Shown: positions 1 to 41,991 of the stretch, piece after piece
Position numbering within the stretch: the stretch's first letter is position 1
Layout: the number at the start of each line of letters is the position of its first letter
Assembly (NCBI GenBank): GCA_017557865.1
Contig: JAFYXW010000004.1
Span: 1-41,991, forward strand
Length of the DNA: 41,991 bases
Direction of reading: 5' to 3'
DNA from: Candidatus Saccharimonadota bacterium
GTDB lineage: Bacteria; Patescibacteriota; Saccharimonadia; Saccharimonadales; Saccharimonadaceae
Translations under genes and position numbers: made by a program
Notes under the pieces: model-generated
The model's input: the letters and a program-made list of their open reading frames with translations, nothing else
Databases searched by the model: none
Told to the model about the DNA's origin: nothing

Positions 1-177
1 GAAATTAAGCTTCTAGCAGACGAAGCAGCAAAGCGCGCAGAAGATGTCTTAAAAGCCAATCGCAAAGTTTTGGATGATCTTGCGGCAGCGCTTCTAAAGA
101 ATGAAACTTTGGAAGAAGCTGAACTTGCGCCACTTTTGAAGCCTGCAAAACTTCCAACTATTGCAAAACTACATTAA
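1..177 (+). CDS. ftsH: FtsH ATP-dependent zinc metalloprotease, C-terminal end (partial)
   Basis: Frame 1 is open from the window edge to a TAA at 175-177 and gives 58 residues of a charged helical tail (DEAAKRAEDVLKANR, then LDDLAAALLKNETLEEAEL). This matches the conserved end of the FtsH peptidase domain, where a DEAY-RA--IL--NR-KLD-IA-ALLE-ETLD pattern is typical. FtsH is a membrane-anchored AAA+ zinc protease that removes damaged membrane proteins. The AAA+ and HEXXH parts lie upstream of the window. An aminopeptidase gene follows 15 bases later with a good SD site, so the two protein-degradation genes are probably co-transcribed. Identification rests on this short tail only. Confidence 0.75.
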   Translation, partial: EIKLLADEAAKRAEDVLKANRKVLDDLAAALLKNETLEEAELAPLLKPAKLPTIAKLH

Positions 178-192
178 CACTTGGAGGACAAG

Positions 193-2532
193 ATGGAAAG
201 ATTAATTAATTATTTTGTGCCGGAAAAATATGTTTTAAATCTTTTGATTGATAAAAACGCAAAAACAATTGGTGGGACGGTGGTTGTGACCGGCGAAGCC
301 AAAGCAGATGTAATAAAATTTCATGCCGTAAATCTTAACATTAAGTTTGTAAAACTTAACAATAAGATTTCAAAACATAATGTTAAGAATAATATTTTAG
401 AGATTGAGGCGGAAAAAGGTCCGTGCGAGGTTGAAATCGAGTATGATGGCACTTTGAACGAAAACATGGAGGGCGCATACCTTTCGACGTATGAATATAA
501 TGGCAAAAAAGAAATTATTGTGGCGACACAATTTGAAAGTCATTATGCGCGGGAGGCTTTTCCGTGTATTGACGAGCCGGCGGCAAAGGCAGTATTCGAA
601 CTGAATATTAAATTGCCTGAAGGTGCCGACGATTTGATTTTAACCAACGTGGCACTTGGCGAGCCAACGCCAAGAATGAGCACATACCTACTTGCGTGGG
701 TGGTTGGGCATTTCCATGGCAAGACAATCAAAAATGCGCACGGCACCGAAATTACAACTTATGTGGCTTTGAACCAGGATATAGACTCGGTAGATTTTGC
801 AAATGAGATTGCGGCCAAATCTTTGGAATTTTACGACGACAATTTTGGTGTGCCATATCCTCTAGAAAAATGTGACCAAGTGGCGCTGCCGGATTTTGAA
901 GCGGGCGCGATGGAAAACTGGGGGTTAGTAACTTATCGTGAGTCAGCATTGATTGCCGGGAAAGATGCAACGCTTGGCACAAAGAAAAGTGTGGCCCTCA
1001 CCGTGGCGCACGAACTTTCACACCAGTGGTTTGGCGATCTTGTGACGATGGAATGGTGGGATGATTTGTGGCTAAACGAATCGTTTGCGAGCGTAATGGA
1101 ATTCTTTGCAGTTGATTATATACATCCGGAATTTAAGATTTTTGAGGGGTTCTTTACTGGCGATGCACTTTCTGCGCTTCGACGCGACTGTTTGTCTGGT
1201 GTGCAGTCGGTGCACCAGGACGTAAATGACCCAGCTGAGATTGCGACATTATTTGACCCGTCAATTGTTTATGCAAAAGGCGCAAGGTTGATGTTAATGG
1301 TGATTCGTCTAATGGGCTGGGATAACTTCACTAAAGGCATTCGTGACTATTTTGAAAAATATAAATATCAAAATACGATTGGCGATAATTTGTGGGATGC
1401 GCTAAACAATTATGCGAATTTCGACGTGAAAAAAATGATGCATGCATTTATTGATAAGCCTGGATATCCAGTAATTACAAATGGTGCACAGAAAAGATTT
1501 TTGTTGGATGGGGAAATGACGGACTCGGATTGGCCAATTCCGGAAATTCGTGAAGACATGTCTTCGCATTATATTCTAAATCTTTCTGACGAGGAATTTA
1601 GCGAAAGGCTTTCACGGTTTGATTCTTTGAATTTGGAAGAAAAATTAAGGCTTCTTATAGACCGTGAATTACTTTCGAAAACTTCGCTTGTGAATTCGGC
1701 GTCGCTTTTGCCACTAGTGATGAAGTTTAAAAATGAAAATAGTGCGGCGATTTGGAATATTATCGTAACGATAATTGGGACTTTGAAAGTCTTCTTTAAA
1801 TATAATACGGATGAAGAAAAACAATTTAAAGAATTTGTGAAAAAGTTGGTGGATGAAAAGATAAATGAAGTTGGGTTAAAAACGCGTGAAGGCGACGATG
1901 AGAACACGATTAGGCTGCGTGCGAATTTGGTGGCGCTCGATTATTACGCGGAAGATTTACCAAGAATAAAAGAGCTTGCCGGTATGTATGACGAAAACTA
2001 TGCGGCGATGGATATGGAAGTGAGAGACGACATTCTCGACGCCAAGATTTATCTTGAGCCAGAAATGATTGATAAATATATTGAAAACTATACAAAAATT
2101 GCGGACCCGGAAATTAAGTTTGATTTGCTGTTTGCGGCGACTTTGTCTCGCGACGAAAAAGTAATTGATAAAATGGTGGGGCTTCTGGAAAAACCGGAAA
2201 TTGTAAAGCCACAAGATCACTTCCATTTGTTTATTTATGAATATCGTAATCCGGCGGCAAAGGACAAAGTATGGGATTGGCTTACGTCGCATTGGGATTA
2301 TGTGAAGAAAATAACAGGCGATAAATCTTTGGAAGATTATCCGCGTTACACAGCGGCGTCGATCAAGACGGAAGAAGACTTTAAAAAGTATCATGATTTC
2401 TTTGGACCGATGGCGGGTGAACCAGGCTTGAAGCGGGCAATTGAAGTTGGTGAAAACGAAATCAAAGCCAGATTGAAACTAATTAAAGAAGACCAAGAAA
2501 CAGTGTGGCAGGAACTTGCAAAAAGTTTATGA
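193..2532 (+). CDS. M1-family zinc aminopeptidase
   Basis: Cytoplasmic metallopeptidase that trims N-terminal residues from peptides, probably feeding amino acids to a scavenger. The 779-residue protein has the M1 hallmarks: GAMEN exopeptidase motif at about 237-241, zinc site HELSH at 273-277 and the third zinc ligand in NES (Glu296), giving HEXXH-X18-E. An N-terminal beta domain precedes the catalytic domain, and a long helical C-terminal domain (ERAP/PepN type) follows. No signal peptide is visible. The frame is open from a TTG at 181, but an SD site GGAGG at 183-187 lies inside that extension and is spaced 5 nt from the ATG at 193, so 193 is chosen. It sits 15 bases after ftsH, probably in one transcript. 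The exact M1 subfamily is not resolved. Confidence 0.93.
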   Translation: MERLINYFVPEKYVLNLLIDKNAKTIGGTVVVTGEAKADVIKFHAVNLNIKFVKLNNKISKHNVKNNILEIEAEKGPCEVEIEYDGTLNENMEGAYLSTYEYNGKKEIIVATQFESHYAREAFPCIDEPAAKAVFELNIKLPEGADDLILTNVALGEPTPRMSTYLLAWVVGHFHGKTIKNAHGTEITTYVALNQDIDSVDFANEIAAKSLEFYDDNFGVPYPLEKCDQVALPDFEAGAMENWGLVTYRESALIAGKDATLGTKKSVALTVAHELSHQWFGDLVTMEWWDDLWLNESFASVMEFFAVDYIHPEFKIFEGFFTGDALSALRRDCLSGVQSVHQDVNDPAEIATLFDPSIVYAKGARLMLMVIRLMGWDNFTKGIRDYFEKYKYQNTIGDNLWDALNNYANFDVKKMMHAFIDKPGYPVITNGAQKRFLLDGEMTDSDWPIPEIREDMSSHYILNLSDEEFSERLSRFDSLNLEEKLRLLIDRELLSKTSLVNSASLLPLVMKFKNENSAAIWNIIVTIIGTLKVFFKYNTDEEKQFKEFVKKLVDEKINEVGLKTREGDDENTIRLRANLVALDYYAEDLPRIKELAGMYDENYAAMDMEVRDDILDAKIYLEPEMIDKYIENYTKIADPEIKFDLLFAATLSRDEKVIDKMVGLLEKPEIVKPQDHFHLFIYEYRNPAAKDKVWDWLTSHWDYVKKITGDKSLEDYPRYTAASIKTEEDFKKYHDFFGPMAGEPGLKRAIEVGENEIKARLKLIKEDQETVWQELAKSL

Positions 2533-2548
2533 TTAAATGAAATTAGTG

Positions 2549-2554
2549 TATAAT
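2549..2554 (+). promoter_or_regulatory. -10 box of leaderless aguB promoter
   Basis: A perfect TATAAT lies 7 nt before the aguB ATG (2562), so transcription should begin at or next to the start codon. No SD site fits between. The -35 region is weak. It lies in the 29-base gap after the aminopeptidase stop. Confidence 0.65.
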
Positions 2555-2561
2555 ATATATT

Positions 2562-3579
2562 ATGGATGGGTATACACTAACACATAAAACACCAACACGC
2601 AAAGATTTTATTGATACGGCTGATTTCGATCAGTCCGAAATGATGGACATTATTACGACCGCAAGAACCGTGCGGGAATATATTAAAAGCGGTAAATACC
2701 TAAATTCGCTTTTTCATAAAAATTTGGCAATGATTTTCGAACAAAAGTCCACAAGGACTAGAGTTTCTTTTGAAGTGGCTATGGAACAGTTGGGGGGGGC
2801 ATGCCCTCAACTTGGCACCAGGCGCTATCCAGCTCGGTAAGCACGAAACAATTGAAGACACCGCTAGAGTGCTTGGGCGAATGTGCGATATGGTCATGTC
2901 GCGCGTAGATAGGCACGAATCAATCGAGGCTCTAGCTAAATATGCCAATGTACCAGTAATCAATGGTATGAGCGACAAGGTCCACCCAACGCAAGGCGTG
3001 GGCGATATGATTACAATTTTTGACCATTGGCCAGCCGGTAAAAAAGCTGACGAAATAAAAGTTGTTTTCGTTGGCGATGCAACCCAAGTTTGTAATACAT
3101 TATGTGAAATGACCACTAAAATGGGTATGAATTTTGTGCACTTCGGCCCAGCTAATCACAAAATTGGCGACGAGTGGCTAGAGATTGGTCGTAAAAATAA
3201 TGAACAATACGGTGGTTCTTGTATTTGGAGTGAAGATCCAGAATGTTTGAAGGGTGCCGACTTTATTTATACGGATGTTTGGTACGGCTTATATGACAAG
3301 GAAACGCCAAAAGAAGTGTATATGGCAGATTTTTATCCTAAATATCAGGTTAACGATGAGCTTATGGCATCGACTGGTAACCCGAATTGTAAATTTATGC
3401 ATTGTCTGCCAGCAAGTCGTAATGAAGAAGTGACGGACTCTGTGCTTGATGGCCCGAATTCTGTAGCGTGGGATGAAGCGGAGAATCGTTTGACTGCGCA
3501 AAGAGGATTAGTATTGTATTTTGGTGGCGTAGCTGAAGTTACGCTTGATTATATTAAACGGCAAAAGGAGGTAGCATAA
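2562..3579 (+). CDS. aguB: putrescine carbamoyltransferase, reading frame broken at an 8-G tract
   Basis: Catalyses carbamoylputrescine + phosphate to putrescine + carbamoyl phosphate. The family is the aspartate/ornithine carbamoyltransferases. The carbamoyl-phosphate motif STRTR is at 63-67 and HCLPA is at about 280-284 of the restored frame. PTC-type rather than OTC-type signatures are present: [15 protein letters not shown] and HCLPASR followed by DEAENRLT. The first frame runs 2562-2840 and stops early; the rest is read in another frame to 3579. The break falls in eight G at 2792-2799 within the [11 protein letters not shown] motif. Seven G would restore a normal 338-residue protein, the usual family length. 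Both sides are well conserved, so this is a recent single-base change, a sequencing error or phase variation rather than decay. The stop overlaps the aguD start by one base. Ornithine carbamoyltransferase is the alternative but fits less well next to aguA. Confidence 0.88.
2792..2799 (+). repeat. G8 homopolymer tract causing the aguB frameshift
   Basis: Eight consecutive G inside the conserved LGGHALN codons. With seven, the two frames join perfectly. Such tracts are classic sites of slipped-strand mispairing and of homopolymer sequencing error. The sequence alone cannot tell these apart. Confidence 0.9.
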
Positions 3580-5048
3580 TGCCGAAGAAAAAATATAAGT
3601 TCAGGCTGTTTAGCGCGGTTCTCGCTACGGTCTGTATAATTTTGGTGGCGGATGCAGTCGCGCCTACGGCAGCGATTGGGCATTCGATGTACCTATGGTG
3701 GGCAATTATGCTCATTGGGTTCTTTGTACCATACGCACTTATTAGTGCTGAACTTGGTACTCAGTATCCATCCGAAGGTGGCATGTACACCTGGGTAAAG
3801 AAAGCCTTTGGAAAGAAATGGGCTTCTAGAGTAGCTTGGTTCTACTGGGTAAATTATCCACTTTGGATTGCTTCTCTTGCCGATCTTATTACCACATTGA
3901 TTATGGAAATGTTCGGTTTCGAGATGGAAATGTGGATGGTGCTTGCAGTCCAAGTATTCTATATTGTCCTCGTGACGGTGCTTGGTATGTTGCGTATTTC
4001 TCAGTCCGACTGGGTGGCGAACATTGGTGCTATCATCAAGATCGCTATTCTTGGTGGGATTGGCGCGCTAGGTATTTATATCCTAGTGACTAAGGGCACA
4101 GCAAACCCAGTAGAGGGTTGGCAAGACTTCGTACCACTCCTTGGTACGGACGGAGGTATAGACTGGGCTGGTCTCTCATTCGTCTCACTCATTATCTTTA
4201 ACATGCTTGGTTTTGAAGTGGTTGGCACGTTCTATGACGACATGGATAAACCGAAAAAACAGATTCCACAGGCTATTATTCTTGGTGGTATCTTGATTGC
4301 AGTTTTCTACATTTTGCCATCATTTGCGCTTGGTGTAGGTACGGAATTCTCCGAAATTGCTACAGATAGCGGGCTTTTGAACGCTTGGCAAATTCTGTTG
4401 GCTAACGCCGGAATTGGTGTAGAAGTAATTCAAGCAATTGTGGTTGTAGTTGGTGGTGCATTCATCCTTACGTTAATATCAAATGTTTCTTCTTGGAACT
4501 TTGGTGTATATTCGGTGATTGCTTATGCAGCCGAAGATGGGATGTTCCCAAAATCTTGGAAAAAGCGCAATAAAGACGGCGTGCCATATATGGTCGGTGT
4601 TTGGACAGGCATTGTTTCCTTGATACTTGCAGTAGCTGGTATTGTGATTGCATATGTGTTCCCAGACATGGAAGAACTTTCAAATATGTTCTGGGCATTC
4701 TTCTCGCTGTCCCTAACCTGCTTGTTGCTTTCTTACATCCCAATGTTTGCAGCGTACATCAAACTTCACAAGAATGGCAAGCAAGTACAAAATGGATATT
4801 GGGTAAAGGTTGGCCCAATTCTAAGATGGTTGATGGGGCTAATACCACTATTACTACTCTTCGTTTCACTATTCTTCACTTTGGTACCAGAACTTAGCTG
4901 GGAAGCAATTGAAGGTAATATGGTTCTAATCGTGTCTACGGCAGTATGTATTGCAATTGGAGAAGTGATGATTATGAATATGAGTAGAAAAGATCGTCAA
5001 AAGAAACTCGCACGTAAACAAAAAGCTGCCTTGAAAGCTGGTAAGTAA
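3579..5048 (+). CDS. aguD: APC-superfamily transporter, probable agmatine/putrescine exchanger
   Basis: Integral membrane protein of 489 residues with about 12 hydrophobic segments and a basic, Lys-rich C-terminus, typical of the amino acid-polyamine-organocation superfamily. The segment YALISAELGTQYPSEGGMYTW (the conserved E-L-x-x-x-x-P-x-x-G-G-x-Y region of helix 2) and FNMLGFEVVG with KKQIPQAI (helix 6 area) are APC hallmarks. It lies between the putrescine carbamoyltransferase and agmatine deiminase genes, in the same order as in Enterococcus and Streptococcus agmatine operons (aguB-aguD-aguA). An electroneutral agmatine-in, putrescine-out exchange is therefore the best inference. SD AAGGAGG sits just before the start. 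The start overlaps the aguB stop by one base and the stop overlaps the aguA ATG by one base, so translation is likely coupled. Substrate is inferred from context only. Confidence 0.82.
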   Translation: MPKKKYKFRLFSAVLATVCIILVADAVAPTAAIGHSMYLWWAIMLIGFFVPYALISAELGTQYPSEGGMYTWVKKAFGKKWASRVAWFYWVNYPLWIASLADLITTLIMEMFGFEMEMWMVLAVQVFYIVLVTVLGMLRISQSDWVANIGAIIKIAILGGIGALGIYILVTKGTANPVEGWQDFVPLLGTDGGIDWAGLSFVSLIIFNMLGFEVVGTFYDDMDKPKKQIPQAIILGGILIAVFYILPSFALGVGTEFSEIATDSGLLNAWQILLANAGIGVEVIQAIVVVVGGAFILTLISNVSSWNFGVYSVIAYAAEDGMFPKSWKKRNKDGVPYMVGVWTGIVSLILAVAGIVIAYVFPDMEELSNMFWAFFSLSLTCLLLSYIPMFAAYIKLHKNGKQVQNGYWVKVGPILRWLMGLIPLLLLFVSLFFTLVPELSWEAIEGNMVLIVSTAVCIAIGEVMIMNMSRKDRQKKLARKQKAALKAGK

Positions 5049-6142
5049 TGAAAATAAGTTCTACTCCAAAACAAGACGGATTTTATATGCCGAGCGAGCT
5101 AGCCCCGCATAAATGCACATATCTTCTTTGGCCGGAGCGTCCAGACAACTGGCGCTCTGGCGCCAAGCCGGCCCAAAAGGCCTTTCGCCAAGTAGTAGAA
5201 ACAATTGCAAAATACGAACCAGTGGTGTTGGGTGTTAACCAATCGCAATATGCACATGTGCTTGGTATGAATATGAAAAATGTTCAGGTGGTAGAAATTA
5301 GCAATAATGACTCTTGGATTCGTGATACTGGCGCCACGATGGTGGTAAATGGCCAGGGCGAAATGCGCGCAGTAGACTGGGGCTTTAATGGATACGGTGG
5401 TCTTGTGGATGGTATATACTTCCCATGGGATCTCGACGATATGATTGCCTCAAAAATGGCATCGATTGAAGGTGTCGATAGATATCGTACGAATGATTTC
5501 GTGCTTGAAGGTGGTTCTATACATTCTGATGGCGAAGGAACTTTGCTTGTAACTGAAGAAACATTACTAGCGGAGGGCCGTAATCCTGGTAAAAGCAAAG
5601 AAGAAATAGAGAATATTCTAAAAGAATATACCGGAGCAGAAAAAGTTCTGTGGTTGCCATATGGTGTATACAAAGACGAAGACACTAATGGCCACGTAGA
5701 CAATATCTGTCAGTTTGTGGCGCCAGGTAAAGTCGTGTTGGCGTGGGAAGATAATCCAGAAGATCCACAGCACGAACGTAGTCAGGCGGACTATGACTAT
5801 TTGATGAATGAAACCGATGCTCGTGGAAGACATCTTGAAATCCATAAAATCCACGTTCCAAATGTCGTGACAATTACGAAAGAGGAATCTGAAGGCGTTG
5901 ATGTAGTAGAAGGCACCTTCCCAAGAAATGAAGGCGATAGATTGCCGGCGTCCTATATCAACTATTACAACTGTAACGGTGCAATAATATTGCCAATTTT
6001 CCATGATCCACATGATATTGACGCTGTACTTGTACTAAAAAGTTTATTCCCAGACAGAGTAATTGAACCGATTTATGCTCGCGAGATATTACTAGGCGGC
6101 GGGAATATACATTGTATTACGCAGCAAGTCCCAAAACCGTGA
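5048..6142 (+). CDS. aguA: agmatine deiminase
   Basis: Hydrolyses agmatine to N-carbamoylputrescine and ammonia. This is the guanidino-group-modifying (pentein) fold of the agmatine deiminase/peptidylarginine deiminase-like (PAD_porph) family. Visible motifs include NDSWIRDTG near residue 88 (substrate-binding acidic residues), LEGGSIHSDGEGT in the middle, NGHVDN with catalytic His216, and GGGNIHCITQQ with nucleophile Cys356 eight residues from the end. The length of 364 matches characterised enzymes. The ATG overlaps the aguD stop by one base. The TGA stop at 6140-6142 abuts the gpmI promoter and forms its extended -10 TG motif. Its product is the substrate of AguB upstream, so the three genes make a complete route to carbamoyl phosphate. 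A carbamate kinase is not seen here. Confidence 0.95.
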   Translation: MKISSTPKQDGFYMPSELAPHKCTYLLWPERPDNWRSGAKPAQKAFRQVVETIAKYEPVVLGVNQSQYAHVLGMNMKNVQVVEISNNDSWIRDTGATMVVNGQGEMRAVDWGFNGYGGLVDGIYFPWDLDDMIASKMASIEGVDRYRTNDFVLEGGSIHSDGEGTLLVTEETLLAEGRNPGKSKEEIENILKEYTGAEKVLWLPYGVYKDEDTNGHVDNICQFVAPGKVVLAWEDNPEDPQHERSQADYDYLMNETDARGRHLEIHKIHVPNVVTITKEESEGVDVVEGTFPRNEGDRLPASYINYYNCNGAIILPIFHDPHDIDAVLVLKSLFPDRVIEPIYAREILLGGGNIHCITQQVPKP

Positions 6143-6148
6143 TATAAT
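6143..6148 (+). promoter_or_regulatory. extended -10 box of leaderless gpmI promoter
   Basis: TGA-TATAAT lies 6 nt before the gpmI ATG at 6155. The TGA is also the stop codon of aguA. The 19-mer GTGATATAATAAGCTTATG (6139-6157) recurs identically at 24792-24810. Confidence 0.7.
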
Positions 6149-6154
6149 AAGCTT

Positions 6155-7738
6155 ATGGATAAATTATCGTATGATGGGCCGATAGTTTTGGCAGTGCTTG
6201 ACGGGGTGGGTTTAGCTCCAGATAGCCCAGGTAACGCAGTCAGCAAAGCGCGGACAGTATTTTTGGGCAAGGCCGTGCGGGAATATCCACATATCGCTCT
6301 GGACGCTTCGGGAGAATCCGTAGGTTTAATCCCGGGCCAAATGGGGAATTCTGAAGTTGGTCACAATACGATGGGCGCCGGGCGCGCAATTAAGCAAGGC
6401 ATTGCACGCATAGAAGAAGCCTTTGATACTGGCGAAATTTATAATTCCGAAGCTTGGCAAGAAGCCGTAAAGCGCGGAGCGGCTGCGACTTTGCATTTTT
6501 CTGGCATTTTTTCTGACGGTGGCGTGCATAGCCACATCTCACATTTGGAAGAAATGATAGAAAGAGCCTACAAAGAAGGTGTACGCAGAATGCGGGTACA
6601 CGCAGTGTTTGATGGGCGTGATGTTCAACCACAATCCGAACCAAGATTTATTCATCAATTTGAAACCTTTGTCCAAAAATTCTCAGATGCAGATATAAAA
6701 ATCGCTGATGGTGGTGGCAGAATGGTTTATGTGGCCGATCGGTATGAGAATGATTGGGAAATGGTGGCTAGAGGTTGGGATGCGATGGTAAATGGGGAAG
6801 CGGATTATTATTTTAGGAGCGCGGACGAAGCAATTGATATTTTGAGAAGGATTAATCCTACTGTACAAGATCAATATCTGCCAGCATTTGTGATAGTAGA
6901 TAAAGACGAAAAGCCGGTGGGTAAAGTTGAAAAAGGTGACGCATTTATCTATTTTGATTTTAGAGCGGACCGGGCGATAGAAATTGCCATGGCATTTACA
7001 TATTGGGATTTTCCATACTTTAATCGCGGCAATTATGCGCCGGACGATGTGTATTTTGTGGGGATGACGGAATATAATTCGGATACGCATGTACCGGAGC
7101 ATCGTTTGGTACAGCCAGTAGAGATTAACGAAACCCTGAACCAATTCTTGGGTGCACGGGGTATTAGTGAATTTGCAGTTAGCGAAACAGTAAAATTTGG
7201 GCATATTACATATTACTTTAACGGTAATAGTTACGAAAAGGCGCCGGGCGAAGAGTTTGCCGAAATTGAATCCTATACGGAACCATTTGAAACGCGGCCG
7301 TGGATGAAAACAGCAGAGATTACAGATAAAGTAATAGAGAATTTGGATAAGTACAAATTTGTAAGATTGAACTATCCAGGCGGCGATATGGTTGGTCATA
7401 CTGCCGACCTAGAAGCGACAGTGATTGCAATGGAGGCAATCGACATTGAGTTGAAGCGGATCGCTGAGGCGGTAGACAAGCTTGGTGGGATGATGGTAAT
7501 CGTGGCGGATCACGGTAATGCGGAAGAGCTTTTGGATGAAAACGGCGAAAAGAAAACTGCGCACACTGTAAACAAAGTGCCATGCGTATTTTATGATAAC
7601 ACTAGAAATCGTGATAATTATGATGTTGCAACAGTGACAAATCCGGGGTTAAAAAACATTGCTGCGACGGTTGCGACTTTGCTTGGACAAGATAATCTCC
7701 CAGAGAGCTGGGCCCCATCTTTAATTGAAATAAAATAA
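6155..7738 (+). CDS. gpmI: 2,3-bisphosphoglycerate-independent phosphoglycerate mutase
   Basis: Interconverts 3- and 2-phosphoglycerate in lower glycolysis using two metal ions and a phosphoserine intermediate; alkaline phosphatase superfamily. Seen: the first metal motif VLDGVG near residue 10, the catalytic serine in MGNSEVGH (Ser66), FSDGGVHSH, GRDVQP, FDFRADRA, YPGGDMVGHT and the C-terminal metal motif ADHGNAEE. At 527 residues it is slightly longer than the usual 510 or so. Translation starts at the ATG 6 nt after a TATAAT box, with no SD, so the mRNA is probably leaderless. It has its own promoter although it follows aguA by only 12 bases. Confidence 0.96.
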   Translation: MDKLSYDGPIVLAVLDGVGLAPDSPGNAVSKARTVFLGKAVREYPHIALDASGESVGLIPGQMGNSEVGHNTMGAGRAIKQGIARIEEAFDTGEIYNSEAWQEAVKRGAAATLHFSGIFSDGGVHSHISHLEEMIERAYKEGVRRMRVHAVFDGRDVQPQSEPRFIHQFETFVQKFSDADIKIADGGGRMVYVADRYENDWEMVARGWDAMVNGEADYYFRSADEAIDILRRINPTVQDQYLPAFVIVDKDEKPVGKVEKGDAFIYFDFRADRAIEIAMAFTYWDFPYFNRGNYAPDDVYFVGMTEYNSDTHVPEHRLVQPVEINETLNQFLGARGISEFAVSETVKFGHITYYFNGNSYEKAPGEEFAEIESYTEPFETRPWMKTAEITDKVIENLDKYKFVRLNYPGGDMVGHTADLEATVIAMEAIDIELKRIAEAVDKLGGMMVIVADHGNAEELLDENGEKKTAHTVNKVPCVFYDNTRNRDNYDVATVTNPGLKNIAATVATLLGQDNLPESWAPSLIEIK

Positions 7739-7749
7739 TATCTTTGTGA

Positions 7750-7755
7750 TATAAT
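7750..7755 (+). promoter_or_regulatory. extended -10 box of galU promoter
   Basis: TGA-TATAAT followed 9 nt later by the galU ATG (7765), with no SD between. Transcription would start within about 3 nt of the start codon. Confidence 0.6.
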
Positions 7756-7764
7756 GGCTTTATT

Positions 7765-8592
7765 ATGATTACGAAAGCTATTATACCTGTAGCTGGCTGG
7801 GGCACTAGGCGGCTACCGATTACTAAAATAATTGAAAAATCAATGCTCCCAGTGGGGAATCGTCCACTAGTAGATTATTCGGTACAAGAGCTAATCAAGG
7901 CCGGAGTAAAAGATATCTACATGGTAGTATCCAATGTAGAGCCATGCCAGGTACGGGCTTTTTATCGTGATAACTTGGCGCTAAATCTGTATCTAAAAGA
8001 TCGCGGCAAAGAAGACAAACTCGAAAAAGCAAAAACTTTGCCAGACGATGTGCAAATTCATTACATCGCGCAAGACCCATCCAGCAAATATGGTACGGCC
8101 GTGCCAGTAGCAATGGTCGTTGAAGAATATCAAATCAATGAACCAGTATTTGTGTTTATGGGCGACGATTTTATTTGGAACCCGGGCGGCGAATCTTCGG
8201 CTGAAGCTTTGCTTGCCGCTGTAAAAGATGACACCGAATCTGCTTTGCTCGCAATAGACCATCCAAAAGAAGCACTTCTAAATGGCGGTGCGCTAACGAT
8301 TGAAGATGAAAAAGTTGTGAAAATTACCGAAAAACCAAAGCCAGAGCAAGTAACCGGCCTAGCTAGCGTAAGTAAATACATTCTTTCGCCAAGCATGCTT
8401 CAAGAAATTGTAAAATATGTGAAAGAAAACGATTTTGGCCCACGCGACCAAGAATATATGATTACGGATCCATTTGCAACGTATGTAAATAATGGCGGAG
8501 TACTTCGCGCAGCACGTACAGATGGCGAATATCTTGACGGTGGAACAGTAGAAGGTTGGCTTCACGCCAATAATGTGGTTTGCAATAGCTAA
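7765..8592 (+). CDS. galU: UTP--glucose-1-phosphate uridylyltransferase
   Basis: Makes UDP-glucose from UTP and glucose 1-phosphate for surface glycans. It is a nucleotidyltransferase with the N-terminal signature AGWGTRRLPITK followed by KSMLPVGNRP, a variant of the usual GLGTRFLPATK/KEMLPV motifs. YGTAVPV, VFMGDD (metal-binding aspartate) and DGGTVEGWLHAN near the C-terminus also fit. The length of 275 residues is near the family norm. It follows gpmI by 26 bases but has its own TATAAT box and no SD. The three anchored paralogs downstream have their own promoter and SD sites. A related sugar-1-phosphate thymidylyltransferase or a different sugar specificity cannot be excluded. Confidence 0.88.
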   Translation: MITKAIIPVAGWGTRRLPITKIIEKSMLPVGNRPLVDYSVQELIKAGVKDIYMVVSNVEPCQVRAFYRDNLALNLYLKDRGKEDKLEKAKTLPDDVQIHYIAQDPSSKYGTAVPVAMVVEEYQINEPVFVFMGDDFIWNPGGESSAEALLAAVKDDTESALLAIDHPKEALLNGGALTIEDEKVVKITEKPKPEQVTGLASVSKYILSPSMLQEIVKYVKENDFGPRDQEYMITDPFATYVNNGGVLRAARTDGEYLDGGTVEGWLHANNVVCNS

Positions 8593-8599
8593 TTTGTGC

Positions 8600-8605
8600 T
8601 ATAAT
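8600..8605 (+). promoter_or_regulatory. extended -10 box upstream of the paralogous anchored-protein array
   Basis: TGC-TATAAT starts 8 bases after the galU stop. It is followed by an SD (AAGGAG, 8614-8619) and the ATG at 8629, so this mRNA has a short leader, unlike most single genes here. It probably drives the genes at 8629, 9160 and 9853. Confidence 0.6.
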
Positions 8606-8628
8606 ATAAGCATAAGGAGAATTAGAAA

Positions 8629-9147
8629 ATGCAACCAAATCAAAATCCATTTGGTGCACCAGCCGTAGGTGGAATGCCTGGTGCGGCTCCGGTAGCGCCA
8701 ACAACGCCAGCTAGACCAGCTGGACCAGCGATGCCAAGTATGGCCGCAAAACCAGTAGTTCCAGAAGCTGCTCCAGTAGCTCCAGCTCCGGCTCCAGCTC
8801 CTGTAGCAGAGAAAAAGAAAGGCAACGGCATGCTAATTGGCATGATTTTGCTTGCTCTTCTTGCAATCGGAGGAATTGGTTTTGGCGTCTACATGTACAT
8901 GGAAAAAGGCAATGTAGAGACAACTTTAAATAAACAAATCAAAGAGTTGAAGGCCACTAACGTTGAATTGCTCGAAAAACTTTCACAACTTGAGGCCGAA
9001 GACGAAGAAGAAACCGAAGACGTAGTTGAAGACGAAACTGTCGTAGAAGACGGTACAGCCACAGAAGAAGAAACTGTAGTTGAAGGTGAAGGTACTGTAG
9101 AAACTACTACTACCACAACTACTACAACCACCACTACTACTGAGTAG
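8629..9147 (+). CDS. anchored membrane protein with Ala/Pro-rich N-terminus and Thr/Glu-rich tail (paralog 1)
   Basis: No known family recognised. The 172 residues divide into a Pro/Ala-rich N-terminal arm (1-60), a KKK charge cluster, one membrane helix at about 67-91 ending GGIGFGV, a short coiled-coil-like stretch, a strongly acidic Glu/Val region and a run of 13 threonines before the final Glu. By the positive-inside rule the N-terminus is cytoplasmic and the Thr/Glu tail outside. The N-terminal MQPNQN and the helix are shared with the next two genes, so the three form a tandem family. SD AAGGAG precedes the ATG. The Thr run is encoded by mixed ACN codons (about 9103-9144) and may vary in length. 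A cell-surface stalk or spacer role is only a guess. Confidence 0.8.
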   Translation: MQPNQNPFGAPAVGGMPGAAPVAPTTPARPAGPAMPSMAAKPVVPEAAPVAPAPAPAPVAEKKKGNGMLIGMILLALLAIGGIGFGVYMYMEKGNVETTLNKQIKELKATNVELLEKLSQLEAEDEEETEDVVEDETVVEDGTATEEETVVEGEGTVETTTTTTTTTTTTTE

Positions 9148-9159
9148 TAAGGAGAAAAA

Positions 9160-9834
9160 ATGGAACCGAGTCAAAATGTACAACCGGCGGCGCCTGTAGT
9201 GCCAACTGAGCCAATAATATTTGACCAGCCAAAGAAAAAATCTAACGGGATGCTTTTTGGGTTGATTTTTGCAATCATCCTAGCGCTCGGCGGGATTGGT
9301 TTTGGCGTATGGGCAATGATGGACGGCAATTCGCGTGTAGAAACCGCAAAGAAAGAATGCAAATCTACTGCTACGGTGCCTGTTATTGATACCGATGTCA
9401 CTAAGTGTGATGTGCCAGACGATGATGACGATGGCACTACCACTCCAACTACCGTGTCTAGCGAAAAAGGTTACATCTATATTGGAGAATGGGGAATTAA
9501 AATTAAGGCTCCTGAAGGTTTGAACTATGTAAGTTATAGGTACGCTTCAGGTGAAGACGGTAGTAGTGTAGCTGTATGGGGCACTACCAGCAACGTACTT
9601 TCTGAATTTGCCAACCCATACAACAACGGTTCTTCTCCTCAGGGTGCTATAAGTAGATCTAGTACGGAATGCCAGTATTCAGTACTAGTATTTACTGGTA
9701 ATGGATACTATTATTGCTATAGTCATCCTCAAGCTGTTTATTCTGAAACAGAAGCCGAACAAAATATAGAATTACAATCGGTAGACTTAGTTCAACAAAT
9801 GCTTAGTACTGCAAGTAACTACTCGGCATTTTAA
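9160..9834 (+). CDS. anchored extracytoplasmic protein (paralog 2)
   Basis: Unrecognised 224-residue protein. It has a short Pro-rich cytoplasmic arm starting MEPSQN, KKK, a single membrane helix at about 31-54 and an acidic linker with Asp and Thr runs (DDDDDG). The C-terminal domain of about 115 residues begins YIYIGEWGIKI and ends near SVDLVQQML. That domain is clearly homologous to that of the gene at 9853: shared GEWG-KI, P-EGL-FVSY-type, VAV-GT, FANPYNN, YYCY and QS-(D/N)L--QML patterns. Paired cysteines suggest an extracytoplasmic location with disulfides. SD AAGGAG lies 12 bases after the previous stop, consistent with one operon. The helix-coding DNA is nearly identical to paralog 3. 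Confidence 0.82.
   Translation: MEPSQNVQPAAPVVPTEPIIFDQPKKKSNGMLFGLIFAIILALGGIGFGVWAMMDGNSRVETAKKECKSTATVPVIDTDVTKCDVPDDDDDGTTTPTTVSSEKGYIYIGEWGIKIKAPEGLNYVSYRYASGEDGSSVAVWGTTSNVLSEFANPYNNGSSPQGAISRSSTECQYSVLVFTGNGYYYCYSHPQAVYSETEAEQNIELQSVDLVQQMLSTASNYSAF
9231..9312 (+). repeat. near-identical 82-bp repeat encoding the membrane helix, copy 1
   Basis: Encodes KKKSNGMLFGLIFAI and the rest of the helix. Compared with 9954-10035 it differs at four positions by my reading, all synonymous C/T changes, while the flanking coding sequence has diverged strongly. Confidence 0.85.
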
Positions 9835-9852
9835 TTAGATAAAGGGGAACAG

Positions 9853-10530
9853 ATGCAACCAGACCAAAACTTTGTACCACAACCGGCGACTCAGCCAGTA
9901 GCGCCAGTTGCTCCGGTGACGCCGGCGACGCCCGTGACGCCATCGTTTGCACCAAAGAAAAAATCTAATGGGATGCTTTTTGGGTTGATTTTTGCAATCA
10001 TCTTAGCGCTTGGCGGGATTGGTTTTGGTGTATGGATGATGATGAATCCAAAATGTGATACGCCAGAGAATAATACCTCTGATGTAGATACTGCAAAGTA
10101 TATTTATGTTGGAGAATGGGGACTAAAGATTGGAATTCCAGAAGGGTTAAAATTTGTTAGCTATCTATATAGGCATAGCGGCTGGACGGGCGCGATGGAA
10201 AAAACCACGGTTGCGGTTTATGGTACGGTAGCTGACTATATGTTAGACTTTGCAAATCCATACAACAACGAATTTACTAATCCTGGTACTGTGATTAGGC
10301 TTCATAAAGACACTTTTATAGGGCCAGAGTACGAAGGTTACGAAGAAAACGAGATACTTTGTGGTAGCGCGGATGCTGAACTAGTATTTGAAAGTGGCGA
10401 CTATAACTATTGCTATGAGCGCTCAGAGACGCTTTATTCTATAACTGAAGAAACTCAGGAAATAGAAACACAATCGATCAATTTGATTAAACAAATGCTC
10501 ACCAACCCAGAAAATTACTCCGAAATTTAG
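9853..10530 (+). CDS. anchored extracytoplasmic protein (paralog 3)
   Basis: Unrecognised 225-residue protein with the same plan as its neighbour. A Pro/Ala/Thr-rich arm starts MQPDQN, followed by KKKSNG, a helix at about 41-64 and an extracytoplasmic domain from YIYVGEWGLKI to INLIKQML. Two cysteines near the end (in ILCG and NYCY) could pair. The start has a moderate SD (AAAGGGGAA) and lies 18 bases after paralog 2. It ends immediately before the CIRCE operator of clpC. Retention of the domain in two divergent copies suggests a selected surface function, possibly ligand or host binding, but nothing in the sequence names it. Confidence 0.82.
   Translation: MQPDQNFVPQPATQPVAPVAPVTPATPVTPSFAPKKKSNGMLFGLIFAIILALGGIGFGVWMMMNPKCDTPENNTSDVDTAKYIYVGEWGLKIGIPEGLKFVSYLYRHSGWTGAMEKTTVAVYGTVADYMLDFANPYNNEFTNPGTVIRLHKDTFIGPEYEGYEENEILCGSADAELVFESGDYNYCYERSETLYSITEETQEIETQSINLIKQMLTNPENYSEI
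9954..10035 (+). repeat. near-identical 82-bp repeat encoding the membrane helix, copy 2
   Basis: Direct repeat of 9231-9312 with four synonymous differences. This suggests recent local gene conversion or strong constraint on this segment. Confidence 0.85.
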
Positions 10531-10534
10531 TAAA

Positions 10535-10561
10535 TTAGCACTCTTGACCGCGGAGTGCTAA
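10535..10561 (+). promoter_or_regulatory. CIRCE operator (HrcA binding site)
   Basis: Perfect consensus TTAGCACTC-N9-GAGTGCTAA. The spacer contains the -35 element TTGACC (10544-10549). HrcA bound here would block the clpC promoter until heat or misfolded protein titrates GroEL, the known logic of CIRCE control. It implies an hrcA gene elsewhere in the genome. Confidence 0.95.
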
Positions 10562-10572
10562 TTTGCTACAAT
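10544..10572 (+). promoter_or_regulatory. clpC promoter (-35 TTGACC, 17 bp, -10 TACAAT)
   Basis: The -35 lies inside the CIRCE loop at 10544-10549. The -10 is at 10567-10572, only 6 nt before the clpC ATG (10579). The transcript should be leaderless, so the operator sits entirely upstream of the mRNA. Confidence 0.85.
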
Positions 10573-10578
10573 GGGGGT

Positions 10579-13047
10579 ATGCAAGAAGAATTTAGTGAGA
10601 TTATGAACCGGCTAAGTGAGAACGCACGTTTTGCGCTCCAGAAGGCCGATTTTTATAGTAAGAGATATAATAATGGGTACATGAGCACCGAGCATTTGCT
10701 CCTTGGAATTATGTCGATTGATACTTCCACGGGCGCAAAAATGATTCGTGACGAGGGAGCGACACTTGAAGAAGTAGAGAAAGCTTTAAATAAGGTTGCG
10801 GTTGAAGTGCCGGGCTCTGATATGGCGATGATGTCGCTTTCTGAAGCAGTAATTTTGACACTTCGGATGGCACAAAACTATGTGCGCGAACAGGGACTTA
10901 GCGTAATTGGTACTGAGCATATATTATATGCTTTGCTTTCTCAGCCAAATTCTAGGGCGTCATTGATTCTTGCCGGGCTAAAAGTTGATAACGAAAAACT
11001 CTTGGATGAAATCGAAGAACTAGTAGAAGAACAAACTAAAGACGAAAAACTGAAAGCTGAAAAAGCTAAATATGTAAAAGGTGGCGGGCTAAAATTCCTC
11101 AAACGTTATGGTAAAGACCTTACCGATGAAGCTCGCGCCGGCAAATTAGACACCGTAATTGGCCGCGAAAACGAGATCGAGCGGGTGGTAACGGTTCTCT
11201 CTCGCCGTACCAAATCTAATCCAGTCTTGATTGGTGAGGCCGGCGTAGGCAAGACGGCAATTGTAGAAGGTCTCGCAATGCGCATCGCTAAAAACGAAGT
11301 ACCAGGGAATCTTATCGGCAAGCATATTTACCAAGTGGATTTAAGCTCGGTAGTGGCCGGTACCAAATTCCGTGGCGAATTCGAGGAACGCATCAAGGGA
11401 ATTATCGACGAAGCGACTGGCGACGACACCATTCTATTATTCATTGATGAAATTCATTTACTTTGTGGCGCCGGTTCGTCTGAGGGCAGCATGGACGCTG
11501 CAAATATTCTAAAACCAGCCCTTGCGCGCAACTCGATTAATCTAATTGGCGCAACTACATTAGACGAATATCGCAAATCAATCGAAAAAGACAAGGCACT
11601 TTCGCGCAGGTTCCAGACTGTGATGGTAGAAGAGCCAAGCCCAGCGGTAACACTCCGTATTTTGAAGGGCATAAAAAAGCATTATGAAAACCACCATGGT
11701 GTAGTGATCCCAGATGCCATGCTAGGAACAGCGATTACAATGGGGCAAAGGTATATTAATGATAGATTTATGCCGGATAAAGTGATCGATATTATTGATG
11801 AAGCTTCAGCAATCTGCAAGGTGGCGGCGGACAAAAAAGGCGGTGGCAAATACAAAAAGATGAAGATTGAGGCGCAACAGCTAGAGAACAAAATTTCCGA
11901 AGCCGCAGACAAAGAAGATTATGAAAAAGCCGCCGAGTACAAGACTGAACTTGCCAAACTTGAACAGGAAATTAAAAAACTCGAAAAAGCTGGCGTAAAG
12001 GCAACTGAAAACCCGAAACTTACAGAAGAGAATTTAGCTACGGCAGTATCGCTCAAAACTGGCATTCCAGTATCCAAGGTACACGGCAGCGAAATGAAGA
12101 TGTTGATGAATCTAGAAGACGAGCTGAAACAATCAGTGGTAGGGCAAGACGAAGCAATCAAAGCCGTGGCAAAGGCAATTCGCCGGGGCCGTAGTGGCAT
12201 TGCAGACTCGCGTCGCCCGATTGGTTCTTTCCTGTTTATGGGGCCTACCGGTGTGGGTAAAACTGAGCTTGCTCGTGTGATTGCGCGTGAAGTATTTGGT
12301 GGTGAAAATGCGCTGGTGAAAATCGATATGTCTGAATTTGGCGAAAAACATAATGTATCTAGGCTTGTAGGTGCGCCGGCTGGTTATATTGGTTATGACG
12401 ATGGCGGCAAGCTTACTGAGGCGGTACGCCGTAAGCCGTACTCGGTGATTCTCTTTGATGAGATTGAAAAGGCTCATCCGGATGTGTTTAATCTCCTGCT
12501 CCAGATTTTGGAAGATGGCGTGCTTACGGATGGCCAAGGAAATAAAATTAAATTTAACAATACGATTGTGATCCTAACGTCTAACCTTGGTTCGGCGGAT
12601 ATGTACCGTGAATCTGAACTTGGGTTTACTGCTCGTACGGCCAAGGACAAAAAGGCGCTTGAGCAAGAATATGAAGAAAATAAAGAATATGCAATGAAAG
12701 CGCTGAAAAAAGTGATGCGCCCAGAATTGATTAACCGTCTGGATAATATCCTAGTGTTCCACGCCCTGACTCGCCAGAACGTAGAAAAGATTTTTGACAA
12801 TCTAATTAACGATCTTCGCAAACGTTTGGCAACCAAAGGTATTGGTATAAAGATTGACGACAAAGCTAAAGAGTATTTGATAAAAGAGGGTTATGACCCA
12901 AAGAATGGCGCAAGGCCACTCCGCCGCAAGATTGAGGACGAGGTAGAGTCTTTGCTTTCCGAAGAAATCATTTCCGAAAAATTGAAAAAGGGAGACATCC
13001 CAGTTTTGAAATTAAGTAAAGGTAAATTAACTTTAGTAAAGGAGTAA
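10579..13047 (+). CDS. clpC: ClpC-type AAA+ unfoldase (ClpP partner)
   Basis: Unfolds proteins with ATP and feeds them to ClpP. The 822 residues comprise an N-terminal Clp_N double repeat (1-150), AAA+ module 1 with Walker A GEAGVGKT at 219-226, a UVR-like helical insert ([11 protein letters not shown]) typical of ClpC, AAA+ module 2 with GPTGVGKT at 555-562, and a C-terminal ClpB D2-type small domain. A ClpP-docking loop tripeptide LGF at 681-683 is present, which ClpB disaggregases lack. The frame is open from 10555, but the promoter and CIRCE overlap that part and the ATG at 10579 sits 6 nt after the -10, so 10579 is chosen. clpP follows one base after the stop. Heat-shock control through CIRCE/HrcA is expected. 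Confidence 0.95.
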
Positions 13048-13048
13048 T

Positions 13049-13630
13049 ATGAAAGATTATTTAGTACCAACCGTGGTGGAAGAAACCAACAAAGGCGAGC
13101 GCGCGTATGATATTTATTCGCGGCTTCTAAATGACCGCATTATCTTCTTAGGCGAGGATGTAAATGCGCATACTGCAAATTTGGTTGTGGCGCAGCTACT
13201 TTATCTTGCACACGAAGATTCAAAAAAGCCAATTAAGCTCTACATTAATTCCCCAGGCGGTTCGGTGTATGATGGTCTTGCCATTATTGATACGATGAAT
13301 TTTATTGAACCGGATGTAGAAACGATTGGGATTGGGCTCCAGGCTTCTATGGGGGCGATGCTTCTCTCTTCTGGGGCTAAGGGTAAAAGATATTGCTTGC
13401 CAAACGCCAGGATTATGATTCACCAGCCATCATCTGGTACAGAGGGTAAAATTACCGACCAAGAAATTATGCTTCGTGAAGGCGTGTTTTTGAAGAAGCG
13501 CCTAGCCGAGATTTTTGCGAAAAATACAGGGAAAACTTTGGCGCAGGTAGAGAAAGATATGGACCGTGATAATTGGATGAGCGCCGAAGAAGCATTAAAA
13601 TACGGGATTATTGACGAAATTATCAAATAG
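13049..13630 (+). CDS. clpP: ClpP serine protease subunit
   Basis: Forms the barrel protease that degrades substrates delivered by ClpC. In 193 residues the catalytic triad is visible: Ser100 in QASMGAM, His125 in MIHQP and Asp174 in DRDNWMSA, with the spacing of E. coli ClpP. INSPGG at 66-71 forms the oxyanion region. SD AAAGGAG overlaps the end of clpC and the ATG lies one base after the clpC TAA, so both are made from the CIRCE-controlled transcript. The N-terminus YLVPTVVEE is typical, without an evident long propeptide. Confidence 0.97.
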
Positions 13631-13674
13631 GGGTGGGATAGAGACAAAATAGGGGTGTGCACAGGGGCAAGCAC

Positions 13675-13703
13675 TTGCATTTTTGTGCGAAGTGTGGTAT
13701 AAT
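13675..13703 (+). promoter_or_regulatory. promoter of lipoprotein gene (-35 TTGCAT, 17 bp, extended -10 TGGTATAAT)
   Basis: The -35 is at 13675-13680 and TATAAT at 13698-13703, preceded by TGG. The leader to the ATG at 13768 is about 58 nt and ends with the strong SD AAAAGGAGG. Confidence 0.75.
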
Positions 13704-13767
13704 TAAAGATGATAGATACTACAGAAGTGGTAAATATAGAATCTTTTGAGAAAAGGAGGGCAAAGAA

Positions 13768-14730
13768 ATGAGAAGAAGATTATTTACTGTAATTTTGTCT
13801 GTTTTGCTATTATCATCTTTTATTGCATGTTCTTGTGCAACAAATAATGTCGTTGCTACTAACAATGGTAACGAAGGTAACCCCGTAATAACTGAGCCTG
13901 TGGTTGACCCTCAGCCAGTTGTTACTGAACCTGTAGTTGAACCCGATCTGGAACCTACAAAAATTGTAGAACCCGAGCCCGTTGAACCTGAACCCGTGGT
14001 TGAGCCAGAAGATCCCGAGCCCGACCCCAATGAAGAGCTGACCAAGAAATATCTTGGTGTTAGCGAAAATTGGTTGAAAAATTACGAAGGCTTAGGACTC
14101 AAAGATGGGAACAATTTGCGTTCTGTATGCGACGCAGTTCCTATCGAAAACTGGAATAAGGCACAAATTGGCTATAAGGGCGATGAGTACATATCGCACA
14201 ATGCTAAAGGCGACCAAACCGGGGAATATATTATTTTAGACGACAAGTTTGTTATTGTACGTGTTACGAAAGATAGTGATATCGCTTGGTATGGAAGTCC
14301 TATCGGCAAACTGCAACTAGTTCCCATGTCCCTTTATGGGTATACGGTTACTATTCTTCAAGATACAGATATATGTGACACATTGACTGTATATAAGAAA
14401 AGTGCCAAAGAAATAAAGGACAGATACATTATTTATCCTTACAAAAACATGGGCGTGCAATTGCTTGATGCTGACGGAAACGATGTATTTTCGAGCTTTC
14501 GCCAGCTTGACCATGGTGCTAATTATACTTTAAAGTGGACAGAAAATGGCGAAGAACGTGAGGAAAAACTTGTTGCGTCTTGGCGTTATTACAAGCCCAC
14601 AGGCGAAGACACGATTACTCTTACAGGGATTTCTACTGACGATCCAAAGATCGAAAAATACGATTTCTCTACAGTTCCTCCTGGAATTTATTATATGATC
14701 GAAAGTTATGCTTTCGTTCAAGTAGAATAA
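13768..14730 (+). CDS. secreted lipoprotein with Pro/Glu-rich linker
   Basis: Unrecognised 320-residue protein. The N-terminus MRRR plus a hydrophobic segment ends in a lipobox-like SSFIA-Cys21, so it is probably lipid-anchored after signal peptidase II cleavage. Residues about 30-90 are a Pro/Glu/Val linker of repeated PVV-EP units. A folded domain follows (about 95-320) with no motif I recognise, including CDAVPIENW and a final PPGIYYMIESYAFVQ. It has its own promoter with a leader and strong SD, and a good terminator, so it is a monocistronic gene. The linker would hold the domain away from the membrane. Substrate or binding partner is unknown. Confidence 0.82.
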   Translation: MRRRLFTVILSVLLLSSFIACSCATNNVVATNNGNEGNPVITEPVVDPQPVVTEPVVEPDLEPTKIVEPEPVEPEPVVEPEDPEPDPNEELTKKYLGVSENWLKNYEGLGLKDGNNLRSVCDAVPIENWNKAQIGYKGDEYISHNAKGDQTGEYIILDDKFVIVRVTKDSDIAWYGSPIGKLQLVPMSLYGYTVTILQDTDICDTLTVYKKSAKEIKDRYIIYPYKNMGVQLLDADGNDVFSSFRQLDHGANYTLKWTENGEEREEKLVASWRYYKPTGEDTITLTGISTDDPKIEKYDFSTVPPGIYYMIESYAFVQVE

Positions 14731-14739
14731 TCGTACATT

Positions 14740-14769
14740 AAATGCGCTGCAAATTGCGGCGCATTTTTT
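14740..14769 (+). terminator. rho-independent terminator of the lipoprotein gene
   Basis: Stem AAATGCGCTGC / GCGGCGCATTT with one wobble pair and a 5-nt loop, running into TTTTTT. It ends just before the tsaB stop of the convergent pair. On the opposite strand only two T follow, so it mainly serves the plus strand. Confidence 0.85.
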
Positions 14770-14773
14770 ATGT

Positions 14774-15106
14774 TTATTTTTTTGGGGCAGAAATGTTGGC
14801 TCCGCGGCCATAATCTGGGAGGATAATCTTGCGCTCTTCCCCATGGTGGTCGTAGAGTGGGATTTTTAATTCGGATGCGAGAGTGTTTACTATGCTAGCG
14901 CCGATACGAAGACCAGTAAAAGAGCCTGGGCCAGACATAAAGGTAATTTCGGTGAGGTCTTGCCAGGTGGCGCTATTTTCGGCGAGTTTGTCGTGAATAA
15001 AAGCCAAAAGATTTTCGGCAAGATCGCGACCAGATTCCCATTCGTAGGTTTTGTCGTCTAGTTTTAAAACTGTAGTAGGGGTAGAAGTATCTAGATAGAG
15101 TTTCAT
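14774..15106 (-). CDS. tsaB: TsaB-like t6A biosynthesis protein, short form
   Basis: TsaB partners TsaD and TsaE in making threonylcarbamoyladenosine at tRNA position 37. It has an ASKHA actin-like fold. The N-terminal LYLDTST and the central MSGPGSFTGLRIG motif are diagnostic. The protein is only 110 residues, about half the usual 220-230, and ends shortly after the first ASKHA subdomain (ISAPKK then stop). No leftover C-terminal coding sequence is visible downstream, where the terminator of the convergent gene begins. It may therefore be a genuinely reduced TsaB that keeps the TsaD-contacting half. The start overlaps the tsaE stop by 4 bases (ATGA), consistent with coupled translation. Confidence 0.85.
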   Translation of the reverse strand: MKLYLDTSTPTTVLKLDDKTYEWESGRDLAENLLAFIHDKLAENSATWQDLTEITFMSGPGSFTGLRIGASIVNTLASELKIPLYDHHGEERKIILPDYGRGANISAPKK

Positions 15107-15507
15107 AAAATTACCTCGCGGGAGCCGTCGTCGTTATAATTAATAGTAATTGTAGTGTGGTCTTTTGGCAGCAAATCTGCAACCGAGTCTGCCCACTCCA
15201 CTATTATTATATTGTTTCCATTATTGATGTTTTCTGATAAATCTTCGGACATTAGACCAGGATCTTTTAAGCGGTAAAAATCGTAGTGAATAAGATTTTT
15301 GCCTTCTAACAAGGCATAGGTTTTGGAAATAGTAAAACTTGGGCTAGTGACCGGTTCTTTTACGCCTAAACCTTTGGCTAGACCACGAGTAAAAGTGGTT
15401 TTACCAACGCCAACATCGCCAAGTAGCTCAACAACAACAGGGGGAACTAAAGTCTTCCCTATTTTTTGGCCTAATTCAAGCATTTCTTGCTCTGACGATA
15501 TTTTCAT
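15103..15507 (-). CDS. tsaE: TsaE, t6A biosynthesis ATPase
   Basis: Small P-loop ATPase that drives turnover of the TsaBD complex in t6A tRNA modification. The 134 residues carry Walker A GDVGVGKTT (about 31-39), SPSFTISKTY, LIHYDFYRL and IVEWADSV, all standard TsaE motifs. It is the first gene of a two-gene unit with tsaB, overlapping by 4 bases. The ATG (15505-15507) lies 6 nt downstream of a minus-strand TATAAT, so the mRNA is predicted to be leaderless. The same palindromic box serves murC on the other strand. Confidence 0.95.
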   Translation of the reverse strand: MKISSEQEMLELGQKIGKTLVPPVVVELLGDVGVGKTTFTRGLAKGLGVKEPVTSPSFTISKTYALLEGKNLIHYDFYRLKDPGLMSEDLSENINNGNNIIIVEWADSVADLLPKDHTTITINYNDDGSREVIL

Positions 15508-15508
15508 T

Positions 15509-15520
15509 GTATAATTATAC
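15509..15520. promoter_or_regulatory. palindromic bidirectional -10 element for tsaE and murC
   Basis: The 12-bp perfect palindrome GTATAATTATAC contains TATAAT on both strands (plus 15510-15515, minus 15514-15519). Each hexamer lies exactly 6 nt from the ATG of its gene (murC 15522; tsaE 15507). Both divergent mRNAs would be leaderless and would compete for one polymerase site. Confidence 0.8.
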
Positions 15521-15521
15521 C

Positions 15522-16736
15522 ATGAATATCTATATTTCTGGAATATCTGGCACCGGTATGGGGCCGCTAGCGCTGATGGCGAAGGCTGCTGGACACAATG
15601 TAAGCGGTTCGGATTTAAACAAAGGTGCGATTTATGATGAGCTTATAAAAGCCGAAGTTGACGTGTTTATTGGCGAACAAGACGGCGAGTTTTTGAAGAA
15701 AAAAATGGAGGCTGGCGTAGACTGGTTTGTTTACACATCGGCTTTACCAGAAGATCATGCAGAATTAAAACTAGCAAAAGAATCTGGGATAAAATGTACT
15801 AAGCGCGATGATTTTACGGCTTTTCTCGTGGACGAGTTAGGCTTAAAAATGGTAGCAGTAGCGGGGACTCATGGCAAAACCACTACTACGGCAATGATCG
15901 TGTGGGCGGCACTGAAGTTAGGCTTACCAGTATCATACATTGTGGGGACGACACTTGGATTTGCGCCAAGCGGAGCATACCACGAGGGCGACAGATTCTT
16001 TGTATACGAGGCGGATGAATACGACCGGAACTTTTTGAAGTTTCATCCATGGCTGGCAGTGATACCACATATATCATATGACCATCCGGATATTTATCCT
16101 ACGCCGGAAGATTATGCTAGGGCATTTTCTGAATTTAAGCTGCAGAGCGAAGAAGTAATAGAAGAAGCAAACACGGATGGATTAACGCTTGCTGGCGAAG
16201 CGCGTAGAAAAGACGCGGCGTTGGCGCGAGAGGCCATTATGAAAATGTCGCCAGAGGGAAACGAAGAAGTTGTAAAAGACATTTTGAATGGCTTCCCTGG
16301 TGTGGGGCGTAGATTTGAAAAATTGGTGGACGGTATTTATACAGACTATGCTCACCATCCAGAAGAAATTGCAATGACGATGGATGTAGCACGAGACGAA
16401 GCGGAACGTTGCAATAAAAATGGAATTGTGGTGGTTTATCAGCCACATCAAAACACACGTCAACACAAAGTGGCAGACGGATATTATGATGCATTTATTG
16501 GTGCAGAAAAAATCTTTTGGTTGCCAACATATCTAACGCGTGAGGATCCAAATCTGCCGGTATTAACGCCTCATGATCTGATTGAAAAATTAGCAAACGC
16601 GGATAAAGCAGAAATTGCCGAGATGGACGACGAACTCTTTGATGCCCTAGTAAAATATCGTGATGCAGGGTATTTGGTGCTTCTTTTGACTGCTGGGCCG
16701 GCAGACAAATGGCTACGAGAAAAACTTGCACTATAA
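15522..16736 (+). CDS. murC: UDP-N-acetylmuramate--L-alanine ligase (MurC-type)
   Basis: Adds the first amino acid to UDP-MurNAc in peptidoglycan synthesis using ATP. The Rossmann start YISGISGTGMGPLA (about 4-17), ATP-binding GTHGKTTTT at 115-123, EADEYD, the HPDIYPTPEDY region and the domain-3 motif YTDYAHHPEEI are all present. Length is 404, somewhat shorter than the usual 450-470. Other Mur ligases of this N-terminal type include Mpl, which is an alternative, but the overall match to MurC is good. The frame opens at 15507, but the palindromic -10 box occupies that region and the ATG at 15522 lies 6 nt beyond it, so 15522 is taken as the start. It indicates that the cell makes its own peptidoglycan. 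Confidence 0.88.
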   Translation: MNIYISGISGTGMGPLALMAKAAGHNVSGSDLNKGAIYDELIKAEVDVFIGEQDGEFLKKKMEAGVDWFVYTSALPEDHAELKLAKESGIKCTKRDDFTAFLVDELGLKMVAVAGTHGKTTTTAMIVWAALKLGLPVSYIVGTTLGFAPSGAYHEGDRFFVYEADEYDRNFLKFHPWLAVIPHISYDHPDIYPTPEDYARAFSEFKLQSEEVIEEANTDGLTLAGEARRKDAALAREAIMKMSPEGNEEVVKDILNGFPGVGRRFEKLVDGIYTDYAHHPEEIAMTMDVARDEAERCNKNGIVVVYQPHQNTRQHKVADGYYDAFIGAEKIFWLPTYLTREDPNLPVLTPHDLIEKLANADKAEIAEMDDELFDALVKYRDAGYLVLLLTAGPADKWLREKLAL

Positions 16737-16761
16737 TTGTTGTTTTTTATTCCGTTTGTGC

Positions 16762-16767
16762 TAAAAT
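16762..16767 (+). promoter_or_regulatory. extended -10 box of leaderless surface-protein gene
   Basis: TGC-TAAAAT lies 6 nt before the ATG at 16774. A GGAG in the gap is too close to the ATG to be an ordinary SD. Confidence 0.6.
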
Positions 16768-16773
16768 GGAGTT

Positions 16774-19734
16774 ATGAAGAAAAAATGGCTGGCGGTATTG
16801 TCATTTACGTTGCTGGTTATTTTGTGCGCTTCTTTTGTAGGCAGAAATCTTGTTATGGCTGCTGGCGGCGGACAAGGACAAGCGTCAGGCACAAAGGGCG
16901 GTGCCTATTATGGCGATTCCGAATCTGGTCCAGTTACTCAGGGGTGTGGGCAAACATATGACACTTGTTACGGCTTGACTTGGCGGTATTATGCCTGGCC
17001 TGGCGATGCAACCTCGGTGACTATCCCTGGTTCTTCAAACCCAAATTACAAATCCATTACGATCTCTGGGAGGGAGGCAGAAGTGTGTAAAGCGGCTGGT
17101 GGATATTATCGTTACGCCTTTGTAAACCGTAACACTGGTGAACAATATGGCACAATGACCTTGGCGGCCCATCAAGACAAAGGTATGAGAACACAAATGA
17201 TTGTTGGTAGTGGCGGCGCGCATTATCGTGGCGTAAATGAAGGTGGTGATGACTGGAACGCGGTAAAAGCCGCTTATGATGCTGCTCGTGCGAATTACCC
17301 AAATGACATCCCTGCGGGTGGTTTTGAAAACGGTAGTGGTCTTAGGGTTTTTTGTGCAACGAAAGGTAATACTCCAACGCCAGAACCTGGGCAATGTAAT
17401 ACGAACAGTGGTACTACAACGAATGTCGTCACGACAGTACGCAACAATAGCGTAGGCGGTCAATACGGCGATATCGCTTGGGTTGGCGTAGGCCAACAAG
17501 CAGACTGGAAACACTGTTACTACCCTGGCGTACAAAAACAAGCTAACAAGTTGGTATCGACCATCAAGAAGCCGGGCGATTGGACGTGTGGCGAGCTGAT
17601 GCCTCACACGACTAATTATAATGCAGACGGACTTCCACAGTATTGGCAAAGCGACTTTGTGGATGGTACGATAAGCATTTCGAGCAATTATTATTATTTT
17701 ACAAATGTGAAGTTATATACTAGGACGACATGGCAGAACCAGTTAACTTTCTCAAGAAATTTTGGTAACAACCCCGCAGGGAAAAGTTATACGATAGGCG
17801 ACTCCGGCGTGAAAGAGGAACACAACTACTACACAGTGAATGGGGGCAATGTAAGTAACGTATTAACAGAGACAGGCACCACTGGTACTCCGACCGTAGT
17901 TTCAACTGAGACCACTGGAAAAGATGGTATTAGATGGGCGTGTCAATACGAATGGAGATGGACAGCGGCAAATGGTGTGGAGCCAGCAGGATGCGATGAA
18001 TCCGTAGTGTGTGGCCAAACATCCAAAAAGAAAAAAACCACCTGCAAAAAAATGGGCTGGGTGCAAGAAAACGGGTATTGGACCAATCAGTGCGTCGAGT
18101 ATAACTATGAGATTGTGTATGAGGATGTTTATTGTGGCCCAGGTGACGCCGACTATCCAGATTCGATGCGGTGCCGGACGCATTATGATACATATTCCGA
18201 CACTAGGGCGGTAAACTTCTGGAACGGGACAGATTATACTACGTGGAGCACGAATGCTCCTGATACAGCTAGCAGCTCGGCAAGCGTAAAGGTACCGATT
18301 AATTATTCGATTAGTGGTAAAGTAAGCATTCCTAATTCTATATATGCGGGTGAAACTGTAGCAGTGAATGATGGTATACTTAGTAATACTGGTAGATGGA
18401 ATAACGTTACTAGAAATGCTTATGCTACGAATGCTGGTGAAGTGAAATATAGATTGATTTCGTATGTTTCGAGTACAAACGATCAAAGCAACTCTATTGT
18501 TCTAGGAAACGATTTGTGTGCGGGTAAGTCTTATTGTAAACAATCCGACGTTAAATCGGCTGGCGGTATTAGCGCAAATAGCAACAAGGCCGTAACCGGT
18601 CTTGGTACTCTTCATATTCCAGACGTAAAAGCCGGCAATTATTTCTGCGTGGCTTTGGCATTTTATCCAACTAATAGTGGTGATTATACTAACCTTGGCA
18701 ACTGGAATGGTAACGGACAATGGGGCACTTCTAGCGTAAGTTGCCAAGTTGTTATGAAAAAACCAACCATCCAAGTATGGGGTGCAAGTGTTTACTCTGC
18801 TGGTGAAGTAGCTACATCCAAGAGCGAAAAGAATAATCTGGATGGTGCTGGGTACACTCAATCAGGTACGGTAAGTAGTGCAACCATTTTTGGTTCTTGG
18901 GCCGAACAAGCAGTAGTATCACTCGGTAAGGTAACTGGTTTGGCTTCTGGCGCATCTGGTAGTAAAGGTATAAAGACTACTCTTTCTGGCGCATATTGTA
19001 ACTATTTTGTTCCGCTTTCTTTTGCAAATTACTTTGGCAATAATAGTAGCACTGGTTGTTCGAAGACTCAGGCTTCTGGTTCTATGACGAGCAATGTGTC
19101 GAACATCATCTCGGATCGAGAAGGCTTAGTAAATAAGGTGGCCCCGATGACGGGTGTTTCGCAGGTAAGTTCTACTAGCAATATAGATATTAGCAAACCT
19201 GCATCATACCAGGAAATTAATAGCCAAAATGGTAGAAAAGTACGTGTTACTTATTCTGCGAACAGTCTTTCGCTGGCTGGCGCGAACTTAACCAAGGGTA
19301 TTACCCATGTGGTTCGTTCTAATGGTACGATTACAATTAATAGTGATATCACCTATGATAATGATGGTTATACAGAAATGGGCCAAGTACCAAAGCTAAT
19401 AATCTTTGCTAATAATAATATCAATATCAAATGTAACGTTTCTAGAATTGATGCTGTATTGATTGCTAACGGGAATGTTTATACATGTAGCGATAGTAAT
19501 GGTTTGGATTCGGAGAAGAATTCTAAGCAGCTAAAAATTAATGGCACAGTGATTACTAATAGACTAATAGCGAGACGTACGTATGGCAATGCTACCGGCG
19601 CCAACTCTGCCGTTCCAGCCGAAATCATTAATTACGATTCATCGATTATACTTTGGTCTTCTGTAGAGACTGATACATCGGGCACAGATACAGTGAATGT
19701 CACTTATCAGCACGAATTGGCACCAAGATACTAG
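16774..19734 (+). CDS. very large secreted surface protein
   Basis: The largest gene in the window, 986 residues, with no family I recognise. A signal peptide or signal anchor spans about 1-30 (MKKK, hydrophobic core, then VMAAGGG). The mature protein is rich in Gly, Ser, Thr, Asn and aromatic residues. Its cysteines are concentrated in the first two-thirds, including a Lys/Cys-rich stretch near 410-460 (SKKKKTTCKK, CGPGDADYP), suggesting disulfide-stabilised domains. The last 200 residues form a repetitive, probably beta-helical module (IIFANNNINIKCNV, VLIANGNVY, KINGTVITNRL) like those closing pilus-tip or adhesin proteins. No LPXTG or C-terminal membrane anchor is seen. It follows murC by 37 bases and has its own -10. 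Candidate host-contact protein; that role is inferred from size and composition only. Confidence 0.8.
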   Translation: MKKKWLAVLSFTLLVILCASFVGRNLVMAAGGGQGQASGTKGGAYYGDSESGPVTQGCGQTYDTCYGLTWRYYAWPGDATSVTIPGSSNPNYKSITISGREAEVCKAAGGYYRYAFVNRNTGEQYGTMTLAAHQDKGMRTQMIVGSGGAHYRGVNEGGDDWNAVKAAYDAARANYPNDIPAGGFENGSGLRVFCATKGNTPTPEPGQCNTNSGTTTNVVTTVRNNSVGGQYGDIAWVGVGQQADWKHCYYPGVQKQANKLVSTIKKPGDWTCGELMPHTTNYNADGLPQYWQSDFVDGTISISSNYYYFTNVKLYTRTTWQNQLTFSRNFGNNPAGKSYTIGDSGVKEEHNYYTVNGGNVSNVLTETGTTGTPTVVSTETTGKDGIRWACQYEWRWTAANGVEPAGCDESVVCGQTSKKKKTTCKKMGWVQENGYWTNQCVEYNYEIVYEDVYCGPGDADYPDSMRCRTHYDTYSDTRAVNFWNGTDYTTWSTNAPDTASSSASVKVPINYSISGKVSIPNSIYAGETVAVNDGILSNTGRWNNVTRNAYATNAGEVKYRLISYVSSTNDQSNSIVLGNDLCAGKSYCKQSDVKSAGGISANSNKAVTGLGTLHIPDVKAGNYFCVALAFYPTNSGDYTNLGNWNGNGQWGTSSVSCQVVMKKPTIQVWGASVYSAGEVATSKSEKNNLDGAGYTQSGTVSSATIFGSWAEQAVVSLGKVTGLASGASGSKGIKTTLSGAYCNYFVPLSFANYFGNNSSTGCSKTQASGSMTSNVSNIISDREGLVNKVAPMTGVSQVSSTSNIDISKPASYQEINSQNGRKVRVTYSANSLSLAGANLTKGITHVVRSNGTITINSDITYDNDGYTEMGQVPKLIIFANNNINIKCNVSRIDAVLIANGNVYTCSDSNGLDSEKNSKQLKINGTVITNRLIARRTYGNATGANSAVPAEIINYDSSIILWSSVETDTSGTDTVNVTYQHELAPRY

Positions 19735-19744
19735 AATATAATGA

Positions 19745-19750
19745 TATAAT
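19745..19750 (+). promoter_or_regulatory. extended -10 box of leaderless radA promoter
   Basis: TGA-TATAAT lies 6 nt before the ATG at 19757. A second TATAAT at 19737-19742 lies 8 bases upstream. The site begins directly after the surface-protein stop. Confidence 0.65.
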
Positions 19751-19756
19751 AATTAT

Positions 19757-21106
19757 ATGAAGAGTAGGGCGAAATTTGTTTGCCAACAATGTGGTGCAAC
19801 ATATACTAAGTGGAGCGGACAGTGTTCTAATTGTGGCGCATGGAATTCTTTGGTGGAGCAGATGGTAGAAAGCGAAAGCGAAAAAAAGTCTGCATTGGAA
19901 AAGGGAAAGCTATCTGGCAAAAAATTAGATTTTGTAAAAATAAAATCAATAGTGCCATCTGATGCAAAAGCCAGACTGGTTACAAATTTTTCGGATTTTG
20001 ATACGGTGCTAGGTGGTGGGGTTTTGATGGGTTCGGTAATACTACTAGCTGGGCAACCGGGCATTGGCAAATCTACACTACTCATGCAGGTTTGTGCGGA
20101 GATAGCAAAAGGACACAATGTATTATATATTTCTGGCGAAGAAAGCGCCGGGCAAGTAAAACTACGAGCAGAGAGACTAGGTGCTAGTAGCGACAAACTT
20201 AATTTTGCTGCATCTACTTCGGCTAATGATATTGCCAAGACAATTGAATCTGGAGAATTTGATTTAGTAATCGTGGATTCTATTCAGACTTTGGCGATGG
20301 ACGAAATTTCTTCTGCTCCAGGCACGGTGTCGCAAGTAACGAACTGTGGTAATTTGATTATCCGTGCAGCCAAAGCTACGGATACTGCTGTAGTGATCGT
20401 GGGGCACGTGACAAAAGAGGGGACTTTGGCTGGGCCAAAAGTTTTGGAACATTTGGTAGATGTGGTTTTGAATTTTGAGGGCGATAGATATGGTGGGTTT
20501 AAGACTGTGCGGGCAGTAAAAAATCGTTTTGGGTCTACTAATGAAGTTGCGATTTTTGAAATGTTTTCTGATGGGCTGCACGAGGTAGAGAACCCGTCGG
20601 CGGCACTGCTTGCCGAAAGAACCAATACAGACGGCTCAATCATTTTGGCGACTTTGGAGGGGAACCGTCCGATTTTAGTAGAAATACAAGCGCTTGCTAC
20701 ACCGACGAATTTTGGTTATCCAAAAAGGACAGCCAGTGGGTTTGATATTAATCGTTTGAATTTACTTATCGCAGTGATTGAACGCCGGACTAAACTAAAA
20801 TTGTCCGACAAAGATATATTTATTAATGTAGTAGGTGGGATGAAATTGAATGACTCGGCAGCGGATCTCGCAGTATGCATGGCAATTGCGTCGGCGGTGG
20901 CAGGTAGGAAATTGGGTGAAGAATATGTGGTGTTTGGTGAAGTGGGGTTGGGCGGGGAAATTCGTTCGGCGTTTCGGGCGGATCAAAGAATTGCAGAAGC
21001 AAAAAAGCTTGGGTTTAAACATGCGATTGCGCCAGCAACGATACGTGACAAGTTTGTCACGCCGGTAAAAGATCTCCGAGAGACTCTTATAAATTACGTA
21101 AAATAA
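19757..21106 (+). CDS. radA: DNA repair protein RadA (Sms)
   Basis: RecA-like helicase/ATPase that extends heteroduplex and processes branched recombination intermediates. Order of domains in 449 residues: a C4 zinc finger (Cys9, Cys12, Cys23, Cys26), a RecA-type ATPase with Walker A GQPGIGKST at 99-107 and ISGEES, the RadA-specific KNRFGS at 255-260, then a C-terminal Lon-protease-like domain. Full family length. The start follows a TATAAT by 6 nt without SD. Its TAA directly abuts the TAA of the convergent ruvA with no base between. Confidence 0.96.
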   Translation: MKSRAKFVCQQCGATYTKWSGQCSNCGAWNSLVEQMVESESEKKSALEKGKLSGKKLDFVKIKSIVPSDAKARLVTNFSDFDTVLGGGVLMGSVILLAGQPGIGKSTLLMQVCAEIAKGHNVLYISGEESAGQVKLRAERLGASSDKLNFAASTSANDIAKTIESGEFDLVIVDSIQTLAMDEISSAPGTVSQVTNCGNLIIRAAKATDTAVVIVGHVTKEGTLAGPKVLEHLVDVVLNFEGDRYGGFKTVRAVKNRFGSTNEVAIFEMFSDGLHEVENPSAALLAERTNTDGSIILATLEGNRPILVEIQALATPTNFGYPKRTASGFDINRLNLLIAVIERRTKLKLSDKDIFINVVGGMKLNDSAADLAVCMAIASAVAGRKLGEEYVVFGEVGLGGEIRSAFRADQRIAEAKKLGFKHAIAPATIRDKFVTPVKDLRETLINYVK

Positions 21107-21679
21107 TTATTTCTTTAATGCAAGTTTGATACGGTCTTCTACTGGCAAGGATTTGTCTACGTCTTCGAGGGCGAGAGTAGCTTCTTTTAGTGGGAAGCCA
21201 AGAGCGATGAGGGCATCTAAGGCTTCGTCTGATTTTTCTTCGGCAGTAGTAAAAGTAGTAGTGGCGCCGTAATGTGACGGAATGCCAACTTTATCGCGAA
21301 GATCTACAATTACACGTTCGGCGGATTTTTTACCGACGCCGGATGCTTTGGAGATGAAGGCGGTATCTGCGTTAGCAATGGCATTACGAACCTCTTCGGC
21401 TTCGGCAAGAGAGAGAATTGCGATGCCGGCTTTTGGGCCAATTCCCTGTACGGAAATCAAGAGTTCAAATAGTTTTTTGGCAGCGAGGGAAGAGAAGCCG
21501 TATAATTCTTCGGCATTTTCGCGAATTGAATGGTAAGTGAAGAATTTTCTTTCTTCGTCTAGATTAACGGATTCAAAATCTGGAGTAGGGATGGTGATTT
21601 CATAGCCAATCCCGTGCACATCAACAATAATCGCATTCCCAAACTTCTCAACAATCTTACCCTCGATATGCGCAATCAT
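21107..21679 (-). CDS. ruvA: Holliday junction DNA helicase subunit RuvA
   Basis: Tetrameric protein that binds Holliday junctions and loads RuvB. The 190 residues show the N-terminal OB-fold (MIAHIEGKIVEK, GIGYEI), two helix-hairpin-helix motifs (VQGIGPKAGIAILS and ASGVGKKSAERVI, about 78-120) and the C-terminal RuvB-contacting domain (ALIALGF, KEATLAL). It is transcribed in the same direction as ruvC but has its own minus-strand TATAAT 6 nt before the ATG, and a large inverted repeat lies in the gap. No ruvB is found in the window, although ruvC-ruvA-ruvB is the common arrangement. Confidence 0.95.
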   Translation of the reverse strand: MIAHIEGKIVEKFGNAIIVDVHGIGYEITIPTPDFESVNLDEERKFFTYHSIRENAEELYGFSSLAAKKLFELLISVQGIGPKAGIAILSLAEAEEVRNAIANADTAFISKASGVGKKSAERVIVDLRDKVGIPSHYGATTTFTTAEEKSDEALDALIALGFPLKEATLALEDVDKSLPVEDRIKLALKK

Positions 21680-21685
21680 ATATTA

Positions 21686-21691
21686 ATTATA
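21686..21691 (-). promoter_or_regulatory. -10 box of leaderless ruvA promoter
   Basis: TATAAT on the minus strand, preceded by TGC (extended -10), 6 nt upstream of the ruvA ATG at 21679. It overlaps the outer edge of the inverted repeat 21688-21773. Confidence 0.65.
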
Positions 21692-21773
21692 GCATAGAAT
21701 GACCTTTTCGAGTTTGCGCTCCGGGCCGCTAAGGCCAAGTCTTTACAAACTCAAAAAGGCATTCTATGCTATA
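21688..21773. repeat. large inverted repeat between ruvC and ruvA
   Basis: The left arm (21688-21716) and right arm (21746-21773) are about 28 nt each and nearly complementary: TATAGCATAGAATG at the outer ends and GAGTTTG at the inner ends, with a few mismatches in a T-rich middle. The loop of about 29 nt is GC-rich and itself contains GGCC-GCTAA-GGCC. The right arm includes the last codons and stop of ruvC; the left arm reaches the ruvA -10. It could act as a bidirectional transcription stop, a cruciform or the remnant of a small mobile repeat. Confidence 0.8.
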
Positions 21774-22240
21774 TCCATTAATGAATGCGTAATGGCGGCG
21801 GCCAAAGCGTCGGCAGCGTCGTCTGGTTTCGGTTTCTTTTCTAGGTTTAAATGCACGCGGACCATTTCTTGCATTTGGGGTTTGCCGGCGGAACCATAGC
21901 CAGTTAGAGTCTTTTTGATTTCATTTGGTGTGTACTCGTAGATTGGTATATCGCGTTGGGCCGCAACGAGAAGTACTAATCCACGAGCTTCAGCTACAGC
22001 AATGCCGGTAGTGATATTCTTGGAGAAAAATAGTTTTTCTACAGACACGACGTCTGGTTTGGCGGTGTCAAAGACTTCTTGCAAGGATTCAAAAAGTTCT
22101 TTCAACCGACCCGGCAAGGGTGCATTCATAGTAGTGGTAATAACGCCAAAATCGAGAGCTCTCGCTACACTGCGAGAGCTCGTTTCGATAAGGCCAAAGC
22201 CCGTGATACCGATACCAGGGTCGATACCAAGGATCTTCAT
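21764..22240 (-). CDS. ruvC: Holliday junction resolvase RuvC
   Basis: Cuts Holliday junctions symmetrically in recombinational repair. In 158 residues the four catalytic acidic residues are seen: Asp7 (GIDPG), Glu68 (VEKLFF), Asp141 and Asp144 (DDAADA). The length is typical. The ATG immediately follows the TAA of the upstream membrane-protein gene on the same strand (0 bases apart), so the two are co-transcribed. The stop lies inside the right arm of the inverted repeat that separates it from ruvA. Confidence 0.96.
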   Translation of the reverse strand: MKILGIDPGIGITGFGLIETSSRSVARALDFGVITTTMNAPLPGRLKELFESLQEVFDTAKPDVVSVEKLFFSKNITTGIAVAEARGLVLLVAAQRDIPIYEYTPNEIKKTLTGYGSAGKPQMQEMVRVHLNLEKKPKPDDAADALAAAITHSLMDIA

Positions 22241-23218
22241 TTACTTTAGCATTTCTAGGATTTTGTCGATGTCTGCAGAGCTGCTATCACCAACACTATC
22301 CTTGGTATACTTAAACTCGATGATGCTGTATAGGTCATCCCAAGCGTCGTCAATTTCCCAAGCGTTGTCTTCAAAGGAGAGTGGCAAAACTTCGGTAACT
22401 TTTGGAAGGTTGTCTTCTACCCAGTCGTCAAGTTCGTTGCGCTTGCTAGAGTAGTCGCTGTACAAGCTGGAGCAGCCAGAGTTACAGTCGTCATAAGATT
22501 TGTAAGCGGAAGCTACAGCGAGAGCTTTTTCTTTCCATTGTTCACCAAAGGCTTTCAAAGTATCGTTGCCAGAGTTGATAGCATAGTTTGCATAGGTGTT
22601 GATATCGGAAGCGCCGTGAGAGTAGAAGCTCATGTCTACAGCGTTGTAGATGAACTTGTGCCAGCTATCATAGGTATCCAATTTGCTGTTCAAATCGCCA
22701 TCGACGCTCTTGATAGCTTTGTCGAATTCACCACGGAATTTGTCGTAAGCCAATTTTACTTCTGTATCACGAGAGACACCAGAAGATTCGCCGAGTTTTT
22801 TGACTAGTTCAATAGTATTTGATTTTAGAGCATCTTTACAGTCCGATACGTAGCTGCTGAAGGTGCTGGTAGAGTACCAATCGTCGTCGGCGTCGTCTAC
22901 TACATCTACACAGTCGTCGTAATCATAGTAAAAATCGTTCATTGGGCTTTTGAGTTCTTTTGCGATGGCATAAGACTCTTTGTAATCTACTTGGCTAAGT
23001 ACAATAGGAATGACAATAGCTGCAGTGATGCCACCGACTGCTAAAATGCCACCAATGATAGACCAAGTGATGATTGCGCCTTTGTGGGATTTTTTACCTT
23101 CCTTTTTTGCTGGTTTTTCTTCGGCTTTTGGAGCTTCCTTTGGAGCTTCTTCCGGGGCTTCTTTTGGAGCTTCTGCCTTGGTTTTTGTGTCTTTGGTAGG
23201 ATTCTTTTCCTCGCTCAT
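22241..23218 (-). CDS. single-pass membrane protein with charged N-terminal arm
   Basis: Unrecognised 325-residue protein. Residues 1-46 are a Lys/Glu/Ala/Pro-rich cytoplasmic arm with APKEAPEEAPKE repeats. One membrane helix spans about 47-75. The remaining 250 residues are outside, mostly helical and rich in Asp, Tyr and Ser (YYDYDDCVDVVDDADDD, then CNSGCSSLYSDYSSKRNELDDW), with cysteines that could pair. The stop codon directly abuts the ruvC ATG. A weak -10 (CATAAT) and AGGA lie shortly upstream on the minus strand. The architecture resembles other anchored proteins here (Pro-rich arm, Lys cluster, helix), though the sequences are unrelated. Function unknown. Confidence 0.8.
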   Translation of the reverse strand: MSEEKNPTKDTKTKAEAPKEAPEEAPKEAPKAEEKPAKKEGKKSHKGAIITWSIIGGILAVGGITAAIVIPIVLSQVDYKESYAIAKELKSPMNDFYYDYDDCVDVVDDADDDWYSTSTFSSYVSDCKDALKSNTIELVKKLGESSGVSRDTEVKLAYDKFRGEFDKAIKSVDGDLNSKLDTYDSWHKFIYNAVDMSFYSHGASDINTYANYAINSGNDTLKAFGEQWKEKALAVASAYKSYDDCNSGCSSLYSDYSSKRNELDDWVEDNLPKVTEVLPLSFEDNAWEIDDAWDDLYSIIEFKYTKDSVGDSSSADIDKILEMLK

Positions 23219-23283
23219 AAAAAATTCCTATTATGGTTAGTATATGCCTATATGATATAATTTTTTTAAGGGAAATAAAAGGG

Positions 23284-23312
23284 TTGAAATTTTGTGAATA
23301 GTGTGGTAAAAT
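23284..23312 (+). promoter_or_regulatory. rplS promoter (-35 TTGAAA, 17 bp, extended -10 TGGTAAAAT)
   Basis: The -35 is at 23284-23289 and the -10 at 23307-23312. A leader of about 26 nt containing AAAGGT precedes the ATG at 23345. Confidence 0.75.
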
Positions 23313-23344
23313 AACGGGTAATTGTCTAATAATAAAGGTAAAAT

Positions 23345-23791
23345 ATGAGTTTTTCTATTCTAAAGCAAATTGGTGACGCACAAAAGAAGAAAGCTGTTGT
23401 GGATGTGCGTTCTGGTGATACCGTAAAAGTCACTCAAAAAATTAAGGAAGGTGAGAAATTCCGTCTCCAGGTTTTTGAAGGTGTAGTAATTCGTGTAGAT
23501 CGTAAAGAATCTCACACCGCTCGCATCGTAGTACGCAAAGTTACTTCTGGTGTTGGCGTTGAAAAGAGCTACCTCATTCATTCTCCACTTGTAGAAAAGA
23601 TTGAAATTACTAAGCGTTCTAAGGTTCGCCGCAACAATCTTTCCTATCTACGTGCACGTTCTGGTAAATCTGCTCGTCTTTCTGCCAAGGACTTTGATCG
23701 TGCAGCTGTAAACGATGTTAAGGTCCCAGAAGAAGCTGCTCCAGTAGAAGAAGTAAAAGAAGTTGAAGTTGTAGAAACTCCAGCTGAGTAA
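23345..23791 (+). CDS. rplS: 50S ribosomal protein L19 (bL19)
   Basis: Sits at the 30S-50S interface of the ribosome. The core (about 1-115) has the L19 features: VRSGDTVKVTQKIKEGEKFRLQ-type N-terminus, FEGVVIRV, TARIVVRKVTSGVGVEKSY, HSPLVEKIEI and RRNNLSYLRARSGKSARL. A tail of about 30 residues rich in Glu, Val and Pro (VPEEAAPVEEVKEVEV) extends past the normal end, so the protein is 148 instead of about 115 residues. It is expressed from its own promoter and closed by a strong terminator, thus monocistronic. The neighbouring rnhB is a common partner of rplS in bacteria. Confidence 0.96.
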   Translation: MSFSILKQIGDAQKKKAVVDVRSGDTVKVTQKIKEGEKFRLQVFEGVVIRVDRKESHTARIVVRKVTSGVGVEKSYLIHSPLVEKIEITKRSKVRRNNLSYLRARSGKSARLSAKDFDRAAVNDVKVPEEAAPVEEVKEVEVVETPAE

Positions 23792-23803
23792 TTAGCATTA
23801 GGG

Positions 23804-23832
23804 AAGAACCTGGCAAAACCAGGTTCTTTTTT
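23804..23832 (+). terminator. rho-independent terminator of rplS
   Basis: Perfect 9-bp stem AGAACCTGG / CCAGGTTCT with a CAAAA loop followed by a T run. The T run merges with the -10 region of the next gene. Confidence 0.93.
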
Positions 23833-23834
23833 GT

Positions 23835-23840
23835 TATAAT
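23835..23840 (+). promoter_or_regulatory. extended -10 box of leaderless rnhB-yraN promoter
   Basis: TGT-TATAAT begins three bases after the terminator T run and lies 6 nt before the ATG at 23847. Confidence 0.65.
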
Positions 23841-23846
23841 GGCTTT

Positions 23847-24800
23847 ATGGCGATTTTGGGTATTGACGAGGTAGGACGTGGCCCGTTGGCCGGACCGTTG
23901 GTAATCGGTGCGGTAATTTTACCGGATGAAAAACCGGAGTGGACTTCTGATTTACGTGATTCCAAAAAACTTTCCGCAAAAAAGCGTGAGGCTTTGGCGG
24001 AGATAATTTGTGCCGAGGTACCGTTTGGGTTAGGTTGGGTGACTGCAGGAGAATTAGACTCCGTGGGGATTTCGGAAGCTTTGAGACTAGCAGCACGCCG
24101 GGCCGTGAAGGCAGTACAAGAGCTTCACGTACCTTTTTCGCAGATAATAATTGACGGAAAAGTGAACTTTCTCACAGGAACGCCTTTGGAAAAATATGTT
24201 TCTACAGCAGTGAAAGCGGATGATCTTATAAAGGAAGTATCGGCAGCGTCGATTGTGGCAAAGGTGGCGAGGGATAAATATATGTGCGATTTGGCGGCGA
24301 AGTATCCGGAATATGGGTTTGATAAACATGTTGGCTACGGTACGGCGGCGCACATGGCGGCGATTTCCAAATTTGGGATTACTCCGGAACATCGCAAAAG
24401 TTTTGAGCCAATCAAGAGCATGGTAGGCTTTGAAAGACCAGTAAAAAATGTTGTAAAAAATACAACATTCGTAGGGAATCGTGGTGAAGACGCGGTTTGT
24501 GATTTTTTGAAAGCAAAAGGGCACCAGGTATTAGCTAGGAACTTTAAAACCAAAATTGCCGAGATTGATATCGTGTCTTTTTACGAAGACAAACTTTATT
24601 TTACAGAAGTTAAATATCGCAAAAATAGCGGGCACGGCACGCCGCTAGAAGTGATTACAAAAGAAAAACAAAGAAAAATGCGTCAAGGCGCAGAAATATT
24701 TGTGAAAACTCACAAAAAATATAGCGAGTGCGACATGGCGCTTGCCGCCGCCGCGGTAACGGGCGAAGATTTTGTGGTGAACGACTGGTTTGTGATATAA
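23847..24800 (+). CDS. rnhB: ribonuclease HII fused to a YraN/UPF0102 nuclease-like domain
   Basis: Residues 1 to about 200 are RNase HII, which removes ribonucleotides from RNA-DNA hybrids: GIDEVGRGPLAGP with Asp7/Glu8, IIDGK with an active-site Asp, EVSAASIVAKVARD, and HKGYGT-like KHVGYGTAAHM. From about 209 to 317 is a YraN-type domain (GNRGEDAVCDFL, LARNFKTKIAEIDIVS, YFTEVKYRKN) with the E-x-D and E-V-K pattern of an endonuclease-like fold. In many bacteria rnhB and yraN are neighbouring separate genes; here they are one reading frame of 317 residues. A perfect hairpin lies in the linker DNA. It starts 6 nt after a TATAAT, without SD. The stop TAA is part of the next gene's -10 box. Confidence 0.93.
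   Translation: MAILGIDEVGRGPLAGPLVIGAVILPDEKPEWTSDLRDSKKLSAKKREALAEIICAEVPFGLGWVTAGELDSVGISEALRLAARRAVKAVQELHVPFSQIIIDGKVNFLTGTPLEKYVSTAVKADDLIKEVSAASIVAKVARDKYMCDLAAKYPEYGFDKHVGYGTAAHMAAISKFGITPEHRKSFEPIKSMVGFERPVKNVVKNTTFVGNRGEDAVCDFLKAKGHQVLARNFKTKIAEIDIVSFYEDKLYFTEVKYRKNSGHGTPLEVITKEKQRKMRQGAEIFVKTHKKYSECDMALAAAAVTGEDFVVNDWFVI
24447..24469 (+). repeat. hairpin at the rnhB-yraN junction
   Basis: Perfect 9-bp inverted repeat AATGTTGTA-AAAAA-TACAACATT. It codes for linker residues (KNVVKNTT) exactly between the two fused domains. No T run follows, so it is not a standard terminator. Confidence 0.8.
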
Positions 24801-24801
24801 T
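24796..24801 (+). promoter_or_regulatory. extended -10 box for the anchored beta-rich protein gene
   Basis: TGA-TATAAT overlaps the rnhB-yraN stop codon. An ATG lies 6 nt downstream at 24808 and opens a 9-codon frame (MLMRVFYEK, stop at 24835-24837) that overlaps the start of the main gene at 24827. Confidence 0.55.
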
Positions 24802-24826
24802 AAGCTTATGTTAATGAGGGTTTTTT

Positions 24827-25777
24827 ATGAAAAATAAGTTGGTGTGGGGCTTAGTTGCCTTGGTTTTGGTTTGTGCGGCCGGCGCAACATTGGTATTAAA
24901 TTGGCAAAATTGGTTTAATCCAGTTTCTCACAATCTAGAAAATACTACTTCTGGCGAGCCTGAGCTAGATTATGGCTATGGTGAAGAAGCTTATAGCGTA
25001 AAATACATCATCGACGGCGAAAACATAGAACTAGACGGCGAAGAATTCTCGTTTGAAAAAAATGAGGGAATTGTATTTTTGGTGACCAACGGTGGTTCCC
25101 TAAAGTTAGTAAATATCAAAGCCGAAATCACAGAAGGCCTAGCCAACTTGGTTGCAGTTTCTGGCGGCAGTTCGTTTAGCTTGGTGGATAGCGAAATCAG
25201 CTTTGGCGAAGATGTAGACGGCGACGCGGTTTTTTACACAAAAGACAACACCAGCAAAATTGCCATAGAAAACAGCAGTATTAGTGGTGAGGGCTCGTTT
25301 AGCGTGCCGGTTGTCTATGGCAACGGTACGGTATCGTTCAATAACGTAACCGCCAACCTGTCGACCTCTTCACTAGCAGTATTGAAGGACGGCGCCAATG
25401 TAACTTTAAATGGTGGCGAATATACAGCAAAATGGCCATTTGTACAAAGAAGCCTACAAAATCTTTACATTTCGTCAATGGCAGTATTTGAAGACGGCAA
25501 TGCTACGTTTACAGCCAATAATGCAAAAATTACTCAACAATATTACAGCAACGTAATTGAAGAGGGTGCAAAAAACGTGCACGCAGTATTCTCCACTATT
25601 GGCGGTAATGCTACGATTAATCTAAACGACACAAGTGTGATAATTTATTCCAAAGATGTAAAATTCGCCGCGGCCGTTAATGACGGTAAGATTACGTTTA
25701 ATAATAGTAACCTTGAAGCCACCAGAACTGATGTAGAAGTCGGTGATGGCGCCAGTATTACTGGGTTAAATAATTAG
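24827..25777 (+). CDS. N-terminally anchored beta-helix-like protein
   Basis: Unrecognised 316-residue protein. An uncleaved signal anchor or signal peptide covers about 5-24 (VWGLVALVLVCAAGATLVL). The rest is a series of short beta-strand turns rich in Asn, Gly, Ser and Thr (SLVDSEISFGED, IAIENSSISGEGS, VSFNNVTANLSTS, VTLNGGEYT, ATFTANNAKITQ, ATINLNDTSVII, ITFNNSNLEA), the pattern of a right-handed parallel beta-helix such as polysaccharide-binding or lyase-like domains. No catalytic residues could be assigned. The ATG follows a weak GAGGG SD, and a short upstream frame overlaps it. The stop overlaps the convergent ychF stop by 3 bases. Confidence 0.8.
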   Translation: MKNKLVWGLVALVLVCAAGATLVLNWQNWFNPVSHNLENTTSGEPELDYGYGEEAYSVKYIIDGENIELDGEEFSFEKNEGIVFLVTNGGSLKLVNIKAEITEGLANLVAVSGGSSFSLVDSEISFGEDVDGDAVFYTKDNTSKIAIENSSISGEGSFSVPVVYGNGTVSFNNVTANLSTSSLAVLKDGANVTLNGGEYTAKWPFVQRSLQNLYISSMAVFEDGNATFTANNAKITQQYYSNVIEEGAKNVHAVFSTIGGNATINLNDTSVIIYSKDVKFAAAVNDGKITFNNSNLEATRTDVEVGDGASITGLNN

Positions 25778-26763
25778 ACATTAAATTTAAATTCAACCAC
25801 GTCGCCGTCTTGCATGACGTAGGTTTTGCCCTCAAGGCGGAGTTTGCCGGCAGCTTTTACGGCTTGTTCGGAGCCAAGTTCTTTTAGATCGTTGTAGTTA
25901 CAAATTGATGCGGCGATAAAGCCACGTTCAAAATCAGTATGAATGGTACCAGCGGCCTGCGGGGCGGTGGCGCCTTTTTTGATGGTCCAAGCGCGGCACT
26001 CTTTTTTGCCGGCGGTAAGGAAGGATTGAAGACCAAGTGTAACGTAAGCGGCCTTGATAAGTTCGCCGAGAGCGTCGTCTTTTACGCCGTAACTTTCGAG
26101 GAATTCTTTACGTTCATTACGGTTCATGCCGGACATTTCTTCTTCGAGTTTGGCGTTTACAAAGATGGCTTCGGCTGGTTTTACGAGGTCTTTTAATTGT
26201 GATTGCAAGTTTTCGTCGGTGAGGCCATTTTCATCCACATTAAACATATAAATCACTGGTTTATCTGTAAGGTATGGAATGTTTTCGTCGGCAGGATCCT
26301 TTTTTCGCTTAGCTTCGACTTTTGCTTTGGTTTCTTCGTCAGCGAGTTGAAGCTCGAGATTGATAATATCAATGTCGTCTTTGGCTTGCGCGACAATATC
26401 TTCTTCGATTTTATTGTCGGCGCGGACGATGTCGTTGTTTACAAAAGCGCGGACTACATGACAGATGGCTTGGCATTCGCGAATGTGCGCGAGGAATTTG
26501 TTGCCGAGGCCTTCGCCTTTGGACGCGCCGGCGACAAGTCCAGCGATGTCAACGAATTCTACGGTAGCAGGAACGATTTTGTCGGTTTCGTACATTTTGG
26601 CAAGCACGTCTAGGCGCTCGTCTGGAACTGGAACGATACCGACGTTTGGTTCGATGGTAGCAAAAGGATAGTTGGCGGCCAAAGCGCCAGCATTTGTAAG
26701 TGCGTTAAATAACGTCGATTTCCCGACGTTTGGTAACCCAACGATTCCGATCTTTAAATTCAA
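25774..26763 (-). CDS. ychF: ribosome-binding ATPase YchF (Obg family)
   Basis: P-loop NTPase that prefers ATP and binds ribosomes; involved in stress adaptation. Walker A GLPNVGKST lies near the N-terminus, followed by the switch I/II region (FVDIAGLVAGASKGEGLGNKFL), a helical coiled insert (QLADEETKAKVEAKRKK), the adenine-specificity motif MFNVDE, and a C-terminal TGS-type domain (FERGFIAASI, YVMQDGDVVEFKF). It is about 330 residues versus about 363 in E. coli. No ATG is available; TTG at 26763 has an SD (AAAGG) with 6-nt spacing and gives MNLKIGIVGLPN, so it is preferred over the TTG two codons earlier. A minus-strand TATAAT lies at 26796-26801. Confidence 0.93.
   Translation of the reverse strand: MNLKIGIVGLPNVGKSTLFNALTNAGALAANYPFATIEPNVGIVPVPDERLDVLAKMYETDKIVPATVEFVDIAGLVAGASKGEGLGNKFLAHIRECQAICHVVRAFVNNDIVRADNKIEEDIVAQAKDDIDIINLELQLADEETKAKVEAKRKKDPADENIPYLTDKPVIYMFNVDENGLTDENLQSQLKDLVKPAEAIFVNAKLEEEMSGMNRNERKEFLESYGVKDDALGELIKAAYVTLGLQSFLTAGKKECRAWTIKKGATAPQAAGTIHTDFERGFIAASICNYNDLKELGSEQAVKAAGKLRLEGKTYVMQDGDVVEFKFNV
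26743..26762 (+). repeat. 20-bp direct repeat at the ychF 5' end, copy 1
   Basis: GATTCCGATCTTTAAATTCA, encoding the ychF start on the minus strand, is repeated exactly at 27653-27672, 910 bp away. Further similarity follows: both copies continue with CTGTT-TTA-CGA, then CATATTTT-GGTAT-TAAT sequence. Confidence 0.85.
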
Positions 26764-26791
26764 AACCAACCTTTCTCTCTGTTGTTATCGA

Positions 26792-26820
26792 TATAATTAT
26801 AACATATTTTGGTATATAAT
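26792..26820. promoter_or_regulatory. divergent promoter region of ychF (-) and methyltransferase (+)
   Basis: A palindromic TATAATTATA at 26792-26801 gives a TATAAT on both strands; the minus copy is about 33 nt before the ychF TTG. A further plus-strand TATAAT at 26815-26820 precedes the SD AAGGAG and the ATG at 26840. Confidence 0.6.
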
Positions 26821-26839
26821 GGGCATAAGGAGATGACAA

Positions 26840-27523
26840 ATGAATAACCCTCAAAAATACCAAAAGGGCTGGAAATGGAACACATTGCAGTCTGAAGAAG
26901 ACAGAAAACAATGGCTAACGCCGGCGCTTGAGACCTACTCTTTTCTTTATCGCTGGAAAGAACAGGACAAAAAAGATTTTCTCGATTTAGGATGTGGCAT
27001 CGGACGCCACGCACTACTTTTCGGTAAACAGGGCTTCAATGTCAGCGTTTCGGACATAATGCCAGAAGCAGTAAATCAAACTAAAACACTTTTGGAAAGC
27101 GAAAATATCCCTTGTTCTGGACGAGTTGAAGATATGGAGCATATGTCTTTTGCTGACAATTCTTTCGATTGTATCCTAAGTTGGCAAGTAATTAACCACA
27201 ACGACACTAAAGGCGTTAAGCAAACGATTTCCGAAATTCATCGCATCCTAAAGCCGGATGGCGAGGTTGCCCTGACAATCCCATCAAAAAAAACTTGGGG
27301 TTTTAGACAAGATTGGCCAGTTGTTGATGAGAACACAAAGCTAAATATGGCCAATCCGGTTGAAAATAACGTCCCTCATTTTTACACCGATTACGATTTA
27401 ATAAAAGAATTATTCAAAGATTTCGAGCTCCTAAAAGTCGATGAAGTTTGTCAATGCAAACAATTTGAAAGTGGTCGAGAGAATTTAGATTCCTATAAGT
27501 TTATTATTCTTGCTCGTAAATAA
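26840..27523 (+). CDS. class I SAM-dependent methyltransferase
   Basis: Rossmann-fold methyltransferase of the Methyltransf_11/25 type, 227 residues. Motif I is DLGCGIGRH at 49-57, the acidic end of strand 2 is at SVSDIMPEA, motif II-III FADNSFDCILS and motif post-I ILKPDGEVALTI are all present. The substrate cannot be named from sequence; small molecules or lipids are typical for this type. It has an SD (AAGGAG), unlike many neighbours. It is flanked by a direct repeat of the ychF start region, suggesting that this gene was inserted here. Confidence 0.85.
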   Translation: MNNPQKYQKGWKWNTLQSEEDRKQWLTPALETYSFLYRWKEQDKKDFLDLGCGIGRHALLFGKQGFNVSVSDIMPEAVNQTKTLLESENIPCSGRVEDMEHMSFADNSFDCILSWQVINHNDTKGVKQTISEIHRILKPDGEVALTIPSKKTWGFRQDWPVVDENTKLNMANPVENNVPHFYTDYDLIKELFKDFELLKVDEVCQCKQFESGRENLDSYKFIILARK

Positions 27524-27652
27524 TAGCGTCTTCTTTTTAATTCTATTTATACAAGTGTTAGAACGACAATACTTTTCGTGGTCTTTATTTTGATAATTGA
27601 ACTTTAGTAGACAATGGTAAACATGGAGTCATCAGTTGGTTTAGAAATTCAA

Positions 27653-27672
27653 GATTCCGATCTTTAAATTCA
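27653..27672 (+). repeat. 20-bp direct repeat of the ychF 5' end, copy 2
   Basis: Exact copy of 26743-26762. The following 40 bases resemble the ychF/methyltransferase spacer with a small deletion and supply the -10 box of the next gene. The preceding stretch 27524-27652 holds no gene or clear signal that I can see. Confidence 0.85.
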
Positions 27673-27699
27673 TATCTGTTATTACGACATATTTTTGGG

Positions 27700-27705
27700 T
27701 ATAAT
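27700..27705 (+). promoter_or_regulatory. -10 box of leaderless hydrolase gene
   Basis: TATAAT lies 7 nt before the ATG at 27713, with no SD. Confidence 0.6.
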
Positions 27706-27712
27706 ATAAGAT

Positions 27713-28276
27713 ATGAGTAAACCAACAATCTTTTTAGTCCATGGATACAATGGGGCGCCAAAAATATTTAATTATTTTAAAGAGACATTCGAAAAAGACG
27801 GGTATAAAGTTGTGATGCCGTCTTTTCCAACGCAAACTGATATTACAAAAGATGGATATTTTTCTATTTTTGACCAATATAAAAACGATTTAGGCAATAA
27901 TACTATTATTGTTGCTCATTCGATTGGCAATATTATGGCTCTAAAATATCTGTATGCGAATAATATTATTATTCGTGGGTATGTTAGCCTGGCTGGTTTT
28001 GGTGAGCCCTTCGTAAATGAAGGCCGTGATGATTTGAATAGCGTAATAGCGCCGCTTCGTTTTACGGAAGATGAACTTGTGAAAGTGCCTGAACTGGTTG
28101 GTAAAGCGTATTCAGTTTATAGCGATAACGATCATATTGTTCCGTTTGATGTTCTAAAGAAATACCCAACTATTATCGGTGCGAAAGATTGCTTTATTCC
28201 TGGAATTGGGCATATGGGTAGCAAGAGCGGCTTGGAAGAATTGCCGGAAGTTGTAGATATGGTAAAAGAAATATAA
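27713..28276 (+). CDS. RBBP9/YdeN-type alpha/beta serine hydrolase
   Basis: Small single-domain alpha/beta hydrolase of 187 residues. It begins with the oxyanion motif FLVHGYNG (about 7-14). The nucleophile is Ser70 in AHSIG (a GxSxG variant starting with Ala). The acid is probably Asp in YSDNDHIVPF and the catalytic His is in GIGHMG near the C-terminus. This order and spacing match the RBBP9/YdeN (DUF1234-like) esterase family. Substrate unknown; cytoplasmic because no signal peptide is present. The stop is one base from the convergent stop of the next gene. Confidence 0.88.
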   Translation: MSKPTIFLVHGYNGAPKIFNYFKETFEKDGYKVVMPSFPTQTDITKDGYFSIFDQYKNDLGNNTIIVAHSIGNIMALKYLYANNIIIRGYVSLAGFGEPFVNEGRDDLNSVIAPLRFTEDELVKVPELVGKAYSVYSDNDHIVPFDVLKKYPTIIGAKDCFIPGIGHMGSKSGLEELPEVVDMVKEI

Positions 28277-28277
28277 A

Positions 28278-28799
28278 TTAGCTATCGCTTGCGGAAATCT
28301 TTTCGATGAAGTCGCGCAGCTTTGCGTAGTTTAGATATTTACATTCGCCATTTCTGGTGGCCAAGCATTGTTTTACTATGTTGGTGGTATAGTCAGCGTT
28401 TAAAGTTGGATGAAAGTCTTCGATTATTTGTGGCGCTAAAACTTCGTAATCGTTATAAAGATAAATTTCATCTTTTATGGATTGTTGATATTCCTGCTCG
28501 AAAGTGTTTTTATAAAAAATGTGGTCGGTTAACAAGTGCAAATAATAACCTTTCCAATAATCATTCGAAAGGTCGACGTTCTTGTCATTTATAAATTTAT
28601 TAAAATCGACGGCGTCATCGTCTGGTTTAATTCGATAATGAGAAGTTGCCTTTTCTGTATCTGATAGAATTCTAGAAAAGCCACCATCAAGATCGGGAGC
28701 GATTGAACCTTTTTCGAATTTATTTTGGTTTAAAATCTTGCCCGGGTGAAGTTCCGTGTATCGTTTTGCGATTGCTAAATGAATAAGTAATGATGGCAT
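28278..28799 (-). CDS. zinc-dependent phospholipase C-like protein
   Basis: A 173-residue protein with several His and Asp residues in an all-helical context: HLAIAKRY near the N-terminus (His7), GSIAPDL (Asp36), a conserved-looking SHY (His54) and YYLHLLTDHIFY (His88, Asp92, His93). This arrangement resembles the zinc-dependent phospholipase C family (bacterial PlcC/S1-P1 nuclease fold). Family assignment is moderate, and phospholipase activity is not demonstrated by sequence. The frame opens at 28817, but a minus-strand TATAAT occupies that segment and the ATG at 28799 (MPSLLIH) is exactly 6 nt after it, so 28799 is used. No signal peptide is visible. Confidence 0.75.
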   Translation of the reverse strand: MPSLLIHLAIAKRYTELHPGKILNQNKFEKGSIAPDLDGGFSRILSDTEKATSHYRIKPDDDAVDFNKFINDKNVDLSNDYWKGYYLHLLTDHIFYKNTFEQEYQQSIKDEIYLYNDYEVLAPQIIEDFHPTLNADYTTNIVKQCLATRNGECKYLNYAKLRDFIEKISASDS

Positions 28800-28805
28800 A
28801 TGTCT

Positions 28806-28811
28806 ATTATA
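28806..28811 (-). promoter_or_regulatory. -10 box of leaderless phospholipase-like gene
   Basis: Minus-strand TATAAT 6 nt upstream of the ATG at 28799. The divergent gene at 28842 has its own TATAAT 19 bases further on. Confidence 0.6.
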
Positions 28812-28829
28812 TAACATGCGGGGATTTGT

Positions 28830-28835
28830 TATAAT
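28830..28835 (+). promoter_or_regulatory. extended -10 box of leaderless deoxyribosyltransferase-like gene
   Basis: TGT-TATAAT lies 6 nt before the ATG at 28842, with no SD. Confidence 0.6.
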
Positions 28836-28841
28836 TAGTCT

Positions 28842-29255
28842 ATGAAAATATTTTTAGCAGCGTCGAGTAGTTTTTGGGATAGGCTACCAGAAATTAAAAA
28901 GAAACTCGAGGATTTGGGACATGAAGTAATGTTGCCGTCTACTGTTGATGATCCGGAGCTTGAGGAAAGAACTTGGAGAGAAAGTAATGAGGCACACGTT
29001 GAGTTGATTCGTAAACTATTTGAAGATAGTGAAGAGCGTGTTGGCAAATGGTGTGACGCCTTCTATTTATTAAACTATGAAAAGCATGATACGCCTGGCT
29101 ATGTTGGCGGAGCAGCCCTAATTGAGCTTTATATTGCGCACCGTGAACACAAAAAGATTTTTATTGAAAACGATGTTTTTCCTGGGCCAATGTATGATGA
29201 GATTATGGGTTTTGGCCCAACGTTTGTGCATGGAGACTTAACGAAGATAAAGTAA
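28842..29255 (+). CDS. nucleoside 2-deoxyribosyltransferase-like protein
   Basis: A 137-residue protein resembling the nucleoside 2-deoxyribosyltransferase fold. It has an N-terminal KIFLAAS strand, DLGHEVMLPSTVDDP, a helix leading to KWCDAFYLLNY (the D-x-x-x-x-x motif that ends strand 3), and GYVGGAALIELYIAH followed by KKIFIEND, where the Gly-Gly and Glu are usually catalytic in this fold. These enzymes cleave or transfer N-glycosidic bonds in nucleoside salvage. Activity is inferred. The upstream TATAAT points to a leaderless mRNA. The next gene follows after 19 bases and probably shares the transcript. Confidence 0.72.
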   Translation: MKIFLAASSSFWDRLPEIKKKLEDLGHEVMLPSTVDDPELEERTWRESNEAHVELIRKLFEDSEERVGKWCDAFYLLNYEKHDTPGYVGGAALIELYIAHREHKKIFIENDVFPGPMYDEIMGFGPTFVHGDLTKIK

Positions 29256-29274
29256 CTTTAGGTTGGTTTAAAGT

Positions 29275-29856
29275 ATGGACAGAAATAAAATTATAGAACT
29301 AGAGAAATATATTTTTGGTGTAGTAGAAAAACCTGGGGTGGCTGCTGGCATGGTGGCTGATATTGTTGGGGTGCTAATCGATTTGAAACCGGCGATGATA
29401 GGAAGTCTTAGTGAAGATAAGCGATTTGAAGAAATGATGGATAAATTAAATCTAGAACGAGTATATTTTGAACACGATTCTATGAAATGTTTTTGTGCTT
29501 CCAAAAAAATAAAAATTGCAGAAAAAACGCGTATGGCTTTTGCTAAGCTATGGTCAACAATGAATGATGAAGGGGAAATATTGGATAGGAAAAAGTGGGT
29601 AAAAGCTACTAAGAGAATTGGTAAGTTGTTGGGTTATCCAAAAACTGCAGTCAATGAGTATGTGAATGAAACCGATTTGGAAAGTGAGGAACGAATGAAG
29701 CGTATGGAAAGAAATAGATATTACGCTCATAGTGCAAAATTTGAGGAAGGGGAATTTAATTCTTACGATCGGAAGTTGAATAAGGCAATTTCGGAATTGG
29801 CGCCAAAAACTGCTGAGTTTCTTTCTAGCAACAAAGAGAAAAGATGGCTCGAATAG
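29275..29856 (+). CDS. conserved-looking helical protein of unknown function
   Basis: A 193-residue, mostly helical, charged and probably soluble protein without signal peptide or membrane segment. I recognise no family. Visible features: a small hydrophobic patch VAAGMVADIVGVLIDL near 20-36, which might be an amphipathic helix, then KRFEEMMDKLNLERVYFEHDSMKCFC, and a long charged C-terminal half (ESEERMKRMERNRYY). There is no clear SD or -10 box; it follows the deoxyribosyltransferase-like gene by 19 bases, so it is probably its operon partner. The stop is 2 bases from the convergent HD-protein stop. Confidence 0.6.
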   Translation: MDRNKIIELEKYIFGVVEKPGVAAGMVADIVGVLIDLKPAMIGSLSEDKRFEEMMDKLNLERVYFEHDSMKCFCASKKIKIAEKTRMAFAKLWSTMNDEGEILDRKKWVKATKRIGKLLGYPKTAVNEYVNETDLESEERMKRMERNRYYAHSAKFEEGEFNSYDRKLNKAISELAPKTAEFLSSNKEKRWLE

Positions 29857-29858
29857 TG

Positions 29859-30872
29859 TTAATCGAGTTTAAAATCTAGGTAGATGTAGTTGTCCATTTT
29901 GTAAGAAAGATTTTTGTCGATGGCGGCTTTGGCAATTTTGCAAATTTTTGAAATACGTTCGCCTTGGCAGAGTGGGTCGATATATCTTACTTTTGATTTT
30001 TGATGGACATAGTAAACGCCGTTTGGTTTTTCTTTTGAGACATGAATTTTCTTTGCTGTTCGCCAAGTGTTAAAAATATCTCTATATTCTGAGTTTTCGA
30101 TAATGGAAATAACTTCGGATTCTTTTAAGTTGTAAAGATCTTCGACTGTGATTTTTTCTTTGTCTTTTAGCCGTTTTAAAATGTCGGCAATGAATTGCAT
30201 AGAAAATCTGGTTACGTCGTTACGATATATTATCGACATTTTGCTGGTGAGTTTAACAAACTTTCTGGCAATGGCTTTGGTTTTGAATCCGATTTCTATT
30301 TCGCCAAATTCGTTTTTTTCTATTTCGATATCGTCGTAAAACTCTTTGGCTTCATCCGGGGTAATTAATTCATAAGTAAAGAGCGCATGAGAAAAAGAAT
30401 ATTCAAGCCTGTCTGCCGATAACTTTGGTGTGTCGTTGTCTGCGATTGGGTAGATGTGGTAGTCGTCGATTTCTTCAATTTTGATGTGGTCTCTTTTTAA
30501 TAATTTGGTGACGTCTTTAGATTTTTTAATAAATTCGGTAGTAAGAGCCTCGGTAGATTCTTGTTTTTCGTAGTCGCCGTTTAAGAAATCTATGCAGTGC
30601 TTGAAAGCGGGAGTGGAGATGTCGTGAAAAAGCCCGGCTAGAGTTTGCTTTTTGTCGTGCGTAAAATGCCAAACGATGAGAGCTACGGCGATAGAGTGAT
30701 CTAGGCTGGAATAAAAAGCGTGGCTTTTGGACAGGCTCGTATAATACGTGCCGCAAGTTGTGCTGATGTATTTTTGGGTTTGGAGTTCTTTAGTGTTGAT
30801 ATATTCGTTTAGCCACTCCGGAAAATCTGCGCTGAGGATTTTGTAGTATTCGGAAATCTCGGTTTGTGTCAT
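29859..30872 (-). CDS. HD-domain phosphohydrolase
   Basis: A 337-residue protein of the HD superfamily: LDHSIAVALIVWHF with His59, then GLFHDIS with the metal-binding His83-Asp84, followed by the helical HD scaffold (SADRLEYSFSHALF near 160-170 supplies another Asp). HD enzymes of this kind act on nucleotides, deoxyguanosine-like substrates or cyclic dinucleotides; the exact substrate is not visible. The N-terminus lacks a signal. The C-terminal 80 residues are Lys-rich with no recognisable motif. A minus-strand TATAAT 6 nt before the ATG indicates a leaderless mRNA. Confidence 0.82.
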   Translation of the reverse strand: MTQTEISEYYKILSADFPEWLNEYINTKELQTQKYISTTCGTYYTSLSKSHAFYSSLDHSIAVALIVWHFTHDKKQTLAGLFHDISTPAFKHCIDFLNGDYEKQESTEALTTEFIKKSKDVTKLLKRDHIKIEEIDDYHIYPIADNDTPKLSADRLEYSFSHALFTYELITPDEAKEFYDDIEIEKNEFGEIEIGFKTKAIARKFVKLTSKMSIIYRNDVTRFSMQFIADILKRLKDKEKITVEDLYNLKESEVISIIENSEYRDIFNTWRTAKKIHVSKEKPNGVYYVHQKSKVRYIDPLCQGERISKICKIAKAAIDKNLSYKMDNYIYLDFKLD

Positions 30873-30878
30873 GGTTGT

Positions 30879-30884
30879 ATTATA
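30879..30884 (-). promoter_or_regulatory. extended -10 box of leaderless HD-protein gene
   Basis: Minus-strand TGC-TATAAT lies 6 nt upstream of the ATG at 30872. Confidence 0.65.
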
Positions 30885-30920
30885 GCATTGAACTGGTTAC
30901 AATTTGCAATCAGTTCGTTG

Positions 30921-30926
30921 TATAAT
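30921..30926 (+). promoter_or_regulatory. -10 box of leaderless nucleotidyltransferase operon
   Basis: TATAAT lies 6 nt before the ATG at 30933. It serves the four overlapping genes to 32847. Confidence 0.65.
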
Positions 30927-30932
30927 AAGAAT

Positions 30933-31301
30933 ATGAATAAAGAAGAATATCTTAAGGGCTTAAAAAAATTTAATTTGCCAAAAGAAGAGTTTATCGTGCT
31001 TTCTGGCGGGTCACTACTTCTTCGTGGAATTCGTGAGAAAACTGATGATTTTGATTTGTGTTTTTCTGATAAACTCGCTGAGGAAATGAACGTGAAAGAT
31101 ATGCCGAAGAACGAAAAAGGTTTTCCGTCCCCATTTGAAAAATGTGAAGTAATTGGCGGTTTTGAGGGCTTTGATTTCGATATAGTTGAAGGTTACAAGT
31201 GCGAGACGTTGGAAAATATTCTTAAATTTAAACGCAAAGAGCGTCGCCCAAAAGATTTGGTGGATATTGAAAGAATTGAAAAATGGATGGCACAAAGATG
31301 A
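30933..31301 (+). CDS. small nucleotidyltransferase-like protein
   Basis: A 122-residue protein with the polymerase-beta nucleotidyltransferase signature: GGS at 25-27 followed by TDDFDL with the metal pair Asp39/Asp41, a third acidic segment GFDFDIVEG and a closing RRPKDLVDIERIE motif common in stand-alone nucleotidyltransferases. Such proteins adenylylate small molecules, RNA or proteins, and some are antitoxin or toxin partners. Nothing here decides which. The frame is open from 30864, but the promoter lies inside that part, and the ATG at 30933 is 6 nt after the -10. The TGA overlaps the next ATG by 4 bases. Confidence 0.75.
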   Translation: MNKEEYLKGLKKFNLPKEEFIVLSGGSLLLRGIREKTDDFDLCFSDKLAEEMNVKDMPKNEKGFPSPFEKCEVIGGFEGFDFDIVEGYKCETLENILKFKRKERRPKDLVDIERIEKWMAQR

Positions 31302-32029
31302 TTTTATTTTCCGATTTTGACAGAACATTGTTTTTTAGGGACGATGGCGCAAAGACTGAAGAAAATATCGAAGCCACCAAAAAATGGCGAGATGAAGGCA
31401 ATCAATTTTGCATTGTAACTGGACGTAGTTATAAGTCTATTACAGAACACTTCCCGATCATAAAAGAAATTTGCGATTATTATATCGTTGATGGCGGTTC
31501 GATTATTATAAATAAAAATGGGGAGTTAATAAAAGCTTTCTATTTTGACCCGGCTGTGGTTGCTGGAGTTGTTGAGTTTTCGAAGAGTTTTCCTGAGGTC
31601 CCGGCGGCTTATTACTATACGCCTAATTCTGAAGACGCGGATTATAAAACGGAAAACTTAACAAAGCTTAGGCTTTGGTTTGCCGATGTGAGTTTGTTAA
31701 ACGATATGGCGGCAAAAATTAGGGAATCATTCCCGGTGTTTGCGTTTATTCTTGCTGCGGGCGAACCAACTCATAAAGCCTTGGAGGGGCGAAAAGGGTT
31801 TATAGAAATCGTGCCAAATCATCTTGGAAAAAGCTATGCAATAAGATTTCTGCAGCAGGAGGCAAATATCCCTGCCGATAGTATTGTGACTATTGGCGAC
31901 GGTTTGAATGATTATGAAATGGTACGCGATTTTAACGGTTTTGCGATTAGCGGCTCGGAGCTTTCGGATGCTTTTCATGAGCTAAAAACCGCAGATTCGA
32001 TTTCATCATTAATAAGGAGTAAACTATGA
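31298..32029 (+). CDS. HAD-superfamily phosphatase (Cof/IIB type)
   Basis: Phosphatase of 243 residues. Motif I is DFDRT with nucleophile Asp6 and acid-base Asp8, motif II is the Thr in CIVTGRS, and the C-terminal motif III/IV is GDGLNDYEM. The cap between them is of the IIB type. Substrates of this class are sugar phosphates, nucleotides or cofactors. The ATG overlaps the previous stop (ATGA), and its own stop overlaps the next ATG the same way, so translation is coupled through the operon. An in-frame start five codons earlier exists but lacks any advantage. Confidence 0.87.
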   Translation: MILFSDFDRTLFFRDDGAKTEENIEATKKWRDEGNQFCIVTGRSYKSITEHFPIIKEICDYYIVDGGSIIINKNGELIKAFYFDPAVVAGVVEFSKSFPEVPAAYYYTPNSEDADYKTENLTKLRLWFADVSLLNDMAAKIRESFPVFAFILAAGEPTHKALEGRKGFIEIVPNHLGKSYAIRFLQQEANIPADSIVTIGDGLNDYEMVRDFNGFAISGSELSDAFHELKTADSISSLIRSKL

Positions 32030-32337
32030 AAGGTGCACAAGAAAAAGTAAAAGAGCTAGTTAAAAAATATGACCTTGGCGGCGATATTAACGTAAGATAT
32101 ATTGATCTTACGTCTGAGGTTGGCGAGCTCGGCAAGGAAATATTAGAGGGGAGCGATTATGGTTCGAGGGATTTTGCTAAAACTGAAGATACGGAGATGG
32201 AGTTTGGCGATACGTTGTTTTCGCTAATTTGCGTAGCAAATGAATTAGACATCGATATGGGCGAAGCCCTGGATAAGGCTCTCGCAAAATACGCTAGGCG
32301 TTTCGAAGAAAAATCTGATATAGGTTCAGGTAGATAA
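32026..32337 (+). CDS. MazG-like nucleotide pyrophosphohydrolase
   Basis: A short all-alpha protein of 103 residues matching the MazG fold. The first metal helix is LTSEVGELGKEI with the Glu pair; the second is EMEFGDTLFSLICVANELDID with the E-x-x-x-D. These enzymes hydrolyse non-canonical NTPs to NMP and PPi, protecting nucleic acids. It is preceded by an SD (AAGGAG) and overlaps the HAD gene by 4 bases. The next ATG comes directly after its TAA. PPi released here could feed the membrane pyrophosphatase downstream, which is a speculative link. Confidence 0.84.
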   Translation: MKGAQEKVKELVKKYDLGGDINVRYIDLTSEVGELGKEILEGSDYGSRDFAKTEDTEMEFGDTLFSLICVANELDIDMGEALDKALAKYARRFEEKSDIGSGR

Positions 32338-32847
32338 ATGAAGATTATTTTAGCTAGACATGGAGAGACGAATTGGAATACAACTGGCCAGCTAATTGGA
32401 CAGCAAGATATTGTTTTGAATGAACACGGTAAGGCACAGGCTAGAACATTGCGCGAAAAGCTGGCGGATGTTCAGTTTGATGTATGTTATTCTTCGCCGC
32501 TTTTGCGCGCCAAAGAAACGGCCGAGATTGTTTGTGCAGGCAGGTGTCAGGTAATTTGTGACGATCGGCTGATGGAAAGATTCGGCGGGATAATGGAGGG
32601 AAAGGTCGTAAACAACTGGAACGATTTTGACAGCGACACTACCGTGGAGACGGGCGATAGTTTGATTGTACGGGCAACGCATTTTATTGAGGATTTAAAA
32701 AAGACAGATTATGATGCGGTATTAATAGTGAGCCATAATGGTTTGATAAAAAATCTAAGGCACGTGATTCTACGCGAGGCTGGCGAGGTGGATTATAGGG
32801 TTGGCGGCTTGCCAAACTGCGGGTTTGAGATTTACGAATTAGTTTAG
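32338..32847 (+). CDS. histidine phosphatase family (phosphoglycerate mutase-like) protein
   Basis: A 169-residue branch-1 histidine phosphatase. The RHGE motif with phospho-acceptor His8 begins at residue 7, SSPLLRAKETA carries the second Arg, ERFGG is present, and VSHNG provides the second catalytic His. Because a cofactor-independent gpmI is encoded elsewhere in the window, this is more likely a phosphatase for a small metabolite or nucleotide than a glycolytic mutase. Last gene of the four-gene operon; the ATG begins immediately after the mazG stop. Confidence 0.87.
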   Translation: MKIILARHGETNWNTTGQLIGQQDIVLNEHGKAQARTLREKLADVQFDVCYSSPLLRAKETAEIVCAGRCQVICDDRLMERFGGIMEGKVVNNWNDFDSDTTVETGDSLIVRATHFIEDLKKTDYDAVLIVSHNGLIKNLRHVILREAGEVDYRVGGLPNCGFEIYELV

Positions 32848-32866
32848 TTGTGAATAGTGTTTAACC

Positions 32867-32895
32867 TTGACTTTTTTAGGGGTTTGTGGTATAAT
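32867..32895 (+). promoter_or_regulatory. strong promoter (-35 TTGACT, 17 bp, extended -10 TGGTATAAT)
   Basis: The -35 is at 32867-32872 and the -10 at 32890-32895. The leader is about 67 nt and ends in the SD AAAGGAGG. At its predicted 5' end is an inverted repeat ATATACT-N10-AGTATAT (32902-32925), which may be an operator or an RNA stem. Confidence 0.85.
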
Positions 32896-32901
32896 AAAGA
32901 G

Positions 32902-32925
32902 ATATACTGGTATAAGCGAGTATAT
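32902..32925 (+). promoter_or_regulatory. inverted repeat at the start of the orphan-gene leader
   Basis: ATATACT / AGTATAT, 7 perfect pairs around a 10-nt centre, starting where transcription should begin. It could protect the 5' end of the mRNA or bind a repressor. Confidence 0.5.
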
Positions 32926-32968
32926 GGTAACTTAAGGTTTTTGTTTCTGTGGTAAAGGAGGGATAATT

Positions 32969-33697
32969 ATGAAAAATTTAACACAGAACAGTATTAGAAT
33001 TGTAAAGGGGATGAAAGTCCACTTGCCGTTTCCCTACGGAGATGAAGAGATTAGCGCAGAAGACTTAGACTATACTTCGAAGTCCAATGGCACATATTGT
33101 GTGAAAGACTCAACGATTTCCTATGTCTTTGAAGGTAATCTTTACGTAACGCCATGGACGTTCCAGAACGAACAGACGCTTACATTGAACGGTTTTATAA
33201 AGGAAGATGTCCCTTATGTACCGTTTTCTAGAGAAGAAATTCCTGTAGGCCAGGAAGAGAAGTGGAAAGAACTTCTGAAAAAACAAAATGAGGCCATTTA
33301 TGAGAGATTCACACAGGAATGTCTTAAAAAAGCCGACCTCAATTGCATCGGTGAGCTTGACGAAAGTATCCTTAAGAACTGTTACGAAATGCCAATAGGC
33401 GGCGTATTCGTAAGAGCACCACAGGGATATGAGACGATTCAAAATCCTGTAATAAATGTTCACTATTTTGATCGCATTGGTGAACGTATGTTTGGCAAGT
33501 ACGCTTATAATAGTGGCAAAACCGCCTTTGTTTACAGAAACGGCCGAACTTATATTGCGAAAGGACGTGGTATTATACCATATCTTGAAAAAGCAGGTTA
33601 TGACGAAGCAAATTTCTACGTCCCCTTAAGTTGTGGCGAAATTATCCTGGATGAGACCGAAAGGGCCCTCTGGGATAAAATAAAAAAATTCGCGTAA
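32969..33697 (+). CDS. orphan cytoplasmic protein, highly expressed
   Basis: A 242-residue soluble-looking protein with no signal peptide and no family I recognise. Features: a short N-terminal segment KGMKVHLPFPYGDEEI, a central helical stretch with EEKWKELLKKQNEAIYERF, and a C-terminal part with repeated aromatic residues (VHYFDRIGERMF, KTAFVYRNGRTYIAKGRG, NFYVPLSCGEIIL). A near-consensus promoter, a leader with a strong SD and a perfect terminator make it a well-expressed monocistronic gene. That investment for an unknown protein is notable. Codon use looks ordinary for the window. Confidence 0.72.
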   Translation: MKNLTQNSIRIVKGMKVHLPFPYGDEEISAEDLDYTSKSNGTYCVKDSTISYVFEGNLYVTPWTFQNEQTLTLNGFIKEDVPYVPFSREEIPVGQEEKWKELLKKQNEAIYERFTQECLKKADLNCIGELDESILKNCYEMPIGGVFVRAPQGYETIQNPVINVHYFDRIGERMFGKYAYNSGKTAFVYRNGRTYIAKGRGIIPYLEKAGYDEANFYVPLSCGEIILDETERALWDKIKKFA

Positions 33698-33703
33698 AGA
33701 AAA

Positions 33704-33746
33704 CCCCGGCTCCACATTAGTGTGGATAAAAGCCGGGGGCTTTTTT
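33704..33746 (+). terminator. rho-independent terminator with nested hairpin
   Basis: Outer stem CCCCGGCT / AGCCGGGG, inner stem CCACA / TGTGG, then TTTTTTG. Confidence 0.92.
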
Positions 33747-33788
33747 GTTTTAAAAACGCTTAACTTTTCATTTTTTTAAAACATATGT

Positions 33789-33834
33789 TACAATCGCGCC
33801 AAGTGGGAAAAGATGCCCTTGTTTTGTTGGGGCA
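33789..33834 (+). promoter_or_regulatory. hppA promoter and leader hairpin
   Basis: An extended -10 TGTTACAAT has its hexamer TACAAT at 33789-33794. The -35 is weak. The leader to 33886 is about 85 nt, contains a small hairpin TGCCC / GGGCA (33814-33834) and ends in GGGAAAGGAG. Confidence 0.5.
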
Positions 33835-33885
33835 AAAAATATAAACAAAATGGAACATTAACAATTTGGGAAAGGAGATACTTAT

Positions 33886-36087
33886 ATGATTTATTATCTC
33901 GGATCTCTTGGTGTAGTTTTGCTGGCGCTTATTTTTGCTCTTGTCTGCTTCCTGCTCTTAATAAAAAAGAAAGAAAGCGATGACGATGAAATAACAAAAG
34001 AAATGCCCGAAATAGCAAAAATCATCAGGGAGGGTGCTTTCACCTTTATGAAAAAAGAATATTTGGCGATAATCATCACGGTCCTTTTATTTGCTGTATT
34101 TGCAACTCTCTTTATTGAGAAATCATCAGGACTCACGTTTATCGCAGGCGCACTTGCCAGTTCGGTCGTGTGCGTTTTTGGTATGGTAACAGGAACTTAT
34201 GGTAATGTCAGGACAACCTATGCCGCTTACAAAACAAACAACATTGGAAAGACGGTACAGGTGGCACTTCTTGGTGGCACGGCAATTGGTGTGCCGGTGC
34301 AGGCAGTAACGCTGCTTGGCTTAATTCTGATTCCGCTCTTGACGGGAGGTCTTAGGCTTGACGCAGTGAGTACTGGACTTTTGTCACATTCTATAGTGAA
34401 CCCTACGATTATGAGAATTTCTACTTATTCGTTGGGATGTTCACTGGTGGCGATGTTTAACCGTGTTGCTGGTGGTAACTTCACTAAGGCAGCAGATATT
34501 TCTGCAGACTTGGTAGGAAAAGTTAGATTCGATATGCCTGAAGATGATTCGAGAATGCCGAACACGATTGCTGATTTTATTGGTGATCTTGTAAATGATA
34601 TTGCAGGTAACTGTTCGGATCTTGGCGAATCGTTTACAGCGACAATTGCATCCAGTCTTATGATTGCAACACTGATTGCGAAAGGCAATAATCCGGCTAT
34701 GTTTAAAGCTACCATTATTTACCCTATCGTATTTGCAGCTGGCGGTCTTTTATCATGCCTTCTTGGTCTTTCATTTGTATTGCTCCACAAAGCAAGCAAG
34801 AAGCCTGAAAGAGAACTCAATATTGCGACTTATGTTTCGGCAATACTTGCAGTCTTAATTGGCGGTGTTTGCAGCTGGTTTATGTTTAGAGGCGTAGAGC
34901 TTTACGATTCGTTTAAACTTGGCTGGGCTAGCCCTTGGATACCGAGTATTTTTGGTATTATAAGTGGCGTAGCAGTTGGTAAAATCACAGAATACTATAC
35001 TTCTACAGAGTATAAACCGGTAAAAGGCTTAGTAAGATCGGCCCTCGACGGTGCACCATTCTTGGTAACACTTGGCGAGTCTCTTGCTGCTAGATCTGCT
35101 CTTGCCCCGGTTGCAATTATTGGTATTTCTATTTATGTTAGTTATGAACTTTGTGGTGTCTACGGTGTAGCGATTGCCTCGATTGGTATGCTTTCGTTTG
35201 TAGCAACTACTGTCTCTATTGATGCGTTTGGACCGATTTCGGATAATGCTGGTGGTATTGCGGAATCTGTCTTTGGCGAGAATCCGTTGTATAAGTTTGT
35301 TCGTTCAATCACTGACTTACTTGATGCAGTAGGTAATACTACAGCAGCAATGGGTAAGGGTGCCGCTATTTGTTCAGCAGCTTTTGCAACATCTAGCTTG
35401 ATTCAGTCGTACGTAAGTTCGTATTCTGATAATCCGCTTAATCCACTTCTTAATGCAGCATCAATTAAAGTTATCTTTGGTCTGCTGGTCGGCGCCGTAC
35501 TGGTACAGTTCTTCGAAGGATTGCTGGGCAGAAATACGATTATTTCGGCCATCGCGCTTGCAGCTGAAGGACTTAAACAGCTTGCAAGACCTGGCGTTAT
35601 TGAAGGAGACGAAAGGCCTGATTACGAAGCAGTTATTTCGCTCGCAAGTAAGAATGCACTTAGGCGAATGGTTATACCTTCGATAATTGCGATAGTTGTA
35701 CCAATAGTAACTGGTTTACTGTTTGGCGTAGAATTTTTGGGTGGCATTTTGCTTGGTGCCACAGTATTTGCGGTTCCTAGAGCTATCTTTATGGGTAACT
35801 CTGGTGGCGCTTGGGATAATGCAAAGAAATTTGTTGAAGAAGGTAAGCTCAAACTCACGATAGATGATATCGAATACGCTACTGGCGTAAAACCGAAGGA
35901 TAAAGCTGAGTTTGACGCATCTTGCAAAGTTTTACTCGAGGAAGTGCATAAAACGACGGTTATTGGCGACACCATTGGTGATACCAATAAGGACGTTATT
36001 GGCGTAGCTCTCGATATCTTTATTAAGACGATGAGCACAGTAGCCAACAACATCGTTCCCATCATTATGCAGGTCCATTTATTATAA
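33886..36087 (+). CDS. hppA: membrane-bound ion-pumping pyrophosphatase, divergent
   Basis: Hydrolyses PPi and pumps Na+ or H+ across the membrane. The 733 residues contain about 16 membrane helices. Family motifs are FTKAADISADLVGK with KAAD at 201-204 (usual KAADVGADLVGK), IADFIGDLVND with Asp230, Asp234 and Asp238 (usual IADNVGDNVGD), GPISDNAGGIAE, GNTTAAMGKG at 483-492, and a degenerate C-terminal GDTIGDTNKDVIG in place of GDPFKDTSGP. All PPi- and Mg-binding Asp residues of these motifs are kept, so activity is likely. Ala in GNTTAA (not Lys) points to the K+-dependent class, and the semi-conserved Glu248 in LGES is the type seen in Na+-pumping members; both are inferences from family knowledge. 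Leadered mRNA with SD; a strong terminator follows. Confidence 0.9.
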   Translation: MIYYLGSLGVVLLALIFALVCFLLLIKKKESDDDEITKEMPEIAKIIREGAFTFMKKEYLAIIITVLLFAVFATLFIEKSSGLTFIAGALASSVVCVFGMVTGTYGNVRTTYAAYKTNNIGKTVQVALLGGTAIGVPVQAVTLLGLILIPLLTGGLRLDAVSTGLLSHSIVNPTIMRISTYSLGCSLVAMFNRVAGGNFTKAADISADLVGKVRFDMPEDDSRMPNTIADFIGDLVNDIAGNCSDLGESFTATIASSLMIATLIAKGNNPAMFKATIIYPIVFAAGGLLSCLLGLSFVLLHKASKKPERELNIATYVSAILAVLIGGVCSWFMFRGVELYDSFKLGWASPWIPSIFGIISGVAVGKITEYYTSTEYKPVKGLVRSALDGAPFLVTLGESLAARSALAPVAIIGISIYVSYELCGVYGVAIASIGMLSFVATTVSIDAFGPISDNAGGIAESVFGENPLYKFVRSITDLLDAVGNTTAAMGKGAAICSAAFATSSLIQSYVSSYSDNPLNPLLNAASIKVIFGLLVGAVLVQFFEGLLGRNTIISAIALAAEGLKQLARPGVIEGDERPDYEAVISLASKNALRRMVIPSIIAIVVPIVTGLLFGVEFLGGILLGATVFAVPRAIFMGNSGGAWDNAKKFVEEGKLKLTIDDIEYATGVKPKDKAEFDASCKVLLEEVHKTTVIGDTIGDTNKDVIGVALDIFIKTMSTVANNIVPIIMQVHLL

Positions 36088-36105
36088 TCACTCTTTTCTC
36101 ACTAC

Positions 36106-36137
36106 TTTTGCCCTGGCCGAAAGGCCGGGGCAATTTT
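36106..36137 (+). terminator. rho-independent terminator of hppA
   Basis: Stem TTGCCCTGGCC / GGCCGGGGCAA with a GAAA tetraloop and one wobble, followed by TTTT. Confidence 0.9.
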
Positions 36138-36141
36138 GTGC

Positions 36142-36147
36142 TAAAAT
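36142..36147 (+). promoter_or_regulatory. extended -10 box of leaderless nuclease gene
   Basis: TGC-TAAAAT lies 6 nt before the ATG at 36154, directly after the hppA terminator. Confidence 0.6.
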
Positions 36148-36153
36148 AAAAAT

Positions 36154-36870
36154 ATGTCGTTTAGGTTGCGGAGGTTACTAGTAGTATTATTTGCTGCAGG
36201 CAGCACGGTAGCTTTTTTGTTGTTAAACCCAGCAAGCTACGAAGCAATTTTTTCACGCGTAGAAAATCTTGGCGCCGAACAAGTAGCAGCCTCTAGTGAA
36301 ACAGGAGCGCGTTTGGCTACGGATATACTAGAAGAGCTCGAAGTAAAGGGACGTGCGCCAAAAACCGGCTATACGCGTGAAGAATTTTATAGTGGTTGGC
36401 CAACGGTAGATGGCTGTAATTTGCGTCAAAAAATCATTAAAAGGGAATTTGGTGAAACGGCAGTTTTAGACGGCTGTAATGTGGTTTCTGGCGAGTACGA
36501 CGAGCCATATACGGGCGAGCACAAGGTTTTTTCTCGGCGCGAGGAAATTTCTAAGGGTGTGCAGATAGACCATGTAGTGGCGCTGTCTGACGCTTGGCAA
36601 AAAGGCGCGCAGTATATGAGTAAGGAAACGCGTTACGAGATTGCAACTGACCCGCTAAATCTACTAGCGGTGGATGCATCGGCGAATGAGAAAAAGTCTG
36701 ATGGCGATGCGGCAACGTGGTTACCTTCTAATAAAAAGTTTCGTTGCCAATATGTGGCTAGGCAGGTGTCGGTAAAATATAAATATAAACTTTGGGTAAC
36801 CGCCGCCGAAAAAGAAGCCATCAAAAGAGTGCTTTTAAATTGTCCAAATGAGCCGGCAGTTGGTGTATAA
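36154..36870 (+). CDS. secreted/anchored HNH-type nuclease (DUF1524/GmrSD-C-like)
   Basis: A 238-residue protein with a basic start and a hydrophobic segment (about 7-24: LLVVLFAAGSTVAFLLL) acting as signal peptide or anchor. A linker leads to a nuclease domain: YTREEFYSGW, DGCNLRQ, LDGCNVVSGEY, then the catalytic motif QIDHVVALSDAWQKGA with Asp139-His140, ATDPLNLLAV with the conserved Asn, and NEKKSDGDAATWLP. This is the pattern of the secreted HNH family annotated as DUF1524. Two Cys pairs fit an extracytoplasmic location. It would degrade external DNA and supply nucleotides. The stop codon is part of the -10 box of the next gene. Confidence 0.9.
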   Translation: MSFRLRRLLVVLFAAGSTVAFLLLNPASYEAIFSRVENLGAEQVAASSETGARLATDILEELEVKGRAPKTGYTREEFYSGWPTVDGCNLRQKIIKREFGETAVLDGCNVVSGEYDEPYTGEHKVFSRREEISKGVQIDHVVALSDAWQKGAQYMSKETRYEIATDPLNLLAVDASANEKKSDGDAATWLPSNKKFRCQYVARQVSVKYKYKLWVTAAEKEAIKRVLLNCPNEPAVGV

Positions 36871-36871
36871 T
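36866..36871 (+). promoter_or_regulatory. -10 box overlapping the nuclease stop codon
   Basis: TATAAT includes the TAA stop (36868-36870). It precedes the rhodanese-like gene (ATG 36895) with a short leader and GGAG. Confidence 0.55.
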
Positions 36872-36894
36872 ATATTTAAATAAGTGGAGTTAAT

Positions 36895-37578
36895 ATGAAA
36901 AGATATATTTGGGGCGGTATTACTTTGACGATAATCTTGCTAGTAGGGGCATTTTTGCTTGGGAGATTTGCTTTTCCAAATAACGGCCTCGCGGCTCTTC
37001 CAAAACCAGAGCTAGCCGAAGGCGAGCGCGGGCAACTTGGTATCGACAAAAACGTCAATGAATCTACCATCGACAAATACTTAGGCCGTAGCGATGCGGT
37101 TTATCGCGACATGCGGATGCTAAAGGATCCAGGAAATTATGAAGCGATAGGCGGCGACGCATATCTTAGTGGTTTTGTAGCTGGTTTTGAAGTAGTGCCT
37201 TTGCCATATCTTGTAAATGTAACCGGGCTTCCAGAGGAGGTGGGGGATACTTATACCGGTAAAACACTCTTTACTTTTGACGGCACTGGCTACAAGGCGA
37301 ATTATGGTCAGTCGATGGCGGTGTTAGAAGCTTTGTTTCCAAAAGACAAAATTATTTTCCTAATGTGCGGTGGCGGTGGCTATGCTGGCATGACCAAAAA
37401 CATGCTAGTAGCGCTAGGCTGGGACGAGGACAAGATTTACGATGTGGGCGGCTATTGGTTCTATGATGGTGAAAACAATGTAGAGGTAAAGCGCAGGCTA
37501 GCAGATGGCAGCATAGTGTACGATTTTTACAAAGTACCGTATCATAATATAGATTTTAGTGAGATAGCGGAGGAATAA
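36895..37578 (+). CDS. anchored rhodanese-like protein
   Basis: A 227-residue protein with an N-terminal membrane segment (about 7-26). The C-terminal part looks like a rhodanese domain: a strand IIFLM, then Cys158 in a Gly-rich loop CGGGGYA, a helix (TKNMLVALGW) and VGGYWFYDG, the usual position after the active-site loop. The loop is not the standard CxxGxR, so sulfurtransferase activity is uncertain; a thiol relay or metabolite-binding role is possible. The mature domain would lie outside the membrane. The stop overlaps the next start by one base, suggesting that the two thiol-fold proteins work together. Confidence 0.78.
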   Translation: MKRYIWGGITLTIILLVGAFLLGRFAFPNNGLAALPKPELAEGERGQLGIDKNVNESTIDKYLGRSDAVYRDMRMLKDPGNYEAIGGDAYLSGFVAGFEVVPLPYLVNVTGLPEEVGDTYTGKTLFTFDGTGYKANYGQSMAVLEALFPKDKIIFLMCGGGGYAGMTKNMLVALGWDEDKIYDVGGYWFYDGENNVEVKRRLADGSIVYDFYKVPYHNIDFSEIAEE

Positions 37579-38096
37579 TGGCAGTAAAAGACCGGCGCAA
37601 AATTTGGTTTTTAGTGATGGTATTGGTGTTTGTGGTAATTTTTAACGTGACTTTGATTGGCACTATTAACGGCTGGTTTGGAACCGGAAAAGTAACAATA
37701 GACAAAGAATACACGTGCCAGTGTGGCGATAACTGTATTTGCTCCCTAGATTACGATCTTTTGTCCGTAGAAGAATACGAGAAAATGGCAGAGGCGGGCA
37801 AATCTTTTGTGGTGTTTATAGACCAAGGCGGTTGTGCGACGGCGGACGATTTGGAGGGGTATGCTGATAGATACGCAGGGGAACACGGGATAAAGATTTT
37901 TCGCATGGTATATGAAGACGTCAAGGAATCTAGCCTGGGCGACTCTGTAAAATATTATCCATCCGTGGCAATTGTGTCGCGTGGGCAACCTTTTGTGTGG
38001 CTCCGCGCTGACAGCGACGAGGACGCGCCGGCCTACAATAGTTATGAAGAATTTGAAAAGTGGATGGACGGCTGGGTTGTGGAAAACTTTTCTTAA
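37578..38096 (+). CDS. anchored thioredoxin-fold-like protein with single active-site-type cysteine
   Basis: A 172-residue protein. A basic N-terminus and one membrane helix (about 9-30) are followed by a Cys-rich short segment (Cys47, Cys49, Cys53, Cys55), then a thioredoxin-like core: SFVVFIDQGGC with Cys86 where thioredoxins carry the first Cys of CxxC, and KYYPSVAIV with the cis-proline. The second Cys of CxxC is missing (CATA). The four N-terminal Cys could bind metal or form a separate redox pair. It overlaps the rhodanese-like gene by one base with an SD (GGAGG) inside that gene. Probably extracytoplasmic thiol chemistry; partner unknown. Confidence 0.72.
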   Translation: MAVKDRRKIWFLVMVLVFVVIFNVTLIGTINGWFGTGKVTIDKEYTCQCGDNCICSLDYDLLSVEEYEKMAEAGKSFVVFIDQGGCATADDLEGYADRYAGEHGIKIFRMVYEDVKESSLGDSVKYYPSVAIVSRGQPFVWLRADSDEDAPAYNSYEEFEKWMDGWVVENFS

Positions 38097-38114
38097 AATT
38101 TGATGTTGAAATAC

Positions 38115-38143
38115 TTGACAATGCGTTTATGTTTATTTATAAT
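38115..38143 (+). promoter_or_regulatory. consensus promoter (TTGACA, 17 bp, TATAAT)
   Basis: -35 at 38115-38120 and -10 at 38138-38143, both perfect; the only fully consensus promoter I found in the window. It drives the secreted protein at 38220 through a 70-nt leader. Confidence 0.92.
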
Positions 38144-38148
38144 TGGAC

Positions 38149-38174
38149 TTGTTAAAGGTCATAACATTTAACAA
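38149..38174 (+). promoter_or_regulatory. 5'-terminal stem-loop of the secreted-protein mRNA
   Basis: Perfect 8-bp inverted repeat TTGTTAAA-N10-TTTAACAA starting at the predicted transcription start. A second element, TCCGC-TATTG-GCGGA (about 38193-38207), lies next to the SD AAGGAG and could pair with or expose it. Confidence 0.6.
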
Positions 38175-38219
38175 ATAAACAAATTTTAATTCTCCGCTAT
38201 TGGCGGAAGGAGAAAAAAC

Positions 38220-38753
38220 ATGAAAAAATCAATGATTGCAGCTGGTGCAGCTTCTCTCGCTCTTGCAGCCATGCCAGTAGTGGGAGTTTTTGCTGCTACG
38301 TCGCAAGTAGATACATTGAATCTAACTGTCACTTCGTCTTGTGCAATGACGAATACTGCTGGTTCAGGTGCTACCACAAATACTTATACTGCTACCGCTG
38401 GGCTAAACGAAACAGTGACTTTTGCTGCAGAAAACAGCGACCCTACCATCCTGACGGTTGTTTGTAACTCTGGGTACACTATTACCCCTACATTTACGAA
38501 GCTCGATGGCCCTAGCACAGACGATATCGAATACGCCTCTACTTTGGCTGCTGGTAAATGGACTGCAGGTTACAAACTCGGTTCTGCTGCAAGCTTTACT
38601 CCAATGACTAGTAGTACGGCTATCACCTCTGCTACTTCTTCTACTACCGATGCTTATTCGTTTGAATATAAAGCACAAACTACCACAACCCAAACGCAAG
38701 GTACATACACAGGTACTGCTACCTATGTATTAGCTGCAACGGCAAATCAATAG
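38220..38753 (+). CDS. abundant secreted beta-sandwich protein, WxL-like
   Basis: A 177-residue protein with a clear signal peptide (MKKS, hydrophobic core, cleavage near VFA-AT at 25-26). The mature part is rich in Thr, Ser and Ala, with two cysteines (Cys41, Cys82) that could form one disulfide. Alternating strands end in GTYTGTATYVLAAT, which resembles the closing strands of WxL domains (GTYT-T--W-L) with Tyr in place of Trp. This is a pattern judgement, not a proven family. It has the strongest promoter in the window, a stabilising-looking leader and a perfect hairpin after the stop, so it is probably a major surface protein. The two genes after it encode anchored proteins. Confidence 0.78.
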   Translation: MKKSMIAAGAASLALAAMPVVGVFAATSQVDTLNLTVTSSCAMTNTAGSGATTNTYTATAGLNETVTFAAENSDPTILTVVCNSGYTITPTFTKLDGPSTDDIEYASTLAAGKWTAGYKLGSAASFTPMTSSTAITSATSSTTDAYSFEYKAQTTTTQTQGTYTGTATYVLAATANQ

Positions 38754-38772
38754 TTTGTTTAACAACAAAACA

Positions 38773-38803
38773 TAGAAAATCCCGGGTAGGCCGGGATTTT
38801 CTA
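38773..38803 (+). terminator. perfect 13-bp hairpin between secreted protein and anchored partner
   Basis: TAGAAAATCCCGG / CCGGGATTTTCTA with a GTAGG loop. No proper T run follows, so it may be a partial terminator or an mRNA-stabilising stem that lowers expression of the downstream genes relative to the first. Confidence 0.75.
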
Positions 38804-38820
38804 TTATAAAAGGAGAAAAA

Positions 38821-39378
38821 GTGGAAGGACTCGGGAAAAAATCAAATAAAAAGTATTGGCTAATATGGCTTAGTGTCTTAATAGTGGTGATAATAGTTTT
38901 TGTGCTGATGAGAATGAATGGAACAGTCACCGAAAACAATAAAGAAGAAAATGTCGTTACAACTACTTTGAGCTGCCAAGCCGAGAATGTTGCCTATCCT
39001 TTTTTTGAAAAAAACGATGGTACCAGTAAAACCCTCAAAATTACGGCATCCTTTTCTAACGACGAGCTTAGTAGTATCTACCTAAAATATTTTATGGCCT
39101 ATGATAGTGCCGACGCAATTGAGAGGAGCGAAGCAACTAACCACTTCCATGTTAGCAGAATGTTTGAAAATGATGGGTTGGCGCCGGCCGCCTATACTTC
39201 TACCTACAACCAACTAGATGACGGTCTACAGTTTTCGATCTATGCCAGTGGTAGCGAAATTGATGAATACGCATTGAAATATTTTATGCTGGGTGGTATG
39301 ATTAATCTTAGTAAGTATTCGATGGAAAACGTAGAAAAGGTGTATGCGGATGGTGGAATAAGCTGTGCCAAAGAATAA
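38821..39378 (+). CDS. single-pass anchored protein of unknown function
   Basis: A 185-residue protein starting with GTG, chosen because AGGAG at 38811-38815 is spaced 5 nt from it and no ATG fits. A Lys-rich N-terminus is followed by one membrane helix (about 12-32), then an extracytoplasmic domain with two cysteines (LSCQAENV near the start and GGISCAKE near the end) that could close the domain with a disulfide. The domain has alternating polar strands (TLKITASFSNDELSSIYL, LQFSIYASGSEI). No family recognised. It lies between the secreted protein and the DUF916-like protein and is probably part of the same surface system. Confidence 0.75.
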   Translation: MEGLGKKSNKKYWLIWLSVLIVVIIVFVLMRMNGTVTENNKEENVVTTTLSCQAENVAYPFFEKNDGTSKTLKITASFSNDELSSIYLKYFMAYDSADAIERSEATNHFHVSRMFENDGLAPAAYTSTYNQLDDGLQFSIYASGSEIDEYALKYFMLGGMINLSKYSMENVEKVYADGGISCAKE

Positions 39379-39400
39379 CCATCAAAATTTAAGGAGGTAA

Positions 39401-40381
39401 ATGAAAACGAAAAGTTTTATAAAAAATAAGTTTTTGGCTGCACTTGTGGCCATAATGTTATATCCACTCGTTTTTTCGCCATTAACCTACGCCAGTGAAA
39501 CGTCGTTTTCCGTCACCCCTATGACCACCGAAATTATTCTAGAACCAGGTGAGCATTATACCGGCACTTTTGAAGTTCATAATCCAGCAACAGCATCTAC
39601 TAATATTGAATACAAAGTAGTAGTAACACCATATTATGCCTCAGACGATGAAGATGGTGCATATTCCTACCAGTATGATGAAAGAGTCGGTGTTAACAAT
39701 GAAATATTAGACTGGATTACTTTTGTGTCCGGTAATACTGGTGTATTAGCCCCTAACGAGAATGGAAGGGTGCTTTATGCAATAGATGTGCCAGAAGACG
39801 CTCCTGGCAATGGTCAGTATGCCGCCTTCAAAGTGACCGCAAAAGAAGCTGGTCTATCTGGAGAAACCGAAGAAAGTAACGCTGGCGCAATGGGCATTAA
39901 GCAAGAATTTGCGATTGCACATTTACTCTTTGCCGAGGTGACTGGAGAAACTGTAAAATCTGGCGATATCCTGAATCTAAATATGCCTAGCCTTATTCTT
40001 TCTGGTAATATTACTGGTTCTTCAATTGTAAAAAACACTGGTAACGTACATGGTAAGGCAAAATATACCATGCAAGTATTTCCGTTATTTTCTAGTGAAG
40101 AGATTTACACTAACGAAGAACATCCAGACGCCTATATCGTCTTACCAGATCGTTCTCGCTATGTAGAAACAGCTTGGAAAGAAACCCCAGCTGTAGGTAT
40201 CTTTAATGTAGTTTATACAGTAGAATTTGAGGGCAAAACTCAGCAACTCTCGAAATTGGTTATCAAATGTCCAATCTGGCTACTCTTTACTATTATCTTT
40301 GTAATCGCCGTAATTGCCCTCTGGGTAGTAATGAAATATCGCTCCAGAAAAAAGAGCCGTATCAAAAACGAAGATTTTTAA
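39401..40381 (+). CDS. membrane-anchored protein resembling WxL-interacting (DUF916-type) proteins
   Basis: A 326-residue protein with signal peptide (about 1-31, ending SPLTYA-S), an extracytoplasmic region and a C-terminal membrane helix (about 292-312) followed by a basic RSRKKSR tail. The N-terminal FSVTPMTTEIILEPGEHYTGTF and FEVHNPA strands, ending with DVPEDAPGNGQYAAF, resemble DUF916-like domains that bind WxL proteins and peptidoglycan in Gram-positive bacteria. The assignment is moderate. The SD AAGGAGGT is optimal. It is the last gene before the 23S rRNA promoter. Together with the abundant secreted protein upstream it suggests a non-covalent surface-anchoring system. Confidence 0.72.
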   Translation: MKTKSFIKNKFLAALVAIMLYPLVFSPLTYASETSFSVTPMTTEIILEPGEHYTGTFEVHNPATASTNIEYKVVVTPYYASDDEDGAYSYQYDERVGVNNEILDWITFVSGNTGVLAPNENGRVLYAIDVPEDAPGNGQYAAFKVTAKEAGLSGETEESNAGAMGIKQEFAIAHLLFAEVTGETVKSGDILNLNMPSLILSGNITGSSIVKNTGNVHGKAKYTMQVFPLFSSEEIYTNEEHPDAYIVLPDRSRYVETAWKETPAVGIFNVVYTVEFEGKTQQLSKLVIKCPIWLLFTIIFVIAVIALWVVMKYRSRKKSRIKNEDF

Positions 40382-40400
40382 AAAAAGTAGAAAAAAGGTG

Positions 40401-40429
40401 TTGACTTAGGGGTTTTTGTTTGATATAAT
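40401..40429 (+). promoter_or_regulatory. 23S rRNA promoter (TTGACT, 17 bp, extended -10 TGATATAAT)
   Basis: -35 at 40401-40406 and -10 at 40424-40429, close to consensus. It begins 19 bases after the last protein gene and about 200 bases before the 23S 5' end. Confidence 0.9.
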
Positions 40430-40435
40430 AGGGGA

Positions 40436-40626
40436 AGTTTAAGCAAGTCGGCATTTCCGACCTCTACAAAAAAGATATGGAAAGCGAGGAATCTTTTGAG
40501 GTCGCTTTGACGACTTCAGGATACTTCTTTAAGACTCTCCAATTAACAATTTGAGATTAACGATGAAAAGATTTTAAAGACGGAACGAGTAATCGAACTT
40601 CGATTGCTAGTTAAGTCAATGCATAA
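40436..40626 (+). other. 23S rRNA leader
   Basis: About 190 nt between the predicted transcript start and the rRNA. Two similar 7-bp hairpins are seen (AAGTCGG-CATTT-CCGACCT at 40445-40463; GAGGTCG-CTTTGA-CGACTTC at 40498-40517). A CTTCTTTAAGACT stretch at about 40524-40536 resembles a boxA antitermination site. There is no 16S rRNA and no recognisable tRNA in it. Confidence 0.65.
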
Positions 40627-41991
40627 AAAGGTAATCAAGGGCACTGATAGTGGATGCCTTGACAATCAATACCGATGAAAGCCGTAGAAGTCTGCGATAA
40701 GCCTCGGGGATCTGACAGCGAGAATTGATCCGGGGATTGCTGAATGGGGAAACCTAATATGGGTCATGCCATATTGTCGCTACCTGAACACATAGGGTAG
40801 AAGACGGGAACCGACCGAACTGAATCATCTTAGTAGGCCGAGGAAAAAAGAATAACTAATGATTCCGAAAGTAGTGGCGAGCGAAATTGGAACAGTCTAA
40901 ACCTTAAGATAACCATACGGTTTAACGGCCAGAGTTATTAAAGGGGTTGCGAAATTAGATAATTTTTATGCTGAATTTGCGATTTTCGTAGGTTCGGCAT
41001 AAAGACCGATAGCGTTAACTAAGCGGGTAAAGATACAATCCTTTAGATCCTAGCAGAAGTACTTGGAATGGTACGCCAGAGAGGGTGAAAGCCCTGTACG
41101 CGAAAGGGTCTTAGGCTTTATTTATCTATTTTCAAGTAGGACGGGGCACGAGAAACCCTGTTTGAATCCGGCAGGACCACCTGCCAAGACTAAATATATT
41201 GATTGATCGATAGCGAACTAGTACAGTGATGGAAAGGTGAAAAGAACCCCGGGAGGGGAGTGAAATAGATCCTGAAACTCAGTGCCTACAAGGTGTCGGA
41301 GGGCTTCGGCCTGACGGCGTGCTTTTTGTAGAACGATCCAGCGAGTTAATGTTGTTGGCGAGGCTAAGTCAGATGATGGAGCCACAGTGAAAGCGAGCCT
41401 GAATAGGGCGACAAGTCAGCAGTATTAGACCCGAAACCGGGTGACCTAACCATGAGCAGGTTGAAGCTGCGGTAACACGCAGTGGAGGACCGAACCAGGG
41501 TACGCAGTAAAGTGCTTGGATGACTTGTGGTTAGCGGTGAAATGCCAATCGAACTCGGAGATAGCTGGTTCTCCTCGAAATAGCTTTAGGGCTAGCGTTT
41601 AGTAGTAGCATACGGGGGTAGAGCTCTGAAAAGGTCTGGGGCGGGCAACCGTACCCATCCTTATCAAACTACGAATACCGTATGTGTAATCTAGGCAGTC
41701 AGAACGGCGGGGCTAAGCTCGTCGCTCAAAAGGGAAACAGCCCAGATCATCGTCTAAGGTCCCTAATTAACACTAAGTGGGAAACAAGGTGAGATTTCTT
41801 AAACAGCTAGGATGTTGGCTTAGAAGCAGCCATTCATTTAAAGAGTGCGTAACAGCTCACTAGTCAAGAGACTTTGCGTGGAAAATGTAACGGGGCTAAG
41901 TATTAAACCGAAGACATGGGATTCTGCTTTGCAGGATCGGTAGAGGAGCGTTGATATTGCGGTGAAGTCGTATTGTAAAGTACGGTGGAGC
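40627..41991 (+). rRNA. rrl: 23S ribosomal RNA, 5' part (partial at window edge)
   Basis: Large-subunit rRNA beginning near 40627. Universal segments are recognisable in order: GTGGATGCC (40650), CTGAATGGGGAAACC (about 40740), AGTAGTGGCGAGCGAAA (about 40871), GAAAAGAACCCCGGGAGGGG (about 41239), GGTGAAATGCCAATCGAACTCGGAGATAGCTGG region (about 41536) and CTAAGGTCCCTAA (about 41754). The visible 1365 nt correspond to domains I and II. Spacing agrees with ordinary bacterial 23S, including the longer domain-I arm typical of Gram-positive-like rRNAs, so I see no intron in this part. The rest lies beyond the window. It has its own promoter and is not preceded by a 16S gene. Confidence 0.97.

Follow-up and report, generated by a model that had tools for sequence, protein, structure and literature searches.

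The DNA analysed here, a stretch of 41,991 nucleotides hereafter called the window, carries at 38115–40381 a consensus promoter, a structured leader and three genes, P1, P2 and P3 (Table 1). All three open reading frames described in the initial annotation were confirmed, and its attribution of the DNA to a CPR organism was borne out by 19 of the 20 loci with relatives being Saccharibacteria records (the other is labelled “uncultured bacterium”). Saccharibacteria are tiny bacteria with reduced genomes that live on other bacteria. None of the three proteins reached the cut-off in Pfam or NCBIfam searches. Gene-order comparison revealed relatives of P1, P2 and P3 in identical order in other Saccharibacteria, and since the promoter and leader also recur upstream of them, the cassette is more than a chance arrangement.

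Table 1. Features of the P1-P2-P3 locus, with positions counted from the first base of the window.
Feature	Position	Strand	Remarks
Sigma-70 promoter, TTGACA-17-TATAAT	38115..38143	+	12/12 consensus; recurs upstream of P1 relatives
Palindrome TTGTTAAA-N10-TTTAACAA at leader start	38149..38174	+	likely 5' RNA hairpin in the window
Hairpin immediately before Shine-Dalgarno sequence	38193..38207	+	similar stem in 39/41 distinct leaders
Shine-Dalgarno sequence of P1, AGGAG	38208..38212	+	seen directly
P1, small secreted WxL-like/pilin-like protein, 177 aa	38220..38753	+	
Terminator-like hairpin in P1-P2 gap	38772..38804	+	MFE and conservation
P2, membrane-anchored, two invariant Cys, 185 aa, GTG start	38821..39378	+	no known family
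P3, WxLIP-like, two Ig-like domains and C-terminal TM helix, 326 aa	39401..40381	+	

Three scans covering the whole window found no other site with a perfect promoter score, in agreement with its earlier description as the strongest promoter of the window, strength here meaning likeness to the consensus and not measured output. The next-best matches (11/12) lie at 21477, 32867 and 40401, the last of which sits just upstream of 23S rRNA. Weaker sites in 36000–41991 numbered 10, versus a mean of 11.9 in shuffled sequence, and thus weight is given only to the perfect score and to its recurrence in relatives. The stem preceding the Shine-Dalgarno sequence recurs in leaders far above the level in shuffles (3.3 on average, 8 at most). 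Counts were made sequence by sequence, since this second hairpin is not well aligned in the leader alignment (A6, 35 of the 41 leaders). Rfam returned two rows for 37900–38900, the better with an E-value of 0.18, both far below gathering scores. The idea of a regulon was dropped, as the pattern TAWAATN{4,14}AAAGGTYAT occurs only twice in the window's own genome, one of them here.

The hairpin between P1 and P2 is similarly conserved. The segment 38751–38815 folds with an MFE of −23.8 kcal/mol (z −6.41), and a comparable hairpin was found in 59 of 62 P1-P2 gaps versus 0 of 62 shuffled ones. This suggests that P1 is produced in excess over P2 and P3, and together the promoter, the leader and the hairpin fit P1 as the probable major product; it may, as initially proposed, form the main surface layer of the cell. 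P2 begins with a hydrophobic segment and keeps its two cysteines in all 16 aligned relatives, consistent with the anchored Cys protein it had been taken for.

P3 combines a signal-peptide-like start with a C-terminal hydrophobic helix and a basic tail. In a Foldseek search of the PDB with its predicted fold, the top three rows were WxLIP of Enterococcus faecium (9i1y/9i25; E 3.4e-11 to 2.9e-10), and the same structures took the top two rows of the VIA search (Z 13.3 and 13.0), with PapD-like chaperones ranking after them. The length and layout of P3 are also those of WxLIP (two tandem Ig-like domains and a TM helix in 320–380 residues), and the TM-scores between the two reach just 0.37–0.40 because the domain angles differ. 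PF06030 gave no row for the window P3 and appeared below threshold in 14 of 25 P3 relatives (best E 3.7e-4). The description of P3 as a DUF916-like anchored protein is thus upheld by the predicted fold, whose best matches are the solved WxLIP (DUF916-DUF3324) structures, and weakly by PF06030 in the relatives. WxLIP has a conserved N-terminal NQIDKxxxYFDLK segment (PMC10599100), which is absent from P3; SVTPMTTEIILEPGEHY stands at that place, and the family consensus is SPMxQxIxLxPG. The P3 profile gave nothing convincing against PDB sequences and no match in viral contigs. The window P3 had no match in plasmids, and the P3 of locus L017 had two weak ones there, one annotated DUF916.

For P1, the evidence is divided. 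Its description as a small secreted, Thr-rich protein with a WxL-like end agrees with a signal-peptide-like start, a Thr/Ser/Ala-rich composition and the C-terminal end GTYTGTATYVLAATANQ. Its motifs Y-x-I and Y-x-L stand at places corresponding to W-x-L of WxL proteins, and in some relatives the first motif reads W-x-aliphatic. Tryptophan is absent from both motif positions in the window P1, and the Pfam WxL model (PF13731) matched 0 of 22 P1 relatives and nothing in the own genome. The direct profile link between P1 and Pfam-WxL was 17% over 32 C-terminal columns (controls 0.2–6%). By way of phylum-wide neighbours, WxL proteins were reached in two steps, of 96.2% and 92.7%. The first is partly circular because the members of the intermediate alignment (A5) were picked via the P1 profile; the second joins small P1-like proteins of Patescibacteria to Pfam-WxL proteins of Patescibacteria, both of which are found beside P3-type genes. 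The label “WxL-like” is therefore fair as a description, given the aromatic-x-aliphatic character of both motifs and the profile links through intermediates, and does not extend to the Pfam model, the motif tryptophans or a strong direct link.

The P1 model is a beta-sandwich, and structure searches with it gave mixed best rows, with fimbrial and other beta-sandwich proteins, and no WxL chains, among the matches listed. The P1 profile gave nothing convincing against PDB sequences. The recurrence of fimbrial subunits, the PapD-like chaperones next after WxLIP for P3 and the low direct link to WxL would all fit a chaperone-type fibre in which P1 is the pilin-like subunit and P3 the PapD-like chaperone, the likeness in the WxL motifs being convergent. 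We consider this rather doubtful, given that P3 matches WxLIP ahead of the chaperones, that the second profile step connects two protein groups both neighbouring P3-type genes, and that no usher was noticed on inspection of the window ORFs; WxL and pilin folds may, moreover, be related anyway.

We found P1 by profile search in 128 of the 147 genomes of the genus, whereas a single-sequence query had matches in just 9 of 198 family genomes, the profile being far more sensitive. WxLIP-type anchors have been described mainly from Firmicutes. P3-type proteins were present in 153 of 379 Patescibacteria, which suggests that such anchors extend to a large part of this phylum. The search for further copies gave a split answer: the own genome has one P1, with no large WxL protein among the window ORFs, and sister species have two or three cassettes.

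These results rest on the following samples. The P1 alignment (A1) holds 22 of 25 candidates (L019, L031 and L032 omitted), three matches having been skipped beforehand (two inside long proteins, one without a signal peptide). Alignments A2 and A3 hold 25 of 27 and 16 of 21, respectively, A5 consists of 16 of 27 P1-profile matches, chosen as hits beside P3, and A4 comprises nine proteins from ten WxL loci, with L190 contributing two and the long proteins L188 and L196 omitted. E-values from small custom databases are relative to those databases, and shuffles for leader stems, P1-P2 hairpins and the reverse-complement alignment kept base composition only.

We then compared the sister-species loci in which cassettes stand head to head. 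A copy was called ON if its promoter scored at least 10, lay at −60 or further upstream and was followed by AAAGG no more than 22 bases past the −10 box. Dropping the position limit would admit the silent copy L133:6805 (score 11 at −50, its AAAGG being its own Shine-Dalgarno region), and dropping the AAAGG demand would admit L027:3035 (score 10 at −119). Scripted start-codon assignment was wrong for at least one copy (L179). In all 12 head-to-head loci exactly one P1 copy has the promoter (26 copies, 14 silent). Among copies outside these loci, 39 of 71 meet the strict ON criterion and about 52 do so without the AAAGG demand (counted by hand); many of the remaining copies lie in tandem arrays or stand alone, silent, next to a recombinase (L130, L137, L140, L141). 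The rule of one promoter holds for head-to-head loci only, since two or more P1 copies carry a promoter in the tandem arrays L147, L148 and L152.

The homology of silent to active copies begins within the palindrome, in its loop or its second arm, in 14 of 14 cases (13 by local alignment, L027 by eye). Copies of one locus have near-identical leaders and signal peptides (48–62 consecutive identical bases before the start codon in several loci) and divergent exposed parts. A gene for a tyrosine recombinase (PF00589) lies in 11 of the 12 loci, one of these genes having two stops. Compared between species, with one genome per species, a cassette that is active in L027 has a silent orthologue in L024 (77% identity), and the segment between the copies aligns only as a reverse complement (113 vs 36, shuffle maximum 76). 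These loci look like an inversion switch of the Vpma type.

Silent copies might instead never be inverted, serving as gene-conversion donors or being dead duplicates whose leaders homologous recombination keeps alike. The near-identity of leader and signal peptide would suit this, as would the single palindrome arm of silent copies, unlike two full inverted sites, the L015 silent copy, which is P1 without P2 and P3, and two stops in the L138 recombinase. Against it, the parting point is identical in all loci, the silent frames are open, a recombinase gene is nearly always alongside, zero or two promoters never occur in the 12 loci, and orthologous cassettes are found in different states, so that we judge it unlikely. 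A mobile element or phage could also have supplied the recombinase as its integrase, using the palindrome as attachment site, the cassettes then being inserted and not flipped; we think this quite improbable. Recombinase relatives do occur on IMG/VR contigs (43% identity; 46% over part), and none of 4 regions with more distant members of the recombinase family is near P1, but 15 of 17 with at least 50% identity are near P1, the other two lie <1 kb from a contig end, and we noticed incidentally no mobile-element genes between recombinases and cassettes. The palindrome, which is kept in single-copy genomes lacking the recombinase, would fit an integrase site as well; its persistence there and its variable loop length led us to reject a recombinase site as its sole function and argue for some further role. 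The exact 23-base palindrome had no match in viral contigs.

In the preferred reading, the strong promoter and structured leader would drive P1 as a secreted beta-sandwich bulk product, and the hairpin would let only part of the transcripts continue into P2 and P3, which would remain in the membrane. P3, as a WxLIP-type anchor or chaperone, would keep P1 at the cell surface, where it would most likely help the cell to contact its bacterial host; for WxL and WxLIP, a beta-hairpin of the latter inserted into the former has been proposed. Where sister species have two or three cassettes, a single promoter would serve them all, the recombinase encoded alongside inverting the promoter-bearing segment by recombination at the centre of the palindrome in the leader, such that only one of the versions is produced at any given time. 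No dedicated recombinase was found in the window's own genome (best match 33% over residues 123–284), and with one copy its cassette is apparently locked ON. We consider it likely that this Saccharibacterium locus is a cassette for surface-protein expression, with an inversion switch between cassettes in sister species. More broadly, we lean towards the view that in Saccharibacteria a recombinase inverts one promoter between complete P1-P2-P3 cassettes and so changes the major surface protein. This would be an antigenic switch of the Mycoplasma kind, directed at bacterial hosts or phages and not at an immune system, and built on a WxL-type anchoring module of much of Patescibacteria; the window would be its single-copy locked form.

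For Saccharibacteria, a 2025 study has put forward that further adhesins come into play at close proximity once type IV pili have acted (PMC12206443). With its wide distribution in the genus, its strong promoter, its surface-directed products and its diversification, the cassette is a candidate for such a close-range host adhesin, and a switch choosing one of several versions yields predictions on host range, phage escape and competition. Among the literature matches listed we saw neither a description of such a switch in Patescibacteria nor one of WxL in Saccharibacteria.

The module resembles the WxL/WxLIP clusters of Firmicutes (PF06030; PF13731) in its small secreted protein, which has one aromatic-x-aliphatic motif at the C-terminus and another before it, and in the adjoining gene for a protein with two Ig domains and a C-terminal TM helix, whose predicted fold best matches WxLIP. 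It differs in the lack of motif tryptophans, of a large WxL protein and of NQIDKxxxYFDLK, in missing the Pfam cut-offs, in the additional gene P2 and in its phylum. With chaperone-usher pili it shares the fold class of P3 and, loosely, of P1, as judged by structure searches; the window P3, however, is membrane-anchored and closer to WxLIP, and no usher accompanies it among the ORFs inspected. The sister-species loci recall the Vpma system of Mycoplasma agalactiae, for which PMC2268961 describes one promoter for several surface-protein genes, exchange in the 5' untranslated region and an adjoining tyrosine recombinase (Xer1); the single promoter, the parting of copies in the 5' untranslated region and the neighbouring recombinase gene are common to both. 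The sister-species inversion is putative, suggested by sequence comparison, and the window itself has no switch. Whereas Vpma comprises lipoprotein genes, here whole P1-P2-P3 cassettes for secreted WxL-like proteins stand head to head.

The cassette lies on one of the 24 contigs of a 694 kb genome and encodes a small secreted WxL-like protein (P1), an anchored two-cysteine protein (P2) and an anchored protein resembling the WxL-interacting proteins, WxLIP (P3). The initial annotation had placed a consensus promoter ahead of the small-protein gene, and consensus scans of the window bear this out: a perfect sigma-70 promoter at 38115-38143 is the sole 12/12 site, with 76 bases from its -10 box to the first start codon. 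Directly after the cassette, within 40381-41991, comes a 23S rRNA gene (recognized by eye) with its own near-consensus promoter (TTGACT-17-TATAAT at 40401); no 16S rRNA gene was noticed by eye ahead of it, which would fit unlinked rRNA genes. Upstream are a membrane H+-pyrophosphatase (33886-36087; PF03030, E 1.9e-169) and, at 36154-36870, a GmrSD_C (HNH-type) domain (E 2.4e-17) following an N-terminal hydrophobic segment, possibly an exported nuclease.

Genes and terminator-like hairpin of the window cassette
Feature	Positions	Description	z
P1	38220-38753	gene	
Terminator-like hairpin	38772-38804	between P1 and P2	-6.41
P2	38821-39378	gene	
P3	39401-40381	gene	

P3 had been called DUF916-like, and its predicted structure upholds that description. 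In the AlphaFold2 model, built from 25 sequences (mean pLDDT 85.4), a signal segment precedes two beta-sandwich domains, which are followed by a C-terminal helix. Its top three Foldseek matches in the PDB were WxLIP of Enterococcus faecium (9i1y_A, 9i1y_B and 9i25_C), with E-values of 3.4e-11 to 2.9e-10 and query-based TM-scores of 0.37-0.40. In VIA-align, too, 9i25 (Z 13.3, 229 residues, rmsd 8.4) and 9i1y (Z 13.0, 234 residues, rmsd 8.6) head the ranking; rmsd values this large point to different domain angles in P3 and WxLIP. The fold alone is not decisive, since single-domain matches, 7sqc_F0 for example (Z 12.9, 103 residues, 1.9 A), came within 1 Z of WxLIP and PapD-like chaperones followed at Z 10-12. 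The WxLIP-like reading is strengthened by the coverage of both domains and by PF06030, which among Pfam families matched the P3 relatives most often, albeit weakly (14 of 25, best E 3.7e-4). P3 itself lacks the NQIDKxxxYFDLK segment described for WxLIP (PMC10599100) and falls below the Pfam cut-off for PF06030. Judged from model and sequence, it appears WxLIP-like and is not classed as a WxLIP member.

A search of one genome collection for P3 relatives gave 20 loci; 19 belong to records named Candidatus Saccharibacteria, many of which have ruminant-gut titles. Profiles of the three proteins showed the order P1-P2-P3 to be conserved among relatives. P1 occurs in 128 of 147 genomes of the genus, with up to 22 matches per genome (the number of candidates scored), and P3-type proteins in 153 of 379 genomes sampled across the phylum (E<=1e-6). 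At the 30 loci retained from this phylum-wide search, a P1-profile match lay near the P3-type gene in 19 (E<=1e-3, small custom database), and P2 was matched in only two, both from the window's genus. The P1-P3 module thus looks older, with P2 added locally. P1-like stretches also occur within long multi-domain proteins (L025 7312-9366, L026 9413-10408, L198 1543-3021). A comparable module exists in an actinobacterium, a member of the phylum to which known Saccharibacteria hosts belong: on the Arthrobacter plasmid pYA7-1a, a DUF916-annotated protein (L037 4196-6501) scores 48 bits against the P3 profile (E 3.6e-17, one-sequence search) and has a small secreted protein on either side.

The WxL likeness proposed for P1 held in part. 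Its model (22 sequences, mean pLDDT 76.6) had no Foldseek match at E<=0.001, and the best rows were mixed: a p24 GOLD domain (E 0.0065), fimbrial BPSL1626 (0.0073) and AfaE-3 adhesin (0.0077). VIA listed a hexosaminidase domain at Z 8.5, then EcpA at Z 8.4 (rmsd 3.4 over 130 residues) and BPSL1626 at Z 8.2. Because fimbrial subunits keep appearing, P1 may be called pilin-like. The family carries CN..GW/Y-x-aliphatic in mid-protein and GTYTG..TYTL at the C-terminus, positions that would correspond to the two conserved W-x-L motifs of WxL proteins, whose domain is C-terminal (PMC9772566). True Pfam-WxL proteins were detected in 10 of 192 genomes of other Patescibacteria (E<=0.01; three over the cut-off), and three of these ten loci (L192, L193, L196) have a P3-profile match. 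In profile comparisons, P1 matched the small neighbours of P3 across the phylum (96.2%, E 2.7e-9), and these matched the Pfam-WxL proteins (92.7%, E 4.1e-7), so that WxL is reached through intermediates; the direct P1-WxL comparison, however, gave 17%, spanning the C-terminal motif (four other pairs, 0.2-6%), and is only suggestive. P1 is probably a beta-sandwich with WxL-like features.

The leaders (the stretch before P1) of promoter-bearing copies are strikingly similar, comprising in order the promoter, a palindrome (TGTTAAAGG...), a spacer rich in A and a hairpin ending at the Shine-Dalgarno sequence. The score set for this second hairpin was reached by 39 of the 41 distinct leaders (100 shuffles: mean 3.3, maximum 8), and its stems differ in sequence yet stay complementary (TCTGC/GCAGA, TCCAC/GTGGA, TCCGT/ACGGA); the leader in the window has a folding energy of -15.6 kcal/mol (z -3.24). 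A strong terminator-like hairpin lies in the P1-P2 gap in 59 of 62 cassettes, against 0 of 62 shuffled gaps. The simplest reading is that P1 would be made in bulk as its own transcript, with partial read-through into the P2 and P3 anchors.

In sister species, represented mostly by draft assemblies, one per species, P1 copies stand head-to-head at 12 distinct loci among the stretches examined (L013, L015, L017, L024, L027, L132, L133, L134, L135, L136, L138 and L139). Exactly one of the copies at each locus (12/12; 26 copies in all) has the promoter and AAAGG leader, although under looser criteria two silent copies come close to counting; "active" and "silent" here denote promoter presence or absence, not transcription. 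Between the 14 silent copies and their active partners, identity starts in the palindrome loop or second arm and extends past the leader as far as the signal peptide. Local alignments begin there in 13 of 14, and the gapped L027 alignment shows the same start. Identity is 62-100% in the signal peptides and 33-65% in mature P1. An assembly error or contaminating sequence might distort one locus but would not account for a structure shared by twelve. The contigs of L016, L023, L130 and L176 stop 61-183 bases upstream of P1, as would happen if a repeat, or the presence of both orientations, broke the assembly. At L017, the two P2 genes share a 188-base inverted stretch (1185-1372, 5381-5568), 97% identical with divergence beyond, apparently a second place of exchange.

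If the promoter-bearing segment were inverted by a crossover in the palindrome, the promoter would in every case stay with a full site, leaving a half site at the other end; the loci show this pattern. L024 and L027 share one layout, in which a recombinase lies past the right-hand cassette, and their left-hand P1 genes are orthologous (77%, mature part), silent in L024 and active in L027. Aligned in reverse complement, their inter-copy segments score 113 (shuffle maximum 76), against 36 in the same orientation, with most of the alignment falling in the promoter region. This points to a promoter that has moved, though the comparison is between two species and not between two orientations within a strain. 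P1 genes also occur in tandem, four to six per array (L147 on G576:C7, L148 on G605:C3, L149, L150, L151), with several copies of an array carrying promoters of their own. The one-promoter pattern is not general: in arrays L147, L148 and L152 more than one copy bears a promoter, so P1 copies there may simply be co-expressed.

A tyrosine recombinase gene accompanies 11 of the 12 head-to-head loci (Phage_integrase in the four tested; two stop codons in L138), and the genome of the twelfth, L013, has one beside another silent P1 (L137). The cassette-type recombinase was found in 30 of 147 genus genomes at E<=1e-43; the next match was at 2e-24, and the remaining matches listed resemble ordinary Xer proteins. 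Among 17 genes at least 50% identical to that of L027 (itself included), 15 share their stretch with P1, and the other two lie <1 kb from a contig end; P1 was present in 0 of 4 examined regions with more distant family members. Relatives also occur on viral contigs (IMG/VR; L199, L200), at 43% over the whole and 46% over part.

The window cassette has promoter, palindrome and leader, and counterparts of its neighbours (genes at 36154, 36895 and 37578) adjoin L015, L017, L024 and L027 by eye. Its genome holds one P1 copy, a second P3-type gene that adjoins a 291-residue anchored protein without P1, and, as best recombinase match, a distant one (33% over query residues 123-284). The window is best read as a single-copy, always-on form of the locus.

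Literature searches returned no paper joining Saccharibacteria with WxL, one unrelated paper on Patescibacteria and DNA inversion, and, for Saccharibacteria and phase variation, four papers, in one of which the two terms proved unrelated. Related searches on the proposed switch gave no Saccharibacteria or CPR paper among the best 20 of 82, 10 of 45 and 12 of 203 matches. The closest system in mechanism to the proposed sister-species switch is Vpma of Mycoplasma agalactiae, in which a single promoter serves surface-lipoprotein genes that Xer1 rearranges relative to it, recombining within the 72 bases ahead of the start codons (PMC2268961).
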